The position numbers were made by a program, and so were the translations under genes. From a virus: a stretch of DNA of 35,194 nt. The notes beneath the pieces were generated by a model, which saw only the letters and a program-made list of their open reading frames with translations, was not told the origin of the DNA and ran no database searches. Positions 1 through 35,194 of this stretch are shown here, in pieces. How positions within the stretch are numbered: position 1 is the stretch's first letter; the number at the start of each line of letters is the position of its first letter. The stretch covers positions 1 to 35,194 of IMG/VR virus record IMGVR_UViG_3300043219_000028, one strand, 5' to 3'.

Positions 1-143
1 GTAATTGTGATTGTGATATAAAAACACACGAAGAAGAAAAAGGACTATTTATAGAAGGGATCTTTTACGGTAAAAAAGAAATTGAACATTTCAGCGACTG
101 CCCTAATTGCGGACTAAAACTAGACACTAACGAATTAATCTAA
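1..143 (+). CDS. C-terminal part of a small Cys-rich (zinc-ribbon-like) protein
   Basis: Open from the window edge in frame 3 and ending at TAA 141-143; the start is outside the window. The visible 46 residues have a Cys-x-Cys near the beginning (NCDC) and a CPNCG knuckle near the end, so two Cys pairs about 33 residues apart could bind one zinc. The family is not recognised. It belongs to the run of small early genes that follows. Confidence 0.6.
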   Translation, partial: NCDCDIKTHEEEKGLFIEGIFYGKKEIEHFSDCPNCGLKLDTNELI

Positions 144-160
144 ACTAAAAACTAAATATT

Positions 161-472
161 ATGAAAACAAAAATTAAAGAAATCCAAGACTATTTTGCAC
201 AAAAGATTTACGATTGTGATTTTGAAATTGTAAACCATGACACAATAACAACCACTATAATAATAGATGATCTATTCACTTTTGAGTTATGGAAAAACAG
301 AGTTGGGGTTTATGAAGGATCGTCAAATACCTTTATGATTATAGATATGGAAGAAGATAAAAGCGAAAAATATATTAGATTTATAAATACCTACGGGGTA
401 CCAACCAAAGAAGAAGTAAAAGCCGAAAAACTAGAGCAGTACAATAAACTTAAAAAAGAACTAAACTTATAA
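161..472 (+). CDS. Hypothetical early protein, 103 aa
   Basis: The start ATG follows the leader ACTAAATATT, the ATTATG context shared by many genes here. The protein is acidic, begins with a short amphipathic helix (KIKEIQDYFAQKI) and ends in a Lys/Glu-rich helix. There is no signal peptide, membrane segment or recognisable motif. It lies 2 nt upstream of the ERF gene and is probably co-transcribed with it. Function unknown. Confidence 0.75.
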   Translation: MKTKIKEIQDYFAQKIYDCDFEIVNHDTITTTIIIDDLFTFELWKNRVGVYEGSSNTFMIIDMEEDKSEKYIRFINTYGVPTKEEVKAEKLEQYNKLKKELNL

Positions 473-474
473 TT

Positions 475-1107
475 ATGAAAAACCTAGCAAAAGCAATTAT
501 TAACGTAATGAAAGACGTTAAAAACATAAGCAAAAACACGACTGTTGGAGGTGGTAGTTTCGCTTACAAAGGTGTATCTGATAAAGACGTAAAAGAAACA
601 TACAAAAATTCAATGTCTAAAAACGGACTTTGTATTTTACCAATAGATATTGACGCGAAAACAACTATTGAAAGATGGGAAGAAACAAACAACTACGGAA
701 CAAAACAAAAACAGTTAGTTTTTTCAGAGGTTAAGACAAGGTATTTATTACTTCATGACAGTGGAGAAAGCCAAGAAATAAGCGGGTACGGTCACGGAAC
801 GGATGCAATGGATAAGGCAGCAGGGAAAGCAACAACATACGCGCTTAAATATGCTTTACTTTATACGTTCATGACTCCAACGGGAGATATTGAAGATACA
901 GACACGGAGCATAGTAATAATGTAGCTGTACCTCAACAAGCAAAACCTAAACAACTTCAAAAGAAAAAACTAGACGACAATCAGTTTAAACAATCAATTA
1001 AAGCACTTAAAGAAGGAACCGTAACAGTTTCACAGTTCACTAACTATGAATTAACAACACTGCAAAGCAAGATATTCACAGAAACATTAGTTTTAATAGG
1101 AAAATAA
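475..1107 (+). CDS. erf: ERF-family single-strand DNA annealing protein
   Basis: The 210 aa protein has the ERF family signature. An N-terminal part contains FAYKGVSDKDVKE, and the diagnostic central block GYGHGTDAMDKAAGKATTYA runs into LKYALLYTF and then an acidic GDIEDTDTE segment. ERF proteins form rings that bind single-stranded DNA ends and anneal complementary strands, serving phage recombination and genome circularisation. The C-terminal 70 residues are Lys/Gln-rich and probably a flexible partner-binding tail. A metallophosphoesterase follows two small genes later, which could supply nuclease activity, although recombinases are more often paired with exonucleases. The start is ATG after ATAATT. 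Family assignment is by residue pattern only. Confidence 0.88.
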   Translation: MKNLAKAIINVMKDVKNISKNTTVGGGSFAYKGVSDKDVKETYKNSMSKNGLCILPIDIDAKTTIERWEETNNYGTKQKQLVFSEVKTRYLLLHDSGESQEISGYGHGTDAMDKAAGKATTYALKYALLYTFMTPTGDIEDTDTEHSNNVAVPQQAKPKQLQKKKLDDNQFKQSIKALKEGTVTVSQFTNYELTTLQSKIFTETLVLIGK

Positions 1108-1109
1108 TT

Positions 1110-1334
1110 ATGAAACCAAACGATATACTAACTATAAATTGTACGCTTAAAATACTAGCGTGCGATTTACATGTATTAGAACATAAACTACGAGCAAATT
1201 ACGAGGTGATTGATTATAAAATATTACCCGATACAGACGCTTTATACGAGAAAGACCCTAACTTTAGAAAACTAGTTAAGAGCGCAAAAGATATTAAGAA
1301 GCTAAAAGAGGTTTACATAAACGATCATAACTAA
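1110..1334 (+). CDS. Hypothetical protein, 74 aa
   Basis: ATG follows AAAATAATT, 2 nt after the ERF stop. The stop TAA overlaps the next start (TAATG), so the two are translationally coupled. The protein is basic with helical stretches (ILACDLHVLEHKLRANYEV and KSAKDIKKLKEVY). No family is recognised. Its position between recombination genes suggests, but does not show, a DNA-metabolism role. Confidence 0.7.
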   Translation: MKPNDILTINCTLKILACDLHVLEHKLRANYEVIDYKILPDTDALYEKDPNFRKLVKSAKDIKKLKEVYINDHN

Positions 1335-1654
1335 TGAAGCTACATGAAATTTTAGAGAAAGTAGATTTAATTATAGAGACTTACGAAAGTGGCACCTACT
1401 TATCTTTAGAGAACCTACAAAAATCCCATCGTATATTGGTGGGATTAAATTACAGACTCACAATTTTTAACATAGATTACTTTCAGAACCACAATACAAT
1501 TATGTATGAGTTTAAAGGAAGTGCCGCGAAAGGAAAAGTATTTGCAGACGAAGCAGTACCCGAAATTAGAATGTTACGTAAAATTATGGAAGCAATAGAC
1601 AACGTTGTTTGGTCTATGCGATCCGAAATATCAATAATCAAAAAAGAACATTAA
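1334..1654 (+). CDS. Hypothetical protein, 106 aa
   Basis: Coupled to the preceding gene through TAATG. The sequence is predicted mainly helical (MKLHEILEKVDLIIETYESG at the start, IRMLRKIMEAIDNVVWSM near the end). No motif is recognised. The stop lies 14 nt before the start of the metallophosphoesterase. Confidence 0.7.
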   Translation: MKLHEILEKVDLIIETYESGTYLSLENLQKSHRILVGLNYRLTIFNIDYFQNHNTIMYEFKGSAAKGKVFADEAVPEIRMLRKIMEAIDNVVWSMRSEISIIKKEH

Positions 1655-1668
1655 TAAATCTATCAAGT

Positions 1669-2787
1669 ATGAAAAGACGATTAAAACCACAAGAAGCAAG
1701 CGCGCTAGGATTTACGGTAAAACCAAGCCCCTCAGAAGGAAACCCAAGATACCAACTAAACGACGAACAAGAAGAAAACCTCATTAAATTGCGTAATGTT
1801 GGAGTTATTGAAAGTTGCGATAGTTTATCAATAGATCCTACAACCGCAAAACATTTATGGAAAAAAGACAAAGGATCAAGTATTTTCGTTAAAAATCCGA
1901 TGTATATAAACCTGGAGGAACAAGAAAAAATAGACCAAGTAAAAGTACTACACGATAAATTTATTACTGACATTAAAAACTATTCTTTTAAATATCCTAA
2001 GTTTAAACGATCAGAAATAAAAGACCCACACTGTTTAGTCTTCGATGCCGCAGATATCCATATAGGTAAGATTTGCAGTTCTTTTGAAACGGGCGAAACA
2101 TACAACAGCCAAATAGCAGTACAACGCGTTAGAGAAGGTTTAGCGGGTATTATAAATAAGTCGAAAGGATTTAATATTGATAAGGTTATTTTTATCACAG
2201 GTAATGATATTTTACATGTTGATAACGCAGCTAGTTCTACAACAAGCGGAACACATCAAGATACCGATCAAATGTGGTACGATAATTTTATGATGGGTAA
2301 GAAATTACTAGTTGAAATCATAGAAACATTGCTCACTATTGCAGATGTAGAGGTGGTTTACAATCCATCTAATCACGATTTTACACACGGGTTTATGTTA
2401 TTGGATAGTATTTCTTCATGGTTCCATAATTGCAAACAAATAACGTTTGATAACGACATGCGACACAGAAAATACACTATTTACGGTAAAAATCTAATTG
2501 GTAGTACTCACATGGACGGTGCAAAAGTTGAGAAAATGCACGGTTTAATGGCAGAAGAAGCGAGCGAACATTGGCACACCTGCAATCATAGGTACTTTTA
2601 CGGGCATCACTTACATCATAAAGTTGCAAAAGACGTGTTTAGTGTATGTGTTGAGACTTTAAGAAGTCCAAGCGGAACGGATGGTTGGCATCATAGGAAC
2701 GGTTTTCAGTTTGCGCCAAAAGCAGTCGAAGGATTTATACATCACAAAACATTAGGTCAAGTAGCAAAATTAGTTCACATATTTTAA
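1669..2787 (+). CDS. Calcineurin-like metallophosphoesterase
   Basis: The ATG at 1669 (MKRRLKPQEA) is preferred over an in-frame ATG at 1609 that would overlap the previous gene by 46 nt. In the 372 aa product the metallophosphatase motifs appear in order: D129-x-H131 (DIHIG), GND at 178-180 followed by ILH, NHD at 235-237, H281 (GSTHMDG), and the GHHLHH cluster at 312-317. These ligate two metal ions in the MPP superfamily, which includes Mre11/SbcD nucleases and phosphatases. About 120 N-terminal residues precede the catalytic fold and are unassigned. Proximity to the annealing protein suggests nucleic-acid processing; the substrate is inferred, not shown. Confidence 0.85.
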   Translation: MKRRLKPQEASALGFTVKPSPSEGNPRYQLNDEQEENLIKLRNVGVIESCDSLSIDPTTAKHLWKKDKGSSIFVKNPMYINLEEQEKIDQVKVLHDKFITDIKNYSFKYPKFKRSEIKDPHCLVFDAADIHIGKICSSFETGETYNSQIAVQRVREGLAGIINKSKGFNIDKVIFITGNDILHVDNAASSTTSGTHQDTDQMWYDNFMMGKKLLVEIIETLLTIADVEVVYNPSNHDFTHGFMLLDSISSWFHNCKQITFDNDMRHRKYTIYGKNLIGSTHMDGAKVEKMHGLMAEEASEHWHTCNHRYFYGHHLHHKVAKDVFSVCVETLRSPSGTDGWHHRNGFQFAPKAVEGFIHHKTLGQVAKLVHIF

Positions 2788-2981
2788 TGGCTAAACAGGA
2801 CAAATATCAATTACCTTTAAGTACGTTAATAACAGTAACGGCACGTAAAGGTAATTTTTGCTATATTGAAAACATGACGTTTGAACAGGCTTTAAATAGA
2901 GCTGAGGCTAATCGTAATAACGGATGGAGCTACAAAAACTACAAGCTAGGATATTGCGAGATGAAAGAAAAACATAAATAA
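2787..2981 (+). CDS. Hypothetical protein, 64 aa
   Basis: The start overlaps the stop of the metallophosphoesterase gene (TAATGG). It is a small basic protein with two Cys and a central FEQALNRAEANRNNGWSY. No family is recognised. It is the last gene before a 208-nt intergenic region that holds a promoter and a structured element. Confidence 0.65.
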   Translation: MAKQDKYQLPLSTLITVTARKGNFCYIENMTFEQALNRAEANRNNGWSYKNYKLGYCEMKEKHK

Positions 2982-2985
2982 TATT

Positions 2986-3024
2986 ACTTTTATGTTGTGA
3001 GAACTAATAAAAGGTTGTATATTG
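2986..3024 (+). promoter_or_regulatory. Bacteroidota-type promoter, early promoter copy 1
   Basis: TTG (2995-2997), 20-nt spacer and TATATTG (3018-3024) resemble the Bacteroidota primary sigma consensus TTG / TAnnTTTG. The block ACTTTTATGTTGTG, six bases, AATAAAAG (2986-3013) recurs with the same internal spacing at 33461-33488, ahead of the other early cluster. Transcription would start near 3031, just before the long inverted repeat. Confidence 0.65.
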
Positions 3025-3029
3025 CAGCA

Positions 3030-3160
3030 TCTAACGATATATAATATAGGTCGTATGGCAGGGGGGAGATGTTGCGTTTTAGTGGAGATGCATTGAAGCT
3101 AAGAAGCGCGGTTAAAAAGCGACATGTTTACCGCTCCCTCCTGCGATATTACCTATATTT
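3030..3160 (+). ncRNA. Candidate structured RNA built on a 26-nt inverted repeat
   Basis: Arms 3043-3068 and 3134-3159 pair over 26 positions with only two mismatches (C3052/T3150 and G3057/G3145) and two G-U pairs. The outer 9 bp and the G-rich/C-rich inner part (GCAGGGGGGAG against CTCCCTCCTGC) are contiguous. Inside, 3069-3075 pairs with 3119-3125 and 3077-3083 with 3111-3117, leaving an 8-nt one-sided bulge at 3126-3133 and a 27-nt apical loop. A promoter ends just upstream. No T-tract follows, so the element could be a 5' leader of the gene at 3190 rather than a separate RNA. A 36-codon ORF (3069-3179) lies inside, but its GC-rich codons are unlike neighbouring genes. Confidence 0.55.
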
Positions 3161-3189
3161 AAATAACTTAACAATCTAAAATAAATATT

Positions 3190-3570
3190 ATGAACGAAGA
3201 ACAAGAATTTCCTTTATTCCCAGAACTAACAGAAGAAGGGAAAAAGCAAGCACAAGACTTAATGATTAAGTTCGATAAGCAACTTTTAGATAGAGCAAAG
3301 GAATTGATAGGAACAATCACAAATGAATTCTACTACGAAATAGCTAACGAGGTTGAGAGCGATCATTGGTTTAATTACAGGCAAAAAATAATAGATGGAA
3401 TATCTAATTATAATAACAAAGGTCATTCAAAGCATGATTTTGATACTATTAGAAAAGCTATTTACAGAAACCATAAAGAAGAGATTGTAAAAGACTTGAA
3501 TCAAGACTTATTAAAAGAGATAGAAGATTTAAAAAAGAGACTAGAAAACGCTTATTCAAGTAGATTTTAA
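3190..3570 (+). CDS. Hypothetical protein, 126 aa
   Basis: ATG follows ATAAATATT. The protein is acidic and helix-rich, ending in a probable coiled coil (DLNQDLLKEIEDLKKRLENA). A central part reads LIGTITNEFYYEIANEVESD. No family is recognised. It is the first gene downstream of the structured RNA and its promoter, so its leader may carry that structure. Confidence 0.75.
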   Translation: MNEEQEFPLFPELTEEGKKQAQDLMIKFDKQLLDRAKELIGTITNEFYYEIANEVESDHWFNYRQKIIDGISNYNNKGHSKHDFDTIRKAIYRNHKEEIVKDLNQDLLKEIEDLKKRLENAYSSRF

Positions 3571-3578
3571 CAACTAAC

Positions 3579-3646
3579 AACCCGCAAATAATCCACCCGC
3601 TACAACTAAATATTGTGATTTTCCAAGTAGCGAGGTGGTAAGGGTT
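3579..3646 (+). other. Intergenic RNA hairpin
   Basis: CCACCCGCTAC (3593-3603) pairs with GTAGCGAGGTGG (3627-3638) over 11 bp with one bulged A (3633). Outside it AACCC (3579-3583) pairs with GGGTT (3642-3646). The 23-nt loop is AT-rich. The GC-rich arms stand out in an AT-rich genome. No T-tract follows, so it is not an intrinsic terminator; it sits in the leader of the gene at 3665 and may be a processing or regulatory element. Confidence 0.5.
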
Positions 3647-3664
3647 AATCTAAAAACTATAACC

Positions 3665-3817
3665 ATGCCAGATATTTCAATGTGCAAAAACATCACATGT
3701 TCAAAAAGACAAACATGTCACCGATTTACAGCAACTCCTAATCCATACAGACAAACATACGCGGAGTTTGTAGAAGATCTAACTGATGGCGGTTGTGAAT
3801 ACTATATTAAAAACTAG
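3665..3817 (+). CDS. Small Cys-rich protein, 50 aa
   Basis: Start chosen at ATG 3665 (MPDISMCKNITC); an upstream in-frame alternative at 3635 would begin inside the hairpin arm. Cys residues follow C-x4-C-x5-C near the N terminus, with a fourth Cys before the end (GGCEYY), which suggests a small metal-binding fold. The arrangement CKN..C....C.R recurs in phage proteins of unknown role. Confidence 0.7.
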   Translation: MPDISMCKNITCSKRQTCHRFTATPNPYRQTYAEFVEDLTDGGCEYYIKN

Positions 3818-3822
3818 ATAAA

Positions 3823-3996
3823 ATGAAATTCAAAGTAGTTACAAAAGGAAACGAAAATGAAGTCTGGGCAACTGGGTTTCATGGATTGTTAGGATTTAAT
3901 AAAGCAACTAGCAGGATTAAGGAAGGTTATTTTTATGATCACATGTATATTGAAGAAAGGTATAAACAATTAATAGTAATAGAGGATAAGACATAA
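3823..3996 (+). CDS. Hypothetical protein, 57 aa
   Basis: Begins with ATG after GATAAA, 5 nt past the Cys-rich gene, and ends at TAA 3994-3996. It starts MKFKVVTKGNENEVWATGF and ends LIVIEDKT, a probable small beta-rich fold. No family is recognised. Codon use and spacing match its neighbours. Confidence 0.6.
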   Translation: MKFKVVTKGNENEVWATGFHGLLGFNKATSRIKEGYFYDHMYIEERYKQLIVIEDKT

Positions 3997-4007
3997 TACA
4001 AAACACC

Positions 4008-4505
4008 ATGATAAGAACAACAGCAGGAGGAGGAAGTAAAATGAAAATAAATAAACCTGTAGCAAATACTCAGATTTCCGAGGTTTTATACATGTTATTA
4101 ACATTGGATATACTAACATATAAAATAGCCGTTAACAGAGCTGATATATGTAATCTAAACTCTATAATATCAAAGCTAAGATACAGGTATAGTTTAGTTA
4201 TAGAATACGATAACATAGAATCAGTCAACGAATTTAAAAGAGTAGCCTTAAACGGTGGTTGGTATTTAAGCGACAAAGAAAAAGCACTGCAGCTATACAA
4301 CAGAATAAACACAGAGAGCAAAAAAGGTTACTCAGAATCAATCAGTCACTTAGATTACGAACTCGTAGTTAACTATTTCAAAAAACATGAAGATAACAGT
4401 CCTGGAGATATACATAAATCAACAGGGATCAGTAAAGCAAAAATAAAATATATTCTTAATGAGTATATCGGAGGGTTAAAAATAGGTTTAAAGGATGATA
4501 ATTAA
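4008..4505 (+). CDS. Helix-turn-helix DNA-binding protein
   Basis: 165 aa from ATG 4008; a second in-frame ATG at 4041 follows a purine-rich GGAGGAGGAAG and may be the real start (154 aa). Residues about 22-75 resemble the winged HTH domain common in phages (LLTLDILTYKIAVNRADICN, then LNSIISKLRY), followed by GGWYLSDKEKALQLYNRIN. The C-terminal part (DIHKSTGISKAKIKYILNEY) has a second HTH-like pattern. It could be an early transcription regulator or a replication accessory protein. A promoter box lies just after its stop. Confidence 0.7.
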   Translation: MIRTTAGGGSKMKINKPVANTQISEVLYMLLTLDILTYKIAVNRADICNLNSIISKLRYRYSLVIEYDNIESVNEFKRVALNGGWYLSDKEKALQLYNRINTESKKGYSESISHLDYELVVNYFKKHEDNSPGDIHKSTGISKAKIKYILNEYIGGLKIGLKDDN

Positions 4506-4516
4506 TAAATATTTTG

Positions 4517-4524
4517 TATCTTAG
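4517..4524 (+). promoter_or_regulatory. -7 promoter box of candidate small RNA
   Basis: TATCTTAG matches TAnnTTTG at six of eight positions and is identical to the box at 8462. No good TTG lies 19-21 nt upstream; the nearest T-rich match is at 4487-4490, too far. The start would fall near 4531, at the first paired base of the RNA below. Confidence 0.4.
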
Positions 4525-4530
4525 CACTTT

Positions 4531-4670
4531 AAGAGTGTCCTATTATCCATTAGCGTTATTGGTGCACTATAAAATAACAACGGTTTCAGGAGTCGGACAC
4601 TGATAATCAAAAACATTTACCACTTAAGGTGCGGCAGTTCGACAATAGCCAATCCTTAAGTGGTTTTTTT
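4531..4670 (+). ncRNA. Candidate phage small RNA, about 140 nt
   Basis: A 185-nt gap between genes has three paired elements. AGTGTCC (4534-4540) pairs with GGACACT (4595-4601), enclosing GTTATT (4555-4560) paired with AATAAC (4573-4578). The 3' end is a 10-bp terminator hairpin followed by seven T. A promoter-like box ends at 4524, giving a complete promoter-RNA-terminator cassette. No ORF with a plausible start fits. The RNA family is not recognised. Alternatively it is the terminated 3' tail of the gene ending at 4505. Confidence 0.55.
4620..4670 (+). terminator. Intrinsic terminator
   Basis: CCACTTAAGG (4620-4629) pairs perfectly with CCTTAAGTGG (4654-4663), followed by seven T (4664-4670). 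The 24-nt loop carries an inner GGC/GCC pair (4633-4635 with 4648-4650). This should terminate rightward transcription before the gene at 4691. Confidence 0.8.
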
Positions 4671-4690
4671 ATACACTAAAATTAGATATT

Positions 4691-4990
4691 ATGATTTATA
4701 AAAGCGCAAAAGTAGGAGAAATAAACGACGTAACTGTTATTGAATTTGGAACAGGTGACGTAGCTATAGGAGCATGTAAAGACAAAAACGGAATGTGTGC
4801 ATTAACGTTTATGCAGACAGAAAAAGGAAAAGTAGGTTCAACTCATAGAGATAAAGGAAAGAATATAAACGAAGTAGGATTAGATGTTTTATTTACTTTT
4901 ATGAATATAGAGAGTTTAGAAGTTGTAGAGGATATGCTGTCTAAAGTAAAAGTATTATTAAAAAACGAATTAAACACAACAGATAAATAA
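4691..4990 (+). CDS. Hypothetical protein, 99 aa
   Basis: ATG follows TTAGATATT, 20 nt past the terminator T-tract. The N-terminal half is beta-rich with two Cys (GACKDKNGMC); the C-terminal half is helical (IESLEVVEDMLSKVKVLLKN). No family is recognised. No clear promoter is visible between the terminator and the start, so expression may depend on read-through. Confidence 0.72.
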   Translation: MIYKSAKVGEINDVTVIEFGTGDVAIGACKDKNGMCALTFMQTEKGKVGSTHRDKGKNINEVGLDVLFTFMNIESLEVVEDMLSKVKVLLKNELNTTDK

Positions 4991-5009
4991 ACACTTAATA
5001 AAATATATT

Positions 5010-5183
5010 ATGGGAATAATCAAGATACAAAGATTAAAATGTATAGATAACCAAAATTACAAATTCTTAACAGTAGGTAAAGTTTATGTAATGCTAGAAG
5101 AATTAGATATTTATTATACTGTTATATGTGATTTCGGAACAGAGGCTACAATGAGTAAGGTTAGATTTGAGAAAGTAGATTAA
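5010..5183 (+). CDS. Hypothetical protein, 57 aa
   Basis: ATG follows AAATATATT and the gene ends at TAA 5181-5183. It starts MGIIKIQRLKCIDNQNYKFL and has a beta-strand-like LTVGKVYVMLEE, resembling a small SH3-like barrel in pattern only. Function unknown. Confidence 0.6.
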   Translation: MGIIKIQRLKCIDNQNYKFLTVGKVYVMLEELDIYYTVICDFGTEATMSKVRFEKVD

Positions 5184-5240
5184 ACACTTAATAATAAACA
5201 ACAATAACTTTTATCAGTTTAGTAAAACTGTTATTTAATT

Positions 5241-5447
5241 ATGGCAAAAATAGAATTAAGACATTTAGACTGCACGGGGAGTACTAATTTCGGAACAGTT
5301 GAGGTAGTGGAATTGTACAGTAAAGAAGCGGTCAAGATAAATATCTACGATGAAGTTAAGCGTCGTATAACTCCTTTGATTTTAGATAAATCTACAGCGA
5401 TAAAGTTTGCAAAAACTATACGAACTGCAATAAACGAAATCAAATAA
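5241..5447 (+). CDS. Hypothetical protein, 68 aa
   Basis: ATG follows TTTAATT. The protein is basic (MAKIELRHLDCTGSTNFGTV, ending AIKFAKTIRTAINEIK), likely an alpha/beta fold. It lies 2 nt upstream of the replication-initiator gene. A small AT-rich hairpin (CAGTTT 5215-5220 with AAACTG 5225-5230) sits in its leader. Confidence 0.68.
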   Translation: MAKIELRHLDCTGSTNFGTVEVVELYSKEAVKINIYDEVKRRITPLILDKSTAIKFAKTIRTAINEIK

Positions 5448-5449
5448 TC

Positions 5450-6238
5450 ATGGCAAAAGAACTGCCATACTTCCAATTTGAACCAGCCGAGTATTTAACT
5501 AAGGACATATCTTTTTGTTCTTTATCTGCTCAGGGCTTATTTATTAACCTATGTGCTTATTATTGGCAAAGAGGTTGTAAAATCACAAAAACACAATTTC
5601 TTAAACGCTTAAACAACGAAAAAGAATTCACGGAACTATTAGAAGAAGGTATTTTCGACCTTGATAACGATGGTAATATTTCAGTTGGCTTTTTAGATAT
5701 TCAATTTATGAGTATCGAGGAACAACAAAAAGAAAACAGTACTAGAGGTAAGATAGGAAACTTAAAACGATGGAACATAGATGCTTACAATAAGTTTATG
5801 TCTAAAGAATTGACATTAGAAGAAGCATTAAAACTTCCTAAAGTATCGGGTGGCGATCGGGGGGCGACTACAGAAGTATCGGGTGACGATGCTTTGGCGA
5901 TCGCAAAGAAAATCGCAGATAAGAAGAGAGAAGATAAGATAAAAGAAGATAAGAAGAGAGAAGATAATAGAATAGAAAGACTAAAGAAGGCTAAAGCGGA
6001 ATTTAAAAATTCCTTACTACCTCACTTATCTAAATACGGAAAGAAAACATTAAATGACTTTTATCAATATTGGACAGAGCACGGAGAGAACGATAAGAAA
6101 ATGCGATTCGAGAAACAAACTAGCTACTCAATACCACACAGATTAAGTAATTGGGTTAAAAATGATTTCGGTAAAAGCTATAAAGACGAAGCGGTAACAG
6201 CAGTAAATAAACGCGTAAGCACTATAAAAATAGGATAA
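5450..6238 (+). CDS. Replication initiator-like protein (Lin1244/DnaD-type N-terminal domain)
   Basis: 262 aa. Residues 1-110 resemble the N-terminal winged-helix domain of phage replisome organisers and Lin1244-like proteins: PYFQFEPAEYLTKDISFCSL, GLFINLCAYYWQRGCKI, then NSTRGKIGNLKRWN. A highly charged linker made of DKKRED repeats (about 157-180) separates it from a helical C-terminal part (LPHLSKYGKKTLNDFYQYW). Such proteins bind the phage origin and load the helicase, and a DnaB-type helicase lies one gene downstream. The linker DNA holds direct repeats, as in lambda O, where the origin is inside the initiator gene. Role inferred from fold pattern and neighbourhood. Confidence 0.75.
   Translation: MAKELPYFQFEPAEYLTKDISFCSLSAQGLFINLCAYYWQRGCKITKTQFLKRLNNEKEFTELLEEGIFDLDNDGNISVGFLDIQFMSIEEQQKENSTRGKIGNLKRWNIDAYNKFMSKELTLEEALKLPKVSGGDRGATTEVSGDDALAIAKKIADKKREDKIKEDKKREDNRIERLKKAKAEFKNSLLPHLSKYGKKTLNDFYQYWTEHGENDKKMRFEKQTSYSIPHRLSNWVKNDFGKSYKDEAVTAVNKRVSTIKIG
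5841..5967 (+). repeat. In-gene direct repeats, candidate replication origin
   Basis: AAGTATCGGGTGGCGAT (5841-5857) recurs with one change as AAGTATCGGGTGACGAT (5874-5890), a 33-nt period, followed by GGCGATCGC (5896-5904). Next comes an exact 20-nt purine repeat, GATAAGAAGAGAGAAGATAA, at 5918-5937 and 5948-5967 (30-nt period). GC-rich iteron-like repeats beside an AT-rich, strand-biased run fit the layout of an in-gene phage origin. Pure coding repetition (VSGxD and DKKRED) is the alternative. Confidence 0.5.
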
Positions 6239-6242
6239 TATT

Positions 6243-6500
6243 ATGAAATACATGGAAATAATTGAAATAGTATGGTTAACGGTAGCAATAGTTGGTTTAA
6301 TTATTTGCTCTTACGGAATAACAAGAAGTTGGAATGAAATTAACAAAATTAAAAAAGACATTATACGAAACGAAGAAGTATATGAGTACAGAATGGGTCT
6401 TATTGATAGGATAGGCATAGTCGAACGCAAGAAAATAGCTTCGTATAATGAAATGATGAAAAGCGACAAGCCTTTAACTGATGAATATTGGATAAACTAA
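6243..6500 (+). CDS. Small membrane protein, 85 aa
   Basis: ATG follows GGATAATATT, 4 nt past the initiator gene. One N-terminal transmembrane segment (about 8-26, IVWLTVAIVGLIICSYGIT) is followed by a charged helical region, so the C-terminal part is probably cytoplasmic or periplasmic coiled coil. Its place between initiator and helicase is curious; no family is recognised. Confidence 0.68.
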   Translation: MKYMEIIEIVWLTVAIVGLIICSYGITRSWNEINKIKKDIIRNEEVYEYRMGLIDRIGIVERKKIASYNEMMKSDKPLTDEYWIN

Positions 6501-6505
6501 ACTAA

Positions 6506-7906
6506 ATGGACAAAGGAAAAATACAACCACAATCAATAGAGATAGAACAAGCTATCCTAGGCGCAATCCTAGTAGATAAAGAAGCGATTAATGAAGTAGG
6601 TGACATACTTGTATCGGAAATGTTTTATTATCCCGCAAATCGGCTTATTTACGATGTGATAATAGAACTACATTCTACTAGTTCAAATATAGACTTATTA
6701 ACTATTGCTGATAAATTAAACGCCAGCGGAAATTTAAAGCTAGTAGGCGGTGATATGTATCTCATGGACTTAATAACAAATGTAGCCACGACATCACATA
6801 TAGAGTCACATGTAGAAATATTAACACATAAGTACGTACAAAGGCAATTAATACAGAAATCTACAGAAACAATTAACAACGCTTACAATGACGAGGTAAA
6901 CGCAAACGAGTTATTAAGTAGAGCTTATAATGGTTTAAATAGTATTTCCGAAAAGTCCGTTAGAACACAGGACGCTTCATTAGCTGACTTAATCGACAAT
7001 CAAATTGAGCACGGGCAAATGATCCACGCAGGAGAAGTAAAAGCAGGCATACCTACACCAATCCATAAGTTGACAGAAAAAACAGGAGGTTGGAGAAACT
7101 CGGAATTGATTATATTAGCTGCACGTCCTGGAATGGGAAAGACTGCGTTTGCTGTTAGCTGTGTATTAGAAGCTGCAAAACTCGGAATCCCTGCAGCGTT
7201 TTTCTCGTTGGAAATGTCAAAGGAGCAATTAACTGATCGTATTTTATCAATGGAAGCTAGGGTTGAAAGTGATAGGTTTAATATTAGAGGCTTAAACGAT
7301 CATGATGTTGCACAAATAAGTACCGTAAAGAACGAATTAAAATCATTACCGTTGTATATTGATGATGGTGCAAGTTTAACTATCACACAGTTTCAAGTCA
7401 AGGCTAAGAGACTTAAAAACAAGTACGATATTGGATTTATAGTTGTTGATTATTTGCAATTAATGAGTGGTGAGGGTAAAGGAACGAATCGAGAGCAAGA
7501 AATAAGCAAGATTTCACGAGGCTTAAAGATGGTAGCAAAGGAATTAAATATACCTATCATGGCATTATCTCAATTATCGAGAGCAGTTGAAACAAGGGGA
7601 GGAAGTAAACGCCCGTTATTATCTGATCTTAGAGAATCTGGAGCAATAGAACAGGATGCAGACGTAGTAATGTTTCAATATAGACCAGAGTATTACGGTC
7701 AAACAGAATGGGAAGAAGAATACAACCGAGAACCAACAGAGGGCGAGTGCGAATATATCGTAGCTAAGAATCGAAAAGGTGGTTTAGTAAGAAATAGAAT
7801 GAGGTTTGAAGGTAGATTTACATTGTTCTCGGACTTGGAACCAGAAGAGTGGCAGACTTGCGAAAACACAGAATTAACAAACCCATCACTAGACCAAGCA
7901 TTTTAG
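6506..7906 (+). CDS. dnaB: Replicative DNA helicase, DnaB family
   Basis: 466 aa, close to the usual DnaB length. The N-terminal domain (about 1-150) begins PQSIEIEQAILGAILVD. The RecA-like domain carries Walker A ARPGMGKT (206-213), SLEMSKEQL (234-242), Walker B VVDYLQL (313-319), the sensor-like MALSQLSR (352-359), and SDLRESGAIEQDADVV (373-388), all diagnostic. The hexameric helicase unwinds the phage fork on the lagging-strand template and recruits primase. No separate primase is visible in the window, so the host enzyme is probably used. The start is ATG 5 nt after the preceding stop. Confidence 0.95.
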   Translation: MDKGKIQPQSIEIEQAILGAILVDKEAINEVGDILVSEMFYYPANRLIYDVIIELHSTSSNIDLLTIADKLNASGNLKLVGGDMYLMDLITNVATTSHIESHVEILTHKYVQRQLIQKSTETINNAYNDEVNANELLSRAYNGLNSISEKSVRTQDASLADLIDNQIEHGQMIHAGEVKAGIPTPIHKLTEKTGGWRNSELIILAARPGMGKTAFAVSCVLEAAKLGIPAAFFSLEMSKEQLTDRILSMEARVESDRFNIRGLNDHDVAQISTVKNELKSLPLYIDDGASLTITQFQVKAKRLKNKYDIGFIVVDYLQLMSGEGKGTNREQEISKISRGLKMVAKELNIPIMALSQLSRAVETRGGSKRPLLSDLRESGAIEQDADVVMFQYRPEYYGQTEWEEEYNREPTEGECEYIVAKNRKGGLVRNRMRFEGRFTLFSDLEPEEWQTCENTELTNPSLDQAF

Positions 7907-7940
7907 AAAATAGAAAACAAATCATTTAAAAAATAATATT

Positions 7941-8306
7941 ATGGATAAAGAACTAAACTATAAAATGAATAAAGACAGGATAAACGAACAATTCTATATA
8001 GACAGAAAAGGAATTATTAAAAAATATACAGGAGACATGTATAAGGAGGTGATTAGTTTTCATTATGAAATATCATTATCATTATTTCCAAATATTAAAT
8101 ATCCTGATTCTCCTGACGATCACGCACTCATGAAAGGACTTGTGTTAGTTGGGAGTAGCGTATATTCTGGAGCTATAATTAAAAAAAGACCTACTATTTC
8201 TCAGGTAAAAAAACTTAAAGAACTTAATTTATATGATTGTCTTTGTTTTGAACATAATAATTATTGGATAAATTTTGATAAATATCAATTACTAATGAAA
8301 AAATAA
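7941..8306 (+). CDS. Hypothetical protein, 121 aa
   Basis: ATG follows AAAAATAATATT. The protein is a basic alpha/beta mix with central SYEI/SLSLFPNIKYPDSPDDHA and a C-terminal ISQVKKLKELNLYDCLCFE. No family is recognised. It is the first of a run of small genes after the helicase. Confidence 0.72.
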   Translation: MDKELNYKMNKDRINEQFYIDRKGIIKKYTGDMYKEVISFHYEISLSLFPNIKYPDSPDDHALMKGLVLVGSSVYSGAIIKKRPTISQVKKLKELNLYDCLCFEHNNYWINFDKYQLLMKK

Positions 8307-8310
8307 CAAC

Positions 8311-8427
8311 ATGAAACACAAATTAATAATAACAGACAAGAACAACAAAACAGTATTCGAAACAAAGCAAAAAGAGATTAAGAACGAAGCCGAGTTAAAA
8401 AGAATATTGAAGAAATATACGGAATAA
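8311..8427 (+). CDS. Very small basic protein, 38 aa
   Basis: ATG follows AAATAACAAC, 4 nt after the previous stop; it ends at TAA 8425-8427. It is lysine-rich (MKHKLIITDKNNKTVFE, ending ELKRILKKYTE), with a strand followed by a helix. Codon use is like its neighbours. Support is only from spacing and the start context. Confidence 0.5.
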   Translation: MKHKLIITDKNNKTVFETKQKEIKNEAELKRILKKYTE

Positions 8428-8442
8428 CAACATTTTAGTAGG

Positions 8443-8469
8443 TTGGTAAGTTAAATTAAACTATCTTAG
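8443..8469 (+). promoter_or_regulatory. Candidate promoter upstream of 8492 gene
   Basis: TTG (8443-8445), 16-nt spacer and TATCTTAG (8462-8469), followed by CAATG. The -7 box is identical to that at 4517; the spacer is a few bases shorter than the usual 19-21. It would drive the block 8492-9958. Confidence 0.45.
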
Positions 8470-8491
8470 CAATGAATTTAAAACTAATATT

Positions 8492-8752
8492 ATGAGCAGA
8501 GAAGAATTAAAAGAGTTAGGATTTGAAGAAATACCGCATTTTACGGTTATGAATAACTTAATCTATCAAATAAGAAGACATAGGCACTTTTCAATAGGAT
8601 GTCTAGGCGAGCCTAACGAGGTTATGTTTATATGTCAGAAAGACAGAGATACAAACGATAGAATAATCGATTTAGTTTGTGTTCATAATTACGATTTTGA
8701 CGGATTATTGACTCTTGAAAAAGTAAAAGCACTTATCAAACTTATAAAATAA
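8492..8752 (+). CDS. Hypothetical protein, 86 aa
   Basis: ATG follows AACTAATATT. Starts MSREELKELGFEEIPHFTV and contains YQIRRHRHFSIGCLGEPNEV, then an alternating strand-rich middle and a C-terminal helix (LLTLEKVKALIKLIK). The N-terminal motif KELGF also appears in the gene at 9079. Function unknown. Confidence 0.72.
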   Translation: MSREELKELGFEEIPHFTVMNNLIYQIRRHRHFSIGCLGEPNEVMFICQKDRDTNDRIIDLVCVHNYDFDGLLTLEKVKALIKLIK

Positions 8753-8772
8753 TTAATTTAAACTATAAACAA

Positions 8773-9033
8773 ATGAAAGTAGAAACAATCGAACAAATGG
8801 AAAGTATTTTTGAAAACACAGATAGTAAATGGAAAGGCGACAACGCGTACCAAGGGCTTCAAATATTATCTAAATATACAAATAACTTAATCCAAGGCGC
8901 AGGGCATGACGTAATATGGGCTATGGATATTGACGAAGCTATAAAGGCAGGAATAACAAAAGAGGACGTTACTAAGTTGGCGTTATTAAATTGGATGATA
9001 GAAGATAGTAGTTATTTTGCATGCTTCGTTTAA
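8773..9033 (+). CDS. Conserved phage hypothetical protein, 86 aa
   Basis: ATG follows ACTATAAACAA. The pattern NAYQGLQILSKYTNNLIQGA, then GHDVIWAMDIDEAI, then KLALLNWMIEDSSYFACFV resembles a small protein seen in many unrelated phages, ending in a characteristic ACFV. The biochemical role is not known to me. No membrane or signal sequence. Confidence 0.72.
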   Translation: MKVETIEQMESIFENTDSKWKGDNAYQGLQILSKYTNNLIQGAGHDVIWAMDIDEAIKAGITKEDVTKLALLNWMIEDSSYFACFV

Positions 9034-9078
9034 ACCAATTAAACAATAAAGAATAAACCTAATTAAAAACAAAACAAG

Positions 9079-9306
9079 ATGATTAAAACAGAATTAAACC
9101 AAGAGAAAGAAGTAAAAGAGTTGGGATTTCCTAAGTTGATGGTAAGTAAAGATGGTTCATGTATTATTTTAATGATTAGACATCAAGCAGGAACTGTAAT
9201 AGTAGGAAATAATATTCATGATACGGGTTATTTTTGCAGCGTATGGGCGTCAGGTGATTTCAAAGACTACAAAGGAACAATAACACTAAGCAACGAACTA
9301 GAATAA
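9079..9306 (+). CDS. Hypothetical protein, 75 aa
   Basis: Start context AAACAAAACAAG-ATG is shared with the next gene, suggesting related leaders. Starts MIKTELNQEKEVKELGFPKL; the rest is beta-rich (CIILMIRHQAGTVIVGNNIH). Not recognised. Confidence 0.7.
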   Translation: MIKTELNQEKEVKELGFPKLMVSKDGSCIILMIRHQAGTVIVGNNIHDTGYFCSVWASGDFKDYKGTITLSNELE

Positions 9307-9324
9307 AAATAAAAACAAAACAAG

Positions 9325-9609
9325 ATGAGCGGAGGAAGCCATAATTATTTATACTGCAAAGACAGTGACGAAATACTAAACCATATAAGTGACATAGAAG
9401 GGATGCGCGATAGATTAACCGAAGAAGGATATTTAGACGCAGCCAAGGAAACGGAGGAAGTTATACTTGTTATCAATTCGTTTAACGTAAGAATGCAAGC
9501 AAGATTAAACAGATTAAGTCAAGTATGGCGAGCTGTTGAATGGTGCGATAGTGGAGATAGTGATCCAAATCACATTAAAGAAGAAGTAGAAAAATATAGA
9601 GAATTATAA
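9325..9609 (+). CDS. Conserved phage hypothetical protein (MSGGS type), 94 aa
   Basis: The N terminus MSGGSHNYLYCK and the later WRAVEWCDSGDSD resemble a small protein that recurs in phages of many hosts with the same pair of motifs. The middle is a long helix (IEGMRDRLTEEGYLDAAKET). Start context AAAACAAAACAAG-ATG. Function unknown; the conserved Cys and Asp residues hint at metal or nucleotide binding, but this is speculation. Confidence 0.75.
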   Translation: MSGGSHNYLYCKDSDEILNHISDIEGMRDRLTEEGYLDAAKETEEVILVINSFNVRMQARLNRLSQVWRAVEWCDSGDSDPNHIKEEVEKYREL

Positions 9610-9664
9610 ACCAAGGAAAAGCACCCATCCTTTATTAAACGGGAGCGATAAAACAATAAACAAG

Positions 9665-9958
9665 ATGAACAACGAATTACAAGGATGCCAACCAATGGAA
9701 AGAAAAACATTAATTAATGCATTTGAAAGATTATCAGGTAAATGTAATCAATTAAGAGAAGTCGCAAATTTAACAGACAGGCTCACGGCTAAATTACACA
9801 GAACAGAAGACGAGCCAAGACCTACAGACGAAAAGGTTAAGCAGGAAAATAAACGAATGGATATTGTAGATTTATTTAATTCTATTGCAGATGATATGGA
9901 AATACAAATAAACAGAATAGGATCAAACACAGAGGAAGCAATAAACATCATTGAGTAA
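9665..9958 (+). CDS. Hypothetical protein, 97 aa
   Basis: ATG follows AACAATAAACAAG. The protein is charged and mostly helical, with a linker DEPRPTDEKVKQENKRM between two helical parts. This pattern occurs in other small phage proteins of unknown role. It is the last gene before a 291-nt non-coding stretch that holds a small RNA cassette, a promoter and a palindrome. Confidence 0.7.
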   Translation: MNNELQGCQPMERKTLINAFERLSGKCNQLREVANLTDRLTAKLHRTEDEPRPTDEKVKQENKRMDIVDLFNSIADDMEIQINRIGSNTEEAINIIE

Positions 9959-9997
9959 AATAAACCAAATAAACAGCAGTAGATCAAAATAAAACAT

Positions 9998-10006
9998 TAT
10001 CTTTAC
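9998..10006 (+). promoter_or_regulatory. -7 promoter box of candidate small RNA
   Basis: TATCTTTAC matches TAnnTTTG at all but the last base and equals the box at 11001. No TTG is visible 19-21 nt upstream (the bases there are purine-rich), so recognition may need an activator or alternative sigma. The start would fall near 10012. Confidence 0.4.
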
Positions 10007-10009
10007 ACA

Positions 10010-10092
10010 GCAAAGGTTAGTAAGTTTTACATTTCATAATGTTTAGTTTTAGATTATATCCCTGCTTGATTCATACAAGTGGGGATTTTTTT
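10010..10092 (+). ncRNA. Candidate small RNA, about 80 nt
   Basis: Lies wholly between genes, opens just after the box at 9998, and ends in a strong terminator. A short hairpin ACATT-TCAT-AATGT (10029-10042) precedes the terminator hairpin, leaving a single-stranded 5' part with AAGGTTAGTAAG and a TTTAGTTTTAG stretch that could pair with targets. No ORF with a start fits. The family is unknown. It could instead be the terminated tail of the upstream operon. Confidence 0.5.
10058..10092 (+). terminator. Intrinsic terminator
   Basis: ATCCCTGCTTG (10058-10068) pairs with CAAGTGGGGAT (10076-10086) over 11 bp, two of them G-U, around a 7-nt loop, followed by T through 10092. It ends the upstream early operon or the small RNA. 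Confidence 0.85.
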
Positions 10093-10143
10093 ATATATAT
10101 CTGTATGCTTTTACATAAAATAACATAGTTATATGTATAAAAC

Positions 10144-10174
10144 TTAGTGTTTCATGGTTAATTGTCGTATATTG
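10144..10174 (+). promoter_or_regulatory. Candidate promoter upstream of 10250 gene
   Basis: TTAG (10144-10147), 20-nt spacer and TATATTG (10168-10174). The context TATATTGTAGTC closely resembles TATATTGCAGTC ahead of the minus-strand gene and TATATTGCAGC at 3018. It lies between the terminator at 10092 and the next gene. Confidence 0.5.
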
Positions 10175-10218
10175 TAGTCTAATAGTTTAGATTCTAACGA
10201 ATTAACAAACTATAAGTA

Positions 10219-10231
10219 TGTATCAGATACA
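10219..10231. promoter_or_regulatory. Perfect 13-nt palindrome, candidate operator
   Basis: TGTATC-A-GATACA is a perfect inverted repeat about 45 nt downstream of the -7 box and 19 nt before the start of the gene at 10250. Size and symmetry suit a small dimeric repressor such as the HTH protein at 4008, but nothing in the sequence links the two. Confidence 0.4.
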
Positions 10232-10249
10232 AAATTTAAACTAATCAAA

Positions 10250-10582
10250 ATGGACGTAATACTAATAACAGATGCAGAAGGAGAAAGAGCATACGATAAG
10301 TACGGAGAAGAAATAAAACTAAATAAAATGGAAAACAAAGAACTAATAAAGAAAGCTAAAGAGATTATATTAAAAGGAGCTAAGCAGGTGAATATTGAGT
10401 TGCCTGAGTTTGAGATTGATATTGAATATGATATAAAATTCCTTAGACCAGCAGTAAATAATAAAAATCCTTATGCGTGCCTTAATTCTGCATTTGATTT
10501 CGAAGAAGGGAAACATGATGATGATGCTTTTTGGCGGTGGATTGCTTTATGCGATAAACTACCTAAAACCATAAACAACTAA
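10250..10582 (+). CDS. Hypothetical protein, 110 aa
   Basis: ATG follows AAACTAATCAAA. An in-frame ATG at 10328 (MENKELIKKAKEI) is a possible alternative. The N-terminal MDVILITDAEGERAYDKYG is followed by a helix and an acidic beta-rich part ending DDDAFWRWIALCDKL. No family is recognised. It has its own promoter and a palindrome in its leader. Confidence 0.7.
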   Translation: MDVILITDAEGERAYDKYGEEIKLNKMENKELIKKAKEIILKGAKQVNIELPEFEIDIEYDIKFLRPAVNNKNPYACLNSAFDFEEGKHDDDAFWRWIALCDKLPKTINN

Positions 10583-10603
10583 CAATCAACAACTAAGTCA
10601 ACA

Positions 10604-10676
10604 TGCGCCACGGGCAATATAATGCTAATTAACATGTATATTAACTAATAAATAGCAACATACTGCCCACAGCGTA
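10604..10676 (+). other. Intergenic RNA hairpin
   Basis: Arms 10612-10627 and 10653-10668 pair at 13 of 16 positions (GGGCA with TGCCC, TAT with ATA, TGCTA with TAGCA). Outside, TGCGC (10604-10608) pairs with GCGTA (10672-10676) with one G-U. The loop contains TTAA-CATGTATA-TTAA. There is no T-tract. It resembles the hairpin at 3579 in placement (leader of a small gene) and GC-rich arms. Confidence 0.45.
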
Positions 10677-10698
10677 GAGACAATAAAAACAAAACGAT

Positions 10699-10845
10699 AT
10701 GAACCATTACGAAATAGAATACGAATACGGAGACGGATTTACAGACGGAATAATTTACGAAGGCGAAACAGTTATTGACGCTATAAACAGTTATATTGAA
10801 GATAATGGACAAATTCATGATATAGTTTGTGTAACCCTAGTTTAA
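10699..10845 (+). CDS. Small acidic protein, 48 aa
   Basis: ATG follows AAAACAAAACGAT and the gene ends at TAA 10843-10845. It starts MNHYEIEYEYGDGFTDG and ends HDIVCVTLV, acidic and beta-rich. The leader repeats the AAAACAAAAC pattern of the genes at 9079 and 9325. Not recognised. Confidence 0.6.
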   Translation: MNHYEIEYEYGDGFTDGIIYEGETVIDAINSYIEDNGQIHDIVCVTLV

Positions 10846-10902
10846 GAACAGCAGCAATACATAAGGCAAATGAAATATTTAATAATTTAAAGTAAACGAG
10901 AT

Positions 10903-10977
10903 ATGAAAGAATATACAGGAATAGAATTAATATCAGTAGAGGAGATGCTAGAAATATTAGAACGAATAGATAATTAA
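10903..10977 (+). CDS. Possible micro-ORF, 24 aa
   Basis: ATG after AAACGAGAT; the peptide MKEYTGIELISVEEMLEILE continues RIDN. It is one amphipathic acidic helix. Codon use fits the genome and the spacing is sensible, but the length gives little statistical support. Confidence 0.3.
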   Translation: MKEYTGIELISVEEMLEILERIDN

Positions 10978-11026
10978 ACAACACTTAAATAATAAAAGAC
11001 TATCTTTACATAGAAAAACAAAACAC

Positions 11027-11512
11027 ATGCTAGAAGATATTTGCAAAAAAGATAAGTATTGGAGAACAACAGCGACGTTTATATGTAAAAACAAAACTAT
11101 TGCAGACGATCTAGTCCAGGATATGTATTTAAAAGTTAGCACGATTACAAAGCCTATAAACGATTATTATATTATATTGATAATACGTAACCTTTGGATT
11201 GACATGTGTCGTAAAAAAGGTACTACAGTTGATATAGATAGCCTTTACTACATAGAAGACAAAGAGCATACATTTGAACCAGATGATTACGAAGCGAAAC
11301 TATTAGATAAAGCGAGTAGTCTAAAGTATGTTCAACAAGAATATCTAAAAGAAAGCTTTGACAGAACGCTTAGACAGATTGGAGAGGAGTATAAAACTAA
11401 TTATGGTTTTGTATATCGAGAGTTGGACAAGGCAAGAAAGGAGGTGTTAGGATCTGATTACGCTGAGAAGTATAATAATAAAAGATTGAAGTATAGAAAA
11501 CCTAAAAAATAA
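11027..11512 (+). CDS. Sigma-70-like RNA polymerase sigma factor
   Basis: 161 aa, short like ECF sigmas. The region 2 pattern is visible as ADDLVQDMYLKV (26-37) followed by YIILIIRNLWIDMCRKKG (48-65). A region-4-like helical part (about 105-142, FDRTLRQIGEEYKTNYGFVY then ELDKARKEVLG) would contact the -35 element. It lies directly ahead of the terminase and structural genes, so it is a good candidate for switching host polymerase to late genes. A box TATCTTTAC (11001-11009) lies 18 nt upstream of its start. Family call is moderately strong; target promoters are inferred. Confidence 0.72.
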   Translation: MLEDICKKDKYWRTTATFICKNKTIADDLVQDMYLKVSTITKPINDYYIILIIRNLWIDMCRKKGTTVDIDSLYYIEDKEHTFEPDDYEAKLLDKASSLKYVQQEYLKESFDRTLRQIGEEYKTNYGFVYRELDKARKEVLGSDYAEKYNNKRLKYRKPKK

Positions 11513-11515
11513 ATC

Positions 11516-11851
11516 ATGGGAGCAGTTTATAGATGTGTAGAGCCAAGAAAACAAAAAGGTAGATATATTTATAATAGAGATAGGTTACATAAAGTTGGAT
11601 GGAAACCAAAGCATAAACTAAGATACAGAATATTACAACGAGAATTTATAAACATTATGAAACATCAAGAAGCAATAGATATACTAGATAGTATGGTTGA
11701 CGCAATAACCAACTACGAGTTAGATGAGATTTGGTGTAGCCGTGATATTTATGATGCCTTAGGGTTAAAAGAATACAAAGGATTTAAAATACACACTAGT
11801 CCTTTACTGCCTAAAAAAGGATATGCAGCACAGGGTAAATTATACTTTTAA
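11516..11851 (+). CDS. Hypothetical protein, 111 aa
   Basis: ATG lies 3 nt after the sigma-like gene, so co-expression is likely. The basic N-terminal half (GAVYRCVEPRKQKGRYIYNR) is followed by a helical part (KHQEAIDILDSMVDAITNYE) and a C-terminal KGFKIHTSPLLPKKGY. No family is recognised. It could be a sigma partner or simply the last early gene. Confidence 0.7.
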   Translation: MGAVYRCVEPRKQKGRYIYNRDRLHKVGWKPKHKLRYRILQREFINIMKHQEAIDILDSMVDAITNYELDEIWCSRDIYDALGLKEYKGFKIHTSPLLPKKGYAAQGKLYF

Positions 11852-11870
11852 ATAACAATAGAACAATTTT

Positions 11871-11902
11871 AAACGTTTTAAATCTGAGTTGAATATTCAA
11901 CT
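11871..11902 (+). promoter_or_regulatory. Late-gene control region: AAACGTTTTAA motif and 16-nt palindrome
   Basis: AAACGTTTTAA (11871-11881) recurs at 13382 and 25907, each ahead of a structural gene. Six bases on, AGTTGAATATTCAACT (11887-11902) is a perfect palindrome ending 11 nt before the terS ATG. Together these could be the late promoter and operator, or an mRNA hairpin over the terS leader. No standard TAnnTTTG box is clear. Confidence 0.45.
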
Positions 11903-11913
11903 TTATATCAACC

Positions 11914-12180
11914 ATGGGAAGTGTAAAAGATAACGGAGGGAAGAGAGAAGGTGCAGGACGTAAGCCAAAAGCAGACGAGGACAAGCTTATACAAAAGTTA
12001 TCCCAATTAGATGACAAGGCTTTTAAATGCCTAGAGGATGGAATAAAAAGCGGCAACTATCAGTATTGGAATAAGTTTATGGAGTTTAGATACGGGAAGC
12101 CGAAGGAAAGAGTAGACGTAACTACGGGGGGTGAAACTTTAAACATACCAATTATAAATTTTGTAAAGTCTGGATCTTAA
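11914..12180 (+). CDS. terS: Terminase small subunit (probable)
   Basis: 88 aa. The N-terminal GGKREGAGRKPKADEDKLIQ is typical of small terminase subunits in Bacteroidota phages, with a basic arm preceding a helical DNA-binding part, then LDDKAFKCLEDGIKSGNYQY. TerS recognises the pac or cos site and hands DNA to TerL. It is shorter than many TerS proteins. The next frame, TerL, overlaps its stop. Assignment rests on the N-terminal motif and on being directly upstream of TerL. Confidence 0.7.
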   Translation: MGSVKDNGGKREGAGRKPKADEDKLIQKLSQLDDKAFKCLEDGIKSGNYQYWNKFMEFRYGKPKERVDVTTGGETLNIPIINFVKSGS

Positions 12181-13363
12181 TTCTAAATATAACAACCTTT
12201 TTACTGCTGATTGTAGATACTTTATAATCACAGGCGGTCGTGGTTCTGGTAAGTCATTCGCAGTAACAGTATTTCTAACCTTGCTTACAATGGCGAAAGG
12301 GTTTAGAATACTGTTTACTCGTTTTACAATGAAGTCTGCACACTTATCAATTATTCCTGAGTTCCTGGAGAAGATTAGCTTACTTGGATTAGACAGTATA
12401 TTTAACATAAACAAAACGGAAGTAGTTAACACCTCAACTTTATCAGATATTATATTCAGTGGTATTAAAACGAGTGCCGGAAATCAAACAGCAAACCTTA
12501 AATCATTGCAAGGTGTTAGTACATGGGTTTATGATGAGTGCGAAGAAGAACAAAGCGAAGATAGATTTGATACAATTGATTTATCTATTAGGCAAAAAGG
12601 AATTAAGAACAGAATCATTTTAATACTTAATCCTACAACAAAAGAGCATTGGATATACAAACGATTCTTTGAGCAACGAGGCGTAGAGGGTGGATTTAAC
12701 GGTATTAAAGACGATGTGTGTTACATACATTCAACCTACTTAGATAACAAAGAAAACCTTAGTAAGAGTTATTTAAAACAGATTGACAACATAAGAATAA
12801 ACAACCCTAAAAAGTACAAGCATAAAATAATGGGGGGATGGCTTGATAAACAGGAAGGTGTTGTATTTGAAAATTGGGAGTACGGAGAATTTAATCCAGA
12901 TAGTTTACAAACGTCTTGCGGTATGGACTTTGGATTTAGTGTTGATCCTGACACATTGACTGAGGTTGCAATTGATAAGGCTAAGAAGATAATATACTTA
13001 AAGCAACATATTTATCGCAACAGATTAAAGGTTGATGATTTGGCAAAGTTGATACTTGAAAAGGTAGGTAATAAGCTTATAATATCAGAGGTTGATCCTA
13101 GGCTGGTCGATGATTTATACAGTCGTGGGTGTAATATCCAGCAACATAAGAAAGGTAAAATAGAAGTAGGTATTACCTTAATGCTAGAGTACAGGCTAAT
13201 CGTAGAACCAAACAGTATTGATATAGGTAAGGAGTTAAACAACCATGTGTATTCCGATAAGAGTAGCAAACTATATGTTGATGATTGGAATCACGCAATA
13301 GACGGATCACGATATAACATCGAACATCATTTACTAGGTAGCTACGGAATAGAAATAAGATAA
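12170..13363 (+). CDS. terL: Terminase large subunit, non-canonical start
   Basis: The frame opens after a stop at 12164-12166 and has no ATG, GTG or TTG before Walker A GGRGSGKS; the first conventional start codon, TTG 12281, is downstream of it. CTG at 12170 would give 397 aa and the N terminus (M)DLNSKYNNLFTADC, as in related terminases. Numbering from there: Walker A 22-29, Walker B YDECEE (about 121-126), coupling motif ILNPTT, and nuclease acidic residues D253 (GMDFGFS), D309 (EVDPR) and D378 (HAIDGSRY). It is a PBSX-type motor-nuclease that packages DNA into the prohead. It overlaps terS by 11 nt. A +1 frameshift from terS or a sequencing error are the alternatives for expression. Confidence 0.9.
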   Translation: MDLNSKYNNLFTADCRYFIITGGRGSGKSFAVTVFLTLLTMAKGFRILFTRFTMKSAHLSIIPEFLEKISLLGLDSIFNINKTEVVNTSTLSDIIFSGIKTSAGNQTANLKSLQGVSTWVYDECEEEQSEDRFDTIDLSIRQKGIKNRIILILNPTTKEHWIYKRFFEQRGVEGGFNGIKDDVCYIHSTYLDNKENLSKSYLKQIDNIRINNPKKYKHKIMGGWLDKQEGVVFENWEYGEFNPDSLQTSCGMDFGFSVDPDTLTEVAIDKAKKIIYLKQHIYRNRLKVDDLAKLILEKVGNKLIISEVDPRLVDDLYSRGCNIQQHKKGKIEVGITLMLEYRLIVEPNSIDIGKELNNHVYSDKSSKLYVDDWNHAIDGSRYNIEHHLLGSYGIEIR

Positions 13364-13381
13364 ATAACAATCAACAAAATA

Positions 13382-13396
13382 AAACGTTTTAATTAC
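13382..13396 (+). promoter_or_regulatory. AAACGTTTTAATTAC motif, copy 2
   Basis: Sits directly against the ATG at 13397, and the same 15 nt occur at 25907-25921, 2 nt before an ATG. Such identity in a non-coding leader suggests a conserved signal. Being adjacent to the start codon, it is more likely translational or an operator than a core promoter. Confidence 0.45.
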
Positions 13397-13963
13397 ATGA
13401 AGATAATTTTACCAGAGGACATCGGAGAAATTACATTAGAGCAGTTCCAAAGATACTTTAAACTAACGCAAAGAACTGACTTAAACGAGTTAGATTTTAA
13501 CAAGCGTAAGATTGAAATATTCACAGGTATAGCATTTCAGAAGGTTGCCAACATGCAGCAGACAGACTACGAAGATATTATAAAACAAATAGACCTGGCG
13601 ATTAATAAAGAGGTTCCATTCGTAAATAGGTTCACTCTAAAAGATATAGAGTTTGGTTTCATTCCTAACTTTGATAACATATCAGTGGCGGAATTAGGAG
13701 ATTTAAAAGAGTACGGAGACAAAGAAGAGGAATTAAATAAAACAATGTCTGTATTATTTAGACCGATTAACGGAGAGGATGCATTCGGTAATTATACAAT
13801 TGAAGATTATAACGGAACAGCATCACGAAAAGAACTATTTAAACAGATGCCTTTGAATATTGTAAACGGTGCCTTGGGTTTTTTTTTGAATTTGTCCAAC
13901 GACTTAGAGATAGCTATCCTGAGATATACGGAGGAGGCACGAGTGAAGGCAGCAGCGCATTAG
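13397..13963 (+). CDS. Tail assembly chaperone, short form (G-like)
   Basis: 188 aa if read without frameshifting. Begins MKIILPEDIGEITLEQFQRY with a helical, acidic body (DYEDIIKQIDLAINKEV, later LGDLKEYGDKEEELNK). It ends with 25 residues after a run of nine T that lack resemblance to the conserved extension encoded in the -1 frame. In siphophages the G and GT proteins coat the tape measure and recruit tube subunits. This pair sits right after terL rather than between tube and tape-measure genes. Assignment rests on the frameshift architecture. Confidence 0.65.
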   Translation: MKIILPEDIGEITLEQFQRYFKLTQRTDLNELDFNKRKIEIFTGIAFQKVANMQQTDYEDIIKQIDLAINKEVPFVNRFTLKDIEFGFIPNFDNISVAELGDLKEYGDKEEELNKTMSVLFRPINGEDAFGNYTIEDYNGTASRKELFKQMPLNIVNGALGFFLNLSNDLEIAILRYTEEARVKAAAH

Positions 13964-14163
13964 ATTACTTTGAAAAATGGGGATGGTACGCAACTATATT
14001 AAGTTTAACAAACACAACCGAGGAAGGAATAGGAGACATTACAAAAATAAAAGAAGTAGAGAACATGAATGTACATTTTGTACACAACTTTTTAGCAGCA
14101 AGAATCGACACAGCGAAGTTAAAGAATAATATAAGGAAAGGAAATAACACAATAGATTTATAG
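13397..14163 (+). CDS. Tail assembly chaperone, -1 frameshift fusion (GT-like)
   Basis: A -1 shift on the T run 13879-13887 joins the first 163 codons to 92 residues read in the other frame: EFVQRLRDSYPEIYGGG, LDYFEKWGWYATILSLTNTT, EEGIGDITKIKEVENMNVHF, then a helical Lys-rich end to TAG 14161-14163, total 255 aa. That frame has no early start of its own (first ATG 14065). It holds the kind of sequence (WGWYATILSL, DITKIKEV) expected for a chaperone T domain. The alternative is a separate gene from ATG 14065. Confidence 0.68.
13876..13888 (+). other. Probable -1 ribosomal frameshift site
   Basis: GGG followed by nine T and G. Zero-frame codons are GGT-TTT-TTT-TTG, so P- and A-site Phe tRNAs can slip back one base with full re-pairing (T-TTT-TTT). 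No obvious pseudoknot was worked out downstream. Confidence 0.65.
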
Positions 14164-14165
14164 TT

Positions 14166-14306
14166 ATGAAATATACGACATTATTAAAAAATAAACCACT
14201 TCTATTCATAGATAAATTACTAAGGTTATTCGGTTATTACATTACCGTAACAGGTGTTGACTTAAAAACTAAAGATTTTGACAGTATGGAAATTAGACGA
14301 AATTAA
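14166..14306 (+). CDS. Small basic protein, 46 aa
   Basis: ATG follows TAGTT, 2 nt after the frameshift-product stop; it ends at TAA 14304-14306. Starts MKYTTLLKNKPLLFIDKLLR and contains LFGYYITVTG. Not recognised. It lies inside the late operon and may be structural or a small accessory protein. Confidence 0.55.
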   Translation: MKYTTLLKNKPLLFIDKLLRLFGYYITVTGVDLKTKDFDSMEIRRN

Positions 14307-14312
14307 ATAGAC

Positions 14313-14840
14313 ATGAACCTATATACACAATTACTGAACTACTTTAAAGCTCTAGGAGAGGCGGATACTTTTGTAAATACAATTACACAAGGAGACTTTA
14401 CGAAGATAGATTTAGACAAAGGACAATTGCACCCGCTATTACATATTCAGGTTAATAACGGGATATTCCCTAGTGATTCAGTAATACAATTCAATGTACA
14501 AATAGGATGCTTTGATAATAGAGATATTAACAAAGAGATTGTTGAGGATAGATTTTGGAAGCAGGATAACGAAGTCGACAACCTTAACGAAACTTTAGCC
14601 ACTTTAAATAGGTTATGGTTAAACATGTACAGGAACTTTAACAACAATAACATAACGGCAACACAAGCGAGTTTTGAACCGTTCACAATGGAGTACGCAA
14701 AGTTATTAGACGGTTGGATAATGACATTTGACATTGAGATACCTAATAATATAGTAAGTCTTTGTGACGGTACTGTTATACCGATAGTAACATTTAGTAA
14801 TACACAACTAACATTTAGTAACAATAACGGAAATGGCTAA
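14313..14840 (+). CDS. Possible tail completion (terminator) protein
   Basis: 175 aa. MNLYTQLLNYFKALGEADTF and later LLHIQVNNGIFPSDSVIQF, then FNVQIGCFDNRD, resemble tail completion or tail terminator proteins, which cap the finished tube. The C-terminal end is Asn-rich. It overlaps the next gene by 8 nt (ATGGCTAA). The call is inferred from pattern and neighbourhood and could be another connector-type protein. Confidence 0.45.
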   Translation: MNLYTQLLNYFKALGEADTFVNTITQGDFTKIDLDKGQLHPLLHIQVNNGIFPSDSVIQFNVQIGCFDNRDINKEIVEDRFWKQDNEVDNLNETLATLNRLWLNMYRNFNNNNITATQASFEPFTMEYAKLLDGWIMTFDIEIPNNIVSLCDGTVIPIVTFSNTQLTFSNNNGNG

Positions 14841-15435
14841 ACAAATAATAGATAGAGGAACAGTAGACGATCCTAAAACGGGGGATAGTTTATACGAAGG
14901 AGCTGGTAAGATAAACGATAACTTTACTGAGTTGTACGATAGACCTGTTGGAGGTGGGGGTGGTTCACTAGAATATAGTAGGACTGATATACTTGATCTT
15001 AATGCGTCGTTTTTAACTTGGTTTCAAGGAGTTACAAGAAATGCAACGGATCGAAAAATTGACAATCCGGCGTCTAACGTAACAATGACAGGCGCAACAG
15101 CATCAAGCATAAGTAACGTTACTCCATTAGCTCACATAGTAGGTAATCAGACATTAAACAGATTAGACGTTTTCTTTGGTCGTGGTAGTTCGGGTGTTGT
15201 TACTGAAATAGGCATGATAAGAGTCAGGTTTACAAACGGAGTTCATACCGCGTTTGATGTATATGAAGTACTTTTGGAACAAAGTATCACGCAAGTTATT
15301 TCAGATTATCACTCGTTCACTTCGTTTGGAAACGTGAATTTGTTAGATAAGGATTTGATATATGTATTTTTTAAAGGGGTAAACGGTAATGAAATATCAC
15401 CCGTAATGTATAAAATTAACACAACACCCGTATAA
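14833..15435 (+). CDS. Tail fibre-like protein, 200 aa
   Basis: The N-terminal module MAKQIIDRGTVDDPKTGDSL then AGKINDNFTELY is shared with the protein at 19767, and such modules head many phage tail fibre or appendage proteins. A Gly-rich hinge (VGGGGGS, about 39-45) separates it from a beta-rich part with LDVFFGRGSSG and YVFFKGVNG. It probably decorates the virion or attaches to the tail. The receptor-binding role is inference. Confidence 0.6.
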   Translation: MAKQIIDRGTVDDPKTGDSLYEGAGKINDNFTELYDRPVGGGGGSLEYSRTDILDLNASFLTWFQGVTRNATDRKIDNPASNVTMTGATASSISNVTPLAHIVGNQTLNRLDVFFGRGSSGVVTEIGMIRVRFTNGVHTAFDVYEVLLEQSITQVISDYHSFTSFGNVNLLDKDLIYVFFKGVNGNEISPVMYKINTTPV

Positions 15436-15436
15436 C

Positions 15437-15835
15437 ATGAAACATTTTTACAGTATAAACAAAGGCGGTCACATTCTATATATACACGAAGAAGAAGATA
15501 GAGAACTCAAAGAAGGTGAGATAAAACGCGATTCAATGTTTATTAAACCATGCATAATTGACGGCATTATTTCGGAAGGATCAAACGATCAATTGGAATT
15601 GGAACAACTCGAAAACGCAAGAACTCAAAAAATACAAGAAGTAAAAACATTAGCGGGTTCTATTTTAAGTAAAACAGATTACTTAGCTATAAGACAATAT
15701 GAGGGTTCTAAAGATATGCCTAATTATGTAAAATTAAAAAGGAATGAGATAAGATATAATTCTAATATTATTGAAAAAGAAATATCAATATTAAAAACAT
15801 TAGAAGAAATTAACAATTATCCAATAGAATTATAA
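15437..15835 (+). CDS. Hypothetical structural-region protein, 132 aa
   Basis: The N-terminal half is a small domain (MKHFYSINKGGHILYIHEEE); the C-terminal half is helical and charged (ARTQKIQEVKTLAGSILSKT, DYLAIRQYEGSK). This helical region resembles chaperone-like or fibre-assembly proteins encoded beside tail fibres, and its neighbour is a fibre-like protein. Assignment as assembly factor is tentative. The stop overlaps the next start (TAATG). Confidence 0.6.
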   Translation: MKHFYSINKGGHILYIHEEEDRELKEGEIKRDSMFIKPCIIDGIISEGSNDQLELEQLENARTQKIQEVKTLAGSILSKTDYLAIRQYEGSKDMPNYVKLKRNEIRYNSNIIEKEISILKTLEEINNYPIEL

Positions 15836-16365
15836 TGCACGTAGAAAAGGAATTAAATAAGTTCGGTAAATTCTTAGTTCAACAATCTAGGAGTAATCTA
15901 ACCAAGAAGGATAAGAATGCTTCTAAGGAGCTTTATAATTCTATTGGTTATGATTTATCCGTGCATAAAAATTCCTTTACATTCTCTTTTAGCATGGAGA
16001 ACTACGGTAAGTTTGTAGACGCAGGAGTGAAAGGAGTTGGAGGAACGAAAGCAAACGGTGAGCAATGGAAAAAGAAAAGAGTAACAAATAGTAAATTCAA
16101 GTACAGAAATAAACGACCTCCTGCATCAGCTTTTAACGGATGGGTAGTTCGTAGAGGAATAGCACCAAGAAGCGCAAGCGGACAATTTGTCAGTCGTAAA
16201 AGCTTACAGTTTGCTATTGCTAATTCAGTTTATCACACAGGATTAGAAACGACTAACTTTTTCAGTAGACCGTTTGAGTTAGGATTTGAGAAATTAACCG
16301 ATGATGTTGTAGAAGCATTTGGATTAGATTTAGATAATTTATTAGAACACGCATTAAATAATTAA
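15835..16365 (+). CDS. HK97 gp10-like tail completion protein
   Basis: 176 aa. Starts with a helix (HVEKELNKFGKFLVQQSRSN), then FSMENYGKFVDAGVKGVGGT, which is the signature of gp10-like proteins, and a long basic insert (RNKRPPASAFNGWVVRRGIA) followed by FFSRPFELGFEKL. These proteins join or complete the tail at the head end in HK97-like phages. Good family resemblance, with the exact role inferred from it. Confidence 0.7.
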   Translation: MHVEKELNKFGKFLVQQSRSNLTKKDKNASKELYNSIGYDLSVHKNSFTFSFSMENYGKFVDAGVKGVGGTKANGEQWKKKRVTNSKFKYRNKRPPASAFNGWVVRRGIAPRSASGQFVSRKSLQFAIANSVYHTGLETTNFFSRPFELGFEKLTDDVVEAFGLDLDNLLEHALNN

Positions 16366-16367
16366 CC

Positions 16368-17417
16368 ATGATAAAAACACTTTCTCCTTATTACTTAAAT
16401 GTACCGTTATCCGATGGAGGTGTTCCGTTTGACTATTACATATTTACGTTATACGTTTGGACAGGATTACAAAGTTCTGAGCCTGCAACTGCAAGTTATC
16501 AATTAACCAGGCAGAACCCAACGCAAAGCATAACCACAGATAAAGTAAATATATCTAATCTCATAAATGACTTTATAGAATTCGAATCACAGACAGCAAC
16601 GACCACAAGTTTAATAGATGGAGTAAATCAAGTGTGGGTATCTGCGTATTACGAAGGATTTATAGACGACGTTTCAAGCGGTGTAGTTCAATTAGTTTTA
16701 GATAATGCTATAAGTGGATATAATTACGGAATGGATGGAGAGAACGCAACAGTACCGACTAATAAAATACTATTATCAGGCTCAGAGTTTAAGGTAAATG
16801 CAGATAGTTCATTTATTATACCTTTAATTGGTAACGATACAAGCGTAACTGTAATATCTTATCCAGATAATGAGATAAACGAAGACATAAACGTGCCTAT
16901 TTCGCTTGATTCTAGCGAGGTTGTTAGTTATTTATGGGTGCAATGCTCAGAAACGTCACAAGATAACCTTATAGAAGTGATTTATAACGGTGTCACGATC
17001 AGTTTATTCCTTAAGAACGAGTACAGATACACGCCAATCGACATACATTTTAAGAATAAAGAGGGAACACAGCAAGTATTAACGTTCTTTAAGGAGCGAA
17101 AAGACAATATAAAAGTCACAGGAGAAACATATAACGGCTCAGGAGGGCAACCGATAAACGGATTTCACCAAAAAGTAGACTATAATAAGAACGGTACAGC
17201 TAGTTTTGTTGCGAGTAGTGGATTTGTAGACGAAGAAAACAACGATACGTTTAAGCAATTGCTATTATCCGATAAGGTTTGGCAGTATGATGGCTCAATA
17301 ATGACTCCTTTAAACATAGGAAGCAAAGGAATAGAATATAAATCACAAGTAAACGACAAATTAATTAATTATACTATTGAATTTGAGTATTCATTTAATG
17401 AGATCAACGATATATGA
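16368..17417 (+). CDS. Tail-associated structural protein, 349 aa
   Basis: No signal peptide or membrane segment; largely beta-rich with repeated short strands. Starts MIKTLSPYYLNVPLSDGG. The C-terminal part (FKNKEGTQQVLTFFKERKDN) is typical of proteins upstream of tail-tip genes in Bacteroidota phages. It overlaps the tail-tip gene by 4 nt (ATGA). Likely a distal-tail or baseplate component, by neighbourhood. Confidence 0.55.
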   Translation: MIKTLSPYYLNVPLSDGGVPFDYYIFTLYVWTGLQSSEPATASYQLTRQNPTQSITTDKVNISNLINDFIEFESQTATTTSLIDGVNQVWVSAYYEGFIDDVSSGVVQLVLDNAISGYNYGMDGENATVPTNKILLSGSEFKVNADSSFIIPLIGNDTSVTVISYPDNEINEDINVPISLDSSEVVSYLWVQCSETSQDNLIEVIYNGVTISLFLKNEYRYTPIDIHFKNKEGTQQVLTFFKERKDNIKVTGETYNGSGGQPINGFHQKVDYNKNGTASFVASSGFVDEENNDTFKQLLLSDKVWQYDGSIMTPLNIGSKGIEYKSQVNDKLINYTIEFEYSFNEINDI

Positions 17418-19774
17418 TAACAGGTTTATACATAGGGAACGATCCGACAGATTTATTAGATTTATATGGAGATGAAAACATAGAGATGAATTCCTCTGTT
17501 ACTGATATTGAAGACATCGAAAAGAACACCACGGAGTTTATAAAAACATTTACAGTACCCGCGTCTAATAAAAACAATAGAAAGTTCAAGCATTACTATA
17601 ACGCTGATATTGATAATTCATTTGATGCGCGTATAAAAGTCGAGGGCGGTATTTCTTTAAATGGTTTTGGTTTTAAGTTGGGTAAATACAGGCTGTCAAA
17701 AGTAAGCATGAAGAATAATAAACCATCAAGTTACACTATACAATTTTGGGGGAACTTGATAAGCTTAAAGGACAGTGTAGGTAAAGATTTATTATCTGAT
17801 TTGGACTTATCAGAGTTCGACCATGATTATACGAGCAACAATGTTAAGGCAGGTTTAACAGGCTCCTTAATAAACGCAAATATAATTTATAACCTATTCG
17901 TAAAGAAGCAATACTACTACAGTACTGATCCAGGTGATAAAACTATTACGGACCAATTGGTAAATATTGCTTATGGTGATGGTTTAGGCGATAACGGGAT
18001 AACATGGAGTGATTTAAGACCCTCAATAAGGATTATAGAAATAATAAAAGCTATAGAGGCTAAATATGGTTTTACATTTAGCCGTGACTATTTTGGTAGG
18101 GCTGAGTTTTTAAATTTATTTATGTGGTTAAATCCAAGCGCAAGCGGTGAACCTGGAGGAGGTGAGCAAATGGTTGATTTTGATTCTGGAGATACGACCA
18201 ATTTTAACCTAACAACTAATATAGGTACTTTTGACGTATCTACTAGTATAACTTATAATATAGGGTATACGGTAACAGTAAGCGCAGGATTTGAAGACGT
18301 AGAATATACTGTTAAGTTCTATAAAAATGGTGAGTTATCAACGCAGACAACAGTAACGGGAACGCAAACATTTTTCATTGAGGCTTTAAATATTTCTGGA
18401 ACAGGAGAGGATTTTTTTACATGGGATATTTATTTTGAAGTTTCATCTAATAAGAAATTTGATTATGAGTTTGAAGTATCACAATCTAAGTTTGTAGGTA
18501 CGTTTTTTACAGGATCAGTAACAACTTTTGCGAGTGAAAACAATATAGTAAGAAGGTTTATTGTGTCCGATGAATTCCCTAAAATGAAAGTAATAGACTT
18601 TTTAAAGGGTATTTTCAAGAAGGATAAGTTAGTTATTATACCTACAGACTTTGATAATTTATACGTTAATACATTAGTTGATTATTATGCGGAAGGTGAT
18701 CTGATTGATATTACAAGATATGTTGATAATACAAGTCATGATGTTAACAGGGGTAAATTATTAAACGAAATTAACTTTACATTTACAGAACCTACGACAA
18801 TTTTAAATACACAATTTGAAATAAATACAGGTAAAGGATACGGAGATGAAGAGAACGAAATAAAAGACGAAGATGGAAATCCTTTAGATGGTGATAAATT
18901 AGATTATAAACTTCCATTTGAGCAGATAGTATATGAAAGGCTAATAGATGTTTTTATTAATGAAATTGCAAACGTTCAATACGGAGCAATTATAAAAGAT
19001 GATTTAACTAAAGCTAACCCGAAGCCACATATATTTTATAGCATAAACACATCTTTAGGGAGTACACAGTTGTCTTTTATAGATGATTTAGGGAATAGGA
19101 CACTATTAAACAACTCTATTAACATTCCTAGCCATACAATGACGTTAGAAAATGTTAATTTTAGTACTGTATTTAGTGAGGAATTTAGCGAATGGACAAA
19201 TGTTAAAATAACAAATACACTATATAAAAATTATCACAAGGATTTTATAGATAGTTTATTTAACATCAAAAGAAGAGATTATAAATTTAACGCAAAGTTA
19301 CCATTTAGGATTCTGTCTAAACTAGAGTTAAACGATATATTTAAAATAAGAGATAACTATTATAGGATAAGTAACTATAACTTAAATCTATTAACTGCGG
19401 AAGCTGAATTAAATTTAATAAGTTCTTTTGATGCTGTTATAGGAGGGTTTTCTGCTTCGATAACTGATATATTTGTTGACTACAAAGCGCAAATACAAAG
19501 TATCTATGTAACTAATTTAGGTAATTCAACGTTTGATAAAGTAGATAATGGTTTTGATGTTGATTGGGTTTCAGTATCTAGTGTTCTGAATAATGTTTAT
19601 TTTTCTATTGCATTAAACGAAACAGGATTAACAAGGGATATGTTTGTAGACATTACAAACGAGGGAGCAACAAAAACAATTAGAGTTTATGTAAATCAAA
19701 CAGGAGGTAACGTAACGGTAGACAACACGACCATAACAGTAGATAACAACATAATAACAGTAGACAATGGCTAA
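17414..19774 (+). CDS. Tail tip / baseplate hub protein with C-terminal BACON-like domain
   Basis: 786 aa, the second largest protein. The N-terminal part contains FIKTFTVPASNKNNRKFKHY and GGISLNGFGFKLGKYRLSKV, typical of tail-tip proteins in this phage group. The middle is beta-rich. Residues about 686-765 (VDWVSVSSVLNNVYFSIALN, then TGLTRDMFVDITNEGATKTI and RVYVNQTG) match the BACON pattern W...N.TG.R...I.V.Q. BACON domains are thought to bind carbohydrate or mucin. The last 20 residues repeat TVDN three times. Hub role is inferred from size and position. Confidence 0.65.
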   Translation: MITGLYIGNDPTDLLDLYGDENIEMNSSVTDIEDIEKNTTEFIKTFTVPASNKNNRKFKHYYNADIDNSFDARIKVEGGISLNGFGFKLGKYRLSKVSMKNNKPSSYTIQFWGNLISLKDSVGKDLLSDLDLSEFDHDYTSNNVKAGLTGSLINANIIYNLFVKKQYYYSTDPGDKTITDQLVNIAYGDGLGDNGITWSDLRPSIRIIEIIKAIEAKYGFTFSRDYFGRAEFLNLFMWLNPSASGEPGGGEQMVDFDSGDTTNFNLTTNIGTFDVSTSITYNIGYTVTVSAGFEDVEYTVKFYKNGELSTQTTVTGTQTFFIEALNISGTGEDFFTWDIYFEVSSNKKFDYEFEVSQSKFVGTFFTGSVTTFASENNIVRRFIVSDEFPKMKVIDFLKGIFKKDKLVIIPTDFDNLYVNTLVDYYAEGDLIDITRYVDNTSHDVNRGKLLNEINFTFTEPTTILNTQFEINTGKGYGDEENEIKDEDGNPLDGDKLDYKLPFEQIVYERLIDVFINEIANVQYGAIIKDDLTKANPKPHIFYSINTSLGSTQLSFIDDLGNRTLLNNSINIPSHTMTLENVNFSTVFSEEFSEWTNVKITNTLYKNYHKDFIDSLFNIKRRDYKFNAKLPFRILSKLELNDIFKIRDNYYRISNYNLNLLTAEAELNLISSFDAVIGGFSASITDIFVDYKAQIQSIYVTNLGNSTFDKVDNGFDVDWVSVSSVLNNVYFSIALNETGLTRDMFVDITNEGATKTIRVYVNQTGGNVTVDNTTITVDNNIITVDNG

Positions 19775-20657
19775 GCAAACAATAAACGTAGGAACATCAC
19801 CAAACGACGGGTTAGGAGACACGTTAAGGGATGCAATGATAAAGGTTAATAGTAATACAGATGAATTATATACAGCGCAAATAACAACCGAGCACCCTGT
19901 TTTGATTCCTTTTGATTTCCCTTTAAATAATAAAACAGACCTAAATAGTATTCATGGTTCTTTGTTAATAAACAACTCAGAGGACGGAATTATATTAAAT
20001 AGCGGTCAGGACATTATCGGAGACGGTGGTATATCTAAAGTAATGGCAGTAGTTTTAGCAGGTACAGATCTCGTTGGAGGTGTTACAATAACAGGTGTTT
20101 CAGTAGATAGAAATACAGGAGTAGAGACACCTGCCGACACAGAAGTTTTAAATATAAACGGACTGACTACAGATACAAGCTCTACAGATTCTAACGGTAA
20201 TATTATACATGGATATTCAAATGCGTATTTAAGTTCTAAATGGTGGAAAGGTACTCTAACATTTAGCACTACTGATCTGGACTTAACAGAAATTAGATTC
20301 GCTCAATTATCATTTGAGCAATTTAACGATACTCCAGATATAACATTAAATTCATTCGACACTAATTATATTATATCTAACACTACTGCTGTAATGGACA
20401 CTTATTTATACACAGTTAAGGTTGCGGGAAGTATAGTAGAAATAGAACAAGTAGCGTCGTTAAATCATGAGTCTGGAGAGTTTGTAGGATCAAGTTTCAG
20501 GAAAAGAATAGGTAATATAAATGAAGAACTAGACGGAACAACTGACGGTATATTTATAGATTTATTTTTAGACCCAACAAACCAACAATATTTTTCATCA
20601 TTCACGATGAAGGTATGGGCGACTCAAACACAAACAGTAACAATAGTTATACCGTAA
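19767..20657 (+). CDS. Tail fibre-like protein, 296 aa
   Basis: The N-terminal MAKQTINVGTSPNDGLGDTL then AMIKVNSNTDELY matches the module of the protein at 14833. The remainder is beta-rich with low-complexity Thr/Ser/Asn stretches. It starts inside the tail-tip gene's end (ATGGCTAA, 8-nt overlap) and its stop overlaps the next ATG. Probably a virion appendage. Confidence 0.6.
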   Translation: MAKQTINVGTSPNDGLGDTLRDAMIKVNSNTDELYTAQITTEHPVLIPFDFPLNNKTDLNSIHGSLLINNSEDGIILNSGQDIIGDGGISKVMAVVLAGTDLVGGVTITGVSVDRNTGVETPADTEVLNINGLTTDTSSTDSNGNIIHGYSNAYLSSKWWKGTLTFSTTDLDLTEIRFAQLSFEQFNDTPDITLNSFDTNYIISNTTAVMDTYLYTVKVAGSIVEIEQVASLNHESGEFVGSSFRKRIGNINEELDGTTDGIFIDLFLDPTNQQYFSSFTMKVWATQTQTVTIVIP

Positions 20658-20806
20658 TGATAGAAGTAATCAACATATTAAGAAGTAGAGATTTTTACGG
20701 ATGCAGTGATACAATTGATATTGCTAAAGGTAAAAACGAAATGGTATCGACTTGGAAGGGTTTTAAAATTAAAATGAAACGAGTATGGCAATCGAAAAAG
20801 AAATAA
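20657..20806 (+). CDS. Small basic protein, 49 aa
   Basis: ATG overlaps the preceding stop (TAATG). A longer frame open from 20615 would overlap the upstream gene more and is rejected. Starts MIEVINILRSRDFYGCSDTI and ends KMKRVWQSKKK. It overlaps the tape measure start by 22 nt. Not recognised. Confidence 0.5.
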   Translation: MIEVINILRSRDFYGCSDTIDIAKGKNEMVSTWKGFKIKMKRVWQSKKK

Positions 20807-22581
20807 TAATAAAAGGTGATAGTACTGACGCTGTAAAAAGTATTCAGGACGTTGACGATGCTATAAAAAAGACTGATAAAAGCGTTGATAAATTAGGAGA
20901 CTCAACAAAATCCTCGCTAGATAAAACTAAAAAGGGAGCTAGTGGAGCTGCTAAAGGATTTAAAGCAATAGGCACCGCTTTTAAAGCTATAGGTATAGGT
21001 ATTGTTGTTGCGTTATTTGCTAAGCTTGCTGAGATACTAGGCAAGAATCAAAAAGTAATGGACGTTTTTAGTAATGTTATGACTAGTTTGGAGATTGCTT
21101 TTAATGACTTGTTTTCTTTTGTGTCTAATAATTTTATGCCGGCATTTGAAGGTATGAAAAAATTCTTTTCTGAGTTGACATTTAAGAGTGTTGGAGATGG
21201 AATTAAAAAGAATATAATTGAGAGATTCGAGTCAGCATTAGAAGTACTTGGATTCCTTAGAAAAGCATTTAATAAATTCAAAGAAGGTAAATTTAGTGAA
21301 GCTTTTGACGAAATTAAGAATGCAGGAAAGGAAATGGTCGATGTACTTACAGGTGTTGACAATGTAGTGGACAAAGTTACAGATGTAGTAATAAAAGGCG
21401 CGGACGCAATTACAGGATATGCTAAGAATACTTTTGAAGCAGCGGCAGCGATAACAGCAGCATCAAAAGCCGCTTTAATAGGTGCAGCAATACAAGCTCA
21501 ATTAGTAGAAAAATTTGATATTGCAGCGGAAAAACAGAGACAAATAAGAGATGCAGAAAATAAATCTATTAAAGAAAGAAAGATAGCAAATGATGAGTTA
21601 GGGAAAGTTCTAGAGAAACAAGAAAAAGCAATGCTGAGACAAGCTGACCTTCAAATAGCAGCAGCAAGGAACGCTTTTAACCTAAATAAATCTGACGAAA
21701 ACAGGATAGCCTTAATTGATTCGCAAACTAATAAAATAGGAATATTAGCACAGATAGAAGGGTTTAGGAGTGAACAGATAGTTAACAGGATAGCTTTACA
21801 GAAAGAAGAGATAGAGTTAAATAATTCTATCAGCGATTCAGAAAAAGAAAGACAAATAGCGCAATTAGCATTTGAAGAAGAGCAAGAGGAAAACGCAGTA
21901 TTAAAACTAGAAAAACAAAGAGAAAGGTTAGACGAGGAAAACGAAATAATCGCAGAAGATTTAGAACGCAAAAGAGAATTATTCCAAGAAGGTACACAGG
22001 CGAGGGTAGACGCAGAACAAGAGTTTCTTACCAGGAAACAGGAGATTGATAACCAAATAGTAGCAAACGAAAAACAGGCAGCTATCGAAAAAAAGATAGT
22101 TGCACAATTAGAGGCAGATGCAAAAATAGAAATAGCAAACCAAGTATTTAATTTAGTTGGATTGTTAGCCAAGAAAGGAAGTAAGTTAGCAAAAGGAGCA
22201 GCAGCAGCACAAACCCTTATGAATACTTATCAAGGTGTTACATCAGCACTAGCGGCAGTTAGTACAATTCCTGAACCATTCGGAACAGCTTTGAAATTTG
22301 CTAACGCTGCGGTGATTGGAGTTAGTGGATTACTAAACGTTAAAAAGATTCTAAGTACTGACGAAACAGGACAAAGTTTAAGTAGTGGGAGACCTGATAC
22401 ACCAAGCGGAGGAGGTCAAAATGCACCGTCTTTTAATTTAGTACAAGGAACTCAAGGAAATCAAATAGCAAGTAATATAGCAGGACAAAATGAAACACCT
22501 GTGAAAGTTTTTGTTACCAGTTCGGATGTTACATCAGCTCAGGAACTAGATAGAAACGCAGTAAGCAACGCGTCACTATAA
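20785..22581 (+). CDS. Tape measure protein
   Basis: 598 aa. Ala/Lys-rich N-terminal helices, a hydrophobic segment (about 64-86, TAFKAIGIGIVVALFAKLAE) and a long coiled coil with Glu/Arg/Gln heptads (about 240-450, e.g. DAENKSIKERKIANDELG). A second hydrophobic Ala-rich part follows (AAAAQTLMNTYQGVTSALAA). The C terminus is Ser/Gln/Asn-rich. Tape measure proteins set tail length and are ejected with DNA. At roughly 1.5 angstrom per residue a tail near 90 nm is expected. Shorter than many siphophage tape measures. Confidence 0.8.
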   Translation: MAIEKEIIIKGDSTDAVKSIQDVDDAIKKTDKSVDKLGDSTKSSLDKTKKGASGAAKGFKAIGTAFKAIGIGIVVALFAKLAEILGKNQKVMDVFSNVMTSLEIAFNDLFSFVSNNFMPAFEGMKKFFSELTFKSVGDGIKKNIIERFESALEVLGFLRKAFNKFKEGKFSEAFDEIKNAGKEMVDVLTGVDNVVDKVTDVVIKGADAITGYAKNTFEAAAAITAASKAALIGAAIQAQLVEKFDIAAEKQRQIRDAENKSIKERKIANDELGKVLEKQEKAMLRQADLQIAAARNAFNLNKSDENRIALIDSQTNKIGILAQIEGFRSEQIVNRIALQKEEIELNNSISDSEKERQIAQLAFEEEQEENAVLKLEKQRERLDEENEIIAEDLERKRELFQEGTQARVDAEQEFLTRKQEIDNQIVANEKQAAIEKKIVAQLEADAKIEIANQVFNLVGLLAKKGSKLAKGAAAAQTLMNTYQGVTSALAAVSTIPEPFGTALKFANAAVIGVSGLLNVKKILSTDETGQSLSSGRPDTPSGGGQNAPSFNLVQGTQGNQIASNIAGQNETPVKVFVTSSDVTSAQELDRNAVSNASL

Positions 22582-22621
22582 CAAAAATCGATACAAATCG
22601 TTATTAATATAAGTTATATAT

Positions 22622-23728
22622 ATGAAGACATACAAAGTACTTTTCGATAAATTAAAAAACAAAGGCGTTTATGGCATTTCTTTAGTTCATGATCCTGCGA
22701 TGCAAGGCGAATTTATTGCGTTATCTAAAGAAGATAACAAAATTAAATTAGCTGAACTAGATAAAGAACAGCGTATTTTAATCGGTTTAGTTTTAGAACC
22801 TGACAAGCCTATTTACAGAAACCAAGGAGGCGAAGAGTTCAATATTATTTTTGATGCTGACACTATAAAAGACCTATCTCATAATTTCTTTATGAGTAAT
22901 TCACATAAAAACTCAACCATAGAACACGAGGAAAAAGAGTTGAGCGGTGTTACGTTTGTTGAGAGTTGGATTATTGAAGACGAGAAAAACGACAAGTCAA
23001 ACGCATTGGGTTTAAGCTATCCAAAAGGATCATGGATGGCCACAATGAAAGTAGACAATGAAGACGTTTGGAATAACTACGTTAAGACTGGAGAGGTGCA
23101 AGGGTTCAGTATTGATGCGATGGTAAATTTAGAAGAAATTAACTTAAAAAGTGAAATAAAGATGAGTAAAGATTTAGACAAAACATTTTTTGACTCTATG
23201 GTTGATCGTATAGTTTTAGCTTTAACACCTAAAAAAGAAGACGATACAAAAGTAGAATTAGGAAGTGTAAACAGTGCCGACGGTTCCGTTGTTATTCAAT
23301 ACGACGGTGAACAATTAGTTGCAGGAATTCCTGTATTTGTATTAGATGAAGCAGGTGAAAAAGTACCAATTCCAGATGGTGAGATTGAACTAGAAGGAGG
23401 TTTAATTTTAGTTGTTGCAGATGGTATAGCAATGGAAATTAAAGAAGCGGTAGTAGAAGAAGAGTTAAACGAAGAAGCAAAACAACCTAGTGATGCGGAC
23501 ACGTTAAGCGCAATTGAAAATGCTATTAAATCTATTATGATTAAATATAGCGAGATTACAGATTTAAAGATTAAAGATTTAAAGAAGGAAAATTTAGCTT
23601 TAAAAGAAGATATTTTAGAGTTACAAAAACAACCCGCGGCTAAGAAAATATCAGCATCGGCAGTACAGGTTGATTTAAGTAAAATGACCGAGTGGGAAAA
23701 AAGAAAACACTTTAGAAACAATGGCTAA
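22622..23728 (+). CDS. Prohead protease fused to scaffold (XkdF/S78-like)
   Basis: 368 aa. Residues 1-170 match XkdF-type serine proteases: GVYGISLVHDPAMQGEFIAL, EQRILIGLVLEPDKPIYR, the His motif NSTIEHE (H102) and the Ser motif VQGFSIDAMV (S163). The rest (about 181-368) looks like a scaffold: acidic, with a C-terminal coiled coil (SEITDLKIKDLKKENLAL). The protease cleaves scaffold and capsid N termini during prohead maturation. It precedes major capsid, as expected. A nested start at 23162 could make free scaffold. Confidence 0.8.
   Translation: MKTYKVLFDKLKNKGVYGISLVHDPAMQGEFIALSKEDNKIKLAELDKEQRILIGLVLEPDKPIYRNQGGEEFNIIFDADTIKDLSHNFFMSNSHKNSTIEHEEKELSGVTFVESWIIEDEKNDKSNALGLSYPKGSWMATMKVDNEDVWNNYVKTGEVQGFSIDAMVNLEEINLKSEIKMSKDLDKTFFDSMVDRIVLALTPKKEDDTKVELGSVNSADGSVVIQYDGEQLVAGIPVFVLDEAGEKVPIPDGEIELEGGLILVVADGIAMEIKEAVVEEELNEEAKQPSDADTLSAIENAIKSIMIKYSEITDLKIKDLKKENLALKEDILELQKQPAAKKISASAVQVDLSKMTEWEKRKHFRNNG
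23162..23728 (+). CDS. Possible nested scaffold protein, 188 aa
   Basis: In-frame ATG at codon 181 of the protease-scaffold gene (MSKDLDKTFFDSMVDRIV), placed exactly at the domain boundary and preceded by AGTGAAATAAAG. Lambda (C and Nu3) and other phages make free scaffold from such nested starts. Only the position supports it here. Confidence 0.35.
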   Translation: MSKDLDKTFFDSMVDRIVLALTPKKEDDTKVELGSVNSADGSVVIQYDGEQLVAGIPVFVLDEAGEKVPIPDGEIELEGGLILVVADGIAMEIKEAVVEEELNEEAKQPSDADTLSAIENAIKSIMIKYSEITDLKIKDLKKENLALKEDILELQKQPAAKKISASAVQVDLSKMTEWEKRKHFRNNG

Positions 23729-23930
23729 GAAATACATTTTAAAAGACGGTGTGGTTTTGCATCCCTTTGGTGTAAATTCTAAAATCGATAATTCTAATAT
23801 AACGGACACAATCGCAGAGATGCTTTTAAAAAAAGGTAGAGCAAAACAAAGCGATTTTATAGACAGTAAAATAGACATGGTTGTTAAGACCATTAAAAGA
23901 AAGTATAAAAAATTTAAAAATAAAAGATAA
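23721..23930 (+). CDS. Small capsid-region protein, 69 aa
   Basis: Starts MAKKYILKDGVVLHPFGVNS, and later TDTIAEMLLKKGRAKQSDF, a pattern found in small proteins beside capsid genes of Bacteroidota phages. It overlaps the protease-scaffold stop by 8 nt (ATGGCTAA). The C terminus is strongly basic. Could be a capsid decoration or a head-tail component. Confidence 0.6.
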   Translation: MAKKYILKDGVVLHPFGVNSKIDNSNITDTIAEMLLKKGRAKQSDFIDSKIDMVVKTIKRKYKKFKNKR

Positions 23931-23935
23931 TTATC

Positions 23936-24955
23936 ATGGGTATAGTAAGTAATTCATTAGACATTTTAGGTGTAGCAGCAGAGCCTATTATAGAAGAAAT
24001 TTTATTTCAAAATAACACAGTCGCTAAAGGCTTGGTTACTTTTGAAGATGATGTAAAAGCAGAAACAATTTTCACCGAGGCAGACGCAACAGCAACAATG
24101 CAAGCGTGGATATCAGGAGCTCCAACTTCGCAAGGTACTTTAGATTCTTGGGACACTAAAGTTACTCCGGAAAAAGTAATGTTTTATCAAGAGTTTGATC
24201 CTGAAACATTGCGTTTTAGTAGATATAAAAGAAGCATGAAACCTGGAGCTTGGGAAAACTTCTCAACTGAATTTGAACAAGTTGTTATCGGTGGTATCTA
24301 TGCGAATAGAATTTCATTAAGTGCTGAAAATAACTTTTGGAACGGTGCAACATCTGCAACACAAGCAGCAATCGCAGCTTTAACTCCAGGTACTTTACAA
24401 ACAGAAGTAAGTACAGAAGAGCAAGCAATGGCAGCAGCTATTGGAGCAGACGGTTTGTTTGATGGTCTTTTAACTAAGATACTTTATAACGATTCTAGAC
24501 CTACTCACGTAGCAGGATTAGGAGAAAGAATTAAAGTAGCAGGAATAACAATTACAAGTGCTAATATTAAAGCTGAGTACGACAAGCTTTATGCTGCGAT
24601 TCCAGCAGTTGTTTTAGAGAACGGAGAGCAACCAACAATTTACGCTCCTTATTCTCATAAACAATTAATCACTATTTTTAATAACAACGTAGCTAATTTT
24701 AAAGATGCTTTTGCTGTTAGCGGTGATACTTATGGGTTCAACGGATTAACAATTGAGTTTGTACCGATTCCTGAGAACGTACTTTTATGTGCTAAGAAAG
24801 AACATTTATTCTGGGTGACTGACTTAATGAGTGATATTAACATATTGAAGATGGATAAAATTGCAAACAACAGAGAGGATTATTTCTTGAAGTCTGCAAT
24901 GTCAGAAGGAGCACACGTAGCAAATCAGAAGTATAACGTTTTATACGTAGGATAG
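23936..24955 (+). CDS. Major capsid protein
   Basis: 339 aa, located right after protease-scaffold and rich in small residues. Diagnostic-looking parts include the N-terminal arm (DILGVAAEPIIEEILFQNNT), KPGAWENFSTEFEQVVIGGI, FWNGATSATQAAIAAL, and a C-terminal FVPIPENVLLCAKKEHLFWV with ILKMDKIANNREDYF. An HK97-type fold is likely. A terminator immediately after its stop may raise its transcript level relative to downstream genes. Very likely capsid from position and pattern. Confidence 0.85.
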   Translation: MGIVSNSLDILGVAAEPIIEEILFQNNTVAKGLVTFEDDVKAETIFTEADATATMQAWISGAPTSQGTLDSWDTKVTPEKVMFYQEFDPETLRFSRYKRSMKPGAWENFSTEFEQVVIGGIYANRISLSAENNFWNGATSATQAAIAALTPGTLQTEVSTEEQAMAAAIGADGLFDGLLTKILYNDSRPTHVAGLGERIKVAGITITSANIKAEYDKLYAAIPAVVLENGEQPTIYAPYSHKQLITIFNNNVANFKDAFAVSGDTYGFNGLTIEFVPIPENVLLCAKKEHLFWVTDLMSDINILKMDKIANNREDYFLKSAMSEGAHVANQKYNVLYVG

Positions 24956-24965
24956 AAATTAACAT

Positions 24966-24995
24966 AAGGGTGTTATAACAATTGACACCCTTTTT
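24966..24995 (+). terminator. Intrinsic terminator after major capsid
   Basis: AAGGGTGT (24966-24973) pairs with ACACCCTT (24985-24992) over 8 bp with an 11-nt loop, T through 24995. It ends 16 nt before the next ATG, so some read-through must serve the tail-tube gene unless a promoter is hidden here. Confidence 0.75.
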
Positions 24996-25011
24996 AAAAA
25001 CCTTATATAAT

Positions 25012-25527
25012 ATGCCTTGTAGTAGTGATATAACAGCAGGAAGAGATAGAGTTTGCAAGTCTAGTTTAGGAGGTAATTCTATTCTATACTTATACAACTT
25101 TGTTCCAGATCCTTTTACAGTTGTTGCAGGAGAAGCAACAGCAGTTAACGTATTGTTAACAACAGTATTTGCATTTGAATTGGAAGGGGACGGTAATACG
25201 TTAGTTGAAAATATGGTTTCAGACCGTAATACATCGACAACAGTAAACACACAGACCCTTACAGCGATTCTTAAAAAGATTGATGCATCAACAAGTGCCG
25301 AAATGAATTTACTAGCTAAAGGTTATCCTCAAGCGGTTGTATTAGACCGTAACGGAGTAGCGCATGCATTAGGAATTACGGACGGTATTGATTTTACAAT
25401 TGATTCCGCAACAGGTGGAGTTAAGACTGATTTAAACGGATTCACACTTACAGGAGTAAGTACAGAGGGTAGTTTAAGTCCGAAATTAGACCCAGCAACA
25501 TTGACAGCGTTTCAAGCGTTAGTTTAG
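25012..25527 (+). CDS. Tail tube (major tail) protein 1
   Basis: 171 aa from ATG 25012; a TTG start at 24982 would lie in the terminator and is rejected. Begins MPCSSDITAGRDRVCKSSLG, then GGNSILYLYNFVPDPFTVV, and shows the strand-rich, Thr/Asp/Gly composition of tube proteins (FTIDSATGGVKTDLNGFTLT). The protein at 28431 has the same layout, C[KR]..LGG....LY.F.., and the same near-terminal LNGFTL / FNGFTL. Tail tube role is inferred from composition, length and position beside capsid. Confidence 0.65.
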   Translation: MPCSSDITAGRDRVCKSSLGGNSILYLYNFVPDPFTVVAGEATAVNVLLTTVFAFELEGDGNTLVENMVSDRNTSTTVNTQTLTAILKKIDASTSAEMNLLAKGYPQAVVLDRNGVAHALGITDGIDFTIDSATGGVKTDLNGFTLTGVSTEGSLSPKLDPATLTAFQALV

Positions 25528-25554
25528 TAGTAGTTTTTTCATAATTTGTTTTAG

Positions 25555-25590
25555 AAAAAATCCCTTATCGTAATTGATAAGGGATTTTTT
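25555..25590. terminator. Bidirectional intrinsic terminator
   Basis: AAAAAATCCCTTATC (25555-25569) and GATAAGGGATTTTTT (25576-25590) are perfect 15-nt inverted arms around a 6-nt loop. With A-runs on one side and T-runs on the other it can stop both the tail-tube transcript and the opposing minus-strand gene. Confidence 0.9.
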
Positions 25591-25591
25591 A

Positions 25592-25843
25592 TTACTTATA
25601 GTTTTTAATTAACCAATCTAATAATGCTTTTTTAGGCATCTTATTTTTATCTAACCACTCTTTTAGTGTTTCTGGCTCTTCAATTTCCACAAAACACTCT
25701 AGCGTTTCAAGGTCTACAAACTCATTAGGATTAACACTATATTTATACGTCACATTTTGGCTTCTGTCTCCGCACATGTAGTTGTCAATACTAAGCTCTT
25801 CTAATTGAAGGTTTAATTCGATTTTTTTCTTTACTTTTTTCAT
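25592..25843 (-). CDS. Minus-strand accessory (moron-like) protein, 83 aa
   Basis: The only convincing minus-strand gene. It ends against a bidirectional terminator and has its own promoter upstream (in its own direction), the standalone layout of a moron. Starts MKKVKKKIELNLQLEELSID, contains a Cys (NYMCGDRSQNVTYKYS) and ends EWLDKNKMPKKALLDWLIKN. Basic N terminus, acidic middle, helical end; no membrane segment. Not recognised. Such cargo genes often modify the host or block other phages, but nothing in the sequence shows which. Confidence 0.8.
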   Translation of the reverse strand: MKKVKKKIELNLQLEELSIDNYMCGDRSQNVTYKYSVNPNEFVDLETLECFVEIEEPETLKEWLDKNKMPKKALLDWLIKNYK

Positions 25844-25861
25844 CTTTATCTATGTTTTAGA

Positions 25862-25895
25862 CTGCAATATACAAAATAATTAATCATAATAACAA
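25862..25895 (-). promoter_or_regulatory. Promoter of the minus-strand gene
   Basis: On the minus strand TTG (25895-25893), 21-nt spacer and TATATTG (25871-25865), followed by CAGTC. It shares TTGTATATTGCAG with the promoter at 2986-3024. The start would lie about 20 nt upstream of the ATG. Confidence 0.6.
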
Positions 25896-25906
25896 TATTT
25901 AAGTAT

Positions 25907-25921
25907 AAACGTTTTAATTAC
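25907..25921 (+). promoter_or_regulatory. AAACGTTTTAATTAC motif, copy 3
   Basis: Identical over 15 nt to 13382-13396, ending 2 nt before the ATG of the gene at 25924. It lies in the divergent region between the minus-strand gene and the portal block. See the terS control region for copy 1. Confidence 0.45.
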
Positions 25922-25923
25922 GT

Positions 25924-26226
25924 ATGAAGGTATTAGATTTTAATAACACGAACCATTCGATTTCATTAGTTCCGAGATACTACCCAGAAGGGGCGGTAAC
26001 TTTTGAACTATACAACGAAAGTACTAAGGTGAAAACCGTAGTTTCGAACACTTACATGATTACGAATGGCTTATTTACGTTAAATTTTAACTATACTTTT
26101 GAGAATAAAGAGAAATACCAGATTAAATTAGAAGAAAATAGCATAGTATTTAGAGGAAAGTTACTAATAACTGACCAAAATACGCAGGAGTACCGATTAA
26201 CTAAGGATTTATATTACTATGAGTAA
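25924..26226 (+). CDS. Small structural-region protein, 100 aa
   Basis: Beta-rich throughout: MKVLDFNNTNHSISLVPRYY, then VTFELYNESTKVKTVVSNTY, and LLITDQNTQEYRLTKDLYYYE at the end. It resembles small beta-sandwich proteins beside capsid and portal genes in related phages. It overlaps the portal start by 8 nt. The exact role is unknown. Confidence 0.6.
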   Translation: MKVLDFNNTNHSISLVPRYYPEGAVTFELYNESTKVKTVVSNTYMITNGLFTLNFNYTFENKEKYQIKLEENSIVFRGKLLITDQNTQEYRLTKDLYYYE

Positions 26227-27946
26227 CGAAAAGCACACGTCAGAGATCCGTTTGATCCAATTAAACAACTATATCAGACCCGATGTAGTAGAAAACAAGT
26301 CAAAAAATTGGGTTTTAAACGGTAAAAATAACGATTTCTTTGATTATCTTATCAAAAGAAACATAGGAAGTCCTACGAATTCAAGTATTAACGCTTCATA
26401 TACTGACCTTATCTACGGTCAAGGATTAACAAGCGACAATACAGAAGGTTTAAAAATCTTAAATGAGATGTTAAAACCTAAAGAATTGCGTAAAATTATC
26501 TATGATTTCCAGTTATTTAATGGTGCTAAAATCCAAAAAATTAACAAGAAAGGCAAGAAACTAAGACCTGATTTGTTTCATATGGCTCAAAATTTAGTAG
26601 CTCCTTCAATAGAAAATGAAAATGGAGAGATAGAAAACTATTGGTTTAGTAGAGATTGGGCTAAACAATGGCAAAACAAACCCGTATCTTACCCTTCATT
26701 TGGAACTACAAAAGAAGCGATTGAAATATACGACTTAAAACCATATCAAGCGGGTAAGGTTTATTTTTCGGATCCTACGTATATAAGTTGCTTATCATAT
26801 TGCGAGGTTGAAGAGGAAATAGGAAACTACGCATTAAGCCATATCAAAAACGGTTTATCTTTTGGGTATATTATAAATGTTCCGGATGGTAAAGTAATGA
26901 CCACTCCAGAAAAAGACGAATTCGAGAAAAAGATAAAAGAAAAATTAGTAGGTAGTCCAAACGCAGGTAAATTTGTACTATCATTTAACGGTAGAGACGC
27001 AGAAATTACAATTACACCTATTGTAGTAAATGACGCTCACAAGCAATGGTCTTTTTTAACTGAGGAAAGTAAACAACAAATCTTAACAGCTCACAGGGCA
27101 ACATCGCCTTCGTTAGTTGGATTAGTTTCAAGTAGTGGTTTTAGTAATACCGCTGAGGAAATGGACATGATGGAGAAGCAACTTCTTAAACGTGTAATTA
27201 AACCTAAACAAGATTTTATCTTAGACGCTTTAGAAGAGATAATGTTATTTTATGGTGTTGAACTAGATTTAAAATTTATACCGTTATCTGAAAACACAGA
27301 CGCTAGTAATACCGAAGAAATAAAAGACGAAGTAGAAACAGAAGAAGAGTTAAAAAAACCACTTATAAAAAGAGTAGGATTAAAAAAAAAATCTAATGCA
27401 GAGTTGCTAATTGATTTAGGTGATGAAATAGATTTAACAGAATATGATTTAGTTTATGACGAAGCAGTAGATTATGATGATGATTTTGATTTTGAACAAA
27501 GTATAAATTTAGCAAGTACCGGAACAGCTAGACCAAATGCAAAGAGTGAACAAGATAGTGATGATATTGTAATACGATATAAATACGTAGGTAACAAATC
27601 ACCTGAAAGAGAGTTTTGTAATAAGATGATGCGAGCCGATAAGATATACAGAAAAGAGGATATTATTGCAATGGAAAACAAAGCGGTTAATCCTGGTTTT
27701 GGTATGGATGGTGTAGATACTTATTCTATTTGGCTGTATAAAGGAGGAGGTCTTTTATCGGATGCATTTCCTGGAGGAACTTGTAAACACAAATGGAATA
27801 GAGTAATATATTTGAAAAAAGGAAAGAGCGTAGACGTAAGAAGTCCTTTAGCAGAAAAGATAAGTACAACCAAAGCGAGAAGCAAAGGTTACAAAGTGCC
27901 AACGAATGACACGAAGGTATCAATTGCACCTCACAACATGAAATAG
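26219..27946 (+). CDS. Portal protein with a C-terminal Cys/His-containing extension
   Basis: 575 aa. The portal-like body (about 1-400) contains NSSINASYTDLIYGQGLTSD, DLKPYQAGKVYFSDPTYIS, and the helical segment with TAHRATSPSLVGLVSSSGFS. An acidic linker (about 345-445) follows, then about 128 residues (448-575) with REFCNKMMRADKIYRKEDII, NPGFGMDGVDTYSIWLYKGG and GGTCKHKWNRVIY, holding C467, C522 and H524, a possible metal site. The extension resembles a minor-head domain fused to the portal. The portal is the head vertex dodecamer through which TerL packages DNA. It follows major capsid here, which is unusual. Confidence 0.8.
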   Translation: MSNEKHTSEIRLIQLNNYIRPDVVENKSKNWVLNGKNNDFFDYLIKRNIGSPTNSSINASYTDLIYGQGLTSDNTEGLKILNEMLKPKELRKIIYDFQLFNGAKIQKINKKGKKLRPDLFHMAQNLVAPSIENENGEIENYWFSRDWAKQWQNKPVSYPSFGTTKEAIEIYDLKPYQAGKVYFSDPTYISCLSYCEVEEEIGNYALSHIKNGLSFGYIINVPDGKVMTTPEKDEFEKKIKEKLVGSPNAGKFVLSFNGRDAEITITPIVVNDAHKQWSFLTEESKQQILTAHRATSPSLVGLVSSSGFSNTAEEMDMMEKQLLKRVIKPKQDFILDALEEIMLFYGVELDLKFIPLSENTDASNTEEIKDEVETEEELKKPLIKRVGLKKKSNAELLIDLGDEIDLTEYDLVYDEAVDYDDDFDFEQSINLASTGTARPNAKSEQDSDDIVIRYKYVGNKSPEREFCNKMMRADKIYRKEDIIAMENKAVNPGFGMDGVDTYSIWLYKGGGLLSDAFPGGTCKHKWNRVIYLKKGKSVDVRSPLAEKISTTKARSKGYKVPTNDTKVSIAPHNMK

Positions 27947-27948
27947 TT

Positions 27949-28443
27949 ATGGCAGAATTATTATTAATTAAACCTCAAGAGATTACAGAAACCACCATAA
28001 TGGGAGGATCTGTTGATATTGATAAATACACATATACTATTTTCAATACTCAAATAAAGACGTTAGAGCCATTATTAGGTAGTGAACTGTATGAGAAGAT
28101 TAAAACAGATTTTGAAGCTGATACGCTAGCGGGTTTATATCTTGAACTATACACCGACTATGTTAAGCCTGTTCTAAAATATAAAAGTGTTTCGGAATAC
28201 ATAAGTATCGCTAATTACATGTTGACAAATAGCGGACTAGTAAAACCAACTCCTGCTAACAACGAATTACCAACGATAGGAGAAGTTGAAACATTATCAA
28301 ATAGTTACGATTCAACAGCACAGATGTATATTGAAAGGTTTGATAAATGGATAGGCTTAAATCCTTTACCTGAATACAAGACAAGCCAAGACGATGTAAA
28401 CGCTGAGAACGATTTAAAAATAACAGGTGGATGGTATTTATAG
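27949..28443 (+). CDS. Head-tail connector-like protein
   Basis: 164 aa, mainly helical: LLLIKPQEITETTIMGGSVD, then YTIFNTQIKTLEPLLGSELY and LGLYLELYTDYVKP-type helices. The pattern ...ITxxxxxG..D.....I..AQ....P.LG..LY is that of small adaptor or connector proteins following the portal in Bacteroidota phages. It would join portal to tail. It overlaps the next gene by 13 nt. Confidence 0.6.
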   Translation: MAELLLIKPQEITETTIMGGSVDIDKYTYTIFNTQIKTLEPLLGSELYEKIKTDFEADTLAGLYLELYTDYVKPVLKYKSVSEYISIANYMLTNSGLVKPTPANNELPTIGEVETLSNSYDSTAQMYIERFDKWIGLNPLPEYKTSQDDVNAENDLKITGGWYL

Positions 28444-28955
28444 ACAACTATACAAAGAAATGTAAAACCACATTAGGAGGTATAAAGAAATTATATCTAT
28501 TTCCTTTTGTTAAATATTCACGGGCACAAATTAAAGTTTCAGGAATGAATTTAACAGAATTTCCAGACACTTTTATTTATGAGTTTGACGCAATAGGTTC
28601 TTATTCTCAAAACTCAGAAGTAGAAAATGGAGACGTGTTTTATAATCAAAGTTGCACTATAAATTTAAGTGAGGTTTACGATGTTTTAAACATACAGGAC
28701 TTATTAGTACAAGATTACAGAGCGATATTTTTAACAAATAACAATCAGTATCTAATTAGCGGTACACGCAACGGATTAACAGGAACAACGAATAATACAA
28801 GCGGAACTACAAAGTCAGAGTTTAATGGCTTTACATTAGATTTCACAGGCAAAGAAGAAAACCCTTTACTATTAATAGATGATTTGGAAAGTTTAGGTTT
28901 CTTTACATTTAACAAAGAAGAAGTATTTAATTACGATTTTAATTTCGATATATAA
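28431..28955 (+). CDS. Tail tube-like protein 2
   Basis: 174 aa; ATG 28431 overlaps the connector stop. Starts MVFIDNYTKKCKTTLGGIKK then LYLFPFVKYS, and has GDVFYNQSCTINLSEV, RAIFLTNNNQYLISGTRNGL and SEFNGFTLDFTGKEEN. This parallels tail-tube protein 1 (CKSSLGG, DRNGVAHALG, LNGFTLTGV). Two tube-fold paralogs flank the portal block. One may be the tube and the other a tail-tip, initiator or head-side tube protein; the sequence does not say which. Confidence 0.6.
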   Translation: MVFIDNYTKKCKTTLGGIKKLYLFPFVKYSRAQIKVSGMNLTEFPDTFIYEFDAIGSYSQNSEVENGDVFYNQSCTINLSEVYDVLNIQDLLVQDYRAIFLTNNNQYLISGTRNGLTGTTNNTSGTTKSEFNGFTLDFTGKEENPLLLIDDLESLGFFTFNKEEVFNYDFNFDI

Positions 28956-28956
28956 A

Positions 28957-31539
28957 ATGGCAACAAAAAGAATATTAACAGCAGATAAGACAGGATTAGT
29001 CGCAAAAAAGGTTCACGAGAATCAATATTGGGACGACGACTACAACGAGCAAAAAGAAGTTGCGAATAATAACGCGGACGAAATTGATTCTAATAAAACA
29101 GAAATAGACTCATTAACCATAGGTCAAACTGGAGGCTTAATATCGTTTACTACGAAATCTATACTAGACGCACACACAGACGCAGGTAATAACGACAGCT
29201 ACAAAGTAACTAACGACCCTGATAGTTCTAAAAACGGTTATTATCATTGGGACGGGGTATCAGCGTATATAAAAGACGCTTCTTTAGTTGTTTCTTCGTT
29301 AGATAACACTATTAATGTTGATGCAATTGGTGGAAAAGCAATAAGCGACTATGTAGATGGAAATTTAGCAATTGGGTATTATGATACTGAGTCTTTTTAT
29401 ATTGATAAAACAACAGGTGTAAAAACAACTTTCGCTGTTGCCGGGTATGCGGTAACAGGTTATTTGAAAATAGTAAAAGATAAAATAATTTTCAACGCAA
29501 GAGGGAGTGACGGAGCAACTGCAACTATCGCTTTTTACGATGAGGATAAAATATTTATTTCATCACTAAGTGGCGCTACTTTATATGATAATAAAACCAC
29601 TACTTTATTAAGGTCTGAAATGCCATCAAATACCGTATATATTAGGTCTACTGGTTATTTTGAAAGTAGCTGGATATATTTTAAAGACTTATATACTTTA
29701 AATAATGATTTACAAGATAAAATAACACTTAGGAGTGGCTCACAATTCCATAAGAATACAGGTTCTTTTATAAATACTACAGGAGGATTAACCCCTAATC
29801 CTAATTATAATTATACTGACTATTTAGAAATAGATGTTAAAAACGGCTTCCATGTTTTCGGTAGGTCTAGTGCTCAGGCTTCTCTAGTGGCTTTTTATGA
29901 CGTTGATAAAATTTTTATATCTTCAATAAACGAAGATAATAAAGACTCTGTAGATGTTTTTGTGGATATTATTGAGATACCTGTTAACGCTATTTATGTT
30001 AGGTGTACCGGATGGATAGGCAAATATAACTACGTAACAGCTCCTACGTTATCGTCTATTAGTTTAGATTTGAATGATAAAATTACTAATGTAGATGAAA
30101 ATTTAACAAATGTAAATATAGATTTATCAATAGGTTATTATAATCAAGATAGCTTTTTTATAAATAAAAATACAGGAAACAAAACGGCTTCAATTGCTGG
30201 ATTTTCAGTAACAGACTTTTTAAAATTAGGTAGAGATAAAATAATTTTCAATGCAAGAGGGAGTGATGGTGACGCTGCAACAATTGCTTTTTATGATATT
30301 AACAAAATTTTTATATCTTCATTAAGTGGCGCAGCAACATATGATAATAAAACCATAACATTATTAAGGTCTGAAATGCCTGTAGATACAGAATACATAC
30401 GCTCTACAGGGCATTTCGAGAGTAGTTGGATTTACTTCGATAACTTATATAGTTTAAGAAATGACATTAATAATTTAGTTAATGATTCTTGGACTAATAA
30501 AGGTAAATATGTATTTGGTGAAAATATGTTGTTAAATAAAACAACACCTGTGCAATCTGGTATGCCTACAGAAGTGTTATTGCTAACAGATTTATATATA
30601 AAATATGATTCTTTAGTAACAACATATCCAAATTATGTTACAAAAATAGATTGCGACGCTGCAATGTTAATCGATGGAATACCTAAACCTGCTTATTTAA
30701 GCGGATTAGATACATTCCTATATCAGTTTAGACCAACATACGCACCTAACGGAGTTAATCATACAGGAGACCAGAATTATAATGAATTAAAAATATTTAT
30801 AACAACAGGGACACATCCCGAATTCGTGGCAATGGACGCTTTGTATAATCAAATGAAATTTATTTGCGACACTTGGAACACTGATCAAAACGCAGAGGAG
30901 TTTAGGTATAATGTTACTTTTTATATTATACCTTCTTCTAATTTATCAGGTAACGATGCACAAGAAAGAGCAAACGATAACGGAGTGGATTTAAACAGAA
31001 ATTTACCTACAAATAATTGGTTTGAAAGCGGAACGCCTGGCTTTGATTATAGCGGAGCTGTTGCGGGTTCTGAATATGAAACTAAAATTTTAATAAAATA
31101 TTTAGAAGAATTAACTCCTAATGTATATATAGACTTTCATAATTTTGGGATTGATTTTGTAGGTAATTTATTTTATATACAATCATCAAGTCAGTTAGGA
31201 ACAGATATAGACGCAAATCTAATTTCTGAAATAACACGTAAATTTAAAAATATTGATTCTAATATTGCACAAGACACTGAGACAATGGTAGGCTGGGTAG
31301 CCTCTGAGATTGAGGGCTCACGGACTTTATACGCTCACGAAAAAGGAATGTTATCGTTTTTATACGAAACGGCGCTTGGTTCGTCATGGTTAAACGGCGT
31401 TAATACTGGGAGTACTCAAAGGGCTTTCTCATCTTCGTTACATATAACCCAAGCTATGCAAGGTTTCAATATGTTTTTACTTAAAGTTTTAAAAACTTAT
31501 AGCGAAACTGTAAAAGCAAAAGATTTTAATACTATATAG
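28957..31539 (+). CDS. Receptor-binding tail protein with M14 carboxypeptidase-like domain
   Basis: 860 aa, the largest protein. Residues 1-60 form a charged helical adaptor (KRILTADKTGLVAKKVHENQ); 60-130 a small domain; about 140-500 hold three repeats of a beta-rich module; 540-850 match M14 zinc carboxypeptidases: YIKYDSLVTTYPNYV, IFITTGTHPEF (H620, E622), NGVDLNRNLP (N680, R681), YSGAVAGSEYETK, VYIDFHNFG (H728) and LSFLYETALG (E804 as general base). The first metal motif is H-P-E instead of H-x-x-E. Position before the lysis genes suits a receptor-binding protein that trims a peptide on the host surface or in peptidoglycan. The substrate is unknown. Confidence 0.78.
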   Translation: MATKRILTADKTGLVAKKVHENQYWDDDYNEQKEVANNNADEIDSNKTEIDSLTIGQTGGLISFTTKSILDAHTDAGNNDSYKVTNDPDSSKNGYYHWDGVSAYIKDASLVVSSLDNTINVDAIGGKAISDYVDGNLAIGYYDTESFYIDKTTGVKTTFAVAGYAVTGYLKIVKDKIIFNARGSDGATATIAFYDEDKIFISSLSGATLYDNKTTTLLRSEMPSNTVYIRSTGYFESSWIYFKDLYTLNNDLQDKITLRSGSQFHKNTGSFINTTGGLTPNPNYNYTDYLEIDVKNGFHVFGRSSAQASLVAFYDVDKIFISSINEDNKDSVDVFVDIIEIPVNAIYVRCTGWIGKYNYVTAPTLSSISLDLNDKITNVDENLTNVNIDLSIGYYNQDSFFINKNTGNKTASIAGFSVTDFLKLGRDKIIFNARGSDGDAATIAFYDINKIFISSLSGAATYDNKTITLLRSEMPVDTEYIRSTGHFESSWIYFDNLYSLRNDINNLVNDSWTNKGKYVFGENMLLNKTTPVQSGMPTEVLLLTDLYIKYDSLVTTYPNYVTKIDCDAAMLIDGIPKPAYLSGLDTFLYQFRPTYAPNGVNHTGDQNYNELKIFITTGTHPEFVAMDALYNQMKFICDTWNTDQNAEEFRYNVTFYIIPSSNLSGNDAQERANDNGVDLNRNLPTNNWFESGTPGFDYSGAVAGSEYETKILIKYLEELTPNVYIDFHNFGIDFVGNLFYIQSSSQLGTDIDANLISEITRKFKNIDSNIAQDTETMVGWVASEIEGSRTLYAHEKGMLSFLYETALGSSWLNGVNTGSTQRAFSSSLHITQAMQGFNMFLLKVLKTYSETVKAKDFNTI
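29374..30456 (+). repeat. Three-copy intragenic repeat in the receptor-binding gene
   Basis: Copy A (residues 140-248, nt 29374-29700) and copy C (393-500, nt 30133-30456) share long near-identical stretches such as DKIIFNARGSDG, TLLRSEMP and ESSWIYF. At the DNA level AAAATAATTTTCAA is followed by GCAAGAGGGAGTGA in both. Copy B (about 284-362, nt 29806-30042) keeps VAFYDVDKIFISS and YVRCTGW but is diverged. Confidence 0.85.
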
Positions 31540-31579
31540 GTTTAAATAAATTTTAGTAACTTTACATAAACAAATAACA

Positions 31580-31825
31580 ATGAATAACATTTTAAAGAGT
31601 TGGAAAACAACATCGGTAGCAGTATCACAATTAGTACTATGTATATCGGTATTGGTTATGTTCTATCTTGGTAAGATAGATATTACAGGGCTACAGATAG
31701 GGATTCCTTTAGTTATAGGTATAGGTAGTATAGTAGGAAACCTTTTTGCTAAAGACGGTGATAAGTCACATTCTATATCTATGAGTTCAGGAGGTCATCC
31801 AGATCCTAAAAAAGAAGAAAAATAA
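31580..31825 (+). CDS. Holin-like protein, two TM segments
   Basis: 81 aa with TM1 about 14-31 (VAVSQLVLCISVLVMFYL) and TM2 about 38-58 (LQIGIPLVIGIGSIVGNLFA), and a charged C-terminal tail ending DPKKEEK. The size, two-TM hairpin and place at the head of the lysis genes fit a holin that opens the inner membrane for endolysin. A weak box TAACTTTAC (31557-31565) precedes the start. Its stop overlaps the next ATG (TAATG). Confidence 0.6.
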   Translation: MNNILKSWKTTSVAVSQLVLCISVLVMFYLGKIDITGLQIGIPLVIGIGSIVGNLFAKDGDKSHSISMSSGGHPDPKKEEK

Positions 31826-32172
31826 TGAAGTATTCGGATTTAAAATATTATATAGGTATTTTATTTATGCTGTTTATTGATAGTTTACATGTCATATTTT
31901 TCAGTAGTAATGATAAATATGATGTGTATTTATTTTATGATCATCAAAGATATTTAACTAATATATTATACGACATGTCTAATTTAGTTAGATTTTCTCT
32001 ATTGACGTTTTGGTTAATATCTTTGAAAAGGAAAATATTTGCACCGTTATTTGTATTGTCTTTACTTACATGGGTTAGTTATTTTACATTTTATAACCAA
32101 ATGTCTAGTTTGTTTTTAATACCGTGCTATTTATTTGTCGTAATTTTATATAATAAAAATAAAAAACCATGA
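31825..32172 (+). CDS. Polytopic membrane protein, about four TM segments
   Basis: 115 aa with hydrophobic stretches near 8-26, 54-67, 71-90 and 95-109. Coupled to its neighbours by overlaps of 1 and 4 nt. It is unusually Phe/Tyr/Leu-rich. It could be a second holin or antiholin, or an accessory lysis factor; no family is recognised. Confidence 0.6.
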   Translation: MKYSDLKYYIGILFMLFIDSLHVIFFSSNDKYDVYLFYDHQRYLTNILYDMSNLVRFSLLTFWLISLKRKIFAPLFVLSLLTWVSYFTFYNQMSSLFLIPCYLFVVILYNKNKKP

Positions 32173-32417
32173 AGACCCCATTAACAATAGGACAGTTTAT
32201 AGCTTTTTTAATATTTGTAATACCTTCTTCTTTGTTTTGGGCTTTTAATGCTGAAAAAACACACAAACAAGTAGAGCAAAATAAGATTGATATTTTAAAG
32301 AGAGAGAAACAGGATATAAAAAAAAGAGAATCGGACGAAAAAAACTTTATGTTAGTTTTATCTAAACTACACGATATTGAATTAAACCTAAAAGACAAGA
32401 AAAACAGGACTGAGTAG
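32169..32417 (+). CDS. One-TM coiled-coil protein of the lysis cassette
   Basis: 82 aa: an N-terminal TM (about 7-26, IGQFIAFLIFVIPSSLFWAF) then a charged coiled coil (about 28-80, EQNKIDILKREKQDIKKRES). This topology suits an inner-membrane protein with a periplasmic coil, such as an i-spanin or an XhlA-like holin helper. A u-spanin gene follows, so a classical i-spanin role is less likely. Confidence 0.6.
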   Translation: MKTPLTIGQFIAFLIFVIPSSLFWAFNAEKTHKQVEQNKIDILKREKQDIKKRESDEKNFMLVLSKLHDIELNLKDKKNRTE

Positions 32418-32437
32418 TTATCAGTATAACTAATTAT

Positions 32438-32462
32438 CGCCACTAAACCTTATTTACTGGCG
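32438..32462 (+). other. Hairpin between the membrane genes and the amidase
   Basis: CGCCACTAAA (32438-32447) pairs with TTTACTGGCG (32453-32462) at nine of ten positions around a 5-nt loop, followed by TTTCT. It may be a weak attenuator that lowers amidase expression, or an mRNA stabiliser. Confidence 0.45.
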
Positions 32463-32489
32463 TTTCTATAAACAACTAAATATAATATA

Positions 32490-32888
32490 ATGAGACCAAT
32501 CGAACACATAGTAGTACATTGCGCTGACACTCCAAAAGGTGTGTATTTCGACATTGACGACATACGTACATGGCACATCAAACGAGGATTTTCAGATGTT
32601 GGTTATCACTATGTTATTTTATTGGATGGAACTATACAGCTAGGCAGACCACTAGCGCAACAAGGAGCACACGTAAGCCATTATAACCGTAAATCCATAG
32701 GAATATGTTACATTGGTGGTAAAGGAGGTGATACGAGAACTACAAAGCAAAAAGCCTCTTTAGTTTATTTAATCTCAACACTTAAAAGAACATTTAGAGA
32801 CGCTGAGGTATTAGGGCACCATGATTTCAAAGGAGTTACTAAAACTTGCCCAGAGTTCGATCCAAAAACTGAATACAAAAACTTATGA
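32490..32888 (+). CDS. N-acetylmuramoyl-L-alanine amidase (endolysin)
   Basis: 132 aa, Amidase_2 / T7-lysozyme type. The zinc ligands are H10 (IVVHCAD), H110 or H111 (LGHHDFKG) and C120 (KTCPEFD). Y39 (VGYHYVI) and K118 correspond to the catalytic Tyr and Lys of T7 lysozyme, and GAHVSHYNRKSIGICYIGG is also typical. It cuts the amide bond between MurNAc and the peptide stem. There is no signal peptide, so it needs a holin to reach the cell wall. The start is after ATATAATATA. Confidence 0.93.
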   Translation: MRPIEHIVVHCADTPKGVYFDIDDIRTWHIKRGFSDVGYHYVILLDGTIQLGRPLAQQGAHVSHYNRKSIGICYIGGKGGDTRTTKQKASLVYLISTLKRTFRDAEVLGHHDFKGVTKTCPEFDPKTEYKNL

Positions 32889-33367
32889 GAAATCTAATTT
32901 TAATACTGTTTTCCGCTATCTTAATTGCGTCCTGTAGTTCTATGAGGAAAGTAGTAAGATCCGACAACACGCAAACAGATAAGACCATAGAGCGACGTGA
33001 GACAATAAGACAAGGTGACACGATTTCAATTAAGATACCAAACATTATATATAAGGATACTACTATTTTCAGAACCAACTACGAGACTAAAACGAAAATA
33101 CGTATAAGATATGATGAAGACGGAAACGCAGAAGCCGATTGTATATCCGCAGAAATAGAAGAGAAATTAGAGCTTATACGCGAGACTATAAAGAACGATA
33201 TTAAAAACAACAGGGATTCAAGTAGGGAATTTAACCCGCAATACTTCATTTATGCACTTGCGTTTCTAGGAGTAGTTTTAATTGTTTTGATATTATTAAT
33301 TCTAAGGATACAAAATCAAACACCTAAAATAGTAGCAGGATTATTAAAAGGGATTAAGAAAGAGTAA
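32885..33367 (+). CDS. Unimolecular spanin (u-spanin)
   Basis: 160 aa. The N-terminal signal with lipobox (LILILFSAILIASC, Cys17) would anchor a lipoprotein in the outer membrane; a C-terminal TM (about 120-141, YFIYALAFLGVVLIVLILLI) would anchor in the inner membrane. The periplasmic part between is charged with a coiled-coil-like IEEKLELIRETIKND. This double-anchor topology is diagnostic for u-spanins, which fuse the two membranes at the end of lysis. It overlaps the amidase stop by 4 nt. Confidence 0.85.
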   Translation: MRNLILILFSAILIASCSSMRKVVRSDNTQTDKTIERRETIRQGDTISIKIPNIIYKDTTIFRTNYETKTKIRIRYDEDGNAEADCISAEIEEKLELIRETIKNDIKNNRDSSREFNPQYFIYALAFLGVVLIVLILLILRIQNQTPKIVAGLLKGIKKE

Positions 33368-33397
33368 AACATATTTAGTTGGGTGGGTTAGAAAAGA

Positions 33398-33427
33398 GGG
33401 TATAATTTATTTTATATCCTTTTTTTT
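33398..33427 (+). terminator. Intrinsic terminator of the late/lysis operon
   Basis: GGGTATA (33398-33404) pairs with TATATCC (33413-33419), one G-U, with an 8-nt loop and eight T (33420-33427). It ends the lysis genes before the second early promoter. Confidence 0.8.
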
Positions 33428-33460
33428 ATGCGATAAACTTAAATAAATATAATTAATACA

Positions 33461-33499
33461 ACTTTTATGTTGTGGAATGGAATAAAAGTATTATCTTTG
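33461..33499 (+). promoter_or_regulatory. Bacteroidota-type promoter, early promoter copy 2
   Basis: TTG (33470-33472), 19-nt spacer and TATCTTTG (33492-33499), a full match to TAnnTTTG. The upstream block ACTTTTATGTTGTG, six bases, AATAAAAG (33461-33488) is shared with the promoter at 2986. It drives the right-hand early cluster starting 30 nt downstream. Confidence 0.72.
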
Positions 33500-33528
33500 A
33501 GTATCGAAAGAAACTAAAACTAGAAATT

Positions 33529-33819
33529 ATGACAACAGCAACTTATTTAAAAAACAACAGAAAAGAAATAGTAAGCATTTTAACTAACATAGTTAATTCA
33601 TTAAGTGGTGTTACTTTAAAACAAGCGATGATAGTTTTTAAATCTGAAATGAAAGCTACTGATAATAATACAACACTTTCTTATTTTGCTGTAAAACAAA
33701 TAGAACAAACATTTGGAGAAATAGAAGTTGTTTATACAAAATCTTATTCAGAAAGCAATCACGCAAAACAAGTTAACTACTACGGTAAAGACAAAACTAA
33801 TCAATTAAACAACATATAA
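33529..33819 (+). CDS. Hypothetical early protein, 96 aa
   Basis: Start chosen at ATG 33529 after GAAATT; a GTG start at 33472 would place the promoter inside the gene. Starts MTTATYLKNNRKEIVSILTN, helical and basic, with FAVKQIEQTFGEIEVVYTKS. First gene behind the strong promoter, so likely highly expressed early. Not recognised. Confidence 0.72.
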   Translation: MTTATYLKNNRKEIVSILTNIVNSLSGVTLKQAMIVFKSEMKATDNNTTLSYFAVKQIEQTFGEIEVVYTKSYSESNHAKQVNYYGKDKTNQLNNI

Positions 33820-33821
33820 TT

Positions 33822-34058
33822 ATGAAAACTATCTACACTAACGGAAAAAGTTTATTTACTTTAAATAACTACGATAAGACATCAGGCGTATGTCATGTTC
33901 ACGGAATAACTATTCATGGCGAAGCATCTAACTTAACAGCTAAATCAATGCATGCTAAAGGTATTATTCATTACATTGACGGAATAGGAGACAGAAAAGT
34001 ATTTAATGGCATTAAATTAAACAGAAATACGAAATTTGATCAATTTAAAATTTGGTAA
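33822..34058 (+). CDS. Hypothetical protein, 78 aa
   Basis: ATG follows CATATAATT. Beta-rich, His-containing: GKSLFTLNNYDKTSGVCHVH then GITIHGEASNL and KGIIHYIDGIGD. No family is recognised. Confidence 0.68.
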   Translation: MKTIYTNGKSLFTLNNYDKTSGVCHVHGITIHGEASNLTAKSMHAKGIIHYIDGIGDRKVFNGIKLNRNTKFDQFKIW

Positions 34059-34060
34059 CC

Positions 34061-34186
34061 ATGCAAACAATCAAATCCAACAAACAAAACTCCGCCTCGA
34101 AAACACTTTTAACAACCACAGAAAACAAAGGACATATAATAGTCACAGCGGAAATTCAAGAAGTATTTAACAATAAAATAAACTAA
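34061..34186 (+). CDS. Small protein, 41 aa
   Basis: ATG 2 nt after the previous stop (TAACCATG), ending at TAA 34184-34186. Thr/Lys/Asn-rich: MQTIKSNKQNSASKTLLTTT, then KGHIIVTAEIQEVF. Not recognised. Confidence 0.55.
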   Translation: MQTIKSNKQNSASKTLLTTTENKGHIIVTAEIQEVFNNKIN

Positions 34187-34192
34187 ATAATT

Positions 34193-34420
34193 ATGAACTC
34201 AAAAGAAAAAGCAAATGAATTATTTTATAAATATTTAGACCAAATGCCTGATTATTTTAAAGGTAAACAAGGCAGGAATACATCTAAGAAAAACGCATTG
34301 ATTTGCGTACAAGAACAATTATCATTAATAGATGATTATGCTAGTAGACAAATGTTAACTAATTGGTCTAACGCTGTAAGTTATTGGATTGATGTTAAAA
34401 ACGAAATAGAAAAACTATAA
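34193..34420 (+). CDS. Hypothetical protein, 75 aa
   Basis: ATG follows TAAATAATT. Helical: KEKANELFYKYLDQMPDYFK, then KKNALICVQEQLSLIDDYAS and WSNAVSYWIDVKNEIEK. It resembles small helical proteins found in many Bacteroidota phages, function unknown. Confidence 0.68.
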   Translation: MNSKEKANELFYKYLDQMPDYFKGKQGRNTSKKNALICVQEQLSLIDDYASRQMLTNWSNAVSYWIDVKNEIEKL

Positions 34421-34422
34421 CC

Positions 34423-34887
34423 ATGACAAAACTATACTATCAAACAGCAAGCGAAGCAGGAGCAGCACTAAAGAACCTATGTAATAATAATTGGAAAAAA
34501 CTAAGCGCAAAACGCTTAACGACTCAATACACGAAGTATAAGTATAAAAATAATACTTACTACATATCTTCTAACACGTCCGACAAAGACGAAATAGAGA
34601 AAGAGTTTTTAATTCAATTCGACATAAAGAAAACAGTACGCAGCATCTTAGCAAACATTCCGGAAATACAAATCGATTTCCAAGAGTACGACGGTGAACA
34701 TGGAGTATTAGATAACGAAAATTACGAGGTTAAAACAGACGACCACACGATCCGATTTGCATTATACATAAACGACTGCAAAGATATTGAAAACATACGC
34801 GTATTTTCGGACACGGAATGGTTAGAAATTCAGGATCCAGAATTAGAGAAGATAAAAAGAAAATTAATTAAACAAATAAACTATTAG
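34423..34887 (+). CDS. Hypothetical protein, 154 aa
   Basis: ATG 2 nt past the previous stop. The N-terminal half is Lys/Tyr-rich (KRLTTQYTKYKYKNNTYYIS); the C-terminal half is acidic (IQIDFQEYDGEHGVLDNENY). No motif is recognised. Likely co-expressed with the rest of this cluster. Confidence 0.7.
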   Translation: MTKLYYQTASEAGAALKNLCNNNWKKLSAKRLTTQYTKYKYKNNTYYISSNTSDKDEIEKEFLIQFDIKKTVRSILANIPEIQIDFQEYDGEHGVLDNENYEVKTDDHTIRFALYINDCKDIENIRVFSDTEWLEIQDPELEKIKRKLIKQINY

Positions 34888-34889
34888 TT

Positions 34890-35066
34890 ATGTATAAAAC
34901 ATTTAGATACGGAGATAAAGAATTAGAGGTTGATAATGAGTTTGACCATGATAATGAGATTGAATTTTGCATTACTGACGAGGACAGAAATAACCAATCT
35001 GTTTATTTAAATAAAAAACAGTTAGAAGAATTATTAGATCATCTTAAATATATACTAAATAAATAA
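34890..35066 (+). CDS. Small acidic protein, 58 aa
   Basis: ATG follows ATTAGTT, 2 nt after the previous stop, ending at TAA 35064-35066. Starts MYKTFRYGDKELEVDNEFDH, with a C-terminal helix KKQLEELLDHLKYILNK. Strongly acidic in the middle. Not recognised. Confidence 0.6.
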   Translation: MYKTFRYGDKELEVDNEFDHDNEIEFCITDEDRNNQSVYLNKKQLEELLDHLKYILNK

Positions 35067-35068
35067 CA

Positions 35069-35194
35069 ATGGAAACACTAACAAAAATATCATTAATAAT
35101 TTACGCTTTATCTATAGCGGGTCTTTTAGCCGTGATAATTTGGGCTGCATATAAAACCCAAAAAGCTAAATACGAAAAGAGACGAAAAGAATTC
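35069..35194 (+). CDS. Small membrane protein, 3' end outside the window
   Basis: ATG follows AAATAACA; 42 codons are visible and stay open to the last base. One TM (about 6-27, ISLIIYALSIAGLLAVIIWA) then a basic tail (YKTQKAKYEKRRKEF). Partial. No overlap with the window start is visible that would close the genome. Confidence 0.6.
   Translation, partial: METLTKISLIIYALSIAGLLAVIIWAAYKTQKAKYEKRRKEF

Follow-up and report, generated by a model that had tools for sequence, protein, structure and literature searches.

The window, the whole 35,194-base stretch that was analysed, is one IMG/VR virus record (IMGVR_UViG_3300043219_000028). Fifteen of its genes match Nonlabens phage P12024S in conserved order, with 24-60% amino-acid identity and the terminase at 60%. 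By this sequence comparison, the window phage is a relative of the Nonlabens phages P12024S/L (Inhavirus-like phages). Because of this kinship, the host is probably a marine flavobacterium.

A modular protein in the tail-fibre slot

The subject of this analysis is an open and intact reading frame at 28957-31539. Its neighbours and architecture are as follows.

26219-27946, + strand: portal protein, upstream context (41% identical to P12024S gp06)
27949-28443, + strand: gp08-like structural gene (36% to P12024S)
28431-28955, + strand: gp09-like structural gene, directly upstream of the M14 ORF (30% to P12024S)
28957-31539, + strand: ORF of 860 aa with an ATG start, encoding a modular protein in a tail-fibre/receptor-binding position with a C-terminal M14-like domain
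28957-29202, + strand: aa 1-82, putative tail anchor (61% over 83 aa to the same-locus protein in relative L174)
29080-29355, + strand: aa 42-133, segment common to Vibrio phage 1.022.O protein NVP1022O_97 (37%)
29365-29721, + strand: beta-rich repeat module 1 (69% identical to module 3)
29728-30081, + strand: beta-rich repeat module 2 (29% identical to module 3)
30124-30477, + strand: beta-rich repeat module 3 (model all-beta, pLDDT 68)
30592-31500, + strand: M14 carboxypeptidase-like domain, aa 546-848 (Pfam, AlphaFold2)
32490-32888, + strand: N-acetylmuramoyl-L-alanine amidase (endolysin), downstream context

The genes run from the portal through the gp08 and gp09 homologues to the M14 ORF, some small genes, and the amidase, which is a separate lysin. 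The portal-gp08-gp09-M14 ORF-endolysin order is common to P12024S, where the slot is filled by gp10, annotated as "similar to putative tail fiber protein". The gene-by-gene comparison with P12024S detects no similarity between gp10 and the M14 ORF.

Other structural genes of the window are also of note. The genes at 24982-25527 and 28431-28955 both match PHROG 19091 and are therefore paralogues, a structural gene present twice in this phage. P12024S seems to carry paired copies likewise (gp03 and gp09). The N-terminus of the product of 19767-20657, a second candidate tail-fibre protein, resembles the T4 gp9/10 baseplate-wedge/fibre connector (PF07880 at 24.7 bits, cut-off 25; PHROG 677).

Residues 137-507 of the M14 protein are made up of three repeats of ~118 aa each. 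The DNA of modules 1 and 3 is also 77% identical over 257 bases, and a putative host-contact protein thus seems to have undergone a fairly recent internal duplication (window 29365-30477). Module 3 bears a weak resemblance to carbohydrate-binding domains and to the C-terminal domains of tailspikes, with Foldseek E-values no better than 0.007 and Z no higher than 5. Given these values and the low-confidence model, no fold is claimed for the repeats.

Eighty relatives were fetched by their portal proteins, many of them fragments. In the closest, L174 (portal 93% identical), the slot ORF matches aa 1-82 of the window protein and has no BLAST similarity to it beyond that segment. In L185 and L248 a GDSL hydrolase takes this place, and the slot proteins of other relatives mostly carry no recognised domain. 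The M14 domain is found in 0 of the 80 relatives, many of whose loci are fragments. A conserved anchor with a swapped distal part is what tail fibres with exchangeable distal domains show. The sequence-only reading had called the product a receptor-binding protein, and both the synteny with P12024S gp10 and the anchor shared with L174 back this position. A new finding is that M14 and GDSL domains occupy a single slot in related phages, whose hosts are probably flavobacteria. An SGNH domain was also considered for the L174 protein, which has GDS and DGLH motifs. It stays a guess because profile and PDB matches are absent.

In seven relatives (L189, L194, L195, L201, L203, L227, and L245), the protein in or near the slot, taken as the first ORF of 540 or more aa past the portal cluster, starts in a signal-peptide-like manner, e.g., MKKLILFLLPLFALAQN. 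Such a start is unexpected in a virion protein. These proteins often follow an additional ORF of ~130-170 aa.

The M14 product could be a separately released enzyme outside the tail, as the signal-peptide-like N-termini at the slot of a few relatives would allow. The window protein, however, has no such N-terminus, it has an N-terminal segment in common with the same-slot protein of L174, and its repeat modules and slot suit a fibre. Release is therefore very improbable, and the M14 ORF product would sit in the virion tail.

The M14 domain and its shortened metal motif

The C-terminal domain is recognised by Pfam PF00246 (Peptidase_M14) with E=1.9e-14 and 54.4 bits, against a curated cut-off of 21.6 bits. 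It also matches PHROG 4722, "zinc carboxypeptidase" (E=8.7e-12). Single-sequence searches found no close relatives in IMG/VR or GTDB contigs, so profile searches were needed. A profile of phage relatives finds solved carboxypeptidases with E-values down to 6.5e-28. The AlphaFold2 model of the domain (31 sequences) has a pLDDT of 84.5 and a pTM of 0.89. With this model, Foldseek returns 199 PDB chains at E<=0.001, carboxypeptidases on top. VIA-align gives Z 24-28 and rmsd 2.5-3.1 over ~260 residues to TAFI, CPB, CPA, and CPT, with Z 27.9 for TAFI and Z 26.2 (rmsd 2.9 over 260 residues) for 3cpa. The predicted structure gives confidence that the domain has the carboxypeptidase A-like alpha/beta M14 fold.

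The M14 placement made from sequence is borne out by the Pfam score, PHROG 4722, and the AlphaFold2 fold. Structure prediction was the check proposed with it, and the outcome that would have counted against it, a fold unlike M14, is absent. Its span of residues 540-850 does hold the domain, with the limits corrected to about aa 546-848. The strings on which it relied are all present: GVDLNRN (676-682), YSG..AGSEYET, IDFHNFG with H728, FLYET with E804, and H620-P621-E622.

The profile evidence also bears on what the domain may cut. MpaA, a murein tripeptide amidase, is the sole NCBIfam model matched (E=5.5e-8), although the 32.1 bits to NF007897 lie well below the equivalog cut-off of 157, and it is the best PDB match by single sequence. 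A peptidoglycan-directed tail enzyme of this type would cut the gamma-D-Glu-meso-DAP bond of the stem peptide and open the wall for DNA entry. In Staphylococcus phages, M14 genes adjoin tail endopeptidase and hydrolase genes, and the domain of phage phiCP24R is described as lytic (PMC9234517). With the profile of phage relatives, however, the top matches are CPA/CPB rather than MpaA. The slot in relatives holds GDSL esterases or no recognised enzyme, and the phage encodes a separate amidase. Peptidoglycan is thus an unlikely substrate.

The catalytic residues were placed by alignment of 35 phage M14 domains.

30814-30822, + strand: H620-P621-E622, shortened first metal motif (HxxE in relatives)
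30967-30969, + strand: R671, equivalent of carboxypeptidase A Arg127
30994-30999, + strand: N680-R681, equivalents of Asn144-Arg145
31138-31140, + strand: H728, equivalent of metal ligand His196
31366-31368, + strand: E804, equivalent of general base Glu270

H620-P621-E622 has one residue fewer than the HxxE motif, which is present in 31/31 of the canonical phage relatives. The first x of H-x-x-E is Gly in every canonical member aligned. The shortening noticed at first sight is real, being conserved in independent contigs. Since HxxE is one defining feature of canonical active M14 enzymes, the protein is classed here as a homologue with the M14 fold whose metal motif is non-canonical. In carboxypeptidase A, E72 lies at the beginning of the helix that follows the motif. 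DSSP of the AlphaFold2 model starts this helix at aa 623, directly after E622. This points to an unchanged position of E622 and to the loss of one residue from the loop.

The rest of the site is intact. The positions of H69, E72, R127, N144, R145, H196, and E270 are all retained in the window protein and in L012, an IMG/VR relative that also has H-P-E. Retention of canonical positions at 37-42% overall identity argues that the catalytic site is under constraint. That the two metal-binding His, the Glu, the two Arg, and the general base persist at 42% identity argues that the site is in use. We know of no active M14 enzyme with H-x-E spacing.

The short motif may instead have ended catalysis, with the M14 domain retained for lectin-like or peptide-binding contact with the surface. 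H-x-E breaks a motif that every canonical relative keeps, and other catalytic positions are altered in two further H-P-E proteins. A further catalytic change is present in 2/4 H-P-E proteins (R127 to Tyr in L173, R145 to Gln in AbIPP1) versus 1/31 HxxE proteins (R127 to Lys in L002), with a Fisher p of 0.03 among sequences that are related to each other. There is also precedent, as vertebrates and fungi have M14 pseudopeptidases with altered active sites, several of which are binding proteins (PMC11266112). The window protein and L012, on the other hand, hold every catalytic residue, including E804 and both Arg, which would be superfluous for a pure binder. The clan also tolerates variation in spacing with zinc retained. 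PghL, a family M86 member of the same clan, coordinates zinc with His41, Glu46, and His102 in an H-x4-E arrangement (PMC6506827), and this makes zinc binding with a non-HxxE spacing plausible. A purely binding domain is therefore somewhat unlikely. We infer that the domain binds metal despite H-P-E, that it is active, and that its substrate lies on the surface and not in the cell wall.

Distribution and descent of H-P-E

H-P-E is also found in L012/L013 (IMG/VR 3300019761_000011 and 3300019763_000004) and L173 (3300031992_000102), and separately in Acinetobacter phage AbIPP1 (XJP46979.1, "M14 family metallopeptidase"). Sequencing error as the source of H-P-E is ruled out by its presence in three independent records. 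This H-P-E subgroup of phage M14 domains is rare and new. Scans of IMG/VR aimed at the subgroup gave no records beyond L012/L013 and L173. By script, 75 of 80 cellular genome loci with M14 have HxxE; of the other five, three have no readable motif and two are short regex hits in the wrong context. Across 395 genomes of the phylum, four hits have a readable motif, all HxxE.

Members from L012/L013 and L173 are like the window protein in having H-P-E, the KIDCD and SEYE motifs, a C-terminal position, and 37-42% identity over the domain. They differ in their unrelated N-terminal bodies and other phage backgrounds (L012 for the gene comparison). L173 retains all seven canonical positions except R127, and the middle of its protein matches tail-fibre PHROGs. 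This fibre (L173 4282-6963) belongs to a different phage type and has Tyr at the Arg127 position. It reads NLNRN, with Asn replacing Asp, behind an 8-residue insert.

A tree computed without the motif columns places the window protein, L012, and L173 in a clade with L014 (HGPE) and L030 (HGEE), with support of 99/99. L173 groups with L014/L030 inside this clade at 88/58. On the simplest reading of these sequences, H-P-E arose by loss of the Gly of an HGPE ancestor, with the order of events in the clade ambiguous. A single origin for the four H-P-E proteins was rejected, as AbIPP1 branches elsewhere on a very long branch whose placement is unsure. AbIPP1 has the H-P-E spacing in common with the window but differs in its 25% identity, its clade, its R145 to Gln change, and a third His that is displaced or ambiguous. 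Its protein (L005 3824-4909) reads SFNSHG where others read DFHN. H-P-E, the Gln, and SFNSHG together mean that this annotated metallopeptidase may be a pseudoenzyme.

Proposed role and known systems

The reading we prefer, held at about even confidence, is that the protein is modular and serves in adsorption, and that its enzyme domain, which can be exchanged, probably still binds metal and hydrolyses an amide on the host surface. The short N-terminal segment would attach the protein to the tail, and the three beta-rich modules would form a shaft or sugar-binding part. Once the fibre contacts the cell surface, the M14 domain would hydrolyse a terminal amide or peptide bond of an envelope structure, with H620, E622, and H728 as metal ligands and E804 acting as the general base. 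Hydrolysis would fix or clear the adsorption site, by analogy with the SGNH/GDSL esterase domains in the fibres of other phages. More tentatively, a functional zinc site of H-x-E type may operate within the M14 fold of a small phage lineage, with a spacing shorter than the HxxE regarded as defining the family. Its specificity might also have shifted towards an unusual amide carried on the surface of flavobacteria and other hosts.

An active domain would extend the metal-binding rule of a textbook enzyme family. Amide cutting would then join the esterase and glycosidase activities already described from phage fibres, and the receptor on marine flavobacteria would be expected to carry peptides or amino acids. 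An inactive domain would be a phage case of an enzyme fold reused for binding. Because distal domains are exchanged within a single slot, the question can be tested directly, whichever reading holds.

The sequence-only reading took M14 domains to be unusual on phage tail proteins, but dozens of phage and prophage records have one, mostly in the tail cluster. The window domain matches 13 public phage records, the AbIPP1 protein matches 34, and the M14 profile matches 90 IMG/VR stretches. A search for papers on M14 in phage receptor-binding proteins found none in the collection covered. The zinc carboxypeptidase domain of phiCP24R, described in 2012, was then unreported in viruses according to a review (PMC9234517). 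Tail-region carriers include Halomonas phage YPHTV-1, Bacillus phages Moonbeam and Pony, Staphylococcus phages StB12/StB20/StB27, and Clostridium phage phiCP24R. Like the window, they have the domain on a tail-cluster protein (22-31% identity where matched directly), and in YPHTV-1 it is also C-terminal behind a fibre-like part. Those aligned have canonical H-G-x-E, whereas the window has H-P-E.

PghP/PghL (MEROPS M86) are phage-derived zinc hydrolases that act on a surface polymer, poly-gamma-glutamate (PMC6506827). They resemble the window domain in their carboxypeptidase-like fold and non-HxxE spacing. Unlike it, they form a separate family without equivalents of R127/N144/R145, and their H-x4-E is longer, not shorter. 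Enzymes on phage receptor-binding proteins are established, among them SGNH esterases, which are functional in other phages (PMC13123978). SGNH/GDSL tail fibres are like the window protein in placing an enzyme domain on a receptor-binding protein, in L185 and L248 in the very same slot, but their serine-hydrolase fold and chemistry are unrelated to those of M14.
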